A stretch of DNA of 64,000 nucleotides from Bacillus spizizenii TU-B-10. Lineage in GTDB: Bacteria > Bacillota > Bacilli > Bacillales > Bacillaceae. Positions 1-64,000 of the stretch are shown piece by piece. The notes under the pieces were generated by a model that saw only the letters and a list, made by a program, of their open reading frames with translations, was not told the DNA's origin and did not search any database. The stretch covers positions 1,627,001 through 1,691,000 of the forward strand of contig NC_016047.1 of assembly GCF_000227465.1 (NCBI RefSeq), read 5' to 3'. The translations under genes were made by a program, and so were the position numbers. Position 1 is the first letter of the stretch; each line of letters starts with the position of its first letter.

Positions 1-1174
1 CACCGTGAATCGGCATGAAGAATTTAGGCTTGATTAAACGAAGCATCAGCTTCTGTTCTTCCTGTCCGCCGTGACCGGATGTATGGATATCATTAAGAGG
101 TCCGTGAATAACCTCGGCCCCCGCGCGATACAGCTGGTTGATCGTCCGGCTCACGCTGATTGTGTTGCCTGGGATAGGGGACGAAGAAAATACGACTGTA
201 TCCCCAGGATTAATTGAAATCTGGCGGTGTGTGCCGTTTGCAATTCTTGATAACGCCGCCATCGGTTCCCCTTGGCTTCCTGTACATAAAATTGTTACTT
301 TATTGGCAGGCAAACGATTGATTTCGTTATGCTCAATAAATGTATTTTTAGGACAGTTAATATATCCGAGAGTTTGTCCGATTTCGATAGCCGATTCCAT
401 ACTGCGTCCAAATACGGCAACTTTTCTTCCATTTAATACAGCAGCTTCAATTACCTGCTGCAAGCGGTGGATATTCGACGCAAATGTAGCGAAGATAATT
501 CGACCGTCTACCTTGCGGAAAATGTCATGAATGCTTTCTCCGACACGGCGTTCAGACATAGTGAACTCTGGGTTCTCACTGTTTGTGCTGTCTGAAAGGA
601 GGCACAGAACGCCTTCTTTTCCGATTTCGGCCATTTTCGTCAAGTTTGCTGGCTCGCCGACTGGAGTAAAGTCGAATTTGAAATCTCCAGTATGTACGAT
701 GTTTCCTGGCGGCGTCTTTACAACTATACCGTAGGAATCCGGAATACTATGTGTTGTTCTGAAGAATGACACAGCCGTTTTGCGGAACTTTACGATATCA
801 TCTTCACCGATAATGTTCAGTTTCGTCTGTCTTAATAATCCATGCTCTTCAAGTTTATTCCGAAGTAAGCCGATCGCGAGTTTACCGCCGTAAACAGGAA
901 TATTCACTTGTCTGAGCAGGTACGGAATACCGCCGATGTGGTCTTCGTGCCCGTGGGTGATAAAAAGCCCTTTAATTTTATCTTCATTTTTGACTAAATA
1001 CGTGTAATCAGGGATAACGTAGTCAATGCCGAGCAGTTCATCCTCGGGAAACTTGATCCCCGCATCAATCAGCACAATTTCATCCTGAAATTGAACTGCA
1101 TACGTATTTTTACCGATTTCGCCCAAACCTCCGAGGGCGAAAACAGCAGTCTGATCATTTTTTACAAATTTCAT
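1..1174 (-). CDS. rnjA: Ribonuclease J1 (3' end beyond window)
   Basis: RNase J1 is a metallo-beta-lactamase/beta-CASP nuclease with 5'-to-3' exonuclease and endonuclease activity, central to mRNA turnover and rRNA maturation. About 391 of the usual 555 residues are in the window; the C-terminal part lies to the left of position 1. The zinc motif [10 protein letters not shown] is at residues 73-82. The start chosen is ATG at 1174 ([10 protein letters not shown]), 11 bases after a GGAG. An upstream in-frame ATG at 1183 overlaps the rpoY stop but lies too close to that GGAG. It follows rpoY in the same transcript, a pairing conserved in Firmicutes. Confidence 0.97.
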
Positions 1175-1179
1175 ACCGC

Positions 1180-1389
1180 TCATAACTCCAATACTTTAAA
1201 ATTTTCGCTCTGTTGTTCATATTCTAAAAATGCACCATCAACAGGTGTGATAAACTCAATATTAAATTTCTTCTCTTTCAGCTTTGTTCTGACGTCACGT
1301 TCAGATACGCCTTCAACATAAAGTGAATCTGTCTTTTCCCGAACAGGTACTTCGTCAGCCTTTTCTTGATAAAATACCTTATAAATCAT
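1180..1389 (-). CDS. rpoY: RNA polymerase epsilon subunit RpoY (YkzG)
   Basis: Encodes the 69-residue epsilon subunit of Firmicute RNA polymerase, which binds the core enzyme in a cavity near the DNA path and resembles the phage inhibitor Gp2 in fold. The start [10 protein letters not shown] and the length match the family. The ribosome-binding site GGAGAG precedes ATG. It is immediately upstream of rnjA, with about six bases between the rpoY stop region and the rnjA start, so the two are co-transcribed and the spacing suggests coupled translation. Confidence 0.95.
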
Positions 1390-1477
1390 CCAAATCTCTC
1401 CTTAAATGCCGTATGTTAGACTCGCTTACTCTATTATATTCGAAAACGGAATATAAGGAAAGCCTTGAGCAAAATAA

Positions 1478-1502
1478 GGATCTCTCGAAAAGTGAAAGAT
1501 CC
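1478..1502 (-). terminator. Hairpin after small basic ORF
   Basis: On the minus strand a 9-bp stem (GGATCTTTC with GAGAGATCC, one G-U pair) with a 7-base loop is followed by TTATTTTG. It lies 5 bases after the stop of the 23-codon ORF at 1507-1578 and is a moderate intrinsic terminator. Confidence 0.55.
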
Positions 1503-1506
1503 CTTG

Positions 1507-1578
1507 TCAGGCAATGGCTTTCTTGCGGAGCATTCCGTTCCATTGCCTTCTGAGTTTCTTTCTTAATTTGCGCAGCAT
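1507..1578 (-). CDS. Possible 23-residue highly basic micropeptide
   Basis: A 24-codon reading frame starts at ATG 1578, seven bases after AAAGGAGGG, an excellent ribosome-binding site. It encodes MLRKLRKKLRRQ followed by WNGMLRKKAIA and ends in TGA. Eleven of 23 residues are Lys or Arg and none are acidic, so the peptide could be an amphipathic helix that binds RNA or membranes. A hairpin terminator follows at once. I do not recognise a family. The strong SD, short spacing and dedicated terminator argue for a real gene; its size and lack of comparison argue caution. Confidence 0.55.
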   Translation of the reverse strand: MLRKLRKKLRRQWNGMLRKKAIA

Positions 1579-1771
1579 TTGTCAGTCCCTCCTTTTATAA
1601 ACATTTGTCCAGAGTTCTTTTATACAAATAGTATACGGAGGTTGAGGAAGACTTTTCGTGGTTATTAATGGAATTTAATATGATTTTTGAATGAAATAGT
1701 TTGCTGAATGGCAATCTTTTTGTATGATGAGGGTGGGAATTGCAGATCAAGACGATAAAGGGGAAGTTACA

Positions 1772-2545
1772 ATGGATTCAAAATTAATCTTTTTTGATAT
1801 TGACGGTACGATATATGATCATGACAAGAATATACCGGATAGTACGAGAAAAACGGTAGCGGAGCTGCAACGCCAAGGGCATCATGTGTTTATTGCCAGC
1901 GGGCGGTCTCCTTTTTTGGTTAAGCCGATTTTGGAGGAGCTGGGCATACACTCATTTATCTCCTATAATGGGCAGTATGTTGTCTTTGAAAATCAAGTAA
2001 TTTATAAAAATCCGCTGTCTGAGGAGGCAATCAGGCGATTATTAAAGCAGGCGGGAGAGGGCAAACATCCTGTCGTGTTTATGGCTGAGGACACGATGAA
2101 AGCGACTGTTGCGGATCACCCTCATGTTTTGGAGGGAATCGGCAGCCTTAAAACCGATTATCCAGAAACTGATGACCTTTTCTATGAAGGTAAAGAAATT
2201 TTTCAGCTTCTTTTATTTTGCCAGGATGAAGAAGAAAAAGCTTATGCCGCTTTTCCTGAATTTGATTTAGTGCGCTGGCATGAGTATTCGACTGATGTTC
2301 TGCCGCATGGAGGTTCGAAGGCGGAAGGGATCAAAAAAGTGATCGAGCGTCTACCGTTTGATATCAGCGATACATATGCTTTCGGCGACGGATTAAACGA
2401 TCTGCAAATGATTGAGTATGTCGGGACAGGTGTAGCTATGGGAAATGCTGTTCCTGAATTGAAAGAAATCGCGGACTTTGTAACAAAGCCAGTAGACGAG
2501 GATGGAATTGCATACGCTGTGAAAGAATTAGGTCTTTTAAAATAA
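1772..2545 (+). CDS. ykrA: HAD-superfamily sugar-phosphate phosphatase-like hydrolase YkrA
   Basis: A 257-residue Cof-type HAD hydrolase. The nucleophile motif FFDIDGTIYD is near the N-terminus (DxD), a SGRS motif II near residue 49, and the C-terminal GDGLND motif IV coordinates Mg2+. Members dephosphorylate small phosphorylated metabolites; the substrate here cannot be read from sequence. The start at ATG 1772 (MDSKLIFF) follows AAAGGGGAAG; an in-frame ATG at 1724 would add 16 residues outside the family. It is transcribed alone, facing defB, with a shared terminator. Confidence 0.93.
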   Translation: MDSKLIFFDIDGTIYDHDKNIPDSTRKTVAELQRQGHHVFIASGRSPFLVKPILEELGIHSFISYNGQYVVFENQVIYKNPLSEEAIRRLLKQAGEGKHPVVFMAEDTMKATVADHPHVLEGIGSLKTDYPETDDLFYEGKEIFQLLLFCQDEEEKAYAAFPEFDLVRWHEYSTDVLPHGGSKAEGIKKVIERLPFDISDTYAFGDGLNDLQMIEYVGTGVAMGNAVPELKEIADFVTKPVDEDGIAYAVKELGLLK

Positions 2546-2547
2546 AG

Positions 2548-2579
2548 AAACGGCTGGCACTGTGCCAGCCGTTTTTCTT
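2548..2579. terminator. Bidirectional terminator between ykrA and defB
   Basis: A 12-bp GC-rich stem (AACGGCTGGCAC / GTGCCAGCCGTT) is flanked by A and T runs, so it can end both converging transcripts. Confidence 0.9.
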
Positions 2580-2580
2580 T

Positions 2581-3135
2581 TTAGCGCTCAATCGCGATTG
2601 CATTTTCAGGTTCTTTGAAAGGATTCTCCTTATCAATATGATCATAGAACATAACGCCGTTCAAATGATCAATCTCGTGCTGAAACACAATAGCCGGAAA
2701 TCCTCTTAAACGAATATCAATGTTTTCGCCTTCAAGGGTTGTTCCTTTTACTCTGACGCGAGCATAGCGGGGAACATAACCGGGAATCGCTTCATCAACA
2801 GACAGGCAGCCCTCGCCGCTTGTTAAGTAGCTTTTTTCAACAGAATGGCTGACGATCTTAGGATTAAACAAAGCATAGCTGTATAACTTACCGGAAGCAT
2901 CTTCCGCATGAACAGCGATCATTCGTTTTTTGATATTAATTTGAGGAGCTGCGAGTCCTACGCCTGGACGCAGCCTGTATTTTTCGGCTAATTCCGGATT
3001 TTGACTGTTCTTAACGAATTCGATCATGTCGGCCAGCTGCTGTTTTTCTGCATCAGTCGGAGGCAGCTCAACAGGTTCGGCTGTCTCTCTGAGGGCTGGA
3101 TGGCCGTCACGTACGATGTTTTCCATAGTAATCAA
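2581..3135 (-). CDS. defB: Peptide deformylase DefB (YkrB)
   Basis: A 184-residue Fe2+-dependent peptide deformylase that removes the N-formyl group from nascent proteins. All three family motifs are present: GVGLAAPQ (residues ~58-65), EGCLS (~108-112, metal-binding Cys) and QHEIDH (~152-157, metal-binding His and catalytic Glu). The Firmicute insertions make it a type-2 enzyme. In B. subtilis this is the main housekeeping deformylase, Def (in the fmt operon) being the second. Single-gene unit. Confidence 0.96.
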   Translation of the reverse strand: MITMENIVRDGHPALRETAEPVELPPTDAEKQQLADMIEFVKNSQNPELAEKYRLRPGVGLAAPQINIKKRMIAVHAEDASGKLYSYALFNPKIVSHSVEKSYLTSGEGCLSVDEAIPGYVPRYARVRVKGTTLEGENIDIRLRGFPAIVFQHEIDHLNGVMFYDHIDKENPFKEPENAIAIER

Positions 3136-3204
3136 GAAACTTCACTCCTAAAGCTTAATATGTAAATTATATCGGATTTCTTCACAAAGGTGCAACGAAA
3201 CAAA

Positions 3205-3228
3205 TGACCAGCCGAAGATGGCTGGTCA
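3205..3228 (-). terminator. Terminator of YjcZ-like gene
   Basis: A 9-bp stem TGACCAGCC / GGCTGGTCA with 6-base loop, followed on the minus strand by TTTGTTTC, 17 bases after the stop at 3245. Confidence 0.75.
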
Positions 3229-3244
3229 AGTTCAAGCTGTGTAA

Positions 3245-3397
3245 TTAGCAACAGCCTCCGCCTAAATAAGCAGCTCCGACAATGATTAACAGAATGAATA
3301 AAACAACGATTAGCGCAAAGGTGCGGCCGTAGCCATAACCGCCATATCCGTAACCACCATAACTGCAGCAGCCTCCGCCGTAACCATATCCATACAT
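3245..3397 (-). CDS. YjcZ-family small Gly/Tyr-rich sporulation protein
   Basis: A 50-residue protein. The N-terminal half is a Gly-Tyr-Cys low-complexity segment (repeats of GYG and GGY, with CC at 10-11). It is followed by one hydrophobic helix (about residues 27-45: [18 protein letters not shown]) and a GGGCC tail. This layout is that of YjcZ-type small spore proteins, of which B. subtilis has several. GAGGAGG precedes ATG 3397. A sigma-K-type promoter lies upstream, which fits mother-cell expression and a spore-coat location. Function beyond that is unknown. Confidence 0.85.
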
Positions 3398-3458
3398 ATT
3401 ACAAAACCTCCTCTTTTAATTACGCCAGAGCCTTTAGAAGTAGGCATAGCGTCTACTA

Positions 3459-3485
3459 TAACCTATGTAAAAACAAAAAAGTTGT
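3459..3485 (-). promoter_or_regulatory. Sigma-K-type promoter for YjcZ-like gene
   Basis: On the minus strand AC, a 16-base gap and CATAGGTTA match the sigma-K consensus (AC, 16, CATANNNTA). It lies about 60 bases upstream of the start codon at 3397. Assignment is by consensus match only. Confidence 0.6.
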
Positions 3486-3609
3486 ATGGTCATCTGTCCT
3501 GATTTTTCATTTTTTGATTTGATTTCAGAGCTGCCTCATACAGGTACAGCTATTGCCAAACGTCCCCATGGATTTTATAGTAGAAACTGTCAAGATTGGG
3601 GGATTTAAC

Positions 3610-4281
3610 GTGAAAGACGCAATAAAACGGCGGCCTGGAATGAAAATCGGAGCTTTTTGTGCGATGACACTGATATTAACAGGATGCATGGGACAAGACC
3701 CGGTTGATTCACTTCATCATTCATTAGAAAAAGCCGCGGAATCTGAAAAGCCGTTTCTAGAAGAACAGAAAACGCTCGAAGAATTAGAGGCGAAGGAAAA
3801 TCAGCTTTACGATGATGTTATGAAGCTCAATATGGATGATTATAAAAAAATTGTTGCTTTATCTAACGAAGCGCTAGAAAATGTCAGCAAGCGTGAAGAA
3901 CATTTGAAGATTGAAAATGACAGCATCAAAAAATCGGAATCAGAATTTGAGGAAGCAAAAACGTCTGCTGAACAAATTAAGGATAAACACATAAAAGAAA
4001 AGGCTGATGCCGCAGCAAGCCATATGAAGAAAAGATATACATCATACGGCTCCATGTATGAAGAATATAAAAAAGCGCTTCAACTTAATAAAAAGCTGTA
4101 TATGCAGCTGAAAGATAAAGACTTGGCACGAGATGATCTGGACAAGCAGATCGATAAAGTCAATGCTTCTTATGAAAAGGTCCTTAAATACAGCGGAGAA
4201 TTTAATGAACAAACAGAAAAATATAATAATGCCCGGGAAGATCTATATGATGCCGCAGGCTATCACGTGAAAAAGAGCTGA
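3610..4281 (+). CDS. ykyA: YkyA-family lipoprotein
   Basis: A 223-residue predicted lipoprotein of the YkyA family. After a basic N-terminus (KDAIKRRPGMK) comes a hydrophobic stretch ending in a lipobox LTGC, so the mature protein is anchored to the outer membrane face by a diacylglycerol-Cys. The rest is charged and helical (Glu/Lys-rich, likely coiled coil, about residues 40-215). GTG 3610 is preferred because TGGGGGAT lies just upstream; an ATG ten codons later is the alternative. Proposed cell-wall-binding role is from family naming, not visible here. Confidence 0.88.
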   Translation: MKDAIKRRPGMKIGAFCAMTLILTGCMGQDPVDSLHHSLEKAAESEKPFLEEQKTLEELEAKENQLYDDVMKLNMDDYKKIVALSNEALENVSKREEHLKIENDSIKKSESEFEEAKTSAEQIKDKHIKEKADAAASHMKKRYTSYGSMYEEYKKALQLNKKLYMQLKDKDLARDDLDKQIDKVNASYEKVLKYSGEFNEQTEKYNNAREDLYDAAGYHVKKS

Positions 4282-4302
4282 CTTTGAACAGCTCTTTTTT
4301 TT
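4271..4302 (+). terminator. Terminator of ykyA
   Basis: A 10-bp stem AAAAGAGCTG / CAGCTCTTTT, followed by a T run, overlapping the ykyA stop codon. Confidence 0.88.
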
Positions 4303-4344
4303 AATAAACGCGACGCCAATTTCATTCAAAATTTTCATTTCTAT

Positions 4345-4641
4345 TGTAGTACAGTGTAGTGGTGTATACTAGTACAGTTTTGGGTACAGCTGGCATCTGT
4401 TTTTTTATTGAAAATGTAAAGCGAATACATTTATTGAAAATCAGCGATGAAAACGATTGACGGCTCTTCTTTATTTGGTGTAAACTAATCCATGTTAAGC
4501 GGTGTTGTATTAGTTTTTTACAACTTCGAAATAATACAGTTCAAAGCAGAGTGTAACTATCCTACATAAAGGTTTTGGCAAACTGGGGATCGGCTAAAAT
4601 ATATACGACTTACTGCTAATACTTTAGGGTACCCTAAGTTT
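4345..4641 (+). promoter_or_regulatory. pdhA upstream regulatory region
   Basis: The 421-base gap before pdhA holds no gene. A sigma-A-like promoter is TTGACG 4457-4462, 18 bases, TAAACT 4481-4486, giving a leader of about 210 bases. Upstream are three GTACAG copies (4349, 4372, 4384) and a 12-bp direct repeat TTTATTGAAAAT at 4404-4415 and 4430-4441, 26 bases apart. In the leader is a near-perfect palindrome at 4621-4639 (AGGGTACCCT core). Roles of the repeats are unknown. Confidence 0.5.
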
Positions 4642-4696
4642 GTATGTATAAAAGGAATGCACGTCTAATGACTGTTTAAAAGAAAGGAAGAGGTGA

Positions 4697-5818
<1,122 letters not shown>

Positions 5819-5821
5819 GCC

Positions 5822-6799
5822 ATGGCGCAAATGACAATGATTCAAGCAATCACGGATGCGTTACGCACAGAACTGAAAAATGACGAAAATGTCTTAGTTT
5901 TCGGAGAAGACGTTGGTGTTAACGGCGGCGTATTCCGTGCGACAGAAGGATTGCAAAAAGAATTCGGTGAAGACCGTGTGTTTGACACGCCACTTGCTGA
6001 ATCTGGTATCGGCGGTCTTGCCCTTGGTTTAGGCTTAAACGGCTTCCGTCCGGTAATGGAAATCCAATTCTTCGGATTTGTTTACGAAGTAATGGATTCA
6101 GTTTCTGGCCAAATGGCTCGTATGCGCTACCGTTCTGGCGGACGCTGGACTTCACCTGTAACAATTCGTTCTCCGTTCGGCGGCGGCGTTCATACTCCTG
6201 AGCTTCACGCTGACAGCTTAGAAGGTCTTGTTGCACAACAGCCTGGTATCAAAGTTGTTATTCCATCAACTCCTTACGATGCCAAAGGACTTTTAATTTC
6301 TGCGATCAGAGACAATGATCCTGTTGTTTTCTTAGAGCACATGAAGCTTTACCGTTCTTTCCGTCAGGAAGTTCCTGAAGAAGAATACACAATTGAGCTT
6401 GGTAAAGCTGACGTAAAACGTGAAGGTACTGACCTTTCAATCATCACTTACGGCGCAATGGTTCATGAATCATTAAAAGCTGCCGAGGAGCTTGAAAAAG
6501 ACGGCATTTCTGCTGAAGTTGTCGACCTTCGCACTGTAAGCCCGCTTGACATTGATACAATCATCGCATCTGTAGAAAAAACAGGACGCGCGATTGTTGT
6601 TCAAGAGGCACAAAAACAAGCCGGAATTGCTGCAAATGTAGTAGCAGAAATTAATGACCGTGCGATCTTAAGCTTGGAAGCACCTGTACTTCGCGTGGCA
6701 GCGCCTGATACAGTATTTCCTTTCTCTCAAGCGGAGAGCGTATGGCTTCCAAACCATAAAGATGTTCTTGAAACAGCAAGAAAAGTTCTTGAATTTTAA
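5822..6799 (+). CDS. pdhB: Pyruvate dehydrogenase E1 beta subunit
   Basis: A 325-residue E1 beta subunit forming the alpha2-beta2 E1 heterotetramer with PdhA. It carries the second half of the ThDP site ([18 protein letters not shown] near residues 27-44) and the C-terminal transketolase domain with [15 protein letters not shown]. The ATG lies three bases after the pdhA stop, implying translational coupling. A hairpin follows before pdhC. Confidence 0.98.
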
Positions 6800-6815
6800 T
6801 CAAACTGCATAATCG

Positions 6816-6841
6816 AGAGGGAAGATGAACGTTTTCCCTCT
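6816..6841 (+). other. Hairpin between pdhB and pdhC
   Basis: A perfect 8-bp stem AGAGGGAA / TTCCCTCT with a 10-base loop lies 16 bases after pdhB and is followed by ATTATATATCTG rather than a T run. It may act as a weak terminator or mRNA-stability element separating E1 from E2-E3 expression. pdhC has its own strong SD about 60 bases later. Confidence 0.5.
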
Positions 6842-6913
6842 ATTATATATCTGTTTTCAATTCTTACGTTGTAAACTTTAAAATTGCTTAATCAAACTAG
6901 GAGGTCGAGAACT

Positions 6914-8242
6914 GTGGCATTTGAATTTAAACTTCCAGATATCGGGGAAGGTATCCACGAAGGCGAAATCGTAAAATGGTTTGTCAAGCCTAACGATGAG
7001 GTAGACGAGGATGATGTACTGGCTGAAGTCCAAAATGATAAAGCAGTAGTAGAAATTCCTTCACCTGTTAAAGGAAAAGTATTAGAATTAAAAGTTGAAG
7101 AGGGAACGGTTGCAACTGTTGGACAAACGATCATTACGTTTGATGCACCTGGTTACGAAGACCTTCAATTTAAAGGCAGCGAAGAGTCAGATGATGCGAA
7201 AACTGAAGCACAAGTTCAGTCAACAGCAGAAGCTGGACAAGACGTTGCGAAAGAAGAGCAAGCTCAAGAGCCTGCAAAAGCAACTGGCGCAGGACAGCAG
7301 GATCAAGCTGAAGTTGACCCGAACAAACGCGTGATCGCTATGCCTTCTGTACGTAAATATGCTCGTGAAAAAGGCGTAGACATCCGTAAAGTTACTGGTT
7401 CAGGGAACAACGGACGTGTTGTAAAAGAAGATATCGACAGCTTTGTAAACGGAGGAGCGCAAGAAGCTGCGCCGCAAGAAACAGCTGCACCACAAGAAAC
7501 AGCTGCTAAACCGGCTGCTGCACCAGCTCCAGAGGGCGAATTCCCAGAAACACGCGAAAAAATGAGCGGTATCCGTAAAGCAATTGCGAAAGCGATGGTT
7601 AACTCTAAACACACAGCTCCTCACGTAACGTTAATGGACGAAGTGGACGTAACAAACCTTGTTGCACATCGTAAACAGTTCAAACAGGTTGCTGCTGATC
7701 AAGGAATCAAGCTGACTTACTTGCCTTACGTTGTAAAAGCTCTTACATCTGCACTGAAAAAATTCCCTGTTTTAAACACGTCAATTGACGATAAAACAGA
7801 AGAAGTAGTCCAAAAACATTACTTCAACATCGGTATCGCTGCTGACACTGAAAAAGGCTTGCTTGTACCGGTTGTGAAAAATGCAGATCGTAAATCTGTC
7901 TTTGAAATTTCTGATGAGATCAATGGCCTTGCAACAAAAGCTCGTGAAGGCAAGCTTGCTCCAGCTGAAATGAAAGGCGCATCTTGCACAATTACAAACA
8001 TCGGTTCTGCCGGCGGACAATGGTTCACTCCGGTTATCAACCATCCAGAAGTTGCGATTCTTGGTATCGGACGCATTGCAGAAAAAGCGATTGTTCGTGA
8101 TGGCGAAATCGTAGCAGCTCCAGTCTTAGCTCTTTCTCTCAGCTTCGACCACCGTATGATCGACGGAGCAACTGCGCAAAATGCATTAAATCACATCAAG
8201 CGTTTACTGAACGATCCACAATTAATTTTAATGGAGGCGTAA
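6914..8242 (+). CDS. pdhC: Dihydrolipoamide acetyltransferase (E2)
   Basis: A 442-residue E2 core of the pyruvate dehydrogenase complex. Residues 1-80 are a lipoyl domain with the lipoylated Lys in QNDKAVVE. A flexible acidic Ala/Gln/Glu-rich linker follows (~85-135), then the peripheral subunit-binding domain ([14 protein letters not shown]...). A second Ala/Pro linker leads to the catalytic domain ending in [10 protein letters not shown], with the active-site His and Asp. GTG 6914 follows AGGAGGTCGAG. It forms the 60-mer scaffold that binds PdhAB and PdhD. Confidence 0.98.
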
Positions 8243-8246
8243 TGTT

Positions 8247-9659
8247 ATGGTAGTAGGAGATTTCCCTATTGAAACAGATACTCTTGTAATTGGTGCGGGA
8301 CCTGGCGGCTATGTAGCTGCCATCCGCGCTGCACAGCTTGGACAAAAAGTAACAGTCGTTGAAAAAGCAACTCTTGGGGGCGTTTGTCTAAACGTTGGAT
8401 GTATCCCTTCAAAAGCGCTGATCAATGCAGGCCACCGTTATGAGAATGCAAAGCATTCTGACGACATGGGGATCACTGCTGAGAACGTATCAGTTGATTT
8501 CACAAAAGTTCAAGAATGGAAAACTTCTGTTGTAAACAAGCTTACTGGCGGTGTTGCAGGTCTTCTTAAAGGGAACAAAGTAGATGTTGTAAAAGGTGAA
8601 GCTTACTTTGTAGACAGCAATTCAGTTCGTGTTATGGATGAGAACTCTGCTCAAACATACACGTTCAAAAATGCAATTATTGCAACTGGTTCTCGTCCTA
8701 TCGAATTGCCAAACTTCAAATATACTGAGCGTGTCCTAAATTCAACAGGCGCTTTGGCTCTTAAAGAAATTCCTAAAAAGCTCGTTGTTATCGGCGGCGG
8801 CTACATCGGAACTGAGCTTGGAACTGCGTATGCTAACTTTGGCACTGAGCTTGTTATTCTTGAAGGTGGAGATGAAATTCTTCCTGGCTTCGAAAAACAA
8901 ATGAGTTCTCTTGTTACACGCAGACTGAAGAAAAAAGGCAACGTTGAAATCCATACAAATGCGATGGCTAAAGGCGTTGAAGAAAGACCAGACGGCGTAA
9001 CAGTTACTTTTGAAGTAAAAGGCGAAGAAAAAACTGTTGATGCTGATTACGTACTGATTACAGTAGGACGCCGTCCAAACACTGATGAGCTTGGTCTTGA
9101 GCAAGTCGGTATTGAAATGACGGACCGCGGTGTTGTGAAAACTGACAAACAGTGCCGCACAAACGTACCTAACATTTATGCAATCGGTGATATCATCGAA
9201 GGACCGCCGCTTGCTCACAAAGCATCTTACGAAGGTAAAATCGCTGCAGAAGCTATCGCTGGAGAGCCTGCAGAAATCGATTACCTTGGAATTCCTGCGG
9301 TTGTCTTCTCTGAGCCTGAACTTGCATCAGTTGGTTACACTGAAGCACAGGCGAAAGAAGAAGGTCTTGACATTGTTGCTGCTAAATTCCCATTTGCAGC
9401 AAACGGCCGTGCACTTTCTCTTAACGAAACAGACGGCTTCATGAAGCTGATCACTCGTAAAGAGGACGGTCTTGTGATCGGTGCGCAAATCGCCGGCGCA
9501 AGTGCTTCTGATATGATTTCTGAATTAAGCTTAGCGATCGAAGGCGGCATGACTGCCGAAGATATCGCGATGACAATTCACGCTCACCCAACATTGGGCG
9601 AAATCACAATGGAAGCAGCTGAAGTGGCAATCGGGAGCCCGATTCACATCGTAAAATAA
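8247..9659 (+). CDS. pdhD: Dihydrolipoamide dehydrogenase (E3)
   Basis: A 470-residue FAD flavoprotein that reoxidises dihydrolipoamide with NAD+. FAD fold [19 protein letters not shown] is near residues 14-32. The redox-active disulfide is [14 protein letters not shown] (~41-54). The NAD fold is [13 protein letters not shown] (~180), the second FAD motif YAIGDIIEG, and the catalytic HAHPTLGE is near the C-terminus. Probably shared with 2-oxoglutarate dehydrogenase. Last gene of pdhABCD, four bases after pdhC. Confidence 0.98.
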
Positions 9660-9670
9660 TGCTCATATCA

Positions 9671-9706
9671 AAAACAGCCTTCGCTTAAAGCGGGGCTGTT
9701 TTTTTA
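9671..9706. terminator. Terminator of the pdh operon
   Basis: Stem AAAACAGCC / GGCTGTTTT with an inner CGCTT/AAGCG helix and a long T run. The opposite strand can also end the converging slp transcript. Confidence 0.9.
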
Positions 9707-10078
9707 TTTTGACAGCACATGCTGCAATGGTTTAATGATGTCTTCTTTCTCTTTCACACATCCCTCTATTTTCACCACGACATGACGCTCATCAACGACC
9801 ATAAGGGTAGGGACGGTTTCAATCTCATCTTCCCAGCCTTCTTTGTTAGCATAGACCTTCATTTTATCTATTTGCTCGGGATAATCTTTTTCTAAATCAA
9901 GCAGTGCATCGTAATATGGCGCTTCCTGGTCAATTTGGTTCTCATCAGAAAAAAACAGGATTTGTGTATGATGAATGTTGTCAATCCGGCTTTTTTTCAC
10001 CGGATTGATGGTGGAAAGCGTACAGCCCGATAAAGCAAATACTATTATCAGTATGGGGAATACCGCGCGATATCGCAT
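9704..10078 (-). CDS. slp: Small peptidoglycan-associated lipoprotein Slp
   Basis: A 124-residue lipoprotein with a hydrophobic signal (residues 3-18) ending in the lipobox LSGC. The remainder (HTQILFFSDENQ..., ...ETVPTLMVVDERHVVVKIEGC) has a thioredoxin-like alternation of strands and helices, including the VPTLMVV segment that resembles the cis-Pro region, but without a CxxC. The name is from B. subtilis Slp; the cell-wall association is known from the family and is not visible in sequence. Transcribed alone towards pdhD. Confidence 0.85.
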   Translation of the reverse strand: MRYRAVFPILIIVFALSGCTLSTINPVKKSRIDNIHHTQILFFSDENQIDQEAPYYDALLDLEKDYPEQIDKMKVYANKEGWEDEIETVPTLMVVDERHVVVKIEGCVKEKEDIIKPLQHVLSK

Positions 10079-10171
10079 CTATCTTCTCCTCTGTATAAAC
10101 AATAGTAAACTAGCTTTAGTTTATCATGAGAGGCAGCGTAATCTGCTCCTTGTTACCTAATTGTTATATAA

Positions 10172-10186
10172 TTGAAACCGTTTTTA
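10172..10186. promoter_or_regulatory. CcpA cre-like site upstream of SR1
   Basis: TTGAAACCGTTTTTA matches the cre consensus WTGNAANCGNWNNCW at all but one fixed position. It lies about 230 bases upstream of the SR1 -35 box. Mild CcpA repression of SR1 is known in B. subtilis. The rest of the 10079-10415 gap is AT-rich with no gene seen. Confidence 0.5.
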
Positions 10187-10415
10187 AAGTGAGATTACAT
10201 ATCATATCCATCGTTTAAAATAGCAATCTGGGGGTATATAGAATTTATTGCTGCGTTCTTTCATAAAAGTTCAAAAAAACATGAAATCATGTTATGTGTT
10301 TTGGCATATGTATCGATTAACGCTGCTGTATGAAAAGAAAATATTATATGATGAAAAATGAAAAAATACGCTATATATAACGACATACAAATTAAATGTG
10401 TTATACAGTTTGTTG

Positions 10416-10447
10416 TTGACATTTTAAATGTGACATATTAATATAAT
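10416..10447 (+). promoter_or_regulatory. SR1 promoter with embedded CcpN operator
   Basis: TTGACA at 10416-10421 and TATAAT at 10442-10447 are 20 bases apart, long for sigma-A; TAATAT at 10439 gives 17. Between them TGTGACATATT (10429-10439) fits the CcpN consensus TRTGHYATAYW exactly, so CcpN bound there would overlap polymerase. CcpN represses SR1, gapB and pckA under glycolytic conditions. Confidence 0.7.
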
Positions 10448-10449
10448 AG

Positions 10450-10654
10450 CAACAAAAGAAATTAAGCGTTTTCAAATTTCAAAGAAATGGGGAATGAGAG
10501 ATGGGTACAATTGTTTGCCAAGATTGCAACGAAGCCATTCATTACTTTGAAGATGAGAAAGTGACTACATTATACGGAACATGCTGCGGACAATGTCAAT
10601 GTCCTGTTGATGAAGAGTAAAAAAAGCATGCGGCTCAAGCCGCATGCTTTTTAT
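10450..10654 (+). ncRNA. SR1 dual-function small RNA
   Basis: Position, promoter, embedded SR1P frame and terminator fit B. subtilis SR1, a 205-nt RNA. It base-pairs with ahrC mRNA (arginine catabolism activator) to block translation, and also encodes SR1P. The 5' end is inferred from the promoter and the known length; the 3' end is the terminator's T run. It lies beside speA, another arginine-linked gene. Confidence 0.85.
10501..10620 (+). CDS. sr1P: SR1P peptide encoded by SR1 RNA
   Basis: A 39-residue acidic, Cys-rich peptide: MGTIVCQDCNEAI, then an acidic middle, ending CCGQCQCPVDEE. Six cysteines (CxxC, CC and CQC patterns) suggest metal or disulfide binding. It matches SR1P, which binds the glycolytic enzyme GapA and promotes its interaction with RNase J1; rnjA itself is at the left end of this window. 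ATGGGTACA follows AAATGGGGAATGAGAG. Confidence 0.92.
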   Translation: MGTIVCQDCNEAIHYFEDEKVTTLYGTCCGQCQCPVDEE

Positions 10655-10657
10655 TTA
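10621..10657. terminator. SR1 / speA bidirectional terminator
   Basis: A 14-bp perfect stem (AAAAAGCATGCGGC / GCCGCATGCTTTTT) with a TCAA loop directly follows the sr1P stop. It ends SR1 on the plus strand and speA on the minus strand. Confidence 0.93.
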
Positions 10658-12127
10658 TTGAATCGCTTTTTGTTCTTTGATGACCCGGATCATGTTTAAA
10701 GTTGAGTCTTCAGGTCCTTGAACAGGGAGACCTGCGTCAAGGTTCTTGAAAATGTAGCTGATGTTGTCTTCTGTAATAATTTCACCTGGAATGAAGATTG
10801 GAATACCAGGAGGATATACCATTACAAATTCAGCGATAATCCGTCCGGATGCTTCTTTTAAGGGGATGACTTCCGTATTTGCATAGAAAGCATCACGCGG
10901 AGTCATTGCCAATAAAGGAATTTCCGGGAGAAGAACTTCAGTTTGCTGATGTGTTACATCTTTTTCTGACATATGATGTGCAATCTCTGTTAAAGCCTCT
11001 ACAAGCCGGTCTGCATCATTTTGGCTGTCACCAGGGGTGAAAATACACAAAATATTGTACAGATCAGAAAGCTCAACTTCAATATTAAAGGATTCACGAA
11101 GCCATTTTTCAACGTCATGACCTGTGAGTCCAAGGTTTTTAACAGAGATAATCAATTTTGTCGGGTCATAGCTGTAAGCTGCTTTTGAAACAAGAATCTC
11201 AGAACCGACACAATAAATGCCTTCAATCTGATTGAGGCGATCTCTCGTCTGGTTGGCAAGCTTCAGTGTCTCCTCAGCAAGCTGATGGCCTTCTGTCGCA
11301 AGGCGTTTTCTGGCAACATCCAGAGAGGCGAGAAGCAAATAAGAAGTTGACGTTGTTGTCAGCATGCTGAGAATGGATTGCACTCTGTCTTTGGATACAA
11401 GGCCCTCTCTCATGTTTAAAATAGAGCTTTGCGTCAGTGATCCACCCAGCTTGTGTACACTAGTCGCTGCTATGTCTGCTCCTGCCTGCATGGCTGAAAG
11501 CGGCAATTCATCGTGAAAGTGAATGTGAACGCCGTGTGCCTCATCAACAAGCACCGGCACATCAAACGAATGAGCGAGTTCTACGATGCTTTTTAAGTCG
11601 GCTGCAACACCGAAATATGTCGGGTTGATGACGAGAAGCCCTTTTGCATCTGGATGCTCGGTAAGCGCCCGTTTGGCAGATTCAAGTGTAATGCCGTGGG
11701 AGATGCCCAACTCATTGTCAATTTCAGGATGAATAAAGATTGGGATCGCTCCGGAAAATACAATAGCTGTCATAATTGATTTGTGCACATTTCTTGGAAT
11801 AATAATTTTATCCCCAGGTCCGCAAACAGCCATCACCATTGTCATAATGGCGCCGCTTGTTCCTTGAACAGAAAAAAATGTGTGGTCTGCGCCAAATGCT
11901 TCAGCCGCCAGATCCTGTGCCTGTTTAATGATGCCTTTTGGCGCGTGCAGGTCGTCTAATGGTTCAATATTGATTAAATCTATGCTTAACGCGTTTTCAC
12001 CGATAAATTGTCGGAATTCTGGGTCCATTCCTGCCCCTTTTTTATGGCCGGGAATGTGGAATTGAACAGGCTGTCTGCTTGCATGCTTTTTCAGTCCTGT
12101 GTATAAGGGTGTTTCATGTTGCGACAA
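10655..12127 (-). CDS. speA: Arginine decarboxylase SpeA
   Basis: A 490-residue PLP-dependent fold-type I decarboxylase of the Orn/Lys/Arg group. It makes agmatine from arginine, the first step to putrescine and spermidine. PLP-binding Lys is in SVHKLGGSLTQ; VDEAHGVH carries the Asp contacting the PLP ring. The short Firmicute form lacks the N-terminal wing domain of E. coli enzymes. Start TTG 12127 (SQHETPLYTG) lies after AAAGGTGGG; an ATG eight codons upstream has a poor SD. Formerly called cad. Confidence 0.95.
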   Translation of the reverse strand: MSQHETPLYTGLKKHASRQPVQFHIPGHKKGAGMDPEFRQFIGENALSIDLINIEPLDDLHAPKGIIKQAQDLAAEAFGADHTFFSVQGTSGAIMTMVMAVCGPGDKIIIPRNVHKSIMTAIVFSGAIPIFIHPEIDNELGISHGITLESAKRALTEHPDAKGLLVINPTYFGVAADLKSIVELAHSFDVPVLVDEAHGVHIHFHDELPLSAMQAGADIAATSVHKLGGSLTQSSILNMREGLVSKDRVQSILSMLTTTSTSYLLLASLDVARKRLATEGHQLAEETLKLANQTRDRLNQIEGIYCVGSEILVSKAAYSYDPTKLIISVKNLGLTGHDVEKWLRESFNIEVELSDLYNILCIFTPGDSQNDADRLVEALTEIAHHMSEKDVTHQQTEVLLPEIPLLAMTPRDAFYANTEVIPLKEASGRIIAEFVMVYPPGIPIFIPGEIITEDNISYIFKNLDAGLPVQGPEDSTLNMIRVIKEQKAIQ

Positions 12128-12311
12128 TTGTTTTCCCACCTTTGTAATCATACCTATGCATAATAGTGTGTATTAAAATCAGTTTCTCAACCGTTTTTTA
12201 GACGTAAAACAAATGAATTATATTATGAACTTGAAAGAATGTAAAGAACAATTTATGATCAAATGAAGATGCTTTCTCCTAAGGGAAGCAAATCTATAAG
12301 GAGTGAAGAAA

Positions 12312-12578
12312 ATGGAATACCAATATCCGATGAATGAAGATTGGACAACCGAAGAAGCAGTGGATGTGATCGCGTTTTTCCAGCAGGTTGAGCTTGCATA
12401 TGAAAAAGGTGCAGATCGTGAAGAACTGCTTAAAGCTTACCGCCGTTTCAAGGAAATTGTACCGGGAAAGGCTGAGGAAAAAAAGATATGCGGCGAGTTT
12501 GAAGAACAAAGTACATATTCTCCTTATCGCACGGTCAAACAGGCGAGGGAATCTGATCAGGCGAAGATTAAGATGTAA
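12312..12578 (+). CDS. yktA: UPF0223 family protein YktA
   Basis: An 88-residue soluble protein of UPF0223, helical and acidic at the N-terminus (MEYQYPMNEDWTTEEAVDVI). No enzyme motif. ATG 12312 is eight bases after AAGGAG, and a GTG three codons upstream sits within the SD. Function unknown. It converges with yktB across a shared terminator. Confidence 0.88.
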   Translation: MEYQYPMNEDWTTEEAVDVIAFFQQVELAYEKGADREELLKAYRRFKEIVPGKAEEKKICGEFEEQSTYSPYRTVKQARESDQAKIKM

Positions 12579-12579
12579 G

Positions 12580-12612
12580 AAAAGAGCCGGGGGATACTCC
12601 GGCTCTTTTTTA
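12580..12612. terminator. Bidirectional terminator yktA/yktB
   Basis: Stem AAAGAGCCGG / CCGGCTCTTT with flanking A and T runs, overlapping the yktB stop codon. Confidence 0.9.
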
Positions 12613-13248
12613 TGCTTGTGATACTTTTTGGGTGAAACGGTACAGAAAAGCAAGCTGCTTAAAGGCATCATCGATACGCTGAAGGAATTCATGGTTATTC
12701 ATATTCAGCACTTCTTCTTTTTGAAGCTGGATGCCGCATAACAGCTCAGCTTTTTTTACAGTCTGCAAACGCTCAAACAGCGTCTTCAGCTGTTCCTTGT
12801 CCATTTCAGACTGCTTATGTACTCCCGGTTTTGTGTGATCTGCGGACCAAACGAAGCTGTCAGGGATATTCTTAGTAATGGTTTCCTGATTCGCTTCAAG
12901 CAATTTGCCGTATTCTTCTTTAATAGGGGATTCATATATAATCGCGAACCACACAAATACGTGGGTTTCCCATAAACCAATCTGAAAATGCGGCAGTTTT
13001 TTATAGCCTCTTTTGCTGTTTGCGAATGCGACCCAGCTGTCAGCAGGGGGATTGACGGATCTTCTTGCGTGCTTGGCCACATGAGGAAACATTTCATCTC
13101 CGGTTAAAGCTGATAAAGTTGGGGCAAAATGTTCGCCTAGAGCTGTTAGCTTTGGACGGACCGTCTCTTTTAATACCTCCATGCGCGCGTCTAAGCCTTC
13201 TATTGTAAATGTGTTAAAGTCTTCTTCCGTAAAACGCATTTGTGTCAT
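12610..13248 (-). CDS. yktB: DUF1054 / UPF0637 protein YktB
   Basis: A 212-residue member of the UPF0637 (DUF1054) family, full length, starting [14 protein letters not shown]. The central segment [21 protein letters not shown] and [20 protein letters not shown] is typical. GGAGGAAAATC precedes the ATG. The function is not known; no transmembrane segment or catalytic motif is visible. Monocistronic. Confidence 0.9.
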
Positions 13249-13487
13249 GATTTTCCTCCTTCATGCTAAGTAAACATATTTTATCACAGTTCATACGAGC
13301 GTCAAAAAGATTGAGCGCGTTTGAAGAAAGGAGAAATGAGGTAATAAACGAATAGGTAAACACACAATTTTCAGAATCATGTTACGCGTAAATAGAACAA
13401 TCATACGATATAAGAAGTAATCATTGTTGAATGGCAAAATGGGATGCTTTTTTACAAACAAATGATCTCTGGAAGGGGCGAAAGACA

Positions 13488-13676
13488 ATGAGGCAAGTTG
13501 TAAAAGAGGGATTTAAGGAAGAGAAAAACAATCGTGTAGCTGTCTGGAGACTAGAGGTTGATTATGAATTGGCAACCCTATATGAAGCAATGCAAAAAGA
13601 AAATGAAGAACAGATTGAACAAAGCAAAAACAAACTTGAGCGACTCAGAAAAGAATGGATTCGTCTTAACGGGTAA
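13488..13676 (+). CDS. ykzI: Small conserved protein YkzI
   Basis: A 62-residue highly charged protein (MRQVVKEGFKEEKNNRVAVW...), predicted as one or two long helices with heptad-like spacing in its C-terminal half (ENEEQIEQSKNKLERLRKEW), so perhaps a coiled coil. ATG 13488 follows GGAAGGGG by eight bases. Function unknown. The 240 bases between yktB and ykzI contain no other gene. Confidence 0.85.
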   Translation: MRQVVKEGFKEEKNNRVAVWRLEVDYELATLYEAMQKENEEQIEQSKNKLERLRKEWIRLNG

Positions 13677-13685
13677 AAAGCGATA

Positions 13686-13720
13686 GTGAAAACGAACCGC
13701 ATGAATGGTTCGTTTTTACG
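13686..13720 (+). terminator. Terminator of ykzI
   Basis: Stem GTGAAAACGAACC / GGTTCGTTTTTAC, with an 8-base loop and T run inside the 3' arm. Confidence 0.8.
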
Positions 13721-13813
13721 TGAGAAGGGATATTTTTCATTTTCCTTGCTTTTTCACCGCCGTTATCAGTATCCTATAAAATAAAGGTCTACATAGAAGA
13801 GAGGTACGCACGA

Positions 13814-14611
13814 ATGACAAATTGGACGGAAATTGATGAGATTGCAAAGAAATGGGTAAGAGAAGCAGGCACGAGAATTAAACAATCCATGAATGAAAGC
13901 CTGACAATTGAAACGAAATCAAATCCGAATGATTTAGTCACCAATATTGATAAAGAAACGGAAAAGTTTTTCATTGAACGCATTCAAGAAACGTTTCCGG
14001 GACACCGTATACTCGGCGAAGAAGGACAAGGAGACAAACTCCACTCACTGGAGGGAGTCGTCTGGATTATCGACCCGATTGACGGGACGATGAATTTTGT
14101 GCATCAGCAAAGAAATTTTGCGATTTCAATTGGAATTTTTGAAAACGGAGAAGGAAGAATCGGTTTAATTTATGATGTGGTGCATGATGAGCTCTATCAC
14201 GCATTTAGCGGCAGAGGAGCTTATATGAATGAAACGAAGCTGGCTCCTTTAAAAGAAACTGCCATTGAAGAAGCGATTCTTGCCATTAATGCGACATGGG
14301 TAACGGAAAACAGAAGAATTGATCCAAGTGTGTTAGCGCCCCTTGTAAAAAGAGTCAGAGGCACACGCTCCTACGGTTCTGCCGCTTTAGAGCTGGCAAA
14401 TGTCGCGGCAGGAAGAATAGATGCTTACATCACGATGCGGCTTGCACCATGGGATTATGCAGCCGGATGTGTGCTGTTAAATGAAGTTGGGGGCATCTAT
14501 ACGACCATAGAGGGAGAGCCGTTTACCTTTTTAGAAAATCACAGTGTGCTGGCCGGAAATCCATCCATACATAAAACGATATTTGAAGAGTATCTTCATG
14601 CTCAAAAGTAG
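13814..14611 (+). CDS. yktC: Inositol monophosphatase family protein YktC (SuhB-like)
   Basis: A 265-residue Mg2+-dependent phosphatase. Signature residues: GEEGQGD (metal Glu), DPIDGTMNFVH (~90-100) and APWDYAAGCVLLNEVGG (~215-231). Family members act on inositol-1-phosphate and related sugar phosphates, and B. subtilis YktC has inositol monophosphatase-like activity. ATG 13814 follows GAGAGGTACG. The stop overlaps the start of ykzC by 14 bases, so they form an operon. Confidence 0.94.
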   Translation: MTNWTEIDEIAKKWVREAGTRIKQSMNESLTIETKSNPNDLVTNIDKETEKFFIERIQETFPGHRILGEEGQGDKLHSLEGVVWIIDPIDGTMNFVHQQRNFAISIGIFENGEGRIGLIYDVVHDELYHAFSGRGAYMNETKLAPLKETAIEEAILAINATWVTENRRIDPSVLAPLVKRVRGTRSYGSAALELANVAAGRIDAYITMRLAPWDYAAGCVLLNEVGGIYTTIEGEPFTFLENHSVLAGNPSIHKTIFEEYLHAQK

Positions 14612-15065
14612 GCCGTTTGAACAGGATGACCTCTGCTTGTTAGAGAAGCTCGCGGAGGCTCATCCTGTATGGAAAGAGGAGGAGTTTGGGGAGAAAGATG
14701 CAGAAAGCTATATGATCTCCTACTCCATGTACAACGGGTCATGGCTTATATGGGAAAAAGACGGTCAGCCTGTTGCCGTCAGCTATCATCTCGAGTGGGC
14801 GCCTTCCAACGGAAAGCCGTGGCTTGGAACGGTGCTGATTGACCCGGCTGAAGAAAAAAAGGGGCATGCGAGGATGATCATTGAACAGATCAGCAAATTG
14901 CTCGGAGCCAAACATAAAGCGATGTTTGCGGCAGTTCCCATTGACCGGAGTGAATGGATACTGTTTTTGAGCCAATGCGGCTTTGAACAGCTGAAAACGG
15001 AGAAAGATGAGACAGGCAAATCATTTATGATCATGGTGAAGCCTTTAGCAGAAGCTGCCGTCTGA
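14598..15065 (+). CDS. ykzC: GNAT-type acetyltransferase YkzC
   Basis: A 155-residue GNAT fold protein. After an N-terminal region (MLKSRPFEQDDLCLLEKLAE) come the strand pair GSWLIWEKDGQPVAVSYHLEW and LGTVLIDPAEEKKGHARMIIEQI, the latter holding the acetyl-CoA pyrophosphate loop (Q/RxxGxG/A-like, here KKGHARM). The substrate is unknown. Start ATG 14598 lies inside the 3' end of yktC with GAAGAG upstream, suggesting translational coupling. Confidence 0.88.
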   Translation: MLKSRPFEQDDLCLLEKLAEAHPVWKEEEFGEKDAESYMISYSMYNGSWLIWEKDGQPVAVSYHLEWAPSNGKPWLGTVLIDPAEEKKGHARMIIEQISKLLGAKHKAMFAAVPIDRSEWILFLSQCGFEQLKTEKDETGKSFMIMVKPLAEAAV

Positions 15066-15083
15066 TAACGGCAGCTTATTTGT
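15053..15083 (+). terminator. Terminator of yktC-ykzC
   Basis: Stem AAGCTGCCG / CGGCAGCTT over the ykzC stop codon, followed by ATTTGTTG, a short T-rich tail. Confidence 0.7.
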
Positions 15084-15102
15084 TGTATGCCAGTACCATA
15101 AA

Positions 15103-15125
15103 AAGCCTCCCAAAAATTGAGAGGC
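15103..15125 (-). terminator. Terminator of yktD
   Basis: On the minus strand GCCTCTC, loop AATTTTT, GGGAGGC, then TTTTTATGG. One mismatch in the stem. Confidence 0.75.
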
Positions 15126-15141
15126 ATCTGATGATAAAAAA

Positions 15142-16056
15142 TTATTTTTTCACCGCATGAATATAATGAATCGTTTCAAACGCTGACAAATCGTCTGTTC
15201 GATTGTTGAAGAATTGGTCATTAATATCGTCTGGTGATAGATGTTCATAGATAAGTAAACCTGATGATTCTAACTGAATTTCAATTTCTTGATAAGTGAA
15301 ACACGATTTCATCGGTTCTCCGCTTGCGGCAGCCATTTTTACCATATGTTCAACTCTATTTGACGTTCCTTTTGCTGTAAAAAGTGTTTCGTCAGCATAA
15401 TCAAAAACGATAGAGCTTCCTGATGGGACATGAGAAAATAAATTTCTGACCAAGCTTGCATTTTCTTCTCTCGTTAAATAATAAGACACTCCCAGAAGGC
15501 TGAAGAATGTTTTTGTGTTTTCAAATCCTTCATCTATAAGAGGCTGATACGAAAACGTTTTGGTAAAATCCATAGGAACAAAGTGAAGATGTCCCGGAAT
15601 TGTCAGATTTGCATCTTTCAGCTTATTTTTTTTGAATTGCTGTGTAGCCGGATGATCAATCTCGAAAACTTGTAAGCTGTTTTCCAATTCAGGATGCCGA
15701 AAACAGAAAGTATCCAGTCCGGCCCCAAGAATGACATATTGTTTTGCCCCCAGCATCAATTCGTTGTGTAAAACTTTTTCACAATACGCAGCACGTGCTA
15801 AGGGCGTAGGCGACAGCTGGATTTGGGTAACCCATTTTAATATTTTTTCAGGATCATTTTGCAGACGTTCGGCCATCTCTTTGCTGAAAAACGATATTCC
15901 TTGAATCATATTCTCGCTGATGTTTGTAAACTCTTTTTCATTAATGAGGTCTTTTGCAATAAAATCATCAAAAATGAGAGACGTGTCATATCGGCTATGA
16001 TATGAACGGGCAAAAGCTGAAACCAATGACGTTAAGCTGGACTCATTATTCCTCAT
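15142..16056 (-). CDS. yktD: SAM-dependent methyltransferase YktD
   Basis: A 304-residue class I methyltransferase of the leucine carboxyl methyltransferase (PPM1/LCMT-like) fold, also found in polyketide biosynthesis. Motif I is VILGAGLDTFCFRHP (about residues 117-131), followed by VFEIDHPATQQFKK, where the acidic residue should bind SAM ribose. The substrate is unknown. GGGAGG precedes the ATG. Its leader is unusual: a perfect-consensus promoter is followed within about 50 bases by an intrinsic terminator placed just before the SD, suggesting attenuation. Confidence 0.9.
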   Translation of the reverse strand: MRNNESSLTSLVSAFARSYHSRYDTSLIFDDFIAKDLINEKEFTNISENMIQGISFFSKEMAERLQNDPEKILKWVTQIQLSPTPLARAAYCEKVLHNELMLGAKQYVILGAGLDTFCFRHPELENSLQVFEIDHPATQQFKKNKLKDANLTIPGHLHFVPMDFTKTFSYQPLIDEGFENTKTFFSLLGVSYYLTREENASLVRNLFSHVPSGSSIVFDYADETLFTAKGTSNRVEHMVKMAAASGEPMKSCFTYQEIEIQLESSGLLIYEHLSPDDINDQFFNNRTDDLSAFETIHYIHAVKK

Positions 16057-16070
16057 GAAATGATCCTCCC

Positions 16071-16110
16071 ATAAAAAAATAAGATTCCCCTGGCCAGGAG
16101 AATCTTATTA
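16071..16110 (-). terminator. Leader terminator (attenuator) before yktD
   Basis: On the minus strand a 15-bp stem with one mismatch (AATAAGATTC arm with GAATCTTATT, CTGG/CCAG centre) is followed by at least seven T. The SD of yktD begins right after the T run. It lies only about 20 bases after the predicted transcription start. Confidence 0.75.
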
Positions 16111-16134
16111 TACCTACAAATATATTAATAGTAA

Positions 16135-16163
16135 ATTATAGCATAAATAAAAATTTTTGTCAA
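16135..16163 (-). promoter_or_regulatory. Perfect-consensus sigma-A promoter of yktD
   Basis: On the minus strand TTGACA (16158-16163), 17 bases, TATAAT (16135-16140), all twelve consensus bases with optimal spacing. Start expected near 16128, about 72 bases before the yktD ATG. Confidence 0.85.
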
Positions 16164-16458
16164 TGTTTTTGCTCTTTCTTCGATCGTGTGATCTTCATTT
16201 ATTTCACCTGAGCCAAGTGTCTGCCGGAAGAATCTCCCTTAGCCCGGATTAATATTGTATACTGCAGCGTTGGCTTACTGCTGCTTTCGCATCTTTGCAG
16301 CTGAGCGGGGAAGACAGCATCGCTGCTTCCTGTACTGCACGCTTGCGGCTGTGTACTTCTCTTTTGCAAATCAGCAGCGGCTGCTGATTCTCATGGTATC
16401 ATCCTTTCGGGGTGAATGATGATGCTTACAACGAAGAGAGAAAGCAAAACATGTAACG
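16164..16458. other. Gene-free stretch between yktD promoter and nprE terminator
   Basis: About 295 bases with no convincing gene. It is richer in GC and CTG/CAG words than its surroundings. It holds a perfect 19-base palindrome ATCAGCAGC-G-GCTGCTGAT at 16370-16388. On the minus strand an 8-codon frame (MRISSRC, 16374-16397) follows AAAGGATGATACC. No T-box or known riboswitch core is visible. Confidence 0.4.
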
Positions 16459-16490
16459 AAAAAAAGCCTGAGGGATCTCAGGCTTTTTTT
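16459..16490 (-). terminator. Terminator of nprE
   Basis: Stem AAAGCCTGAG / CTCAGGCTTT with long T tract, just after the nprE stop. Confidence 0.93.
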
Positions 16491-16494
16491 AACA

Positions 16495-18060
16495 TTACAA
16501 TCCAACAGCATTCCAGGCTGCTTCAACTTTAGCGGCATCAGTTGACCCGTACAGATCACGGGCAGATTGAATAAGAGCTGCCTTGGCATCTTTGAACGTC
16601 GAAGAAGGCGTGAGATACGTTGTTAACGCGCGGTAATAGATCTGCTGTGATTTAGAGACACCAAGCTTTGTTATGGTATTGTAAGCGGCTTTATTTGGAA
16701 TTCCGCTGTTTATGTGTACGCCGCCATAATCGCCTTCATCTGTATTTGGGAGGTTTCTGTAATTGGCGTAATTGTCAGGCTGATCGTATTTTGTTGGATT
16801 GGACAGGCTGCGGAGAGCAGGCTGGCTGACTGTAATGTCTTCACCGATATCCCAGTCTTCTGTATCGTTAAAATAACCGAATACGTCAGAGAAAGATTCG
16901 TTTAATGCCCCTGGCTGATTTTCATAAATCAGGTTGGCTGTTTCTTGAGTGACGCCATGTGTCATTTCATGTGCTGTCACATCTAATGAGCCGGAAAGCG
17001 GAGAGAAGAATGAACCGTCGCCGTCACCGTAAATCATTTGGTCTCCTGTCCATGCAGCATTATTGTACCGAGTGCCGTAGTGAACGGAAGAAACGATTTT
17101 ACTGCCTTTGTTATCATAGCTGTTCCGTTTAAATGTCGAATAAAAATAATCGTACACTTTACCGAGATTATAGTGGGCGTCAACGGCTGCCCGCTGTGAT
17201 GAAGATGTGAATGTATTTGTTGTACTTGAGACAAGCGTTCCCGGAAGGCGGCTTTGTCTGTTTTGCAAGTCATATGTGATGATTTGAGTGCCTGTTGGTT
17301 TTGAAAGATCTCTTAGAACGTATTTTCCGCTTTCATAAGAGATGTTCAAAGGAACAGTTGCGCCCTTTAGCGTTGTTCCGCTTCCAGTGGCAGCAGCATG
17401 TTCTACTTTGTTTTGCTGTTTTACTATACTGCCTGTTTCAGCATCCACTAAGACTTCCCAGTTGGCAGGTTCAGGTTCGATATAGCGAATCGTCACGTCG
17501 TAAGCAAGACGATAGCTGCCGTCCTTTGTTTCTACGGCTTTTAACTCGGCTTTATTGCTGTTTTTGGCTGTTCCGTTAGAAACAGCGTCTGGTGATTTGC
17601 CGATGGCTTTGAAAGCGAGTGCCAGCGCTTTTTCAGAAGAGACTTTTTGGCTGTTTTCTGTTTTTGCAGCAGATTGATTTTGTAATTCACCATTGACCGC
17701 ATAGACATTATCGGATTTATCGACGTGAACGATCACTTGTGAATCTTTAATAGGCACTCCGTTGATTACAGGCGCATATCGAAAGTGCTTGTACCCAAGG
17801 GCGTCAGTCGTGCTTTCAACAAGCTTCAGCCTTTTGGCAGGATCACCTTTGAAAATGTTGCTGTTCTTTTTCAAAAACTGTTTGACGGCCTTGTCATTTG
17901 GTGCAGAGAGCTCTGATTGTGCAATTGCATTTTTGGAGAGGAAATTTGTTTGATTCTCTTTAAGCTGATGACTTTCAGCAGCCTGAACACCAGGAAGGCT
18001 GATTGACAAACTCATAAACGAAGCAGCGACAGCAACAGACAATTTCTTACCTAAACCCAC
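16495..18060 (-). CDS. nprE: Bacillolysin, extracellular neutral metalloprotease NprE
   Basis: A 521-residue preproenzyme of the thermolysin family (M4). Residues 1-27 are a Sec signal peptide ending VQA. Residues about 28-221 are the FTP/PepSY propeptide, and the mature protease starts near AATGSGTT at 222. Zinc ligands and catalytic Glu are HEMTH (364-368) with NESFSD downstream; the catalytic His lies in GGVHINSG, where I remember Thr rather than Ile after His in strain 168. GTG start follows AAAAAGGGGG. Known regulators are DegU and ScoC. Confidence 0.97.
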   Translation of the reverse strand: MGLGKKLSVAVAASFMSLSISLPGVQAAESHQLKENQTNFLSKNAIAQSELSAPNDKAVKQFLKKNSNIFKGDPAKRLKLVESTTDALGYKHFRYAPVINGVPIKDSQVIVHVDKSDNVYAVNGELQNQSAAKTENSQKVSSEKALALAFKAIGKSPDAVSNGTAKNSNKAELKAVETKDGSYRLAYDVTIRYIEPEPANWEVLVDAETGSIVKQQNKVEHAAATGSGTTLKGATVPLNISYESGKYVLRDLSKPTGTQIITYDLQNRQSRLPGTLVSSTTNTFTSSSQRAAVDAHYNLGKVYDYFYSTFKRNSYDNKGSKIVSSVHYGTRYNNAAWTGDQMIYGDGDGSFFSPLSGSLDVTAHEMTHGVTQETANLIYENQPGALNESFSDVFGYFNDTEDWDIGEDITVSQPALRSLSNPTKYDQPDNYANYRNLPNTDEGDYGGVHINSGIPNKAAYNTITKLGVSKSQQIYYRALTTYLTPSSTFKDAKAALIQSARDLYGSTDAAKVEAAWNAVGL

Positions 18061-18103
18061 AATAAATCCCCCTTTTTGAAAATACTGAAATCTTTATATT
18101 GTT

Positions 18104-18132
18104 ATATTAAACTAGCATTCTGGAATACTCAA
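18104..18132 (-). promoter_or_regulatory. nprE promoter
   Basis: On the minus strand TTGAGT (18127-18132), 17 bases, TAATAT (18104-18109). This leaves a leader of about 35 bases before the SD. Assigned by consensus only. Confidence 0.55.
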
Positions 18133-18287
18133 CAAAAACTAACATAACTAGACAAAATTGATAGAATTGTCCTGTGTTTATTTTTGTTAAATAATTTCAA
18201 GATGAGTCAAGTGTCATGTGATGGCTCATTGCAAGTGTTGTGTTTATTTACATATCAAAGGAAAGAGAAGAAATGTTCGTTGATTAT

Positions 18288-18316
18288 TGAAACTTTTTGA
18301 AAAGCCGGCTGTCTAA
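18288..18316 (+). promoter_or_regulatory. ECF-type (YlaC) promoter of ylaABCD
   Basis: TGAAAC (18288-18293), 17 bases, GTCTAA (18311-18316) matches the classical ECF promoter form TGAAAC-16-CGTC, here TGTC. It is about 40 bases before ylaA and the operon encodes ECF factor YlaC, so autoregulation is expected. Confidence 0.75.
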
Positions 18317-18355
18317 CCGGATGAGGCCTTAATAAGAAGTAAAGGATTGTTGTTC

Positions 18356-20287
18356 GTGTTGGAGTTATTCAGTCATTATGTATTGCATTTCGAACGTTAT
18401 TTTATATTAAGCCGACAAAGCACCTTGCTGATCCAATGGTCAATTGTTGTTCTGGCGGGCTTATATCTATCGGTGCATCATCCTAAAATAAACCGGTACC
18501 GCACAATGTTCTTGGCAGGTGTTATATTGCGGATTGTGTTGCTGACGGGGGTGTCTGTTGAACTCATTCACCAGGTGCAAGCAACAAACTTTACCAGCGC
18601 TTACATTAGAGAGGACGGAAATGAACTGCTGCCGCTGCTGCATTTTTTGTTATACGGGTATGTTCTGCTGACGGCTTTTCACTATATGCTGATGCTTCGT
18701 GATCATGGCGGAAAAGGCATGTTTTATACATTCGATCTTGCCGTTGTCAGTTTGCCGATCGTACAAATGGTATTCAGTTTCTTTTCGTATTGGAAGGAAT
18801 ATCCTGATGGGATCGAGCCGATTGAATTCGTGTTTCTGTTTTTCATCATCATTCTTCCTATTGTTTTGAATGTACTGTTTTTCAAACAGTATTGGAGAAC
18901 AAATAAGATTTTATTAGGTTTATTTTATACGATGATTATCGCCCTGCTTGTCCTGCTGCTTGCGCCGTATCCCAGTCAAATCTCGAAAGACTATGGTGCA
19001 GTGATGCCATATACAATTTATTTGACAATGGCGGGATTTTTGATGAGTTATCATCTGCTCAATAAGTCGGGAAAGATTTATGTGCGCGTGTATAAGTGGC
19101 TGACGATGGCTGTTATTGTATTTTTTATCTTGCTCTTAAATCCAATATATAACTTAGGAACAGCTGCTTTCGCTTTATCAAAGCCAGCAAATGTCCATGA
19201 TTCATTCAATTTTGTAGGAGAACACATTTCATCTGAAAAAGCGGAACAGATTCTAAAGACATTTTTTCCTGCGGATGAGACATTGTATTTGCACGATACA
19301 AACATGGATGTGCATTATTTCTACTCATTTGAAAGTATGAGCTATGAGGCAGACGTCGATGAAGTATCCCAAATGATTCGCAATTATCAGTACTTGAAAA
19401 AGCCGAAGGGGAAGACGCTGGCTGATCAGGAGTACGTACGGAAGTCCATCGCTTTCCTTGAGCAACACGGACGTGTGTTAAATAAGGATCATATTGAAAC
19501 AAAAGTATCTAAAGAAGACGGCCAGACAGTCGTTCGTATATTCCTGAAAAATCAATTTCATAAAAAAGATAATGCTGATGATGGCACAGTATTTTATTGG
19601 GAAAAGGAAACCTTAATGGGCTTTAGTGAAGACCCTTCGATTTATCAGCTTGATTCTCTTCGACATGTTCATATCACAGAACAAGATATACACGATAAAG
19701 TGAAGGGAATGTTTACAGCTTTAAAAATACCGAAACAGCCTTATCAAATCACAGATATTGAAAGCGACAGCCTGCTTGGAAGCTTAGTTCGAGTTGAAAC
19801 AAAAGATGGAATTGTTTTGAACTTTGAGACCGACTCCGGCTGTTTACAAAATCTTTCGCTTCCTGTGAAAAAGAATATCTCATTGACAAACGGCCGGCTG
19901 CTGCAGCAGATGTTATTGGTCTTCGGTGCTGATGTATCAGAAATCAAGAAAAAAAGTAGGCAGAGTGATAAGGTGGTATATTCTGATTCTTCTAATGCGT
20001 ATGAGTTTTATGAAGATCAAGGGATGCTAAACGTTTATGTTTACAGCGATTCACCCGATAAGGCATTTCCGTATACGTATCGTGATGGAAAATTGGCTTA
20101 TGAAAAAGTAGCTTCTGCATACCAGGATGTTATTTACAAAAAACGAATGCGTCCGATCATCGTTCAAAGAGGGAATGAATGCTATTATGCATGGCTGATC
20201 ATTATTCAGCCATTTGGCTCAAACCGCCATGATGCTTATGTGGTGGATGGAGAAACACAAGAGGTGAAAAGTCTTTATGAAACATAA
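18356..20287 (+). CDS. ylaA: Membrane protein YlaA with large extracytoplasmic domain
   Basis: About 643 residues. The first ~280 residues hold about eight hydrophobic segments (from YFILSRQSTLLIQWSIVVLAG to MAVIVFFILLLNPIY). The last ~365 are hydrophilic and probably outside the cell, with the pattern of YpeB/PepSY-like repeats (e.g. DGIVLNFETDSGCLQNLSLP, YRDGKLAYEKVASAY, DAYVVDGETQEV). The start is uncertain: GTG 18356 is nine bases after AAAGGA; a TTG at 18347 abuts it. It lies in the ECF operon, so it may sense or respond to the YlaC signal. Function unknown. Confidence 0.85.
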   Translation: MLELFSHYVLHFERYFILSRQSTLLIQWSIVVLAGLYLSVHHPKINRYRTMFLAGVILRIVLLTGVSVELIHQVQATNFTSAYIREDGNELLPLLHFLLYGYVLLTAFHYMLMLRDHGGKGMFYTFDLAVVSLPIVQMVFSFFSYWKEYPDGIEPIEFVFLFFIIILPIVLNVLFFKQYWRTNKILLGLFYTMIIALLVLLLAPYPSQISKDYGAVMPYTIYLTMAGFLMSYHLLNKSGKIYVRVYKWLTMAVIVFFILLLNPIYNLGTAAFALSKPANVHDSFNFVGEHISSEKAEQILKTFFPADETLYLHDTNMDVHYFYSFESMSYEADVDEVSQMIRNYQYLKKPKGKTLADQEYVRKSIAFLEQHGRVLNKDHIETKVSKEDGQTVVRIFLKNQFHKKDNADDGTVFYWEKETLMGFSEDPSIYQLDSLRHVHITEQDIHDKVKGMFTALKIPKQPYQITDIESDSLLGSLVRVETKDGIVLNFETDSGCLQNLSLPVKKNISLTNGRLLQQMLLVFGADVSEIKKKSRQSDKVVYSDSSNAYEFYEDQGMLNVYVYSDSPDKAFPYTYRDGKLAYEKVASAYQDVIYKKRMRPIIVQRGNECYYAWLIIIQPFGSNRHDAYVVDGETQEVKSLYET

Positions 20288-20546
20288 AGAAAAGGAGTCT
20301 GTATTTTTAGATTTATATGACCTATATAAAGAAGGAGAGCTAGAGGACGAATCAATGGAATGGATGAAACAGCATGAGCCCCTATACCAAAAGAATGCGG
20401 AATCCTTAAAGAGTGAATCTTGTTCAGAGAGAAGCCCGGGTGCTAAAGAAGAGAGCCAAATAAGACATATGAAAGTATACCTGTCTTCCATGTATATCTG
20501 TTTCATATTATTGGCCATTTGGATGACGGTGTGGTTTTACTTTTAA
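20277..20546 (+). CDS. ylaB: Small membrane protein YlaB
   Basis: An 89-residue protein with a charged N-terminal part (MKHKEKESVFLDLYDLYKEG) and one C-terminal transmembrane helix (about residues 67-88, YLSSMYICFILLAIWMTVW). The topology, soluble part in and helix at the end, is that of small anti-sigma or accessory proteins, but no zinc motif is present. It overlaps ylaA by 11 bases and ylaC by one base (TAATG). Function unknown. Confidence 0.85.
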   Translation: MKHKEKESVFLDLYDLYKEGELEDESMEWMKQHEPLYQKNAESLKSESCSERSPGAKEESQIRHMKVYLSSMYICFILLAIWMTVWFYF

Positions 20547-21067
20547 TGAAGCGTAGGGATTCTATTGAAGATTTGTATCGACAGTATTACCAAGAAATTT
20601 TAAATTATTTATATAGAAGGACTCATCACCTTGAAACAGCCAAGGACTTAGCGCAGGACACGTTTTTGAAAGCTCTTAACGGCTTGGCTTCGTTTAGGGG
20701 ACATTCTTCCATCAGAACGTGGCTTTACACCATTGCACATCACACCTTTGTCAATTGGTACCGCAGGGATGTCAAATACCAATTTACTGATATCAGCAAG
20801 AATGAAGGATTAACGCAAACAACTTATGAGCAGCCTGAACAGTATTTGTCGCGGACGGTAAAAAGTGAAACCCTAAGGCAGGAACTCCTCCAGTTAAAGG
20901 ATCAGCATCAATCCGTTTTGATTTTAAGAGAATTCCAAGAGCTTTCTTATGAAGAAATCGCTGAGATATTAGGATGGAGTCTTTCAAAGGTGAAAACCAC
21001 ACTTCACCGGGCCAGATTAGAGCTAAAGAAAAGCATGACGAAAAGAAGAGAGGAGGAGCGGATATGA
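20546..21067 (+). CDS. ylaC: ECF RNA polymerase sigma factor YlaC
   Basis: A 173-residue ECF (group 4) sigma factor. Region 2 runs from about residue 9 (IEDLYRQYYQEILNYLYRRT) with the region 2.4-like RTWLYTIAHHTFVNWYRR. Region 4 contains FQELSYEEIAEILGWSLSKVKTTLHRARLELKK, a helix-turn-helix for the -35 element. The ATG overlaps the ylaB stop. It is followed by the ylaD anti-sigma gene. In B. subtilis YlaC drives its own operon and has been linked to oxidative stress. Confidence 0.95.
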   Translation: MKRRDSIEDLYRQYYQEILNYLYRRTHHLETAKDLAQDTFLKALNGLASFRGHSSIRTWLYTIAHHTFVNWYRRDVKYQFTDISKNEGLTQTTYEQPEQYLSRTVKSETLRQELLQLKDQHQSVLILREFQELSYEEIAEILGWSLSKVKTTLHRARLELKKSMTKRREEERI

Positions 21068-21357
21068 CCTGCTTTCTAGTAAGAGACCTGCTTCCTCTGT
21101 ATCTTGAAGGTGATTGTAAAAGAGAAACGGAACACGTCATTAAAGAGCATATAAAGACCTGCAGCAGCTGCAGAGAAATGTATGACATGATGGCTGAGCC
21201 TTTTGAATTGGAAGGCGGACTGGCCGTTGTGGAGGCTTTTCTGCTGGAAGAAGAAATGCGGTTTAAACAGAGGTACTACGGTTTGCTAATCGTTAAAGCT
21301 GCCTGCTGGTTTGGAGCGGCGGTTGCCGTGATGCTCATCATCAAACTGCTGAAATAA
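21064..21357 (+). CDS. ylaD: Zinc-binding anti-sigma factor YlaD
   Basis: A 97-residue membrane protein. An N-terminal anti-sigma domain (LVRDLLPLYLEGDCKRETEH) carries HIKTCSSC, the HxxxCxxC zinc motif of ZAS-type anti-sigma factors. A single transmembrane helix follows at about 76-94 (VKAACWFGAAVAVMLIIKLL), leaving almost no external domain. ATGA overlap with ylaC ensures stoichiometric synthesis. Thiol oxidation of the zinc site is the expected release signal; with no extracellular part, sensing may rest on this site or on YlaA/YlaB. Confidence 0.94.
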   Translation: MTCFLVRDLLPLYLEGDCKRETEHVIKEHIKTCSSCREMYDMMAEPFELEGGLAVVEAFLLEEEMRFKQRYYGLLIVKAACWFGAAVAVMLIIKLLK

Positions 21358-21360
21358 AGA

Positions 21361-21396
21361 AAAGCGCTTGTCCGGTTCCGGCAAGCGCCTTTTTAG
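21361..21396. terminator. Terminator of ylaABCD
   Basis: Outer stem GCGCTTG / CAAGCGC and inner CCGG/CCGG, then CTTTTTAG; the opposite strand can end ylaE. Confidence 0.85.
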
Positions 21397-21397
21397 T

Positions 21398-22009
21398 TTA
21401 AGCTTGAGGATGAATCATGTCGTAGATTGCGGCAAGCTGTTCTTGTGACAGAGCACTGAATAATTTTTCAAAAACGTCAGCTTCCAGAGGTGTTGCCCCT
21501 GCTTGTACCGCTGCATCTATATCATAGCTGTACACACCGTCTTGTAATACAATTGCTGCTTGAAGAATGTGAATCTTTAAAGAAACAGCGGAGAAAAATT
21601 GTTCAAGTGCGAGTGCTTCTTTTTCTGTGAAGCCAAGTTCAATTGCTTTTTCTGTATCAAATTTGTAATGTCCATCTTCGACATACACACATTGTGAAAC
21701 AACGCTGAAAAATTCTGATGTCGACTCCCAGAGAGTTGCGATTACTTGAGCCTCTTCTTTTGTCATTCCTAACTCGACAGCTTTTTCACTGTCAAAATAA
21801 TACACACCGTCTTGTTCGTATATACATTGATTTAATAAATCAATGTATGTATTGAGATCTTCATTTGTGATTGTCTGATGCTGCACATGAACATTGGAGT
21901 TATCAACCATTGTTTTTGCGCTGGCTGCATCAGGGCCGAACGTTAATAGAGCAGCTGAGGTCATTGCGGCAGTCGTTAGCATCGCTTTTTTTACAAATGT
22001 TTTCTTCAT
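21398..22009 (-). CDS. ylaE: Secreted protein YlaE with three 45-residue repeats
   Basis: A 203-residue exported protein. The signal peptide covers residues 1-31 (basic start, hydrophobic core, ASA cleavage site). The mature part is three tandem repeats of exactly 45 residues, beginning at about 62, 107 and 152. Each has a DG.Y.(F/Y)D...A...G.T..EA core followed by a helix (DG at 67, 112 and 157). The first two repeats carry a Cys five residues before DG. No catalytic motif. Function unknown; it is convergent with the ylaABCD operon. Confidence 0.88.
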   Translation of the reverse strand: MKKTFVKKAMLTTAAMTSAALLTFGPDAASAKTMVDNSNVHVQHQTITNEDLNTYIDLLNQCIYEQDGVYYFDSEKAVELGMTKEEAQVIATLWESTSEFFSVVSQCVYVEDGHYKFDTEKAIELGFTEKEALALEQFFSAVSLKIHILQAAIVLQDGVYSYDIDAAVQAGATPLEADVFEKLFSALSQEQLAAIYDMIHPQA

Positions 22010-22221
22010 GTTTCTTCTCTCCCTTTTATGAATTGTGCTACGAATTCCATTATAGGGATAGATTGGCGTCGGAAAAATAGGTTTTATGGTATTTTATGTA
22101 TATCGTTGCCGAACTACTTTTTGCCGGTCACATGTGTCATTGTTAGAACGATTGTCTATGTATGAATGCTGTTTTGCACCTTCCCGACTAAGAAACAGGG
22201 GAGATAAGACTTAATGAAATG

Positions 22222-22249
22222 AAAAACACCGCTTCTTTGCGGTGTTTTT
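22222..22249 (-). terminator. Terminator of ylaF
   Basis: Perfect 11-bp stem AAAAACACCGC / GCGGTGTTTTT with 6-base loop, about 35 bases past the ylaF stop. The 200 bases between this and ylaE hold no gene. Confidence 0.88.
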
Positions 22250-22281
22250 TTGATTACAATGTCTTCAGCGGGGCAATGCTT

Positions 22282-22470
22282 TTAATCAAGCAAGCCTTGC
22301 TCGCGCATTTTCTTTTTTAATGTAAATCCGCCGCCCATTACGGCACAAACAAGCACAATGCTGGCGATAATGCCTGCAGCGCTTTTTTCAGCGATAAAGA
22401 CGCCGATCAGCATAATACTGAAAACTGCTGCAAATGCAAATAATAGTAAAAGCCAATTCATTTTTTTCAT
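22282..22470 (-). CDS. ylaF: Small membrane protein YlaF
   Basis: A 62-residue protein with two hydrophobic segments (about 4-25, WLLLLFAFAAVFSIMLIGVF, and 32-49, AGIIASIVLVCAVMGGG) and a basic C-terminal tail (KKKMREQGLLD). The ATG at 22470 is nine bases after AAAGGGG, and an ATG three codons upstream overlaps the SD. Function unknown; divergent from bipA. Confidence 0.85.
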   Translation of the reverse strand: MKKMNWLLLLFAFAAVFSIMLIGVFIAEKSAAGIIASIVLVCAVMGGGFTLKKKMREQGLLD

Positions 22471-22582
22471 GTTTTCCATCCCCTTTTACGTCTTATATTA
22501 AGTTTACAGAAAAACGTGACGCTTTTAAAGAGGATGTGTGGTATAATATGAAAGTTATTTAATTTTATTAGGAGATGAAAAA

Positions 22583-24421
22583 GTGAAACTTCGAAATGAT
22601 CTTCGCAACATCGCGATTATTGCCCACGTTGACCATGGGAAAACGACTCTAGTCGATCAGCTTTTACATCAGGCTGGTACGTTCCGTGCCAACGAACAGG
22701 TTGCTGAACGCGCAATGGACTCTAATGATCTTGAACGCGAACGCGGCATTACAATTTTGGCGAAAAATACTGCGATTAACTATAAAGATACACGCATTAA
22801 TATTTTGGATACCCCTGGACACGCAGACTTTGGGGGAGAAGTAGAACGAATTATGAAAATGGTTGATGGTGTACTGCTTGTCGTTGACGCATATGAAGGC
22901 TGTATGCCTCAAACACGTTTCGTTCTGAAAAAAGCTCTTGAACAAAATCTGAACCCGGTTGTTGTTGTAAACAAAATTGACCGTGACTTTGCCCGTCCTG
23001 AGGAAGTTATCGATGAGGTTCTTGATCTGTTCATTGAGCTTGATGCCAATGAAGAGCAGCTCGAGTTCCCAGTGGTATATGCTTCCGCGATTAATGGAAC
23101 TGCGAGTCTTGATCCGAAACAGCAGGATGAAAACATGGAAGCTTTATATGAAACCATCATTAAGCATGTTCCGGCACCTGTTGATAATGAAGAGGAGCCG
23201 CTTCAATTCCAAGTTGCCCTTCTTGACTACAACGACTATGTAGGCCGTATCGGAATCGGACGCGTATTCCGCGGCACGATGAAAGTCGGTCAACAGGTTT
23301 CTCTTATGAAGCTTGACGGAACGGCTAAGTCATTCCGTGTAACAAAGATTTTCGGTTTCCAAGGCTTAAAGCGTGTGGAAATTGAAGAAGCAAAAGCAGG
23401 AGACCTCGTAGCGGTTTCCGGCATGGAAGATATTAACGTTGGTGAAACGGTCTGTCCTGTAGACCATCAAGATCCGCTTCCAGTGCTTCGCATTGATGAA
23501 CCGACACTTCAAATGACATTTGTCGTGAATAACAGTCCGTTTGCAGGCCGTGAAGGCAAATATGTAACGGCCCGCAAAATCGAAGAGCGTCTTCAGTCTC
23601 AGCTTCAGACGGATGTGAGCTTGCGTGTTGAGCCAACCGCTTCTCCTGATGCTTGGGTTGTTTCCGGACGCGGTGAACTTCACTTGTCAATTTTAATTGA
23701 AAATATGCGCCGTGAAGGCTATGAGCTTCAAGTTTCAAAACCTGAAGTTATCATCAAAGAAATCGACGGCGTACGCTGTGAGCCTGTTGAGCGTGTACAA
23801 ATTGATGTTCCGGAAGAGCATACAGGCTCAGTTATGGAATCAATGGGTGCCCGCAAAGGCGAAATGATTGATATGATCAACAATGGAAACGGCCAAGTCC
23901 GTCTCATCTTTACAGTTCCTTCCCGCGGATTGATCGGGTACTCCACAGAGTTCCTATCATTAACACGCGGATTCGGTATTCTGAACCATACCTTTGACAG
24001 CTACCAGCCGATGCAGGCGGGCCAAGTCGGCGGACGCCGCCAGGGTGTGCTTGTATCAATGGAAAACGGAAAAGCGACATCTTATGGTATTCAAGGAATT
24101 GAAGACCGCGGTGTCATCTTCGTTGAGCCGGGTACTGAAGTATACGAAGGAATGATCGTTGGAGAGCATAACCGTGACAACGACCTTGTTGTTAACGTCA
24201 GCAAAATGAAACAGCAGACGAACGTCCGCTCTGCGACAAAGGATCAGACAACTACAATTAAAAAAGCGCGCATCATGTCTCTTGAGGAATCTCTAGAGTA
24301 CTTAAACGAAGATGAATACTGTGAAGTAACGCCTGAATCCATCCGTTTAAGAAAGAAAATCCTCAATAAAAACGAACGTGAAAAAGCGGCTAAAAAGAAA
24401 AAAACAGCAGGATTGTCTTAA
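22583..24421 (+). CDS. bipA: Ribosome-associated GTPase BipA/TypA
   Basis: A 612-residue translational GTPase related to EF-G, required for ribosome assembly and growth in the cold in many bacteria. G motifs: AHVDHGKTT (P-loop), [11 protein letters not shown] (G3), NKID (G4) and the switch I RERGITI. Domains follow in EF-G order (beta-barrel, domain III, domain V) with the BipA-specific C-terminal region containing [20 protein letters not shown] start after AGGAGATG. Also called ylaG or typA. Confidence 0.97.
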
Positions 24422-24477
24422 TCTCTTGCAGAATTTGAAAAGATAGAACCCGCACTTTGCAGGGGAGGGGAATCTTT

Positions 24478-24795
24478 TTGAATGATGTAAGCGAACGCCT
24501 GTCGTTCTTCGCCGCTCTATATCAAGTAGACCGGCAGCCTGCGGCAGGCATGTGGCTGCTGTACGGCACGATTTTTGTGTTGGCTGTTATTGTATTTAAG
24601 CTTGGATTTGCTAAACGGCTTCCGGTATTAAAATCAGCAGTGGTGTATGTATTTCTGGCTTTGGGCTGCACTGTTTTGACCTTTTTAGGAGTGTTTTTGC
24701 CCGTGGCAGAGGGATTGGTCGTCGCTGCGATGATTTTAATCATTTACAAAATTCGGCTGTATCAGTCGAAAAAGGGACAGTCTGCAAAATCATAA
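24478..24795 (+). CDS. ylaH: Membrane protein YlaH
   Basis: A 105-residue protein with three hydrophobic segments (about 28-45, 55-73 and 77-94; e.g. [19 protein letters not shown]). TTG 24478 follows AGGGGAGGGGAATC. YlaH-like family, function unknown. It lies 56 bases after bipA with no terminator between, so probably co-transcribed. Confidence 0.85.
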
Positions 24796-24827
24796 AAAGA
24801 CTCAGCTGAGAAGCTGAGTCTTTTTTG
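24794..24827. terminator. Bidirectional terminator ylaH/ylaI
   Basis: Stem AAAAAGACTCAGCT / AGCTGAGTCTTTTT flanked by A and T runs. Confidence 0.92.
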
Positions 24828-24852
24828 TGTTGTGTATGGTAAAGCGGCTGCT

Positions 24853-25062
24853 TTATTTTTTGACTTTTTCTTTTTTTTGCTGTCCCGGGTGAAAAGTGAA
24901 TTTTCCCGTTTTCAGCCGTTCTTCTGTTTTTTGGGCAATCCGGTCGTGGCATTCCTGGCACATATATGTATGGATTGGGCGGTTTCGAAGCCGTTTCGCG
25001 ATCAGGGTATCATCATCAATTGTTTCAATTTTATCGCAAATAGAACATTGGACCCTCATCAT
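24853..25062 (-). CDS. ylaI: Zinc-ribbon protein YlaI (DUF2197)
   Basis: A 69-residue protein with two Cys pairs, QCSICDK near residue 5 and YMCQECHD near residue 34, forming a rubredoxin-like zinc ribbon, and a basic tail (QQKKEKVKK). Two adjacent ATG codons follow AGAGGTGAT, so the start could be one codon later. Function unknown. Transcribed downstream of ylaJ direction on the minus strand. Confidence 0.87.
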   Translation of the reverse strand: MMRVQCSICDKIETIDDDTLIAKRLRNRPIHTYMCQECHDRIAQKTEERLKTGKFTFHPGQQKKEKVKK

Positions 25063-25116
25063 ATCACCTCTTTCACTAATATGTATTATAGCACGGATCA
25101 GAAGCTGTCCAAAATA

Positions 25117-25145
25117 AGAAAAAGCTAAAGCGCGAGGCTATAGCT
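25117..25145 (-). terminator. Terminator of ylaJ
   Basis: On the minus strand AGCTATAGC / GCTTTAGCT with one mismatch, followed by TTTTTCTTATTTT; it begins at the ylaJ stop. Confidence 0.75.
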
Positions 25146-25774
25146 TAATCATTGTTATTCTTTTTCATATGATGATCAGATTGATCGTTTTGCTCCTTTT
25201 CCATTTCCTGCTGCTGCTTTCTGTTTAATTGGTCATTTTGCTGCTTTGTTTGCGGCTCGTCTTCATTGTCAATCACATCGTTAGGCACTTCTGGAAGCAC
25301 TCGGCCGACAATCGCAGCTAATTCATCTAGTATGCCTGTTACCGGACGGCCTTTACTGATTTCTCTGCTCATTTCATTCAGGCGGCTGACCGTATCTGGG
25401 TCAGCAATGACAACTGCGTTGGCACCATATCGATCATTTTTTAAAGCCTGTGCCACAGAATATTTAATCGTTTCCACTTTGCTTCTATCCAAAGTATCAT
25501 CGACATCAATTCCAACAACGGCATAACCTCCAAGCACAACGGCTGTTGCATCCTTGACATCGGGATTTTTTTCAGCAACGCTGACAAGATGCTTGGCAAT
25601 ATCCGTTCTTGTTCCATTGTCTTTTGTCTCCTGAGTTGTGTCCTTTACGTGAATCGGTTTGGTTTCCTGCTGTCTTGTTGATTCTTTTTCAACATTCTGA
25701 TCCTGTTTTCCTTGTTGGTAGGCACATGCGGACAGGATAAGCGTCAGCTGTATGAGAATGAAAAGAATTCGCAC
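25145..25774 (-). CDS. ylaJ: YhcN/YlaJ-family sporulation lipoprotein
   Basis: A 209-residue lipoprotein. The signal ends in the lipobox LSAC, followed by a polar linker. The YhcN/YlaJ domain (about residues 60-160) includes IAKHLVSVAEKNPDVKDATAV and VGIDVDDTL. A Gln/Glu/Asn-rich tail ends HHMKKNNND. The family is linked to spore germination and the inner spore membrane. GTG 25774 follows AAGGAGGG; an in-frame ATG ten codons upstream overlaps the SD. Confidence 0.9.
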   Translation of the reverse strand: MRILFILIQLTLILSACAYQQGKQDQNVEKESTRQQETKPIHVKDTTQETKDNGTRTDIAKHLVSVAEKNPDVKDATAVVLGGYAVVGIDVDDTLDRSKVETIKYSVAQALKNDRYGANAVVIADPDTVSRLNEMSREISKGRPVTGILDELAAIVGRVLPEVPNDVIDNEDEPQTKQQNDQLNRKQQQEMEKEQNDQSDHHMKKNNND

Positions 25775-25929
25775 TTGCGGGTTCCCTCCTTGAAATGCAT
25801 TCATTAATTTTATTGTTGAATTAACCTTCTATCTTTATGCACAAAAACATATATTTTAGCAGGCATTCACCTTTTTTCATCGTAAGAGAAGCAGGAAGAA
25901 CTTTGACCCTTATATCAGGAGGCTGAGAC

Positions 25930-27258
25930 TTGAGTAAAATTTATGTGTTAGATACGAATGTGTTATTACAGGATCCTAACGCGATATTTTCTTTTGAAGA
26001 AAATGAGGTTGTCATCCCTGCTGTCGTATTAGAAGAGGTTGATTCAAAGAAACGGTATATGGACGAAGTTGGGAGGAATGCAAGGCACGTATCTAAGCTG
26101 ATTGATGCGCTAAGACAAAAGGGCAGGCTGCATGAGCATGTTCCGCTCGACACGGGCGGCACACTGAGAATTGAACTGAATCATCGTTCGTTTCACCAGC
26201 TGCAAGAGATCTTTATTGAAAAGACGAACGATAATCGCATATTAGCCGTTGCGAAAAACTTAAGCCTCGAGGAAGAAACGAAGGAGAATGGCAGACCGGT
26301 TATCCTCGTCAGCAAGGATGTACTTGTCAGAGTGAAAGCGGACGCAATCGGACTGCTTGCCGAAGATTTCTTAAATGACCGGGTCGTGGACAATGATGAA
26401 ATGTACAGCGGCTATAAGGATTTATATATCAGCCAGCAGCTGTTCAACTCTTTTTATGGTAAAAATCAAATTTCAGTAAATGATATAAAACAGCACGCGT
26501 TTTATCCGAATCAATTCGCATTAATGAAGGATGAGCTGGGAGGATCCTCCTCTGCAGTCGGAATTGCAGATAAAACCGGAACGGTATTAAAAAGACTCGT
26601 ATTTGATGATGAACATATATGGGGAATCAGACCGAAAAATGTTCAGCAGACAATGGCATTAGAGCTTTTGCTGCGTGAAGATATTCCGCTTGTCACCCTG
26701 ATCGGAAAAGCGGGAACCGGCAAGACGCTTTTAGCATTGGCAGCGGGACTATTACAGACAGAAGACTTAGGAATATACAAAAAGCTGGTCGTGGCGAGAC
26801 CGATTGTTCCTGTTGGCAAAGACATCGGATACTTGCCGGGCGAAAAAGAGGAAAAGCTAAAGCCTTGGATGCAGCCGATTTTTGACAACTTGGAGTTTCT
26901 GTTTAATGCGAAAAAACCGGGGGAGCTTGAGGCCATTCTGGCAGGTATTGGCTCAATTCAGGTAGAGGCGCTGACTTATATCAGGGGGAGAAGCATTCCA
27001 GATCAATTTATTATTATTGATGAAGCGCAAAATTTGACCAGGCATGAGGTAAAAACACTGCTGACGAGAGTCGGTGAGGGGAGTAAAATTGTCTTAATGG
27101 GCGATCCTGAACAAATTGATCACCCATATTTAGACAGTCTGAACAATGGTTTGGCCTATGTGGTTGAGCGGTTTAAAGGACAACCCATCTCAGGCAGCGT
27201 GAAGCTGTTAAAAGGTGAGAGATCAGGCCTCGCCCAGCTTGCAGCTGACTTGCTGTAA
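25930..27258 (+). CDS. ylaK: PIN-PhoH ATPase/RNase YlaK (PhoH2-type)
   Basis: A 442-residue fusion of an N-terminal PIN domain (YVLDTNVLLQDP, residues 4-15, with conserved acidic residues, about 1-140) and a C-terminal PhoH P-loop domain (LIGKAGTGKTLLALAAG ~258-274; IIIDEAQN Walker B). PhoH2 proteins are reported to be RNA helicase/ribonucleases; other Firmicute toxins use the same PIN fold, but no antitoxin gene lies beside it. TTG start after AGGAGG. Monocistronic, convergent with ylaL. Confidence 0.94.
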   Translation: MSKIYVLDTNVLLQDPNAIFSFEENEVVIPAVVLEEVDSKKRYMDEVGRNARHVSKLIDALRQKGRLHEHVPLDTGGTLRIELNHRSFHQLQEIFIEKTNDNRILAVAKNLSLEEETKENGRPVILVSKDVLVRVKADAIGLLAEDFLNDRVVDNDEMYSGYKDLYISQQLFNSFYGKNQISVNDIKQHAFYPNQFALMKDELGGSSSAVGIADKTGTVLKRLVFDDEHIWGIRPKNVQQTMALELLLREDIPLVTLIGKAGTGKTLLALAAGLLQTEDLGIYKKLVVARPIVPVGKDIGYLPGEKEEKLKPWMQPIFDNLEFLFNAKKPGELEAILAGIGSIQVEALTYIRGRSIPDQFIIIDEAQNLTRHEVKTLLTRVGEGSKIVLMGDPEQIDHPYLDSLNNGLAYVVERFKGQPISGSVKLLKGERSGLAQLAADLL

Positions 27259-27260
27259 TA

Positions 27261-27746
27261 CTAAATGATTTCGATTTCTTTTATATCGGTGATGGGCTGT
27301 TTGTGATCAACTGGATCTTCAAAGTAAATATGAACGGGGCCACCTTCTTGAATCGGCTTGCCTGCCTCACTGAAATGGACAATACTGTTCAAAGCGGTTT
27401 CCAGAGGAACGGCGGCCTTTCCCGAACTTGTGACAAATACGCATTGTGTCGCAGAGCTGGGCGGCTCGGCATTTTTCAGCACAGTCCCAAGTTTCATTGC
27501 AAAGCTGCCGTTCATCAGTTTTTGCTTCTCGTATTGTTTTTCCGTCTTTAATGTCGGCGGCGCAATCCGGCCCTCTCTGATGACGCGTTCAGGATCAAGA
27601 TCGGATTCATCCCCGGCTGATTGTAAATGTGAGTCTTGACTTGCCCCTTTGCGGTCAAACGAAAATTTGCGATCATCAAAAATCCATACGCTTGGATCAA
27701 TGGTGATCGGATATGTAACATTGCCTTTTACTTGTATAACGCTCAT
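27261..27746 (-). CDS. ylaL: Conserved protein YlaL
   Basis: A 161-residue soluble protein starting [20 protein letters not shown], with ATG 27746 after AGAAGGGGG. It has a basic/acidic middle ([16 protein letters not shown]) and a beta-rich C-terminus. No motif that I recognise. Its stop is three bases from the convergent ylaK stop and no obvious terminator lies between. Function unknown. Confidence 0.85.
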
Positions 27747-27848
27747 GATATAACCCCCTTCTCTCAAAATTATAAAAGTTTTCGCATGAATTGTCACTTT
27801 GTGTACAAATTATGTGTATTGAAATGCTCAGGGAGCGAGGGTGGTTGC

Positions 27849-28778
27849 ATGGTATGCCGGCATAATGACGAGCTTGAAGCCTTAGTGAAAGAGGCGAAAA
27901 AGGTGACGGACAAGGGGGAGGTAGCCAGCTATATTCCTGCCTTGGCAAAAGCCGATAAACACGATCTGTCAGTGGCGATTTATTATTCCAATAATATTTG
28001 TCTGTCAGCAGGTGATGTAGAAAAAACATTTACACTTCAAAGTATATCGAAAGTCCTCTCACTTGCTTTGGTATTAATGGAACACGGCAAAGATAAGGTC
28101 TTCAGCTATGTTGGACAGGAGCCGACCGGTGATCCGTTTAACTCAATTATCAAGCTGGAAACAGTGAATCCGAGTAAGCCGTTAAACCCTATGATCAATG
28201 CCGGGGCTTTGGTAGTGACAAGCTTGATTAGAGGGAAAACGGTGAAAGAGAGACTTGATTATTTACTTTCTTTTATCAGAAGACTGACAAACAACCAAGA
28301 GATTACTTACTGCCGGGAAGTGGCTCAATCCGAATACAGCACATCAATGATTAATCGAGCAATGTGTTATTATATGAAGCAGTACGGCATTTTTGAGGAT
28401 GATGTAGAAGCGGTAATGGATTTATACACGAAGCAATGCGCGATAGAGATGAACAGTCTGGATTTGGCGAAAATCGGATCTGTATTTGCGCTGAACGGCA
28501 GACAACCTGAGACTGGAGAGCAAATCATCCCAAAAGATGTCGCCAGGATTTGCAAAACATTTATGGTGACGTGCGGAATGTACAATGCAAGCGGGGAATT
28601 TGCAATTAAGGTCGGAATTCCTGCAAAAAGCGGCGTATCCGGAGGGATTATGGGCCTTTCACCCTACGATTTCGGGATCGGTATTTTTGGCCCGGCATTG
28701 GACGACAAAGGGAACAGCATTGCAGGTGTAAAGCTTTTGGAAATAATGTCTGAGATGTACAGGCTGAGTATTTTTTAA
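27849..28778 (+). CDS. glsA2: Glutaminase YlaM (GlsA2)
   Basis: A 309-residue serine-dependent glutaminase (glutamine to glutamate plus ammonia). The beta-lactamase-like fold shows the SxxK pair in FTLQSISKVLSLAL, the conserved NPMINAGALV, the Tyr/Asn segment EYSTSMINRAMCYYM, and the C-terminal KSGVSGGIMG loop. B. subtilis has two, GlsA and this YlaM. ATG 27849 after GGGAGCGAGG; upstream in-frame codons belong to the divergent ylaL region. Confidence 0.94.
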   Translation: MVCRHNDELEALVKEAKKVTDKGEVASYIPALAKADKHDLSVAIYYSNNICLSAGDVEKTFTLQSISKVLSLALVLMEHGKDKVFSYVGQEPTGDPFNSIIKLETVNPSKPLNPMINAGALVVTSLIRGKTVKERLDYLLSFIRRLTNNQEITYCREVAQSEYSTSMINRAMCYYMKQYGIFEDDVEAVMDLYTKQCAIEMNSLDLAKIGSVFALNGRQPETGEQIIPKDVARICKTFMVTCGMYNASGEFAIKVGIPAKSGVSGGIMGLSPYDFGIGIFGPALDDKGNSIAGVKLLEIMSEMYRLSIF

Positions 28779-28875
28779 TTTATCTCATCTGCTTAAATCC
28801 TCTTGCATTTTCTGCTGATACCCTTTATGATAAATAGAAGAATTAGGTACTCGCCTGGGGAACGGAGGGATACTT

Positions 28876-29157
28876 TTGGCTTCAGAGATGATAGTTGACC
28901 ATCGGCAAAAAGCTTTTGAACTCTTAAAAGTAGACGCTGAGAAGATTTTGAAGCTGATCCGAGTACAAATGGATAACTTAACGATGCCTCAATGTCCTCT
29001 ATATGAAGAGGTTTTAGATACTCAAATGTTCGGGCTTTCGAGGGAAATCGATTTTGCTGTCCGCCTGGGATTGGTTGATGAAAAAGACGGTAAAGACCTT
29101 TTATACACATTGGAGCGCGAATTGTCTGCTTTGCATGACGCGTTTACAGGTAAATAA
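28876..29157 (+). CDS. ylaN: YlaN, iron-homeostasis protein (Fur partner)
   Basis: A 93-residue helical protein (UPF0358). The TTG start follows CGGAGGGA, giving residues [16 protein letters not shown]. Published work in B. subtilis and S. aureus shows YlaN is essential at low iron and acts through Fur; nothing in the sequence alone shows that. Two conserved Cys/His-bearing stretches ([18 protein letters not shown]) are candidates for metal contact. Single gene before ftsW. Confidence 0.92.
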
Positions 29158-29162
29158 ATGAT

Positions 29163-29197
29163 AAAACTCAAACTTATTAACAGTTTGGGTTTTTTTA
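29163..29197 (+). terminator. Terminator of ylaN
   Basis: Stem AAACTCAAACT / AGTTTGGGTTT with a following run of T. Confidence 0.88.
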
Positions 29198-29357
29198 TAA
29201 CCGCTAATTTTCTCTCATTAAAGACGGTCTTTTTTTACACATTCCTTCCGAATCGTATAGAGATTCTTCGTCTCGTTTGATAAATTGTAGTAAAATAAAA
29301 AAGATAAATACATAAAAACCATAGATAATGGAAGTTAGAAGTAGGGAAGAGGATGTT

Positions 29358-30569
29358 ATGTTAAAAAAAATGCTCAAATCTTATGATTACTCACTGATAT
29401 TCGCAATTGTTTTACTATGCGGATTCGGTTTAGTGATGGTATACAGCTCAAGCATGATTACGGCTGTCTCTCGATACGGGGTAAGCAGTAATTTTTTCTT
29501 CATGCGGCAGCTGTTTGCTTTAATTGCGGGTGGCGCTCTTTTTATTCTCATGGCTGTGTTTCCTTACAAAGCACTGGCCCATCAAAAGTTTCAGAAGATG
29601 ATACTGCTTGTTTCTGTTTTTGCGCTTATCTCGCTGTTTGTATTCGGGCATGTCGCCGGAAACGCGCAAAGCTGGTTTAAAATCGGCGGAATGAGTATCC
29701 AGCCGGGGGAATTTGTTAAACTGGTCGTGATTTTATATCTTGCAGCCGTATATGCCAAAAAACAAAGCTATATCGACCATCTGTTAACGGGAGTAGCCCC
29801 TCCGGTTGTCATGACGCTTGTGATTTGCGGGTTAATTGCCATGCAGCCAGATTTTGGTACAGCCATGATTATCGGCCTAATTGCGACGTGCATGATCTTG
29901 TGCTCCGGTTTCAGTGGAAAGACGCTGGTGAAGCTTGTTTTGCTGGGCGGCATTGTTTTAATTTTAGTCAGCCCGATTATTTATTTAAATCAGGACAAAA
30001 TTTTAACTGAAGGCCGTTTGGCACGTTTTGAGAGTCTTGAAGACCCATTTAAGTATGCAAATTCATCAGGTTTACAAGTGATCAATTCTTATTATGCGAT
30101 CGGCTCAGGCGGCATTTTCGGTCTGGGGCTCGGTGAAAGTATCCAAAAATACGGATATCTGCCTGAATCACACACTGACTTTATTATGGCTGTCATTGCT
30201 GAAGAACTAGGTATTTTTGGGGTATTGTTTGTGATTTTTCTATTGGGCTTTATCGTAATAAAAGGGTTTTATATAGCCAGAAAATGCGAGGACCCGTTTG
30301 GGAGTCTTCTAGCGATCGGCATTTCGAGCATGATTGCCATACAATCGTTTATTAACCTTGGCGGAGTCAGCGGATTAATTCCGATTACAGGGGTTACGCT
30401 GCCATTTATCAGTTACGGGGGCTCTTCTTTAGTACTGCTGCTAGCGAGTATGGGGATATTAGCGAATATCAGCATGTTTGTGAAATATTCAGAGAATAAG
30501 AAAAAGAGAGAGCCCTTGGCGCCGAAGGGAATGAAAAAGAAACAGCTCAAAAAAACTGTTTATCTGTAA
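29358..30569 (+). CDS. ftsW: Septal peptidoglycan polymerase FtsW
   Basis: A 403-residue SEDS-family glycosyltransferase with about ten transmembrane helices, working with PBP2B (pbpB, this window) to make septal glycan. Conserved stretches: GLVMVYSSS (TM1), QPDFGTAMII, SHTDFIMAVIAEELG (catalytic-loop region with Glu-Glu) and the C-terminal GVTLPFISYGGSS. ATG 29358 follows AAGAGGATG. An in-frame ATG ten codons upstream is less well placed. No terminator precedes pycA. Confidence 0.95.
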   Translation: MLKKMLKSYDYSLIFAIVLLCGFGLVMVYSSSMITAVSRYGVSSNFFFMRQLFALIAGGALFILMAVFPYKALAHQKFQKMILLVSVFALISLFVFGHVAGNAQSWFKIGGMSIQPGEFVKLVVILYLAAVYAKKQSYIDHLLTGVAPPVVMTLVICGLIAMQPDFGTAMIIGLIATCMILCSGFSGKTLVKLVLLGGIVLILVSPIIYLNQDKILTEGRLARFESLEDPFKYANSSGLQVINSYYAIGSGGIFGLGLGESIQKYGYLPESHTDFIMAVIAEELGIFGVLFVIFLLGFIVIKGFYIARKCEDPFGSLLAIGISSMIAIQSFINLGGVSGLIPITGVTLPFISYGGSSLVLLLASMGILANISMFVKYSENKKKREPLAPKGMKKKQLKKTVYL

Positions 30570-30643
30570 AAAACAAGTGTGTACAGGGGAAGGGTATTCC
30601 GCTATGATAGATTATATTCCATTCGGGTAAGGGGGAGAAACGT

Positions 30644-33600
30644 TTGTCACAGCAATCGATACAAAAAGTATTAGTAGCAAACAGGGGAGAAATTGCAATC
30701 CGAATATTCCGGGCGTGTACCGAGTTGAATATTCGTACAGTTGCGGTCTATTCAAAAGAAGATTCCGGTTCCTACCATCGGTACAAAGCGGATGAAGCAT
30801 ACCTGGTCGGTGAAGGGAAAAAACCGATTGATGCTTATCTGGATATTGAAGGTATCATAGATATTGCGAAAAGAAACAAAGTCGATGCGATTCATCCGGG
30901 ATACGGTTTCTTATCTGAAAATATCCATTTCGCGAAACGATGTGAAGAAGAAGGCATCGTGTTCATTGGTCCAAAGTCCGAACATCTAGATATGTTTGGT
31001 GACAAGGTAAAAGCGCGTGAGCAGGCAGAAAAAGCTGGAATCCCTGTGATTCCCGGAAGCGACGGCCCTGCAGAAACGCTTGAAGCAGTCGAACAGTTTG
31101 GACAAACTAATGGTTATCCGATTATCATTAAAGCTTCACTGGGCGGCGGCGGCCGTGGTATGCGGATTGTCAGATCTGAAAGTGAAGTCAAAGAAGCATA
31201 TGAGCGTGCAAAATCAGAGGCAAAAGCAGCCTTTGGCAATGATGAAGTGTATGTAGAAAAATTGATTGAAAATCCGAAACATATTGAGGTTCAGGTGATT
31301 GGTGACAAGCAGGGCAATGTCGTCCACCTTTTTGAGAGGGACTGTTCTGTTCAAAGACGCCATCAAAAAGTCATTGAAGTGGCGCCGAGTGTCTCCCTGT
31401 CACCTGAATTAAGAAACCAAATTTGTGAAGCGGCAGTTGCGCTTGCGAAAAATGTAAACTATATAAACGCTGGTACGGTAGAGTTTCTTGTTGCAAACAA
31501 CGAATTCTACTTTATTGAAGTAAACCCTCGCGTACAAGTTGAACACACGATTACAGAAATGATTACAGGTGTCGATATCGTTCAAACACAGATCCTTGTT
31601 GCCCAAGGACACAGCCTTCACAGCAAAAAAGTAAATATTCCTGAGCAAAAGGACATTTCTACAATCGGCTATGCCATTCAGTCACGGGTTACGACTGAGG
31701 ATCCGCAAAATGATTTCATGCCTGATACAGGAAAAATCATGGCTTACCGCTCAGGCGGCGGTTTTGGTGTCCGTCTTGATACCGGAAACAGCTTTCAAGG
31801 CGCCGTGATCACGCCATATTATGATTCACTTCTCGTTAAGCTTTCAACTTGGGCTTTAACGTTTGAACAGGCGGCGGCCAAAATGGTCCGAAACCTTCAG
31901 GAGTTTAGAATCAGAGGCATTAAAACAAACATTCCGTTCCTTGAGAACGTTGCAAAGCATGAGAAGTTCCTGACAGGGCAATATGATACGTCTTTCATTG
32001 ATACAACACCTGAATTATTTAATTTCCCTAAACAGAAAGACCGCGGAACAAAAATGCTCACTTACATCGGCAATGTGACAGTGAACGGTTTCCCTGGAAT
32101 CGGGAAAAAAGAAAAACCGGCGTTTGACAAACCAATAAACGTAAAAGTAGACATAGATCAGCAGCCTGCCAGAGGAACAAAGCAAATTCTCGATGAAAAA
32201 GGTGCTGAAGGGCTTGCAAATTGGGTTAAGGAACAAAAATCTGTCCTTTTAACTGATACGACATTCAGAGACGCTCACCAATCATTATTGGCGACGAGAT
32301 TCAGAGCGCATGATTTGAAAAAAATCGCGAATCCGACGGCTGCGCTATGGCCTGAGCTATTCAGTATGGAAATGTGGGGAGGCGCGACCTTCGATGTAGC
32401 CTACCGATTCCTGAAAGAAGATCCGTGGAAGCGATTGGAGGACCTTCGCAAAGAAGTGCCGAATACCTTATTCCAAATGCTACTTCGTTCATCTAACGCG
32501 GTCGGCTATACGAATTATCCGGATAATGTGATTAAAGAATTCGTGAAGCAATCTGCTCAATCCGGTATTGATGTGTTCCGTATTTTCGACAGCTTAAACT
32601 GGGTAAAAGGGATGACGTTAGCCATTGATGCCGTTCGGGATACCGGCAAAGTGGCAGAAGCTGCGATTTGTTACACGGGAGATATCCTTGACAAGAACCG
32701 TACGAAATATGATCTTGCTTATTATACGTCGATGGCGAAGGAGCTTGAGGCTGCCGGAGCCCATATCCTTGGAATTAAAGATATGGCAGGGCTGTTAAAA
32801 CCGCAGGCTGCATATGAACTCGTTTCTGCTTTGAAAGAGACGATCGACATTCCGGTTCACCTTCATACGCATGATACGAGCGGCAACGGTATTTATATGT
32901 ACGCAAAAGCTGTTGAAGCCGGCGTTGATATCATAGACGTGGCGGTCAGCTCAATGGCAGGATTAACGTCTCAGCCAAGCGCGAGCGGATTTTATCATGC
33001 GATGGAAGGGAACGCCCGCCGTCCGGAAATGAATGTCCAAAACGTTGAAATGCTGTCTCAATATTGGGAGTCAGTTCGTAAATACTATAGCGAATTTGAA
33101 AGCGGAATGAAGTCTCCGCATACTGAAATTTATGAGCATGAAATGCCTGGGGGCCAATACAGCAACCTGCAGCAGCAGGCGAAGGGAGTAGGCCTAGGCG
33201 ACCGCTGGAACGAAGTCAAAGAAATGTACAGACGCGTCAACGATATGTTCGGCGACATCGTGAAGGTCACGCCTTCCTCTAAAGTAGTCGGAGATATGGC
33301 GCTCTACATGGTGCAAAACAATCTGACTGAAAAGGACGTTTACGAAAAAGGCGAACAATTAGATTTCCCTGATTCTGTCGTGGAGCTTTTCAAAGGAAAC
33401 ATCGGCCAGCCTCATGGCGGATTCCCGGAAAAACTACAAAAGCTGATCTTAAAAGGACAGGAGCCGATTACGGTCAGACCGGGAGAACTGCTTGAGCCGG
33501 TATCCTTTGAAGCGATCAAACAGGAATTTAAAGAGCAGCATAACTTGGAGATTTCAGATCAAGATGCTGTGGCGTATGCCCTTTATCCTAAAGTCTTCTC

Positions 33601-34090
33601 TGATTATGTGAAAACGGCAGAAAGCTATGGAGACATTTCGGTATTAGATACGCCGACATTCTTCTATGGCATGGTATTAGGTGAAGAAATAGAAGTGGAA
33701 ATTGAGCGCGGAAAAACACTGATCGTTAAGCTGATTTCAATCGGTGAGCCTCAGCCTGATGCCACTCGCGTCATTTATTTCGAACTGAACGGACAGCCGC
33801 GTGAAGTTGTCATCAAAGATGAAAGCATTAAGTCTTCCGTTCAGGAAAGACTGAAAGCGGACCGGACAAACCCAAGCCACATCGCAGCCTCCATGCCTGG
33901 AACGGTTATTAAGGTATTGACTGAAGCAGGTACAAAAGTCAATAAAGGTGATCATTTGATGATCAATGAAGCGATGAAAATGGAAACAACGGTTCAGGCG
34001 CCTTTCTCAGGAACAATCAAGCAGGTTCATGTGAAAAATGGCGAGCCGATCCAAACGGGAGATCTGCTTCTCGAAATTGAAAAAGCATAA
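30644..34090 (+). CDS. pycA: Pyruvate carboxylase
   Basis: A 1,148-residue biotin enzyme making oxaloacetate from pyruvate, bicarbonate and ATP. Order: biotin carboxylase domain 1-460 (KVLVANRGEIAIRIFRAC; ATP loop LGGGGRGMR), the carboxyltransferase domain from about 530 (LLTDTTFRDAHQSLLATR, metal-binding HLHTHDTSGN), the allosteric/PC-tetramerisation region, and a C-terminal biotin carboxyl carrier domain with NEAMKMET carrying the biotinyl Lys. TTG start after GGGGGAG. It feeds the TCA cycle together with pdh. Confidence 0.98.
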   Translation: MSQQSIQKVLVANRGEIAIRIFRACTELNIRTVAVYSKEDSGSYHRYKADEAYLVGEGKKPIDAYLDIEGIIDIAKRNKVDAIHPGYGFLSENIHFAKRCEEEGIVFIGPKSEHLDMFGDKVKAREQAEKAGIPVIPGSDGPAETLEAVEQFGQTNGYPIIIKASLGGGGRGMRIVRSESEVKEAYERAKSEAKAAFGNDEVYVEKLIENPKHIEVQVIGDKQGNVVHLFERDCSVQRRHQKVIEVAPSVSLSPELRNQICEAAVALAKNVNYINAGTVEFLVANNEFYFIEVNPRVQVEHTITEMITGVDIVQTQILVAQGHSLHSKKVNIPEQKDISTIGYAIQSRVTTEDPQNDFMPDTGKIMAYRSGGGFGVRLDTGNSFQGAVITPYYDSLLVKLSTWALTFEQAAAKMVRNLQEFRIRGIKTNIPFLENVAKHEKFLTGQYDTSFIDTTPELFNFPKQKDRGTKMLTYIGNVTVNGFPGIGKKEKPAFDKPINVKVDIDQQPARGTKQILDEKGAEGLANWVKEQKSVLLTDTTFRDAHQSLLATRFRAHDLKKIANPTAALWPELFSMEMWGGATFDVAYRFLKEDPWKRLEDLRKEVPNTLFQMLLRSSNAVGYTNYPDNVIKEFVKQSAQSGIDVFRIFDSLNWVKGMTLAIDAVRDTGKVAEAAICYTGDILDKNRTKYDLAYYTSMAKELEAAGAHILGIKDMAGLLKPQAAYELVSALKETIDIPVHLHTHDTSGNGIYMYAKAVEAGVDIIDVAVSSMAGLTSQPSASGFYHAMEGNARRPEMNVQNVEMLSQYWESVRKYYSEFESGMKSPHTEIYEHEMPGGQYSNLQQQAKGVGLGDRWNEVKEMYRRVNDMFGDIVKVTPSSKVVGDMALYMVQNNLTEKDVYEKGEQLDFPDSVVELFKGNIGQPHGGFPEKLQKLILKGQEPITVRPGELLEPVSFEAIKQEFKEQHNLEISDQDAVAYALYPKVFSDYVKTAESYGDISVLDTPTFFYGMVLGEEIEVEIERGKTLIVKLISIGEPQPDATRVIYFELNGQPREVVIKDESIKSSVQERLKADRTNPSHIAASMPGTVIKVLTEAGTKVNKGDHLMINEAMKMETTVQAPFSGTIKQVHVKNGEPIQTGDLLLEIEKA

Positions 34091-34133
34091 AAAACAAGAG
34101 TGTATATCATTTGATATACACTCTTGTTTTTTA
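34089..34133 (+). terminator. Terminator of pycA
   Basis: A long near-perfect stem of about 19 bp (AAAACAAGAGTGTATATCA with its complement) and T run, beginning at the pycA stop. Confidence 0.93.
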
Positions 34134-34151
34134 TGAAAAAAGCGTAGGGAA

Positions 34152-34506
34152 ATGAAAATTGTGTGGTTTAGAAGAGATCTAAGGCTTGAAGACAATACAG
34201 CACTGTCACAAGCCATTTCCTATATAAAACAAAAACAGGCTTATCTGCTGCCGGTCTTTCAGATACTTTGTAGTATGATATGAGCCATAAATATTTCTTA
34301 AAGGCACTATCTTTGTATGAAGCATGGCAAAAGGGCTCTATCTGCACATTTTTATCATGAAGCAATACTTATGTTTCGCAGGCTGTGCGGTTTTTTAGCA
34401 TGATGACAAAAAATACGGAGCGCAGCGAGCCGCTCAATGATCATCAAGTCCAGCGGAGAGGCTGGCCATTGAAACGTATGAAGCGGCAAAAAACATGATA
34501 CAAAAA
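34152..34506 (+). pseudogene. Decayed deoxyribodipyrimidine photolyase gene
   Basis: An ATG at 34152 starts MKIVWFRRDLRLEDNTAL and continues SQAISYIKQKQAYLLPVFQ, the N-terminal signature of class I CPD photolyases/cryptochromes. A stop is reached at 34283. A second frame, 34280-34360, reads SHKYFLKALSLYEAWQKGS, resembling the next photolyase helix. Near the end, 34427-34456 reads EPLNDHQVQR and, shifted one frame from 34456, ERLAIETYEAAKNMI, matching the photolyase C-terminal pattern PEPIVDHKxxRxxALxAYxxAK. An intact gene needs about 1.4 kb, so roughly 1 kb of the core is deleted. No function is likely. Confidence 0.75.
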
Positions 34507-34533
34507 AGACCAAAGCGCAGAAAGCTTTGGTCT
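34502..34533 (-). terminator. Terminator of ctaA
   Basis: On the minus strand GACCAAAGC, loop TTTCTGC, GCTTTGGTC, followed by TTTTTTG. Confidence 0.9.
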
Positions 34534-34540
34534 AGAGTTA

Positions 34541-35461
34541 TTATGATTGTCTTGATTCATAACGGAAGCGTGCAATCAATAATAAGAAGTAGCATAGAAC
34601 ACCAAATAGGCAGGCAATAAAGAACGAGTGGGCAAGTGCAAAGCCCAGAGCCAGTTCAGAGTATACGATCATAATACCGGACAGCGCCTGTAATGTAATA
34701 AAAATAAGACATGAGATCCATCCCAAAAAGATCTGCTTTTGATCTTTATAGGAAGTAATAGCATGAACAGCGGCCACAATAATCCATACAAACAACAGCA
34801 ATGCTGCTGCTCTATGGCCCATTTGCACCCATTCATGGAATTGGGTCGGAAGTCCATTGTTCAGCGGGCTGCACAGCGGCACATCAGGACATGCCAGACT
34901 TGATTCGGTATGTCTTACATATGCGCCTGTATACACAACGATATAGGAGTATATTAAAATCCCTATCATGTGAAATTGCATTTTTTTGCCGATTTGAAGC
35001 GGCTTAACCAGTTTTCTAACTGATTTGTCGGCTTCAAATATGAGCAATGTCAAAATGAGCACTGAAGCAAAAGAAATCAATGAGATGCCAAAGTGAAGCG
35101 CCATAATCAGCGCGTTTGAACCGAATACGACAGCCAATGCGCCAAGCAGTGCCTGTAAAAATAAAAAGATAATAGACATGATCGCGAGAAACGTTGTTTC
35201 ACGGAAAATCGGTGTGATTTTTCTCCATGACCAAAACGCAAGGCTTAACACAAGGATAATAGAGATCCCGCTTGCGAACCTGTGGCTCCATTCAATAATT
35301 GAAGCCGGATTCATTTCAGGGAAAAAACGGCCGTGACACAGCGGCCACTGTCTGCCGCAGCCTTGGCCGGAACCTGTTTTTGTAACGAGAGCTCCCCCGA
35401 TTAAAACAATAAGCATGACAAATGTTGTCAGAACACCGAGAGCTTTTAATGCTTTATTCAT
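34541..35461 (-). CDS. ctaA: Heme A synthase CtaA
   Basis: A 306-residue integral membrane enzyme that oxidises the C8 methyl group of heme O to give heme A for the caa3 and aa3 oxidases. Eight hydrophobic helices in two four-helix halves are visible. Conserved heme-binding His occur in [32 protein letters not shown] and [10 protein letters not shown]. The Cys pair [13 protein letters not shown] after helix 1 is the extracytoplasmic redox pair. AGAAGGTGAA precedes ATG. Divergent from ctaB. Confidence 0.96.
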
Positions 35462-35553
35462 ACAATATTCACCTTCTCAACATACTGCTGCGATTTTATA
35501 TACGTTCCAAGTGTAAGCGAATATGTGTTTTGTGGCAATTCTTAGAGCCTTTT

Positions 35554-35695
35554 GTTCACAAAAATATAATAGAATGACGGCTATCGGAAAATGTACACTT
35601 GATTATTCATGCCGGGTCTGATAGAAATAAGGTAAACGCACTGCCAATTTGGCGATTGCCTTCATCTTTGGTAAAATTCATAAAAAGTTCACAAA
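35554..35695 (-). promoter_or_regulatory. Two ResD-like boxes between ctaA and ctaB
   Basis: On the minus strand TTTGTGAAC occurs at 35554-35562 and again at 35687-35695, one base from the ResD consensus TTTGTGAAT. ctaA and ctaBCDEFG are known ResDE targets. The 354-base intergenic region holds no gene. Confidence 0.6.
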
Positions 35696-35738
35696 TAAAT
35701 TCCTGTTTGTCGTTTAATATTTAATAGGATGTTTTTTT

Positions 35739-35760
35739 ACAAGATGTTATCTTGTATGAT
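35739..35760 (+). promoter_or_regulatory. Dyad and -10 region upstream of ctaB
   Basis: A perfect inverted repeat ACAAGAT-GTT-ATCTTGT (35739-35755) abuts TATGAT (35755-35760), a likely -10 box with no clear -35. Such overlap suits a repressor or activator-dependent promoter; the protein is unknown. Confidence 0.4.
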
Positions 35761-35815
35761 AGAGTTGCAGGTTTTTTTATTCTCCTGCGTTAGGTTTGTA
35801 AGGGAGGTTTACGTT

Positions 35816-36733
35816 ATGGCTAACTCCAGAATCTTAAATGATACAGCTATAGACGGACAAATTGAAGAAACAACGGCGTGGAAAGATTTTCTGTCCCTTA
35901 TTAAAATAGGGATCGTCAATTCTAATCTCATCACGACTTTTACTGGAATGTGGCTTGCACTGCATATTTCCGGTTTGAGTTTTTTAGGCAATATAAACAC
36001 CGTTCTTCTTACATTAATCGGGTCTTCTCTGATTATTGCGGGCTCCTGCGCGATCAATAACTGGTATGACCGGGACATTGACCATGTTATGGAGCGTACG
36101 AAAGTAAGACCGACGGTTACGGGTAAAATTCAGCCGAATCAGGCGTTATGGTCTGGAATTTTGCTGGTTGCTTTAGGGTTGATCATGCTGTTGATGACAA
36201 CTGTTATGGCTGCTGTTATTGGTTTTATCGGAGTCTTTACGTATGTTGTATTGTACACAATGTGGACGAAGCGCCGCTATACGATTAACACAGTAGTAGG
36301 AAGTGTTTCCGGTGCAGTGCCGCCGCTTATTGGATGGACGGCAGTGGAAGGAAATATCGGTGTCGTAGCGTGGGTATTATTCATGATTTTATTTATTTGG
36401 CAGATTCCTCACTTCTTAGCATTGGCTATTAAGAAAACGGAGGATTACAGAGCTGCAAATATTCCGATGCTTCCTGTCGTATACGGATTTGAAGTGACAA
36501 AAAGACAAATTATTGTGTGGGTTGCGTGCCTGATGCCGCTTCCGTTTTTCCTTGGAAGCCTGGGCCTTCCGATTGTCATTCTCGGCTTGCTGTTAAATAT
36601 CGGCTGGCTGATTCTTGGCTTAATGGGCTTCCGCTCCAAGAATATCATGAAGTGGGCAACGCAGATGTTCGTTTATTCGCTTAACTACATGACAATCTAT
36701 TTCGTTGCCATGGTTGTCTTGACGCTTTTCTAA
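35816..36733 (+). CDS. ctaB: Protoheme IX farnesyltransferase (heme O synthase) CtaB
   Basis: A 305-residue UbiA-type polyprenyltransferase that adds farnesyl to heme B to make heme O, the substrate of CtaA. The first Asp-rich motif lies in [15 protein letters not shown] (about residues 82-96); the second is in the loop [15 protein letters not shown]. Nine hydrophobic helices. ATG 35816 follows AAGGGAGG. First gene of the ctaBCDEFG cluster. Confidence 0.96.
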
Positions 36734-36788
36734 AAAATAGATATGATGCTTGTTTTATCGCTTCAAAATAAACGATGACAACTAGTAA

Positions 36789-36830
36789 ATGCCGCCTTGA
36801 CCTCTTGTTTAATCAGGCGGCTTTACTTTT
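36789..36830 (+). terminator. Terminator between ctaB and ctaC
   Basis: Stem GCCGCCTTGA / TCAGGCGGC with an 11-base loop and TTTACTTTT. ctaC then needs its own promoter in the 130 bases that follow, or read-through. Confidence 0.8.
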
Positions 36831-36963
36831 ATACATAGATGGCATTTTGAGTAAAAAAACTCATAATTTAAGAGAAGAGGAAATGTAAGTGCTTTATTGG
36901 TGATAGGCTGGATTGCGAATCTGCTTTCCGCCTTTGTATTGACCAGAAAAGGGGTTGGGTGAA

Positions 36964-38034
36964 ATGGTAAAGCATTGGCGTCTTATTTTATTATTAGCCT
37001 TGGTGCCGCTTCTATTAAGCGGATGTGGAAAACCTTTTTTATCCACGCTCAAGCCTGCTGGCGAGGTGGCTGATAAACAGTATGACCTGACAGTGCTCAG
37101 CACATTGATTATGGTGGTTGTTGTTGCAGTAGTATCTGTTATCTTCTTTTATGTAATTGTGAGATTCAGAAGATCACGGGTCGGTGAGAACACGATACCG
37201 AAACAGGTAGAGGGGAACAAAATTTTAGAAATCACATGGACCGTGATCCCGATTTTGCTGCTCATTATTCTTGTGATCCCTGTCGTATTATATACGCTTG
37301 AGCTTGCAGATACATCACCAATGGATAAGAAAGGCCGAAAAGCCGAGGATGCTCTCGTAGTCAATGTCCGGGCAAATTTATATTGGTGGGAGTTTGAATA
37401 TCCTGATTACGGCATTATCACAAGCCAGGAGCTGATTGTGCCGACAGACCAGCGTGTATATTTTAATTTAAAAGCTTCAGATGTAAAACATTCCTTCTGG
37501 ATTCCTTCTGTTGGAGGAAAACTTGATACGAATACGGATAATGAAAATAAGTTTTTCCTGACATTTGATTCAAAACGAAGCAAAGAGGCAGGAGATATGT
37601 TTTTTGGGAAGTGTGCAGAGCTTTGTGGCCCTTCACACGCGCTGATGGATTTTAAGGTAAAGACGATGTCTGCAAAAGAATTCCAGGGCTGGACAAAAGA
37701 AATGAAAAACTATAAGTCTACAACAGAGAGCGATTTGGCTAAGCAGGGCGAAGAACTGTTTAAAGAGAAGAACTGTCTGAGCTGCCATGCAGTAGAGCCG
37801 AATGATAAGCGTGCAGAAGCAGCGAGAACGGCTCCTAATTTGGCGACCTTCGGTGAAAGGGCAAAAGTGGCAGGGGTGAAAGACGCCAACGAAGAAAATG
37901 TGAAGGCTTGGCTGAAGGATCCTGAGAGCATAAAACCGGGTAACAAAATGACAGGAACTTATCCGAAGCTCTCAGACAGTGAAACAGATGCGCTTTATGA
38001 ATACTTAAAAGGCTTAAAAACGGAAAGCAAGTAG
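36964..38034 (+). CDS. ctaC: Cytochrome caa3 oxidase subunit II
   Basis: A 356-residue subunit II with a fused cytochrome c domain. The N-terminal signal ends in lipobox LSGC, and two transmembrane helices follow. The CuA site appears as HSFWIP and GKCAELCGPSHALM (about residues 218-231). The C-terminal heme c domain has NCLSCHAVE (CxxCH) and a Met in PGNKMTGTYP. Electrons pass from cytochrome c to CuA and then to subunit I. ATG 36964; a TTG three codons upstream is unlikely. Confidence 0.97.
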   Translation: MVKHWRLILLLALVPLLLSGCGKPFLSTLKPAGEVADKQYDLTVLSTLIMVVVVAVVSVIFFYVIVRFRRSRVGENTIPKQVEGNKILEITWTVIPILLLIILVIPVVLYTLELADTSPMDKKGRKAEDALVVNVRANLYWWEFEYPDYGIITSQELIVPTDQRVYFNLKASDVKHSFWIPSVGGKLDTNTDNENKFFLTFDSKRSKEAGDMFFGKCAELCGPSHALMDFKVKTMSAKEFQGWTKEMKNYKSTTESDLAKQGEELFKEKNCLSCHAVEPNDKRAEAARTAPNLATFGERAKVAGVKDANEENVKAWLKDPESIKPGNKMTGTYPKLSDSETDALYEYLKGLKTESK

Positions 38035-38066
38035 GGAAGAAAGGGAGATATTGGGGGAGGTCACAT

Positions 38067-39935
38067 ATGTTGAATGCGCTTACAGAAAAACGGACGCGCG
38101 GATCTATACTTTGGGATTATTTGACGACGGTGGACCATAAAAAAATTGCAATTCTTTACTTAATCGCCGGGGGATTCTTCTTTCTTGTCGGGGGAATTGA
38201 AGCGATGTTTATCAGAATTCAGCTTGCAAAGCCGGAAAATGCTTTTCTCAGTGCCCAAGCGTACAATGAAGTAATGACAATGCACGGGACGACAATGATC
38301 TTTCTGGCTGCGATGCCGCTTTTATTTGCCTTGATGAATGCGGTCGTTCCCTTGCAGATTGGGGCTCGTGACGTTTCATTTCCATTTTTAAACTCGCTCG
38401 GTTTTTGGCTCTTCTTTTTCGGGGGCATTTTCTTAAATCTAAGCTGGTTTTTGGGCGGAGCGCCAGACGCGGGTTGGACGTCATACGCCTCACTTTCGCT
38501 TCATTCTGAAGGGCACGGCATAGACTTTTTCGTCCTCGGGCTGCAAATATCGGGGCTCGGGACACTGATAGCCGGGATTAACTTTTTGGCCACGATTATC
38601 AACATGAGAGCTCCCGGCATGACGTACATGAGGCTGCCTTTGTTCACATGGACGACATTTGTAGCCTCAGCATTGATTTTGTTTGCATTTCCTCCGCTTA
38701 CGGTCGGATTGGCTCTGATGATGCTGGACCGGCTGTTCGGCACCAATTTCTTTAATCCGGAGCTTGGCGGAAATACGGTCATTTGGGAGCATTTATTTTG
38801 GATCTTTGGCCATCCGGAGGTTTATATCTTAATTTTGCCTGCATTCGGTATATTTTCAGAGGTCATCCCTGTGTTTGCCAGAAAGCGTTTGTTTGGGTAT
38901 TCATCAATGGTTTTTGCCATCGTGCTCATTGGCTTTCTGGGCTTTATGGTTTGGGTGCACCACATGTTTACGACAGGTCTGGGGCCGATTGCAAATGCGA
39001 TTTTTGCGGTTGCCACAATGGCTATCGCGATACCGACCGGGATTAAGATTTTTAACTGGCTTTTGACGATCTGGGGAGGAAATGTGAAGTATACGACAGC
39101 GATGCTGTATGCTGTCTCATTTATTCCGTCCTTCGTGCTCGGCGGTGTGACGGGTGTCATGCTGGCAGCAGCAGCTGCTGATTATCAGTTCCATGATACG
39201 TATTTTGTGGTGGCGCACTTTCACTATGTCATTATTGGCGGCGTGGTATTCGGCCTTTTAGCCGGCGTTCATTTCTGGTGGCCGAAAATGTTTGGTAAAA
39301 TTCTGCATGAGACGATGGGGAAAATTTCATTTGTATTGTTTTTTATCGGCTTTCACCTCACGTTTTTCATTCAGCATTTTGTCGGTTTAATGGGGATGCC
39401 GCGCCGGGTTTATACGTTTTTGCCAGGCCAGGGTCTTGAAACCGGCAACTTGATCAGTACAATCGGGGCGTTTTTTATGGCGGCAGCTGTTATTCTTCTG
39501 CTGGTCAATGTCATTTGGACATCGGTAAAAGGCGAATATGTCGGAGCTGATCCATGGCAGGACGGACGTACCCTTGAATGGACCGTTTCTTCACCGCCGC
39601 CTGAGTATAACTTTAAACAGCTTCCTTTTGTCAGAGGGCTTGATCCGTTTTGGATCGAGAAGCAGGCAGGACACAAATCAATGACGCCGGCTGAACCGGT
39701 TGATGATATTCATATGCCAAACGGCTCAATCCTGCCGTTCATCATTTCCTTCGGCCTTTTTGTCGCAGCGTTCGGGCTGTTGTACAGAACCGATCACGCT
39801 TGGGGGCTGCCGGTGATCTTTATCGGACTCGGCATCACATTTATTACGATGCTGCTTCGTTCAGTAATTGATGATCACGGCTATCATATTCATAAAGAGG
39901 AACTGCCGAATGATGATAAAGGGGTGAAGGCATAA
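38067..39935 (+). CDS. ctaD: Cytochrome caa3 oxidase subunit I
   Basis: A 622-residue heme-copper oxidase subunit I, site of oxygen reduction and proton pumping. Low-spin heme ligand His is in MTMHGTTMIF. CuB ligands lie in FGHPEVYILILP (His-Glu-Val-Tyr cross-link) and MVWVHHMFTTG; heme a3 and a ligands in VVAHFHYVIIGG. More than twelve hydrophobic helices. The stop overlaps the ctaE start (TAATG). Confidence 0.97.
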   Translation: MLNALTEKRTRGSILWDYLTTVDHKKIAILYLIAGGFFFLVGGIEAMFIRIQLAKPENAFLSAQAYNEVMTMHGTTMIFLAAMPLLFALMNAVVPLQIGARDVSFPFLNSLGFWLFFFGGIFLNLSWFLGGAPDAGWTSYASLSLHSEGHGIDFFVLGLQISGLGTLIAGINFLATIINMRAPGMTYMRLPLFTWTTFVASALILFAFPPLTVGLALMMLDRLFGTNFFNPELGGNTVIWEHLFWIFGHPEVYILILPAFGIFSEVIPVFARKRLFGYSSMVFAIVLIGFLGFMVWVHHMFTTGLGPIANAIFAVATMAIAIPTGIKIFNWLLTIWGGNVKYTTAMLYAVSFIPSFVLGGVTGVMLAAAAADYQFHDTYFVVAHFHYVIIGGVVFGLLAGVHFWWPKMFGKILHETMGKISFVLFFIGFHLTFFIQHFVGLMGMPRRVYTFLPGQGLETGNLISTIGAFFMAAAVILLLVNVIWTSVKGEYVGADPWQDGRTLEWTVSSPPPEYNFKQLPFVRGLDPFWIEKQAGHKSMTPAEPVDDIHMPNGSILPFIISFGLFVAAFGLLYRTDHAWGLPVIFIGLGITFITMLLRSVIDDHGYHIHKEELPNDDKGVKA

Positions 39936-40558
39936 TGCAAATTGAAGAAAAATTCACCGCAGAAACCTTTCCAGCTTCTCCCGAAAAAGTAACGCTGGAA
40001 GGGAAAAATAAATTTTTAGGCTTTTGGCTTTTTCTTGGGGGAGAGACAGTTTTGTTCGCGTCTCTCTTCGCAACGTTTCTTGCACTCCGGAATTCAAATG
40101 CCGGTGATCCGCCTACGACGGAAATGTTCGATGTAACACTTGTGTTTATCGCCACAATGCTGCTATTAACGAGCAGTTTAACGAGTGTGTACGCGATGTA
40201 CCACATGAAGAACTTTTCTTTCGGCAAAATGCAGCTTTGGCTGGGAATTACGATCTTATTGGGGGCTGGCTTTTTAGGACTGGAAATTTATGAGTTTAAG
40301 CATTACACCCATGAGTTTGGCTTTACGATCACAAGCTCTGCGCTCGGTTCCGCGTTTTACACGCTTGTCGGTACACACGGCGCCCACGTGGCATTTGGGC
40401 TTATGTGGATCAGCACGCTGATGATCCGTAATGCCAAGAGGGGGCTGAACTTGTATACGGCGCCTAAGTTTTATGTTGCCAGTCTATATTGGCACTTTAT
40501 TGATGTCGTGTGGGTCTTCATCTTTACCGTTGTATATTTAATGGGGATGGTGGGATAA
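39935..40558 (+). CDS. ctaE: Cytochrome caa3 oxidase subunit III
   Basis: A 207-residue, five-helix subunit III. Typical segments are FLGFWLFLGGETVLFASLFATF near the start, TLVGTHGAHVAFGLMW (His pair) and the C-terminal YWHFIDVVWVFIFTVVYL. The ATG overlaps the ctaD stop by one base. It stabilises subunit I and proton uptake in the family. Confidence 0.96.
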   Translation: MQIEEKFTAETFPASPEKVTLEGKNKFLGFWLFLGGETVLFASLFATFLALRNSNAGDPPTTEMFDVTLVFIATMLLLTSSLTSVYAMYHMKNFSFGKMQLWLGITILLGAGFLGLEIYEFKHYTHEFGFTITSSALGSAFYTLVGTHGAHVAFGLMWISTLMIRNAKRGLNLYTAPKFYVASLYWHFIDVVWVFIFTVVYLMGMVG

Positions 40559-40560
40559 AC

Positions 40561-40893
40561 ATGGTCGGTAAAAAAAGCAGAGGGCATATCAACAGCGACC
40601 TTGAATTTAAGAAAAAGAAGCACGCTCAGGAGATGAAATATCAGGTTCTGTCTTTTGGTTTAATGATCGGTCTTACGATTGTTGCATTTCTGACAGTGGC
40701 AACGGACGGTGTAGGCAGCTGGTTTACGATTCCTTTCATTATTTTGCTAGCTGCAATTCAAGTCATTTTCCAGCTGTATTATTTCATGCATATGAATCAA
40801 AAAGGGCATGAGGCGCCGGCAATGTTTTTGTATTCAGGCATGTTTGTCGCGTTCATCACTGTGCTTGCGTTTGTCACAATTATATGGTGGTAA
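40561..40893 (+). CDS. ctaF: Cytochrome caa3 oxidase subunit IV
   Basis: A 110-residue protein with three hydrophobic helices (e.g. QVLSFGLMIGLTIVAFLTVA, IPFIILLAAIQVIFQLYYFMHM). It has a basic N-terminal tail (GKKSRGHINSDLEFKKKK). ATG 40561 is two bases after the ctaE stop. Small structural subunit. Confidence 0.95.
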   Translation: MVGKKSRGHINSDLEFKKKKHAQEMKYQVLSFGLMIGLTIVAFLTVATDGVGSWFTIPFIILLAAIQVIFQLYYFMHMNQKGHEAPAMFLYSGMFVAFITVLAFVTIIWW

Positions 40894-40919
40894 TTTGAAC
40901 AGCCGCCGGAGGTGAAGAA

Positions 40920-41813
40920 ATGAATCAGCTAGAGGTATTTGGGTTTCGCGCGATGTGGAGCCCTTATCTTTTTTGTATCTTGTTAGGCATTACAGTGCTT
41001 TATCTCTATTTTTACAGGCGAATGTCTTCAAAGCCAAATCGAATAACGGGTAAACAGATGGTGTGCTTTCTATCGGCGATGCTGTTTTTATATGCAGCCG
41101 AGGGAAGTCCGGTTGATCTGCTCGGACATATTATGTTCAGCGCGCATATGGTGCAGATGGCTGTCCTGTATTTGGTCGTCCCGCCGCTATTGATCGCGGG
41201 AATTCCTGCATGGCTTTGGGAGAAAATCATTTTCAGGCCTGCCATTAAACCGGTTTTTTCATTTTTCACGAAGCCATTAATTGCTTTGCTTTTGTTTAAC
41301 GGCATTTTTTCTTTATATCATGTTCCGCTTATATTTGATACTGTCAAAACAGATTCGTTATACCATACATTAATGACTTGGCTTATCTTTGTGCTTGCGT
41401 TTTTGATGTGGTGGCCGCTTGTTCATAAGGTCGAGCGTCTCGGGCAGCTCAGCGGCTTGATGAAGCTGGGATATATTATGGCGGACGGTATGCTGCTTAC
41501 GCCTGCTTGCGCGCTGATCATGTTCAGCGGCGCGCCGTTATATGCCACCTATACAGATCCGTCTGCGTGGGCTGAGGCAATGAAGCTTTGTGTGCCTGCG
41601 GATATGATGGGGCAGGTCCCATTAACAGGACCAGAGATGTTAAATACACTGCCTTTGTTAGAGGATCAGCAGCTCGGAGCAGTTATGATGAAAATCATTC
41701 AGGAAATTGTGTACGGTACTTTTTTGGCGATTGTTTTTTTCCAATGGGTGAAGAAAGAAAGGGAAAAGGACGGGCAGGAGGAGCCACCGTATATTCAGCA
41801 AACGATATCATAA
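40920..41813 (+). CDS. ctaG: Cytochrome caa3 oxidase assembly factor CtaG
   Basis: A 297-residue polytopic membrane protein of the Bacillus-type CtaG family, distinct from the periplasmic CtaG/Cox11 of proteobacteria. About seven helices; conserved His in [14 protein letters not shown]. It is needed for formation of active caa3, probably copper or heme insertion. CCGGAGGTGAAGAA precedes ATG. Last gene of the cta cluster. Confidence 0.94.
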
Positions 41814-41843
41814 AAGGTACAGCGAAAATGCTGTACCTTTTCA
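41812..41843. terminator. Bidirectional terminator ctaG/ylbA
   Basis: Stem AAAAGGTACAGC / GCTGTACCTTTT between the convergent genes. Confidence 0.9.
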
Positions 41844-42203
41844 TTACATTTGAACTGTTTTTAACATGTCGGATATGTCCTGAATCAGTGCTTTGCTTTT
41901 TGTCACAACCTGTACGGGAAACTCTTCCGTTTCTCCATATTCTACTCCGTGCGGGTAATAATGCTTGCCTAAGAGAGGGGACATTAATTGAATCACGGCG
42001 CGGCCGCTTCCAACATCGCCCTCTGCCGCAATGCCCTGTATCCGCAGGTAAAACGTACCCTCAATCGTCGAAAACTTCTTGTCATAGGTGACTCTTTCGT
42101 AATCCCATTGACCCGCTCTGACGAGGCCTTTGCTTTCCATCAAGTCGTCTAGCCAGCTGAGCTCAGCCTTTACCCCTTCAAGTCCGCTTTCAGTAAACTT
42201 CAA
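41844..42203 (-). CDS. ylbA: YugN-like protein YlbA
   Basis: A 119-residue protein of the YugN-like family, soluble and mixed alpha/beta (KFTESGLEGVKAELSW...). TTG 42203 lies seven bases after AAGGAGGGG; a GTG one codon earlier is possible. Function unknown. Convergent with ctaG and divergent from ylbB. Confidence 0.82.
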   Translation of the reverse strand: MKFTESGLEGVKAELSWLDDLMESKGLVRAGQWDYERVTYDKKFSTIEGTFYLRIQGIAAEGDVGSGRAVIQLMSPLLGKHYYPHGVEYGETEEFPVQVVTKSKALIQDISDMLKTVQM

Positions 42204-42345
42204 CACTGACCCCTCCTTATAAAAATTACCTTTCCTGACAATCATAGTATGAAAGCGTTAAACTTTCAATGAATCTTCTTCTTTTGAAAGTATGCAAAAA
42301 TTAAATTTTGACGACAATAGCACTAGACTAAAGGAGGTTATACGG

Positions 42346-42792
42346 ATGACAAAAATAAAAGATCTGATGACAGCCGACTTGCAATATTGCACGGTATTAG
42401 ATAATGTATATGAAGCTGCGGTAAAGATGAAAGACGCGAATGTAGGGGCGATTCCGGTAGTTGATGAGGATGGAGAAACACTGGTCGGCATCGTGACCGA
42501 CCGCGATCTCGTGTTAAGAGGAATCGCCATAAAAAAACCAAACTCGCAAAAAATCACTGACGCGATGACCGAAAAACCTGTCAGCGTAGATGAAGATGCT
42601 TCAGTCGATGAGGTTCTTCATTTGATGGCATCCCATCAGCTCAGAAGGATACCTGTTACAAAAAACAAAAAGCTGACTGGAATTGTCACGCTTGGTGATC
42701 TTTCTTTATCTGAGCAAACGAATGAACGTGCCGGCAGCGCCTTATCGGATATTTCCGAGGGGGATAATAGAGAAGAAGGCTTTTTTCATTAA
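42346..42792 (+). CDS. ylbB: CBS-domain-pair protein YlbB
   Basis: A 148-residue protein made of two CBS domains. The first (MTKIKDLMTADLQYCTVLDN... GIVTDRDLVLRG) spans about 1-63 and the second (ITDAMTEKPVSVDEDASVDEVLHLMASHQLRRIPV... GIVTLGDLSL) about 70-130. CBS pairs bind adenosine nucleotides as energy sensors; the stand-alone protein's partner is unknown. ATG 42346 follows AAAGGAGG. Confidence 0.9.
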   Translation: MTKIKDLMTADLQYCTVLDNVYEAAVKMKDANVGAIPVVDEDGETLVGIVTDRDLVLRGIAIKKPNSQKITDAMTEKPVSVDEDASVDEVLHLMASHQLRRIPVTKNKKLTGIVTLGDLSLSEQTNERAGSALSDISEGDNREEGFFH

Positions 42793-42876
42793 CACATAAA
42801 TCTTTGACATGTTAAATAGGCTGTATTGTAATGAGATGTAAGGCAAGACATAGTGATTCGCTACGGGGGTGATAGA

Positions 42877-43917
42877 TTGAAAAATATCTTGAGAGCGATG
42901 GTTATCCTCTTGATTATCTGCGGAACTTATGTTCTGTTTATTCAATATGGATCTGTTCCTGAAAAAAAATCAAATGACAGCGAGCCTCAAGTGTCTAACG
43001 AGGAAGCGCAAAGCGGCAAACGAATACATATGCCGACCTCAGGATTATTGTCCTTTATGGGCAAGTCCGCCGATGATGTAATGAAAAAGCTTGGGGAACC
43101 AGAACGCATTGACCCTTCAGCTTATGATTACGATTGGTGGGTATACAATCAGGGAAAGGACCAGTATGTCCAAATTGGGGTATTAAACAATAAAGTGGTC
43201 ACATTATTTGCTACTGGGAATGATATTAACGCGAAGCCTTTCAAAATTGGTGAAACAACCGGAGAAGTATTCAAGACGACCCAGGTGGCACCGTTTGTGA
43301 ATGTAGAGTATAAAGGAAATTCCTATCGGTTTGAGTTTTCTGAAGAGGATATCAATACCAGGCCGACTGTTAAGGTAGGAAAGATGTATGTCCAGCTGTA
43401 TATGGACAAATTTGAGGGGAAGCTATCCAGCATCAGGGCGTTTGATGCGCAAACCTTTGTAAAGCAAAGACCTTATGAGGTTGTGTACCGCGGTGAATTA
43501 ATGAAACCGGAATCTGTTTCAGATGATAAGTGGAAAAAGATCCAAACGACGAGTGAAAAGCAAATACTTGATTTGACGAATGTCATACGCGTCAAACATG
43601 GGCTTGCAAAGCTTGAGTGGGATCAGCCGACGGCGGAAGTGGCCTTTGGACATAGCCAGGATATGAAGGAAAATAATTATTTCTCCCATGTCTCTAAAAA
43701 ATACGGCACGCTGAAAGACCGCTTAGAAGAAGGGCATGTTGACTTTCAGCAAGCGGGAGAAAATATTGCATATAATTATGTGGACGGCCCGGCTGCTGTA
43801 GAAGGCTGGCTGAATAGTGAGGGCCATCGAAAAGCGCTTCTGAATTCAGATTATACGCATCTCGGTGTCGGAGTAGACCGAAAATATTACACTCAAAATT
43901 TTATTAAGCGATGGTAA
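42877..43917 (+). CDS. ylbC: CAP/SCP-domain secreted or anchored protein YlbC
   Basis: A 346-residue protein with an N-terminal hydrophobic segment (AMVILLIICGTYVLFIQYGS) acting as signal or anchor. A CAP-associated domain with VMKKLGEPERIDPSAYDYDWWVY precedes a C-terminal CAP (SCP/PR1) domain with HSQDMKENNYFSH, GENIAYN and HRKALLN. Cysteine-free bacterial CAP domain. Its role is unknown; relatives act in cell-wall biology. TTG start after GGGGGTGAT. Confidence 0.88.
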   Translation: MKNILRAMVILLIICGTYVLFIQYGSVPEKKSNDSEPQVSNEEAQSGKRIHMPTSGLLSFMGKSADDVMKKLGEPERIDPSAYDYDWWVYNQGKDQYVQIGVLNNKVVTLFATGNDINAKPFKIGETTGEVFKTTQVAPFVNVEYKGNSYRFEFSEEDINTRPTVKVGKMYVQLYMDKFEGKLSSIRAFDAQTFVKQRPYEVVYRGELMKPESVSDDKWKKIQTTSEKQILDLTNVIRVKHGLAKLEWDQPTAEVAFGHSQDMKENNYFSHVSKKYGTLKDRLEEGHVDFQQAGENIAYNYVDGPAAVEGWLNSEGHRKALLNSDYTHLGVGVDRKYYTQNFIKRW

Positions 43918-43920
43918 TGA

Positions 43921-43954
43921 AAAGCCGCGGAGGAATGGTTCCGCGGTTTTTCTA
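43921..43954 (+). terminator. Terminator of ylbC
   Basis: Stem AAAAGCCGCGGA / TCCGCGGTTTTT with T run. Confidence 0.92.
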
Positions 43955-44207
43955 ATTTTCACAAAAGCTTAATGATCTGAATGCATGTGTCGTAGCGTGC
44001 ATAAGAGCTGCAGCGGAATAAATGTGTTGTTTTCCTTTTCTGACAACATGGCTGCTGAGGAGGCAGATTCCCATTCCTTCAGTAAGGCTCTTTCACGAGT
44101 GTATGGGGCAAAGCTGAAAATTCATTCGGGAACGAATATAGGCGAACACAATGCCTGACAAAACGATACATTGTAGTAGGTATCGATTTTCGGAGGGGGT
44201 GAGGATT

Positions 44208-44606
44208 GTGGCGAATCAACATGCCAATCATTCAATCAATGACTTTAAACAATTCGTCAAAAAGCATCCCAAGCTGATAAAAGAAGTACGCAAAGAACAA
44301 AGAAGCTGGCAGGACGTATATGAAAATTGGGTCCTCTTCGGGGAGAGCGACCCGATTTGGGATCCGTATCGGGAACCGGAAGAAGCTGCAGAAGCTGTGC
44401 CTGAAACAGAGCAAAAAAATGATTTTGTCTCTAAAATGGTGACTGCGGTGAAAAAGATGGATGTCAACCAAATGAACGAACAAATCAATAAAATGAGCCA
44501 GTCGATCTCATCGTTGCAAAGTCTTCTTCATACATTTTCCGGGAGCAGCCAGAAGCAATCTCAGCCAGGCTCTGGACAGCATCCTTTTTCTTTTCGAAAG
44601 GATTAA
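44208..44606 (+). CDS. ylbD: Spore coat protein YlbD
   Basis: A 132-residue protein starting at GTG 44208 after GGAGGGGGTGAGG (residues ANQHANHSINDFKQF). The N-terminal half has a conserved FVKKHPKLIKEVRKEQRSWQDVYENWVLFGE block; the rest is acidic then Gln/Ser-rich and helical. Known in B. subtilis as a coat-associated protein; no enzyme motif. The ~250 bases between the ylbC terminator and ylbD hold no convincing gene. Paired with ylbE. Confidence 0.9.
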   Translation: MANQHANHSINDFKQFVKKHPKLIKEVRKEQRSWQDVYENWVLFGESDPIWDPYREPEEAAEAVPETEQKNDFVSKMVTAVKKMDVNQMNEQINKMSQSISSLQSLLHTFSGSSQKQSQPGSGQHPFSFRKD

Positions 44607-44621
44607 AAAAGGGGAGCTCAT

Positions 44622-44861
44622 ATGCGCAAAGAGGTTCAGGAATTTATTTTAGCAAACGAAGAACGGAAACGATTCATCAGAGAACAGCCGATATGGTACC
44701 GCAGACTTTCGAGAAAACCGGATGATCTGTCCTCCTTTCAGCTTGAGATGATGAACTTTTATGAAAAAACCATACCGCACCGGGTGAACCAATTTACGAA
44801 CGGGATTCAAATGGCGCAAATGATGATGCAAATGTTTCAAGCGATGCGGACAAAAGATTAA
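44622..44861 (+). CDS. ylbE: YlbE-like protein
   Basis: A 79-residue protein of the YlbE-like family (MRKEVQEFILANEERKRFIRE... QPIWYRRLSRKPDDL), with a helical Met/Gln-rich tail (IQMAQMMMQMFQAMR). GGGGAGCTC precedes ATG, 15 bases after ylbD. Probably co-expressed with YlbD during sporulation; function unknown. Confidence 0.88.
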   Translation: MRKEVQEFILANEERKRFIREQPIWYRRLSRKPDDLSSFQLEMMNFYEKTIPHRVNQFTNGIQMAQMMMQMFQAMRTKD

Positions 44862-44886
44862 AAGGCCCGAAAGAGGGTCTTTTTTC
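44858..44886 (+). terminator. Terminator of ylbDE
   Basis: Stem AAAAGGCCC / GGGTCTTTTT with a 6-base loop and T run, overlapping the ylbE stop. Confidence 0.7.
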
Positions 44887-44980
44887 ATGCTGTAAATGCA
44901 GGGAGATTGTTTTCGGGCTGCGGTTAAGCATTTTCCAATTGGCTGGTTTCGTGGTAAACTAACAACTGGAGGTGCGTGCT

Positions 44981-45430
44981 ATGTATGCGACGATGGAATC
45001 CGTGCGGCTTCAAAGTGAAGCTCAGCAGCTTGCCGAGATGATTCTGCAGTCGGAGACGGCTGAGAACTACCGCAATTGTTACAAGCGTCTCCAAGAAGAT
45101 GAAGAGGCAGGGCGGATTATTCGTTCTTTTATCAAAATAAAAGAGCAGTATGAGGATGTACAGCGTTTTGGCAAATATCATCCTGACTATAGAGAAATAT
45201 CCCGGAAAATGAGGGAGATCAAGCGGGAGCTGGACCTGAACGATAAGGTGGCTGACTTCAAGAGAGCTGAAAATGAGCTTCAGTCTATTCTTGATGAGGT
45301 TAGCGTCGAGATTGGGACAGCTGTTTCGGAGCATGTTAAAGTTCCGACTGGGAACCCTTATTTTGACGGTTTGTCTTCATGCGGAGGCGGCTGCGGTTCA
45401 GGCGGAAGCTGCGGATGCAAAGTGTCCTGA
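44981..45430 (+). CDS. ylbF: Y-complex / RicF protein YlbF
   Basis: A 149-residue helical protein of the YlbF/YmcA family with a Cys-rich tail: SSCGGGCGSGGSCGCKVS. YlbF forms the Y-complex with YmcA and YaaT, which carries [4Fe-4S] clusters and directs RNase Y to process polycistronic transcripts; it is needed for competence, sporulation and biofilm. The tail cysteines are the expected cluster ligands. ATG 44981 follows GGAGGTGCG. It precedes ylbG. Confidence 0.95.
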   Translation: MYATMESVRLQSEAQQLAEMILQSETAENYRNCYKRLQEDEEAGRIIRSFIKIKEQYEDVQRFGKYHPDYREISRKMREIKRELDLNDKVADFKRAENELQSILDEVSVEIGTAVSEHVKVPTGNPYFDGLSSCGGGCGSGGSCGCKVS

Positions 45431-45484
45431 CGAGACTGGCCGTCTCGTCTTTTACATATAAGAGAAATCAGGCAGGTGATTGTA

Positions 45485-45757
45485 TTGGAGAATAGGCGCC
45501 AGGGCATGATTGTGTATCTGCATTCCCTAAAGCAAAGCAAAATGCTGAGGAAGTTCGGAAATGTGCACTATGTATCAAAACGCTTAAAATATGTCGTGCT
45601 GTATTGCGATATGGACCAAATTGAAAAAACAATGGACAAGATTGCGTCTTACTCTTTTGTGAAAAAAGTAGAGCCTTCTTATAAACCGTTTTTAAAATTG
45701 GAATTCGAGTCAAAGCTTGATAAAGCAAAAGAATACGATTATAAAATCGGCATATAG
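45485..45757 (+). CDS. ylbG: UPF0298 protein YlbG
   Basis: A 90-residue protein with two beta-alpha units ([41 protein letters not shown]), of the UPF0298 family. TTG 45485 lies after AGGCAGGTGATT. Function unknown; conserved next to ylbF in Bacillus. Confidence 0.9.
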
Positions 45758-45765
45758 CTGTATAA

Positions 45766-45800
45766 AAAAATCCCCGCAGACTTCTGCGGGGTCCTTCTAT
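45766..45800 (+). terminator. Terminator of ylbG
   Basis: Stem CCCCGCAGA / TCTGCGGGG with a 2-base loop, then TCCTTCTATTCC, a weak T tract. Confidence 0.75.
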
Positions 45801-45960
45801 TCCTTAACATGTTAAGGAGAAGGCAAAGGGAGAGGAGAAACCGGAGGAAGAACTTATGGGGAAACGTAAGTCTTCTCCGCGGTTGGCAACAACATCCTCT
45901 AGATGCTGTTGCTTATAGTATGGACAAGGATCAGTCCGCCTATACACCTGTTTATTAGAA
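45801..45960 (+). promoter_or_regulatory. ylbH (rsmD) leader RNA element
   Basis: This is the place where Barrick-type comparative work defined the ylbH leader motif upstream of ylbH in Bacillus; the match here is by position and structure. It contains a perfect 18-bp palindrome (45801-45818), a long hairpin 45843-45878 (GGAGGAAGA arm with TCTTCTCC arm) and a second hairpin 45887-45911 (CAACA..CATC / GATG..TGTTG). No terminator follows, so the ligand and mechanism are unclear. Confidence 0.6.
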
Positions 45961-46081
45961 TTAGCATTCATTGTTTGAAAGAATGCTTTATGTTAAGATA
46001 GGATTGATTTTTTTCTATGTACATAGCGGCGTCCGGCCGAACAAAGAAACAAAATAGCTTTTAGAAAAAGTGGTGTGGAAC

Positions 46082-47136
<1,055 letters not shown>

Positions 47137-47150
<14 letters not shown>

Positions 47151-48363
47151 TTCCGTTTGTCAGTCTGTAAGAAAAAATGATAATGTACGTAAACAGCGCG
47201 CATAATGTGACAGCAGGTCCAATCTGCACAAGCAGATTCCAGCCGTTTATAAATGCAATTGGCATCTCGCTGCTATTAAGAGATTTAAATACATACTGAT
47301 ACGGATTATGCCATGCCGTGTAAAGCGGTTTCCATAAAAGCATGACGAAGACGGCGGCATAAACGCCCTGCAGCAAACGTGCGATAAAGAATGGTTTAAA
47401 TCTGATATCGGTTTCCGATAAAATACCTGCCACCTGAGCTTGAACGGAAAAGCCGCTAAACCCGAGAATAAAACTGACCACAATGGCTTTTTGAAGAAGA
47501 GAGACATCTGCCTCGCTGACAAGCTTGCTACCTAACGTGATTTCAAACATCCCTGATAAAAGGGGAATGTCCAATTGAGCCGGAAGCTGAAACAAAGTCA
47601 GCACGCCTTTTGTGAAAACAGACAGAATATCAGTCAGCTGCACCACGGACAACAGCCGGTTAAAGACAGAAAATAAAATAATAAAGCCGCCAACCATAAG
47701 AAGGGTTTGAACAGAAGAGGTCACGGCGTCGCCTAAAATTTTGCCCAGAGGCCGTTTTTCCGCAAGTCTGGCGGTATGCAGAGCGTGTAAAGCATCTTTG
47801 ATCGAAGGAAAAGGTATTGTTTTCTTCCCCCTGAGATGTTGCTCTTCCTTGCGGCCATAGGAACGCATCGTTAAACCGACAGCCAGATTCCCCAAATAGT
47901 GTGCAGAAGCCAATAAAATGCCCAATGACGCGTTTTGAAAGAAACCGACGGCAACAGCGCCGAAAATAAAGAGCGGGTTTGAAGAATTGGTAAACGACGC
48001 AAGCCGTTCTGCTTCTACTCTTGAAATCTGTTTTTCCTGCCGCAGACGGGCAGTGAGTTTTGCTCCCGCTGGGTTTCCGGATGCCATTCCCATAGCAAGA
48101 ACAAAGCCGCCAACACCGGGCACGCGAAAGATCGGACGCATAAAAGGTTCAAGCAAAACACCGACAAACCGCACAATGCCAAAACCAATTAAGAGTTCAG
48201 ACAGAATAAAAAATGGTAGCAATGACGGAAATACAACCTCCCACCACATAGAAAGCCCGGTTTTAGAGGCTTCGAATGAGGCCTGCGGATGTGAGATGAC
48301 AGTCGCTGTTAAAAAAAGAAAAAACGAAGCAATCAAAAGTGTATTAATCTTCGACAAGTTCAT
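47137..48363 (-). CDS. ylbJ: Sporulation integral membrane protein YlbJ
   Basis: A 408-residue polytopic protein of the YlbJ family with nucleoside-recognition (gate) domains; segments such as PGVGGFVLAMGMASGNPAGAKLTARL and GFSGFSVQAQVAGIL are typical. About nine helices. Needed for efficient sporulation in B. subtilis; transport of a small solute is inferred. ATG 48363 follows GGGGAGGTAAG. An in-frame ATG 25 codons upstream has no SD. CATACATT on the minus strand at 48416-48423 is a possible sigma-E -10 box. Confidence 0.92.
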
Positions 48364-48542
48364 TCTTACCTCCCCGATGCTAAAAATGCCCAATGACATG
48401 TATTCATGATAAAATAATGTATGACACGAAACGGCCAAGCAGTACCTGTCCTCTTGATTCTTTGTACTAATATACGAGCATAGGGGTGCAGTTTAGACCA
48501 TAGAATTCGGTATACAGGGAATTCAGGCAGGAGGTTAACGCG

Positions 48543-49325
48543 TTGGCCAAACCTAAAATCGGGTTAGCGTTAGGATCGGGAGGGGCCAGAGGGCTCGCTC
48601 ATCTCGGTGTGCTTTCCAGTTTACATAAGCACCAAATTGAAGTAGATATGATTGCGGGGAGCAGCATGGGCGCTTTGGTGGGCAGTTTCTATGCCGCCGG
48701 CCATGATGTGGCAACGATGAGAAAAGTCGCCAAAGCCTTTAAACGGCGGCTTTATGCTGATTATACGATGCCCAGACTCGGTTTTCTAAAAGGTGACCGC
48801 GTCAGGCAGCTTGTACATGCTTATACATTCGGAAAACCGATCGAAGAGCTCCAAATCCCGCTGGGTATTGTTGCGTGTGATTTACAGACAGGAGAAAAGA
48901 TTGTGTTCCGTAAAGGGTCAGTATCAGATGCGGTGCGGGCCAGCATCAGCATACCGGGTATTTTTATTCCGCAGAGGCTGGACGGACGCCTTCTTGTAGA
49001 CGGCGCGGTCGTCGACCGAATTCCGGTTTCTGTTGTAAAAGACATGGGGGCTGACATCATCATCGCCTCGGATGTCTCCAGGGTTCGAAAAACCGAAACG
49101 GCGGCGCATATTTTTGATGTGATTATGCAAAGTATGGATATACTGCAAAATGAATTGGTGCGACATCAAACAATCGCCGCAGATATCATGATTCGCCCTT
49201 CTCTTGAAACATACAGCTCAAGCTCGTTTGCCAATATTGAAGCAATGATATCGGCAGGCGAGGAGGCGACAAACCGAATGATCAGCAAGATAAGACAAGA
49301 AATAGAGAATTGGGAGGGCTCATAA
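48543..49325 (+). CDS. ylbK: Patatin-like phospholipase family protein YlbK
   Basis: A 260-residue patatin-like serine hydrolase (RssA-type). The oxyanion loop is [15 protein letters not shown], the nucleophile GSSMG (~40-44), and the catalytic Asp is in [10 protein letters not shown] (~158). TTG start after CAGGAGGTTAACG. Substrate unknown; relatives are lipid hydrolases. It is one base from ylbL, so co-transcribed with the checkpoint protease gene. Confidence 0.92.
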
Positions 49326-49326
49326 C

Positions 49327-50352
49327 TTGCTACGTAAAAAACATTTTAGTTGGATGCTTGTCATCCTCATTCTGATTGCCGTTTTATCATTTATAAAACT
49401 TCCATACTATATTACAAAACCGGGAGAAGCGACAGAACTTGCTTCACTGATAAAAGTGGAGGGAGGCTACCCGGAAACAGGGAGTCTGTCCTTAATGACT
49501 GTCAAAGTGGGGCCGGCTAATCCGTTTACATATGTGTGGGCAAAGATGCACCCTTATTATGAAATTGTTCCTGATGAGAGCATCAAGGAAGAAGGTGAAT
49601 CAGATAAGGAGTATATGAAAAGGCAGCTCCAAATGATGCAAAGCTCGCAAGAAAACGCGGTTATAGCCGCCTATCAACAGGCAGGAAAAAAAGTCAGCTA
49701 TTCTTTTAACGGCATATACGCAAGCTCGGTTGTAGAAAACATGCCTGCAAAAGGGAAAATAGAAGTCGGTGATAAAATCATCAGTGCAGACGGCAAAAAC
49801 TATCAGTCTGCTGAAAAGCTGATTGATTATATCAGCAGCAAAAAAGCTGGAGATAAAGTCACGTTAAAAATCGAAAGAGAAGAAAAAGTAAAGCGTGTCG
49901 CCCTTACGTTAAAACAATTTCCTGATGAGCCAGATCGGGCAGGAATCGGAGTTTCGCTCTATACGGACAGAAACGTCAAAGTGGAACCTGATATTGATTT
50001 TGAAATCGAAAATATCGGCGGTCCGTCAGCAGGTTTAATGATGTCACTTGAAATCTATAATCAGCTGACAAAAACAGATGAAACAAAAGGCTACGATATT
50101 GCGGGAACAGGTACGATTGATGTTGATGGAAAAGTAGGCCCGATCGGCGGCATTGATCAAAAAGTCGTCGCCGCAGATAAAGCTGGAAAAGACATTTTCT
50201 TCGCGCCAAATCAAAATGGCGCCAGCAATTCCGATTATAAAAACGCAGTAAAAACAGCAAAAGATATTGACTCAAATATGAAGATTGTGCCTGTTGATAT
50301 GATGCAGGATGCGATTGATTATTTGAATAAGCTGAAAGCGAAAAGCACCTGA
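49327..50352 (+). CDS. ddcP: DNA-damage checkpoint recovery protease DdcP (YlbL)
   Basis: A 341-residue membrane-anchored PDZ-Lon-type protease. One N-terminal transmembrane helix (~9-25), a PDZ domain around residues 125-195 ([18 protein letters not shown]), and a Lon-like catalytic domain with Ser234 in [12 protein letters not shown] and Lys279 in [15 protein letters not shown]. In B. subtilis it degrades the division inhibitor YneA together with CtpA, ending the SOS checkpoint. TTG start after GGGAGGG. Confidence 0.94.
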
Positions 50353-50370
50353 TCCTCAGGTGCTTTTTCT
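50341..50370. terminator. Bidirectional terminator ylbL/tmcAL
   Basis: Stem AAAAGCACCTGA / TCAGGTGCTTTT with T-rich tail, over the ylbL stop. Confidence 0.88.
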
Positions 50371-51616
50371 ATATATTTAAAAAACGTTGTTCATCCTCGT
50401 CATATCGAATCGGTGCATGTCCGTATTCTTGCAGGTCAAACTCAGTTCTTAGCGGCTCTTCTATCGGCATGCTGTAGATTCTGCTTGCTTTTATGTCCAG
50501 ATCGAGAGCTGGATGGGAGAAAGAGGACAGTTTGCTGACAAGCGGAACAGACAGCGCTTTTTTCTTTTCCGATAAATAAGCCTGTCCTTTTTTCGTCATG
50601 CCGAGCAGCCTGATATAAGGCACCTCTTCGTCTTTAAGCAGCTTGTGCATATCCTGTTTTTTCGTTCTGGTTAAAATGTGAGTGTTCATCCGCTGGAGTC
50701 TTGTCCACGTATAACGTTTTGTTTTCAGCAGCTCCATAAATTCCTGATAGGAGCTGGCTTTTCTGATCGAACGTAGAATTCTGTGCTCTAAGCCTTCCTC
50801 CACCTCGTATACTTGCTGTAATTCCTGTGATGTTACAGTTGAAAGGCTGTATTTTAAGTAAGAAAAATAGCTTTCAGGTGTATGCCACAGTCCGAAAGAT
50901 TTGCGGTAATGTGCTAATTCACGTGCAGATGCAGCAGGAAGAAAACGAAGGCAGGCATCAAGACTCTGTTCAATCATCGCTTTTCTGATGCTTGTGGCAC
51001 TTGCGATATAGTTTTCGCCTTCAGGAAGGTCGGCATCATGATAGTCCGAGGAGATGCGTGCTGTAGTACTAGGTTTCATCGAATATCCCCCGGAAAGAAT
51101 AGAAGTTACATAATGATATCCCAGAATGTTATTTGGTTTTGACAAATCAAGTGCACTTTCGGTATGTAAAATGGAGCTGAATGCGATAGCTGCCGCGGCT
51201 GGATAACTGGCACCCTTTTTAAGTTCTTCTTTAATACGCTGATCAAATGTATGTTTATGTTCATCAATAAGCCTTGCTGTTTCTAAAAACGGCTCAATAT
51301 CACCATTTTCACTCCCGAAAAACAGCGCCTCGCATCCAAGTTTGTTCAGGATGGAAACACTGCCGCGTGCAAAAATGTCCGCTTTTTGCACCGCATAAAG
51401 ATATGGCAGCTCAATGACAACATCGACTCCGTTTTGCAGCGCCATTTTTGTTCGGGCCCATTTTGATACTACAGCCGGTTCTCCGCGCTGTAAAAAATGT
51501 CCGCTCATTACCGCAACAGCCGTGTCGCATCCGGTTTGCCGCTTTGCTGTTTGGGCATGATAAAGGTGACCGTTATGAAAGGGATTATATTCAACCACCA
51601 ATCCGACAGCTTTCAT
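50369..51616 (-). CDS. tmcAL: tRNA(Met) cytidine acetate ligase TmcAL (YlbM)
   Basis: A 415-residue enzyme that uses acetate and ATP to make N4-acetylcytidine at the wobble position of elongator tRNA-Met. The nucleotidyltransferase-like motif VEYNPFHNGHLYH is at residues 8-20 (HxGH), followed by MSGHFLQRGEPAVV and the conserved SASATSIRKAMIE (ISSTxIR-like) near 208. Monocistronic, convergent with ylbL and divergent from ylbN. Confidence 0.95.
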   Translation of the reverse strand: MKAVGLVVEYNPFHNGHLYHAQTAKRQTGCDTAVAVMSGHFLQRGEPAVVSKWARTKMALQNGVDVVIELPYLYAVQKADIFARGSVSILNKLGCEALFFGSENGDIEPFLETARLIDEHKHTFDQRIKEELKKGASYPAAAAIAFSSILHTESALDLSKPNNILGYHYVTSILSGGYSMKPSTTARISSDYHDADLPEGENYIASATSIRKAMIEQSLDACLRFLPAASARELAHYRKSFGLWHTPESYFSYLKYSLSTVTSQELQQVYEVEEGLEHRILRSIRKASSYQEFMELLKTKRYTWTRLQRMNTHILTRTKKQDMHKLLKDEEVPYIRLLGMTKKGQAYLSEKKKALSVPLVSKLSSFSHPALDLDIKASRIYSMPIEEPLRTEFDLQEYGHAPIRYDEDEQRFLNI

Positions 51617-51825
51617 ATTTTTTCCGCCTTTCTTGCTATGTTTAAAAACGTATGGTACATTTGCAAATGAAAACTCTTACGTCTTATTTTTATTTTAAGT
51701 GTATGCATCGTATATTCCGCTGTCAACGATACTTCAATGGCAGCATTATGCTGTAAAGAAAAAATATTGACAAAAACAATCTTAAAAGCTATAATCATGT
51801 TTGTTGCTTTCATGAGGTGATACAA

Positions 51826-52344
51826 ATGAAATGGACGATTTATCAGCTGCATCAAATGCCGAAACAAAGTTTTGAGTTTGATGAAACAGTTGAGTTAAAT
51901 GAGCTGACAAAGGTGAATTCTGACATTCGCCGCATTTCTCCCGTTCGGGTGAAGGGCAGAGCGGATATCAAATCCAAACAGGTTTCGTTTGATTTTACAA
52001 TTTCAGGCGAAATGATTTTGCCATGCTCAAGAACACTCGTTGATGTTCCGTATCCATTTGAAATTTCAACAAAAGAACTGTTTATATTTCATCAGACGGA
52101 TGATATAGAAGATGATGACGTTCACATTGTTGAGGACGATACTATCGACTTAACTCCGATCGTGAAAGAAGAAATTCTTTTAGAAATCCCTATGCAAATC
52201 TTTTGTGAATCTGAACAAGAAAAAGGAGCTGCTCCTCAAGAAGGAAAGGACTGGCAAGTCATTTCGGAGGAAGACAAGAAGAATCAAGTTGATCCGAGAC
52301 TTGCAGCCCTAGAAAAGCTCTTAAAACAAGATGATGAATCTTAA
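51826..52344 (+). CDS. ylbN: YceD/DUF177 family protein YlbN
   Basis: A 172-residue DUF177 protein, almost always encoded beside rpmF and thought to help 23S rRNA or ribosome assembly (plant relatives process 23S rRNA). It has the family CSRTL segment in MILPCSRTLVDVPYPFEIS and an acidic middle (DDIEDDDVHIVEDD). ATG 51826 follows GAGGTGATACA. rpmF starts 21 bases after the stop. Confidence 0.92.
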   Translation: MKWTIYQLHQMPKQSFEFDETVELNELTKVNSDIRRISPVRVKGRADIKSKQVSFDFTISGEMILPCSRTLVDVPYPFEISTKELFIFHQTDDIEDDDVHIVEDDTIDLTPIVKEEILLEIPMQIFCESEQEKGAAPQEGKDWQVISEEDKKNQVDPRLAALEKLLKQDDES

Positions 52345-52545
<201 letters not shown>

Positions 52546-52549
52546 TAAG

Positions 52550-52583
52550 AAAAGCGCAGGGTGAAAGCCCTGCGCTTTTTCTT
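52550..52583 (+). terminator. Terminator of ylbN-rpmF
   Basis: Stem AAAAGCGCAGGG / CCCTGCGCTTTT with a 6-base loop and T run. Confidence 0.92.
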
Positions 52584-52626
52584 TTTCTCTCCCTGCCAGC
52601 TTGCGGAAAATTTGTGAGTGCAAATA

Positions 52627-52655
52627 GTCTATCTAATCTATTACCGGCATATGTA
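52627..52655 (+). promoter_or_regulatory. Possible sigma-E promoter of gerR
   Basis: GTCTATC, 14 bases, CATATGTA approximates the sigma-E consensus (KMATATT, CATACANT). gerR is a known sigma-E regulon member. Consensus fit is moderate. Confidence 0.4.
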
Positions 52656-52690
52656 TGAGATAAATAAGCTGACATGGAGGGAGATTGAAT

Positions 52691-53272
52691 TTGACCATTA
52701 CAAGACAAGATGCTTGGACTCAGGATGAGGATTTGCTGCTGGCAGAAGTGGTGCTTCGTCATATTCGAGAGGGAGGAACACAGCTTTCCGCCTTTGAGGA
52801 GGTTGGAAGGGCGCTGACCAGAACCGCGGCAGCCTGTGGTTTCAGGTGGAACTCGTATGTGAGAAAACAATACCAGTCAGGCATAGAGCTTGCGAAAAAG
52901 CAGAGGAAAGAACTGAGAAAGCAAATCGGCGTTCATTCGGTCAATATGCCGAATTCCGTCAAGCAGACTGCTGCGGCAGCGTCAGAAGGAAAACGAGATT
53001 TGTCCATTCAGGATGTGATTCAATTTCTCGAACAATTCAAAGAAGCGCCGTCTGCACAAGAATTTCAGCTCGAAAGGGAAAAATTGAAGGAGCAAATCCA
53101 AACGCTGCAAAACGAGCTTGAGGATTTACGGAGTGAAAATCAAACATTGAGGAACCAGCTAGAGATGACAGAAGAGGATTACAAGGCACTGATCGATATC
53201 ATGGATCGGGCGAGAAAAATGGTTGTTTCAAAAGAAGACGGAAGAATGAAAAAAGCGGCTCAAGAAACGTAA
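52691..53272 (+). CDS. gerR: Mother-cell transcription regulator GerR (YlbO)
   Basis: A 193-residue RsfA/GerR family regulator. An N-terminal Myb/SANT-like DNA-binding domain ([20 protein letters not shown]... [15 protein letters not shown], about 1-65) is followed by a linker and a C-terminal coiled coil (about 115-170, [19 protein letters not shown]). GerR represses and activates sets of sigma-E genes during spore formation. TTG 52691 is nine bases after GGAGGG; a TTG two codons earlier is too close. Confidence 0.93.
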
Positions 53273-53289
53273 TGAAACGGCTTGAAATG

Positions 53290-53330
53290 AACCGGCCCTA
53301 GAGTAAGAATAGGCCGGTTGTTTTTATTTC
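53290..53330. terminator. Terminator gerR/ylbP
   Basis: Stem AACCGGCC / GGCCGGTT with a 14-base loop, followed by GTTTTTATTT. Confidence 0.8.
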
Positions 53331-53812
53331 TATGCAGATTCTCCGGGTGTCATTTCATGATCCATATCAGGATGCCAGATGAGCGGGTTTTCCCCTTTGT
53401 CCCGCGCCATATCATATTTAACAGTTTCAAAGTTCATTTTATTCCAAAATTCCGCTGATTTCATTCGCGGATTTGTCCGAATCGGCATTTTGAATGATTT
53501 AGCGAATTCAACCAGCGCTGTCCCGTATCCTCTGTTCTGGTAGCCCGGAAGAACCTCAAGCTTCCACAGTTCCAAGTAATCCTGGCGGTTGTCGAAATAA
53601 GGATTCGATTTGCCGTTAACTTGATATAGACTCATTCGCGCTACAAGTTTATCCCCGAAATAAATCCCGTAAAAAGGCGAGGTGCTGTCATTTTCAATAA
53701 TATTATCCTGAAGATCTTCAAGCATTGAAAGCTCCTGAATGCCGTATTCTTTGAATTTCTTGAATTCTTCAAGTGTTTTATAGTTGATGAGCAGACGTTC
53801 TACCTTTACCAA
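53330..53812 (-). CDS. ylbP: GNAT N-acetyltransferase YlbP
   Basis: A 160-residue GNAT. The acetyl-CoA-binding segment is KLEVLPGYQNRGYGTALVEFAK (R/QxxGxG/A in QNRGYG), with a preceding substrate strand YGIYFGDKLVARMSLY and a C-terminal SAEFWNKMNFETVK. Substrate unknown. TTG 53812 (residues VKVERLL) follows AAAGGGGGAG; upstream in-frame ATG at 53899 has no SD. Divergent from panE. Confidence 0.88.
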   Translation of the reverse strand: MVKVERLLINYKTLEEFKKFKEYGIQELSMLEDLQDNIIENDSTSPFYGIYFGDKLVARMSLYQVNGKSNPYFDNRQDYLELWKLEVLPGYQNRGYGTALVEFAKSFKMPIRTNPRMKSAEFWNKMNFETVKYDMARDKGENPLIWHPDMDHEMTPGESA

Positions 53813-53971
53813 ACCAATCTCCCCCTTTGTTGTTTCTACATATATTGTAAACGCTTTATTTAAAAAATCCAAATATTTAAACTTTAATTTTAAGCACACG
53901 ATATCTTTGAGCGGTAATTTCTTCGTACTTCTGCTATGATAATACGTAAATGCTAAATTGGGTGTGACATC

Positions 53972-54868
53972 ATGAAAATTGGAATTATCGGCGGAGGTTC
54001 CGTCGGTCTTTTATGCGCCTATTATTTGTCACTTCATCACGAGGTGACTGTTGTGACAAGGCGGAAAGAACAGGCTGCGGCCATTCAGTCTGAAGGGATA
54101 CGGCTTTATAAAGGCGGAGAAGAATTCAGCGCTGATTGCAGTGCGGACACGAATATCAATTCGGATTTTGATCTTCTTGTCGTGACAGTGAAGCAGCATC
54201 AGCTTCAGTCTGTTTTTCCGTGGCTTGAACGGATCGGGAAAACGAACATATTATTTTTGCAAAACGGCATGGGACATATCCACGACCTAAAAGACTGGCG
54301 CGTTGGCCATTCCATTTATGTTGGAATCGTTGAGCACGGAGCTGTAAGAAAATCAGATACAGCTGTTGATCATACTGGCTTAGGTGCGATAAAATGGAGC
54401 GCGTTCGACGAAGCTGAACCAGATCGGCTGAACATCTTGCTTCAGCATAACCACTCGGATTTTCCAATTCGTTATGAGACGGATTGGTACCGCCTGCTGA
54501 CGGGCAAGCTGATTGTAAATGCTTGTATCAATCCGTTAACCGCGTTATTGCAGGTGAAAAATGGAGAACTGCTGACAACGCCAGCTTATCTGGCTTTTAT
54601 GAAACTGGTTTTTCAGGAGGCTTGCCTCATTTTAAAGCTTGAAGACGAAGCTGAGGCTTGGGAGCGGGTTCGGGCCGTTTGCGGGCAAACGAAAGAAAAT
54701 CGCTCTTCTATGCTGGTTGACGTCATTGAAGGCCGGCAGACAGAAGCTGACGCTATTATCGGATATTTATTGAAGGAAGCAAGCCTTCACGGCCTTGATG
54801 CCGTCCATCTGGAGTTTTTATACGGCAGCATTAAAGCTTTGGAGCGAAATACAAACAAAGTCTTTTGA
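53972..54868 (+). CDS. panE: 2-dehydropantoate 2-reductase PanE (YlbQ)
   Basis: A 298-residue NADPH-dependent ketopantoate reductase in pantothenate synthesis, upstream of CoA (coaD is nearby). The Rossmann motif is KIGIIGGGSVGLLCAYYL at the N-terminus, with VVTVKQHQL and FLQNGMGH (conserved Asn-Gly) and the catalytic Lys in LLTGKLIVNACINPLTAL. GGGTGTGAC upstream of ATG. Confidence 0.94.
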   Translation: MKIGIIGGGSVGLLCAYYLSLHHEVTVVTRRKEQAAAIQSEGIRLYKGGEEFSADCSADTNINSDFDLLVVTVKQHQLQSVFPWLERIGKTNILFLQNGMGHIHDLKDWRVGHSIYVGIVEHGAVRKSDTAVDHTGLGAIKWSAFDEAEPDRLNILLQHNHSDFPIRYETDWYRLLTGKLIVNACINPLTALLQVKNGELLTTPAYLAFMKLVFQEACLILKLEDEAEAWERVRAVCGQTKENRSSMLVDVIEGRQTEADAIIGYLLKEASLHGLDAVHLEFLYGSIKALERNTNKVF

Positions 54869-54938
54869 GCTTTTTCTGTAACATGCTATACTCATTTCGG
54901 ATAACTAACTATTTATTGGAGAAAGGAAGTTCTAGAAG

Positions 54939-56558
54939 ATGCAGCTAACTGAACTTTCCATCAAAAATCAGAATGTGTTTGTACAGCACTATATAGATGG
55001 CAAAGAAGAAATGTCTTCTTTTTTTGATTACAGCATTCATAATAAGGACATCTGGCGCGAAAGACTGAAAGACTTATCTTCCCGTTTTTTCGCAAGAGAG
55101 GAATTGGCGGCGTACTTAACCTCATACCATAACAAATTCGGTTCAAGTGCCATGCAGTCTGCTATTGAGAAGCTGAAGGACCCGTCAAGTGCCGCTGTTG
55201 TCGGCGGACAGCAGGCCGGACTTTTAACAGGACCGCTTTACACGATACATAAAATCATTTCAATCATTGTGTTAGCAAAGGAACAAGAAAAGCAACTGCA
55301 AGTGCCTGTCATACCGATTTTCTGGGTGGCCGGAGAAGACCACGATTTGGATGAGATTAATTTTGTTCATACATCTGAAGAGAACGGGCCTGTGAAAAAA
55401 AAGCTGCCTCAGTCTTATTGGAAGAAATCTTCGGCAGCGAGCACATCGCTTGATCAGGAAAAATGTGCCGCGTGGATAGATGATGTATTTGCCGCTTTTG
55501 AGGAAACTGACCACACGAATGCACTTCTCGACAATGTAAAACGATGTTTAAGGGAATCCGTTACATTCACTGACTTCTTTGAACTGTTGATCGCGGATCT
55601 GTTCCAAGAGGAGGGTTTAGTTTTATTAAATTCTGGAGATCCAGGGATTAAAAAGCTGGAAACGGCCATGTTCCAAAAGATTCTTCGGGAAAATGATGAA
55701 CTCGCCCGCGCGGTTTCAGATCAGCAGGCCTTCATGCGTGAAGCAGGCTACAAGCCGATTATCGAGTCCGGAAAAGAACAGGCGAATCTGTTTTATGAAT
55801 ATGAAGAAGAGCGTTTTTTAATTGAAAAAGACAACGGCCGTTTTGTCATCAATGAGCTTGATCTCGGATGGACGATGGATGAACTTTATACACATATGGA
55901 AGAGCATCCTGAGCGCTTCAGCAACAATGTTGTGACGAGGCCGTTAATGCAGGAATACCTCATTCCGACTTTAGCATTTATTGCAGGGCCCGGAGAAATC
56001 AACTATTGGGGTGAGCTCAAACAGGCCTTTGCGGTGATGGGCTTTAAAATGCCTCCTGTTATGCCAAGGCTGAACATTACGATACTTGAACGGCATATTG
56101 AGAAAAAACTGCTTGAACGGAATATCCCATTACAAGACGCGATTGAACGCGGAACGGAGAATCAAAGAGAGACATACTTTGAGCATCAGATTCCGGAAGA
56201 GTTTACCGCAGTGATGGATCAGGCGAAAAGCCAAATTGAAGCGATTCACAAAACGGTCCGGCAGGAGGCGTTAAAGGTTGATCAAAGCATGGAACCTTTA
56301 CTCCTGAAAAATGCCGCCTTTATTCAGGATCAGCTTCAGTTCTTAGAGCGTACTGTGACGAAGCGAATTGAAGAAAAAGAAGGCTACGTCTTGAAGGATT
56401 ATGAGAGAATCCAAAATAGTATTAAACCGCTTCTTGCACCGCAAGAACGAATTTGGAATATTATGTATTATTTAAACAGGTACGGTCCAAAATTCTTCAC
56501 ATCATTCAAAAATCTGCCATTTTCTTTTCAAAATCAACATCAAGTTGTCAAACTTTGA
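54939..56558 (+). CDS. bshC: Bacillithiol synthase BshC (YllA)
   Basis: A 539-residue protein that adds cysteine to glucosaminyl-malate in the last step of bacillithiol synthesis. It contains the nucleotide-fold core with VVGGQQAGLLTGPLYTIHK (~88-106), the conserved FWVAGEDHDLDEINF (~128-142) and GPGEINYWGELKQAF (~350), and a C-terminal coiled coil (about 425-490). AAAGGAAG precedes ATG. It lies just before mraZ. Confidence 0.95.
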   Translation: MQLTELSIKNQNVFVQHYIDGKEEMSSFFDYSIHNKDIWRERLKDLSSRFFAREELAAYLTSYHNKFGSSAMQSAIEKLKDPSSAAVVGGQQAGLLTGPLYTIHKIISIIVLAKEQEKQLQVPVIPIFWVAGEDHDLDEINFVHTSEENGPVKKKLPQSYWKKSSAASTSLDQEKCAAWIDDVFAAFEETDHTNALLDNVKRCLRESVTFTDFFELLIADLFQEEGLVLLNSGDPGIKKLETAMFQKILRENDELARAVSDQQAFMREAGYKPIIESGKEQANLFYEYEEERFLIEKDNGRFVINELDLGWTMDELYTHMEEHPERFSNNVVTRPLMQEYLIPTLAFIAGPGEINYWGELKQAFAVMGFKMPPVMPRLNITILERHIEKKLLERNIPLQDAIERGTENQRETYFEHQIPEEFTAVMDQAKSQIEAIHKTVRQEALKVDQSMEPLLLKNAAFIQDQLQFLERTVTKRIEEKEGYVLKDYERIQNSIKPLLAPQERIWNIMYYLNRYGPKFFTSFKNLPFSFQNQHQVVKL

Positions 56559-56570
56559 AATAAAGTTTTA

Positions 56571-56601
56571 AAGAACCCTGACTAGTTCAGGGTTTTTTTT
56601 T
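56571..56601 (+). terminator. Terminator of bshC
   Basis: Stem AACCCTGA / TTCAGGGTT around CTAG with T run, separating bshC from the division cluster. Confidence 0.88.
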
Positions 56602-56627
56602 ATGGGTAAACAGTGTAAAATGAAGTT

Positions 56628-56672
56628 GTGGAGAGAAGTGGTGGATAGTGGTGAGTTAAGGAGAGAAAGTGG
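56628..56672 (+). promoter_or_regulatory. MraZ boxes upstream of mraZ
   Basis: GTGG occurs at 56628, 56638 and 56648, exactly 10 bases apart, and again at 56669, about two turns later. MraZ binds direct repeats with one helical-turn spacing in its own promoter region in other bacteria, so these are a likely autoregulatory operator. A possible -10 TAAAAT is at 56616-56621. Confidence 0.6.
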
Positions 56673-56683
56673 GGCAAGAGATC

Positions 56684-57115
56684 ATGTTTATGGGTGAATA
56701 CCAGCATACCATCGATGCGAAAGGCCGCATGATCGTACCCGCTAAATTCAGAGAAGGCCTGGGTGAGCAATTTGTGCTGACTAGAGGGCTTGACCAATGT
56801 CTCTTCGGCTACCCTATGCACGAATGGAAACAAATTGAAGAGAAACTAAAAGCACTTCCTCTCACTAAAAAAGATGCCCGCGCGTTTACCCGTTTCTTCT
56901 TTTCAGGGGCGACTGAATGCGAACTGGACAAGCAAGGCAGGGTAAATATCGCATCATCTCTATTGAATTACGCCAAACTGGAAAAAGAATGTGTTGTTAT
57001 CGGGGTTTCTAATCGAATTGAATTGTGGAGTAAAGTAATTTGGGAACAATACACAGAAGAGCAAGAAGATTCATTTGCTGAAATTGCTGAAAACATGATT
57101 GGGTTTGATATATAA
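56684..57115 (+). CDS. mraZ: Transcriptional regulator MraZ
   Basis: A 143-residue AbrB-like protein formed of two swapped-hairpin halves, each with a DxxGR motif: [15 protein letters not shown] (about 9-23) and [17 protein letters not shown] (about 83-99). It forms a ring-shaped oligomer and regulates the dcw cluster. ATG 56684 (MFMGEYQHT), GTGGGGCAAGAG upstream. It is the first gene of the cluster, before rsmH. Confidence 0.96.
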
Positions 57116-57184
57116 TGATTCTTCGTGTATAACACTCTAAAAACAATTTCAATTCATCCTGATAAAAGGTGGGACCAACACATT

Positions 57185-58120
57185 ATGTTTCAACACAAGA
57201 CAGTACTTCTTCGTGAAACCGTAGACGGGCTCAATATTAAACCGGACGGTACATATGTAGACTGCACACTCGGCGGAGCTGGGCACAGTACATACTTATT
57301 GCAGCAGTTATCCGAGAAGGGGCGTTTAATCGCTTTTGACCAAGACGATATGGCATTACAGCATGCGAAAGAAGCGTTGTCCGATTATAAAGGGCAGCTT
57401 ATTCTGATTAAAAGCAATTTCAGGTATTTAAAAGAATGTTTGAATGAACAAGGCATTACTGAAGTAGACGGTATTTTATTTGATTTAGGGGTGTCTTCTC
57501 CGCAGCTGGATACACCGGAACGCGGATTCAGTTACCATCATGACGCACCGTTGGACATGAGGATGGACCAGTCGGCCACACTTACGGCGAAAGAAGTCGT
57601 TAATGAGTGGCGCTATGAGGATCTCGTTCGTATCTTCTTTAAATACGGCGAAGAAAAGTTCAGTAAACAGATCGCCAGAAAGATTGAGGAGGCAAGAATC
57701 AAATCTCCTATTCAAACTACGGGCCAACTGGTCGATCTAATAAAAGACGCGATTCCCGCTCCAGCGAGAAGGAGCGGAGGACATCCTGCTAAACGCGTGT
57801 TTCAGGCAATCAGAATTGCCGTGAACGATGAACTTAAGGTGTTTGAAGAGGCTTTGGAGCAAGCAATTGAGGTTCTGAAGCCAGGGGGAAGGGTATCAGT
57901 CATTACCTTCCACTCGCTTGAAGACAGAATTTGCAAATCCACTTTTAAAGAAAAGTCGTCACTTCCGGAACTTCCTCCGGGTCTTCCAGTCATACCGGAA
58001 GAATTTGAACCGGAGTTAAAGCTCATCACACGAAAACCGATTACGGCATCTCAAGAAGAGCTTGAAGAAAACAACCGGGCTCGTTCTGCAAAGCTTCGGA
58101 TTGCCGAAAAAAGAAAATAA
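57185..58120 (+). CDS. rsmH: 16S rRNA (cytosine1402-N4)-methyltransferase RsmH (MraW)
   Basis: A 311-residue SAM-dependent enzyme. Conserved start [18 protein letters not shown] site [18 protein letters not shown]; catalytic-region [19 protein letters not shown]; and the FHSLEDR motif. ATG 57185. The C-terminus is rich in Glu and Arg. Coexpressed with mraZ and ftsL. Confidence 0.97.
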
Positions 58121-58159
58121 CAAAACGCGAAAGCAAAATTAAAAGGAGGTCATCAGCCT

Positions 58160-58513
58160 ATGAGCAATTTAGCTTACCAACCAGAGAAACAGCAGCGGCA
58201 TGCGATCAGTCCTGAGAAAAAAGTGATTGTCAAGAAAAGGGCTTCCATTACTCTCGGAGAAAAAGTGCTCCTTGTCCTCTTTGCTGCGGCGGTGCTCAGC
58301 GTATCGCTTTTGATTGTATCGAAGGCGTATGCGGCATATCAAACCAATATTGAGGTGCAAAAACTTGAGGAGCAAATTTCAGCCGAAAACAAGCAAATTG
58401 GTGACCTCGAAAAAAATGTTGCTGATTTAAGCAAACCGCAGCGTATTATGGACATTGCGAAAAAGAACGGCTTGAATTTAAAAGATAAAAAAGTGAAAAA
58501 CATACAGGAATGA
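58160..58513 (+). CDS. ftsL: Cell division protein FtsL
   Basis: A 117-residue bitopic protein: cytosolic N-terminus (~1-37), a transmembrane helix (about 38-57, [20 protein letters not shown]) and an external coiled coil (~65-100, [20 protein letters not shown]) that pairs with DivIC. FtsL is short-lived and limits division. AAAAGGAGG precedes ATG. It overlaps pbpB by four bases (ATGA). Confidence 0.95.
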
Positions 58514-60660
58514 TTCAAATGCCAAAAAAGAATAAATTTATGAATAGAGGAGCAGCGATTCTAAGTATTTGTTTCGCTCTCTTTTTCTTTGTCATCCTGG
58601 GCAGAATGGCATATATTCAAATAACCGGAAAAGCGGACGGCGAAGTGCTTGCGACAAAAGCGACAGAGCAGCATGAAAAGAAACGGACCATTGAGGCGAG
58701 CCGCGGCTCGATTTTAGACCGAAAAGGAAAAGTGATTGCGGAGGACACAGCGACGTATAAGCTGATTGCCATTCTCGATAAAAAAATGACGACTGATGTT
58801 AAGCATCCTCAGCATGTCCAAAACAAAGAAAAAACCGCGGAAGCGCTGTCTAAAGTGATAAAGATGGACAAGGCTGACATCCTTGATATCTTAAATAAGG
58901 ATGCGAAACAAGTTGAGTTCGGCTCAGCGGGCCGGGATATTACGTATTCGCAAAAGCAAAAAATCGAAAAGCTGAACCTTTCGGGTATTTCATTTTTACG
59001 GGATACAAAACGCTACTATCCAAACGGAGTATTTGCGTCTAATCTAATCGGCTATGCCGAGGTTGATCAAGAAACAAATGAAATTTCCGGCGCGATGGGA
59101 TTAGAAAAAGTGCTGGATAAGTATTTGAAGGAGCGGGACGGATATGTGACATATGAAAGCGACAAATCCGGCTGGGAGCTCCCGAACAGCAAAAATAAAA
59201 TTACAGCGCCAAAAAATGGTGACAATGTATATTTAACCATTGATCAGAAAATTCAAACCTTTTTGGAAGACAGCATGACAAAAGTAGCGCAAAAGTATAA
59301 TCCGAAAAAAATCATGGCCGCAGTCGTCGATCCGAAAACGGGCAAAGTGCTTGCCATGGGGCAGCGCCCAAGCTTTGATCCGAACACGCGCGATGTGACG
59401 AACTACTATAATGATTTAATTTCATATGCGTATGAGCCTGGATCAACGATGAAGATCTTTACACTCGCTGCTGCCATACAGGAGAATGTGTATAACGGCA
59501 ATGAAAAGTACAAGTCCGGAACATATAAAGTAGGCGGAGGAATAGTAAAAGACCATAATGACGGGGTAGGCTGGGGGGCAACAACATACCATGATGGTGT
59601 AGTAAGGTCTTCTAATGTGGCTTTTGCCAAATTGGCTAATGAAAAGCTGGGCTATACCCGTCTTGATGAATATCTTCATAAATTCAATTTCTATCAAAAA
59701 ACAGGTGTTGACTTGCCGAATGAAGTATCAAGTAAAATAAACTTTAAATATGAATTTGATAAAGCATCGACTGCATATGGTCAAGCTTCTGCTGTTACAC
59801 CAATTCAACAGCTGCAGGCTGCGACTGCAATAGCAAATGACGGTAAAATGATGAAACCTTACGTCATAGACCATATTGTTGATCCTGATACGAAGAAAAC
59901 CATTTATCAAAATAAACCTCAGTCAGCTGGTACGCCAATCTCTGCAGGCACCGCTAAAAAGGTTCGTAATATTTTAGGTGATGTTGTTACATCTGATATC
60001 GGTACTGGACAGCCTTATAAAATTGAAGGTTTTGATGTAGCTGTTAAAACTGGAACCGCACAAATTGCCGGACAAAACGGTTATCTATCTGGCCGCGATA
60101 ATTACGTATTTTCTGTAATGGGAATGGCGCCTAAAGATGATCCTCAACTGTTGATCTATGTTGCAGTGCAGCAGCCGCAATTAGAGAATGATGAAACAGG
60201 TTCAAATCCAGTTTCTGAAATCTTCAACCCAACAATGAAAAACAGCCTGCACTACCTGAACATCGAACCAACTGAAAAATCTGACTCAGATAAGGAAGAA
60301 ACAAAAGCGCAGACGATGCCTGATTTAACAGATCAAACGGTTACTGCTGCTCAAAAGAAAGCAAAAGAAGAGAATCTCACACCGATTGTCATCGGCAGTG
60401 ATGTCGCTGTAAAAGAACAGTATCCGAAAGCGGATGAGGAAGTTCTCACCAATCAGAAGGTCTTTCTGAAGACGGGCGGTAAAATCAAAATGCCTGATAT
60501 GACAGGCTGGTCGAGAAGAGAGGTTCTTCAGTACGGCGAGCTGTCGGGAATTCATATTGAAGTAAGCGGACAAGGCTACGCTGTCAGCCAAAGCGTCAAG
60601 AAGGACAAAGAAATAAAAGGAAAAAACGTTATCAAGGTTAAGTTTAAAAACCCTGATTAA
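58510..60660 (+). CDS. pbpB: Penicillin-binding protein 2B (division transpeptidase)
   Basis: A 716-residue class B PBP that crosslinks septal peptidoglycan with FtsW. One transmembrane anchor (about 17-37), pedestal domain, transpeptidase with catalytic Ser312 in [13 protein letters not shown], and the KTG triad in VKTGTAQ (Lys513), then two PASTA repeats ([10 protein letters not shown]..., [10 protein letters not shown]...). The stretch coding residues about 315-575 is AT-richer and differs from strain 168 as I recall it, while the flanks match; see findings. Coupled to ftsL. Confidence 0.96.
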
Positions 60661-60662
60661 AA

Positions 60663-60714
60663 AGAAAGAAAGCTTGCCGGGGATTTTCCCCATTATGCAG
60701 GCTTTCTTTTTTTA
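60663..60714 (+). terminator. Terminator of pbpB
   Basis: A long imperfect hairpin (AGAAAGCTTGC / GCAGGCTTTCT with an inner GGGGA/TCCCC helix) and T run. It sets pbpB apart from spoVD. Confidence 0.85.
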
Positions 60715-60754
60715 TACCTTCAGAGGAGCATCGTTCTACCTGTCCAATTACAGG

Positions 60755-60762
60755 CATAAAAT
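60755..60762 (+). promoter_or_regulatory. Possible sigma-E -10 box of spoVD
   Basis: CATAAAAT fits CATACANT with one mismatch, about 33 bases before the start codon; spoVD is a sigma-E gene. The -35 element is not clear. Confidence 0.4.
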
Positions 60763-60794
60763 GAAACAAGCCTAAATAAGGAGTGAACGGTCTC

Positions 60795-62735
60795 TTGCGC
60801 GTCTCGAATGTAACGGTTAGAAAACGTTTATTATTTGTTTTGCTTTTTGGCGTGATCGTGTTTCTGATCATTGATACTAGGCTGGGGTATGTTCAGTTTG
60901 TGATGGGCGAGAAACTGACTTCGCTGGCGAAAGATTCCTGGAGCAGGAACTTGCCGTTTGAGCCGGAGAGAGGCGAGATTCTGGATCGGAACGGTGTGAA
61001 ACTCGCAACAAACAAAAGTGCGCCGACCGTATTCGTCGTGCCGCGCCAAGTTCAGAATCCAATGAAAACGAGCAAGCAGCTTGCGGCGGTTTTAAACATG
61101 TCAGAAGAAAAAGTATATAAGCATGTGACAAAAAAAGCGTCAATCGAAAAGATAACTCCTGAAGGAAGAAAGATTTCAAATGAAAAGGCGAAAGAAATCA
61201 AAGCGCTTGATTTAAAGGGAGTGTATGTAGCGGAGGATAGTATCCGCCATTACCCGTTCGGCAGCTTTTTATCTCATGTGCTTGGATTTGCCGGGATTGA
61301 CAACCAAGGGCTCCTTGGACTTGAAGCCTATTACGACGATGATCTAAAAGGGGAAAAAGGTTCTGTTAAGTTTTATACAGATGCCAAGGGGAAGAAAATG
61401 CCTGATGAAGCGGATGACTACACGCCGCCTAAGGACGGGCTTGATATGAAGCTGACAGTTGATTCAAAGGTTCAAACGATAATGGAAAGAGAGCTTGATA
61501 ACGCTGAGGCCAAATATCACCCTGACGGTATGATTGCTGTGGCCATGAATCCGAAAAACGGAGAAATATTGGGAATGGCTAGCAGGCCTGACTTTGACCC
61601 GGCTGATTATCAATCGGTCGATCCGTCCGTCTACAATCGGAATCTGCCGGTATGGAGCACGTATGAGCCGGGATCTACCTTTAAGATTATTACACTTGCA
61701 GCAGCACTTGAGGAGCAAAAAGTAAATTTAAAACGTGATCAATTTTATGATAAAGGGCATGCGGAAGTGGACGGAGCTAGACTGCGGTGCTGGAAAAGAG
61801 GCGGGCATGGGCTGCAGACGTATCTAGAAGTTGTACAGAACTCCTGCAACCCGGGGTTTGTTGAATTAGGCGAGCGCTTAGGAAAGGAGAAGCTTTTCAA
61901 ATATATCAAAGACTTTGGTTTCGGCCAAAAAACGGGAATTGATCTGCAGGGCGAGGGAACAGGAATCTTATTCCCGCTTGACAGAGTAGGTCCGGTGGAG
62001 CAAGCGACGACGGCTTTCGGACAGGGGGTATCTGTCACGCCGATTCAGCAGGTTGCAGCCGTATCCGCCGCTGTAAACGGAGGAACGCTCTACACACCTT
62101 ATATTGCAAAGGAATGGATCGATCCTGTAACGAAAAAAACCGTTAAAAAACAATCACCAATCGCAAAGAAACAAGTTATTTCTGAGGGGACATCAAAACA
62201 AATCCGCTATGCATTAGAGAGCGTCGTCGCAGAAGGCACAGGCCGCAATGCATTTGTTGAAGGGTATCGTGTCGGCGGAAAAACGGGAACTGCACAAAAG
62301 GTTAAAGATGGAAAATACCTTGAAAACAACCATATTGTATCATTTATCGGTTTCGCGCCGGCTGACGATCCGAGTCTTGTCGTCTATGTCGCGGTGGATA
62401 ACCCTAAAGGCACGATTCAGTTTGGCGGAACGGTTGCAGCGCCAATTGTCGGGAATATTATGAGAGACAGCCTGCCGGAGCTTGGTGTGAAGCCTCGGAA
62501 AAATCAAATCGAGAAAAAATACCAATGGAACGACACAAAAACAGTAGAAGTTCCGAATGTTGTAGGGATGTCTGTCTCAGATCTTGAGTCACTTTTGGTG
62601 AATCTCAATGTAGATGCTTCCGGGAAAGGGAGCAAAATCGTTAAACAATCGCCAGCTGCCGGAACGAAAGTAAAAGAGGGCTCAAAGATACGCGTTTATT
62701 TGACTGAAGAAGATGAAAAGGAGGCAGCCGATTAA
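60795..62735 (+). CDS. spoVD: Sporulation-specific penicillin-binding protein SpoVD
   Basis: A 646-residue class B PBP needed for spore cortex synthesis, paralogous to PbpB and working with the SEDS protein SpoVE. Transmembrane anchor ~11-29, a dimerisation domain, the transpeptidase with Ser294 in YEPGSTFKII and GGKTGTAQK, and one C-terminal PASTA domain (VEVPNVVGMSVSDL...). TTG 60795 follows GGAG by 11 bases. The redox-sensitive Cys pair in RLRCWKRGG and NSCNPGF is the known target of StoA. Confidence 0.96.
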   Translation: MRVSNVTVRKRLLFVLLFGVIVFLIIDTRLGYVQFVMGEKLTSLAKDSWSRNLPFEPERGEILDRNGVKLATNKSAPTVFVVPRQVQNPMKTSKQLAAVLNMSEEKVYKHVTKKASIEKITPEGRKISNEKAKEIKALDLKGVYVAEDSIRHYPFGSFLSHVLGFAGIDNQGLLGLEAYYDDDLKGEKGSVKFYTDAKGKKMPDEADDYTPPKDGLDMKLTVDSKVQTIMERELDNAEAKYHPDGMIAVAMNPKNGEILGMASRPDFDPADYQSVDPSVYNRNLPVWSTYEPGSTFKIITLAAALEEQKVNLKRDQFYDKGHAEVDGARLRCWKRGGHGLQTYLEVVQNSCNPGFVELGERLGKEKLFKYIKDFGFGQKTGIDLQGEGTGILFPLDRVGPVEQATTAFGQGVSVTPIQQVAAVSAAVNGGTLYTPYIAKEWIDPVTKKTVKKQSPIAKKQVISEGTSKQIRYALESVVAEGTGRNAFVEGYRVGGKTGTAQKVKDGKYLENNHIVSFIGFAPADDPSLVVYVAVDNPKGTIQFGGTVAAPIVGNIMRDSLPELGVKPRKNQIEKKYQWNDTKTVEVPNVVGMSVSDLESLLVNLNVDASGKGSKIVKQSPAAGTKVKEGSKIRVYLTEEDEKEAAD

Positions 62736-62758
62736 TTCGGGCTGCCTTTTATTTTATT
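62717..62758 (+). terminator. Terminator of spoVD
   Basis: Stem AAGGAGGCAGCC / GGCTGCCTT over the stop codon, with TTTATTTTATT after it. The ~150 bases before murE hold no gene. Confidence 0.85.
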
Positions 62759-62910
62759 GCAGAAAAAATGCTGATATCTTTCAAGATTAGCTGGATGTAT
62801 CCTTTTATTTACGCTAAAATATGAACTGTATGCTTAAAATCATTATCACATCAGTTGACGTGACTTTAATGATAAAAAGAACGAACTAGAATGTTGAGAG
62901 GTTTGATACG

Positions 62911-64000
62911 ATGAAACTTACAAAGCTGCTTACATATTTAACAACCGAACCTTCTGTAAACGACTCACAAGACCCTGAAATAACTTCAATTGAGATGGAC
63001 TCCAGAGAAGTAAAGAAAGGGAGTCTTTTTGTATGTGTAAAAGGGTATACGGTGGATGGGCATGATTTTGCGCAAAAAGCAGTAGAAAGCGGCGCAGCGG
63101 CTATTGTGGCAGAAAAAGAGCTCGATGTGGATGTGCCTGTCATTATTGTCCGGCGGTCACTGCGTGCGCTAAGCGTTTTGTCTGATGCGTTTTACGGACA
63201 GCCGACAAAGAAGCTTCAGCTGATCGGAATCACAGGCACAAACGGCAAAACATCAACGACCCATATGGTCGATGAGATTCTGAAAAAAGCGGGAAAACGC
63301 ACAGGCTTGATCGGTACCATGTACATGAAAATCGGTGATGAAACACTTCCCGTTAAAAACACGACTCCGGAAAGCGTCACGCTGCAGAAAACGTTTAAGA
63401 AAATGAATGACAAGCAAGTAGACACTGCCATCATGGAAGTTTCTTCTCACGCTTTGTCTTTAGGACGTGTTCATGGGTGTGATTATGATATTGCCGTGTT
63501 TACGAATTTAACGCAGGACCATCTGGACTATCATAAAACGATGGATGAGTACCGACAGGCAAAAAGCCTGCTCTTTTCTCAGCTTGGCGGGGCTTTCAAC
63601 CACGAGCACCCAAAGCGTGCCGTACTGAATGCTGACGATGAGGCGAGCGCTTATTTTGAAAAGGTGACCGCAGCGCATATCTCTACATACGGAATTAAAA
63701 ACAACGCTGATGTGATGGCGAAGAACATCACGATCACTGCACAGGGAACAAGCTTTGATCTTGTGACAAACAAAGGCACTAAGCACATTACAATGTCGCT
63801 TGTCGGACAATTTAATGTGTATAATGTGCTGGCAGCTGTTGCAACATGTATCGCAGCAGGCATTCCGTTTGAAACCATCACTGCAGCTGTTGAAGAATTG
63901 CATGGCGTAAGAGGCCGATTTGAATTGGTCAATCAGCAGCAGGAGTTTCCGGTTATCGTTGATTACGCACACACGCCGGACAGCCTTGAAAATGTGCTGA
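62911..64000 (+). CDS. murE: UDP-MurNAc-tripeptide synthetase MurE (3' end beyond window)
   Basis: The first ~363 of about 494 residues of UDP-N-acetylmuramoyl-L-alanyl-D-glutamate:meso-diaminopimelate ligase, which adds meso-DAP to the peptidoglycan precursor. Visible: N-terminal UDP-binding domain (~1-98), the P-loop [14 protein letters not shown] (~105-118), TTPESVTLQ, the SSHAL segment ([13 protein letters not shown]) and carbamylated-Lys region AKSLLF. GAGAGGTTTGATACG precedes ATG. The DNPR specificity loop falls outside. Confidence 0.96.

Follow-up and report, generated by a model that had tools for sequence, protein, structure and literature searches.

A decayed class I photolyase gene between pycA and ctaA in Bacillus spizizenii, and the probable repeated loss of phr in the genus

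Does the absence of photolyase from Bacillus subtilis and its relatives go back to a loss, and if so, how often has the gene been lost in the genus? Passages of two earlier papers describe phrB in B. pumilus and no homologue in B. subtilis or B. licheniformis (PMC1976550, PMC3682946). We address this question through the 450-bp interval between pycA and ctaA of Bacillus spizizenii TU-B-10 (G000; 4,207,222 bp in a single contig), which lies in the 64,000-nucleotide stretch of that genome analysed here (the window). A first-pass annotation had placed a decayed photolyase gene in this interval. The DNA from 34152 to 34503 is colinear with both ends of a photolyase gene, and terminator-like hairpins flank it on each side:

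30644..34090, + strand: pycA, pyruvate carboxylase, the upstream neighbour (open reading frame; TIGR01235, 2138.6 bits)
34089..34132, no strand: inverted repeat with an adjacent T run (terminator-like) after pycA (alignment)
34152..34280, + strand: N-terminal piece of the photolyase remnant, still open over 43 codons, stop at 34281–34283 (PF00875, E 4e-9)
34281..34425, + strand: frame-shifted continuation of the remnant, about codons 51–108 of the intact gene (alignment to G036 DNA)
34424..34427, + strand: junction of the core deletion of about 1.03 kb, between GGAGCGCAG and CGAGCCGCTC (alignment to G036)
34426..34503, + strand: C-terminal piece of the remnant, EPLNDHQVQR, a 2-bp insertion, then RLAIETYEAAKNMI (alignment; blastn)
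34507..34533, − strand: terminator-like hairpin downstream of ctaA
34541..35461, − strand: ctaA, COX15/CtaA family, the convergent neighbour (open reading frame; PF02628, 132.7 bits)

The frame opened by ATG 34152 starts MKIVWFRRDLRLEDNTAL, and its 43 codons match the Pfam profile DNA_photolyase (PF00875) with 37.1 bits (E 4e-9; cut-off 26.6), the match spanning only positions 2–33 of the 164 in the profile. In a search of the whole genome, the remnant was the sole PF00875 match at E ≤ 0.001 (33.6 bits, E 9.7e-8). At the nucleotide level, the 365 bp between the terminators aligned to the intact gene of a relative, G036, in pieces of 238, 91.5, and 36.5 bits, and blastn placed the C-terminal piece at positions 1363–1429 of that gene (91.5 bits); the best score among 500 dinucleotide shuffles of the same stretch was 27.4 bits. 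These results agree with the first-pass annotation, which had read a photolyase N-terminus from ATG 34152 in a frame ending at 34283 and had seen EPLNDHQVQR and the C-terminal motif in different frames; both were found, separated by the 2-bp insertion. Its identification of the ends of a class I photolyase-type gene was correct. Only the right-hand limit had to be moved, as photolyase DNA ends at 34503 rather than at 34506, and the ctaA hairpin begins at 34507.

In a pairwise alignment with the G036 interval, terminators included, the whole interval showed 88.8% identity over 447 columns. Within the gene, the remnant carries 10 indels relative to G036, seven of which are not multiples of three, when the large deletion is counted as one, though the aligner splits it around a 5-bp scrap. 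This deletion comprises 1,031 bp (positions 391–1426 of the G036 interval), which bears out the earlier description of a missing core of about 1 kb with at least two frameshifts. The stop codon is lost, the sequence directly upstream of the start has changed, and the open N-terminal piece of 43 codons compares with an expected frame of about 470. The N-terminal PF00875 match places the remnant in class I photolyase ancestry. The FAD-binding domain (PF03441), needed for a working enzyme, gave no match in G000 in a profile search of our comparison panel of 44 genus genomes (one per species); the profile matched 19 of the 44, with G039 and G034 only partial. Because the FAD domain is missing and the frame is shifted, the remnant would encode no working enzyme, and its disabling lesions mark it as a pseudogene, relatives having an intact orthologue in this position. 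Bacterial pseudogenes can form by internal deletion. The window copy is like others of this kind in its core deletion, frameshifts, lost stop codon, and intact neighbours, and unlike them in that here several lineages within a single genus carry distinct deletions of one gene.

An intact gene at the locus in relatives, which the first-pass annotation had proposed as a check, was found: a gene of about 477 codons adjoins ctaA in 16 of the 44 genomes, namely G036 on the subtilis side and 15 pumilus-type genomes. In 15 of the 16 it lies between pycA and ctaA; the contig of G019 stops before pycA, and pycA–ctaA intervals were accordingly measured in 43 of the 44 genomes. PF00875 matched 18 genomes in all: these 16, the window's remnant, and G008, where the match lies elsewhere. 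The latter (L160, 3102–4307) is a photolyase homologue of low similarity (25% identity) at a different site, in a genome with no copy between pycA and ctaA. The G036 protein contains both Pfam photolyase domains, its residues 5–474 align with E. coli photolyase (PDB 1dnp; 301 bits, E 1e-88), and it retains the residues aligned to E. coli W306, W359, N378, and W382, of which we take N378 to be an FAD-contact residue and the three tryptophans to form the Trp triad. It is thereby similar to the class I CPD photolyase of the E. coli PhrB type; in contrast, the window copy lacks the core of about 1.03 kb with nearly all of PF03441 and is frame-shifted. With both domains, N378, and the 306/359/382 triad in place, the G036 gene appears to be an intact class I photolyase orthologue, for which light-dependent CPD repair is predicted only.

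The copies of the pumilus-type genomes share 50–52% protein identity with that of G036. In nine within-pumilus pairs, the dN/dS of phr ranged from 0.09 to 0.18 (the tenth listed pair, G036–G023, was saturated), with pycA lower at 0.03–0.06, and the pumilus-group gene is under purifying selection and clearly constrained. Most of these genes have a TTG or GTG start. Residue 382, presumably the FAD-proximal tryptophan of the electron-transfer triad, is W in G036 and E. coli and F in all 15 pumilus-type photolyases (L135–L149). In G021, G001, and G018 (L136, L137, L146), about 200 extra bases separate pycA from phr, and in G021 terminator-like sequence is repeated at both sides of these bases upstream of phr. 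By the description in the source passages, B. pumilus SAFR-032 carries phrB (BPUM_1378), and the pumilus-type genomes studied here likewise carry a photolyase gene, located by ctaA.

The first-pass annotation had further proposed that the lineage lost its photolyase by internal deletion. The deletion itself stands, but it is not specific to this lineage. When the subtilis-side pycA–ctaA intervals were aligned to that of G036, the junction GGAGCGCA-[G/C]CGA[G/T]-CCGCTC was common to G000, G005, and G011 (B. inaquosorum), and it was present at the same length, with substitutions, in G035, which we take to be B. subtilis 168. G033 (Bacillus sp. N13C7) is compatible with the same junction and has a small extra deletion, and in G014 (Bacillus sp. 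SKDU12) the left edge is identical and more DNA has been deleted on the right; G038 (B. tequilensis) is uninformative because the whole region is lost. In a tree built from the genes flanking the locus only (leaders trimmed, stops masked), the subtilis clade was separated with support 100, and G036 and G039 were sisters, also with support 100. The branch on which the deletion occurred is short (0.012 substitutions per site) and fully supported; the deletion postdates the split from G036/G039 (flanking dS 0.31–0.46) and predates the radiation of the clade (dS 0.19–0.43). Among the seven subtilis-clade remnants, that of the window is the least diverged from G036 (JC 0.165 versus dS 0.310), divergences of such gappy remnants being noisy.

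Other lineages have lost different parts of the gene. G039 lost positions 67–1187 of the G036 interval and retained the C-terminal part, and G015 (B. mojavensis) and G009 (B. halotolerans) retain pieces from gene position 933 on that are absent from G039 and the subtilis clade. Each of these three lineages holds gene DNA lost in the other two, and the gene was therefore still whole at their split. G034 (B. stratosphericus) lacks 907 bp relative to G020 (positions 420–1326 of the G020 interval), and G043 lacks 1,223 bp relative to G024 (positions 274–1496 of the G024 interval), each at 91.7% identity; the two pairings have support 100 and 97, and both G020 and G024 are intact. This makes at least five separate losses, in the subtilis clade, G039, mojavensis/halotolerans, G034, and G043. 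We found no common pattern of microhomology at the large deletion junctions (0 bp in G039, 0 in G034, 5 in G043, and 0–1 in the subtilis clade).

Separate losses probably occurred as well in B. atrophaeus (G003), the amyloliquefaciens group, and the licheniformis group, which would bring the number to eight, provided that their common ancestor carried the gene. Where the intact gene is lacking (28 intervals), 15 intervals were submitted to a Smith-Waterman shuffle test (200 shuffles each) and 14 were scored, G002 being too short. Twelve of the 14 exceeded every shuffle; the score of B. atrophaeus, whose interval shows a colinear N-terminal trace, was reached by 1 of 200 shuffles, and that of G032 by 151 of 200. 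As no photolyase trace was seen in the amyloliquefaciens-type intervals (90–127 bp in five genomes) or in those of the ten licheniformis-type genomes (64–147 bp; 843 bp in G030), the ancestral gene can only be inferred for these groups. By eye, the long G030 interval (L157) appears to contain a decayed IS200-type insertion.

As a whole, we consider it very probable that phr was ancestral at this locus, that its core was deleted in the subtilis clade and its ends decayed, and that it was lost separately elsewhere. Judging from synteny, a functional class I photolyase gene would have occupied the interval in the common ancestor of the subtilis and pumilus groups. On the subtilis-clade branch, the core and nearly all of the FAD domain were removed by a deletion of about 1.03 kb, as the shared junction shows. 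Small indels subsequently eroded the leftover ends, and the terminator-like hairpins next to pycA and ctaA remained in place. Independent deletions removed the gene in G039, mojavensis/halotolerans, G034, and G043, as shown by retained pieces that are mutually incompatible or by a position among relatives whose gene is intact.

Other explanations fit these data less well. Chance resemblance or an assembly error is practically negligible, given that the 238 bits of the remnant far exceed the shuffle maximum and that the deletion junction was found identical in other genomes. The hairpins preserved at both ends of the interval might suggest that the remnant was retained for a new role, as a small RNA, a small protein, or terminator spacing, but interval length varies from 279 to 463 across the ten other remnant-bearing subtilis-side genomes and falls to the 90–127 of the five amyloliquefaciens-type ones, indels are scattered throughout the remnant, and divergence between remnants is mostly above flanking dS; we therefore regard a retained role as very improbable. 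The pycA-side inverted repeat, for its part, is also present in the eight other rows of the interval alignment (subtilis-clade, G036, and G039). Somewhat less remote, though still improbable, is one ancient loss across the subtilis, amyloliquefaciens, and licheniformis side, after which G036 and B. cabrialesii regained the gene by recombination. Outside the pumilus-type genomes intact copies at the locus are indeed rare (1 of 27 genomes), and the interval does seem to be exchanged between species (G005/G011, below). Against a regain stand the complementary DNA retained in the subtilis clade, G039, and mojavensis/halotolerans, whose common ancestor had the gene whole, and the remnant of G039, which at JC 0.100 from G036 fits a sister lineage (flanking dS 0.172). 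Moreover, the 50–52% protein identity between G036 and the pumilus-type copies argues against a recent import from that group.

The possibility that weighs more heavily on separate, vertically inherited losses is that the subtilis-clade deletion allele spread among species by homologous recombination, live and dead alleles having coexisted and B. cabrialesii having kept an intact one; on balance we doubt this scenario, without considering it far-fetched. The G005 and G011 remnants (L119, L121) differ by JC 0.014 against a flanking dS of 0.225, have at least 11 indels relative to G036 in common (16 and 14 listed), and their interval has roughly 2 differences per 100 bp, compared with roughly 6 in the adjoining 500 bp to the left and to the right. 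This similarity is best read as a short recombination tract between species, although some outer coding windows (+1200 to +1800) are as similar as the interval itself, and because the allele looks exchanged we count the two remnants once. By where it branches in the tree, G005 may itself be B. cabrialesii. In contrast, when the remaining 20 pairs of the seven subtilis-clade remnants are compared, 19 diverge by more than flanking dS (e.g. G000–G005, 0.286 versus 0.197), the exception being G033–G038 (0.246 versus 0.344), and this excess looks like old shared inheritance.

The records of B. cabrialesii speak for exchange. Among the best 120 of 7,999 scored proteins, there were a 99% identical intact protein (P0002, 18 members, Bacillus sp. 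RHFS10) and an 87% identical intact one from B. cabrialesii (P0003, 6 members). P0004, from the same species (2 members), has 60 residues fewer than P0003, in frame, as well as changes at two sites where the seven remaining aligned sequences all agree; it looks like a photolyase gene in early decay. According to the ANI values excerpted from PMC11769180 (strain TE5 to inaquosorum 93.82, spizizenii 93.74, tequilensis 93.67, and 168 92.36), B. cabrialesii falls inside the clade, and an intact P0003 in a species so near to inaquosorum, spizizenii, and tequilensis strains a single loss in the subtilis clade. It is thus a serious possibility that species have exchanged live and dead alleles. A broader and speculative version, which we consider rather unlikely, is that the photolyase locus of the B. 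subtilis complex is a long-lived presence/absence polymorphism across species, with live, dying, and dead alleles swapped via homologous recombination in the conserved pycA and ctaA flanks; if true, photoreactivation would have been lost many times and would be regainable by recombination.

Returning to ancestral phr with separate losses, its most likely cause would be weak, redundant selection. Excision repair can remove dimers without light, spore photoproduct can be removed by SplB, and a UvsE-type endonuclease is present on the subtilis side, so that an enzyme working only in light may be easily lost. All 44 genomes, whether or not they carry phr, have the spore photoproduct lyase family (PF20903); losing phr therefore does not go hand in hand with losing the repair of light damage in spores. 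UvdE (PF03851) was found in 34 of the 44, with no match in the licheniformis-type genomes G006, G007, G008, G010, G012, G017, G027, G028, G030, and G037. A DPRP-type photolyase (PF04244) was considered as a substitute and rejected, as it occurs in 0 of the 44 genomes. The expectation of the first-pass annotation that a dated loss would be informative about niche was not borne out: the date is relative only, and even this is blurred because the remnant appears to have been exchanged between species. Because many different species are affected and every genome of the panel has spore photoproduct lyase, niche cannot be read from the loss.

The passages of the sources on phrB of B. pumilus SAFR-032 are silent on remnants in B. 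subtilis relatives, and the passages considered from PMC1976550, PMC3682946, PMC10083409, and PMC11769180 make no mention of one. Nor did titles and abstract openings in the literature, a scope that leaves out preprints and most subscription journals, yield a report of such a remnant. The window copy is an ordinary pseudogene whose enzyme is well known and whose history can be read unusually clearly; it contributes a deletion junction shared between genomes, several losses that are incompatible with one another, and a sign that alleles were exchanged. At this locus the absence of photolyase from B. subtilis is seen to be a loss that left fossil DNA in place, probably also in strain 168 (G035). 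Loss of phr recurred in several Bacillus lineages, others retaining a constrained gene in this position, and the locus offers a clean case of bacterial gene erosion between two conserved terminators. The resulting matched set of intact, partly deleted, dead, and erased copies allows one to ask what makes light repair dispensable in spore formers.
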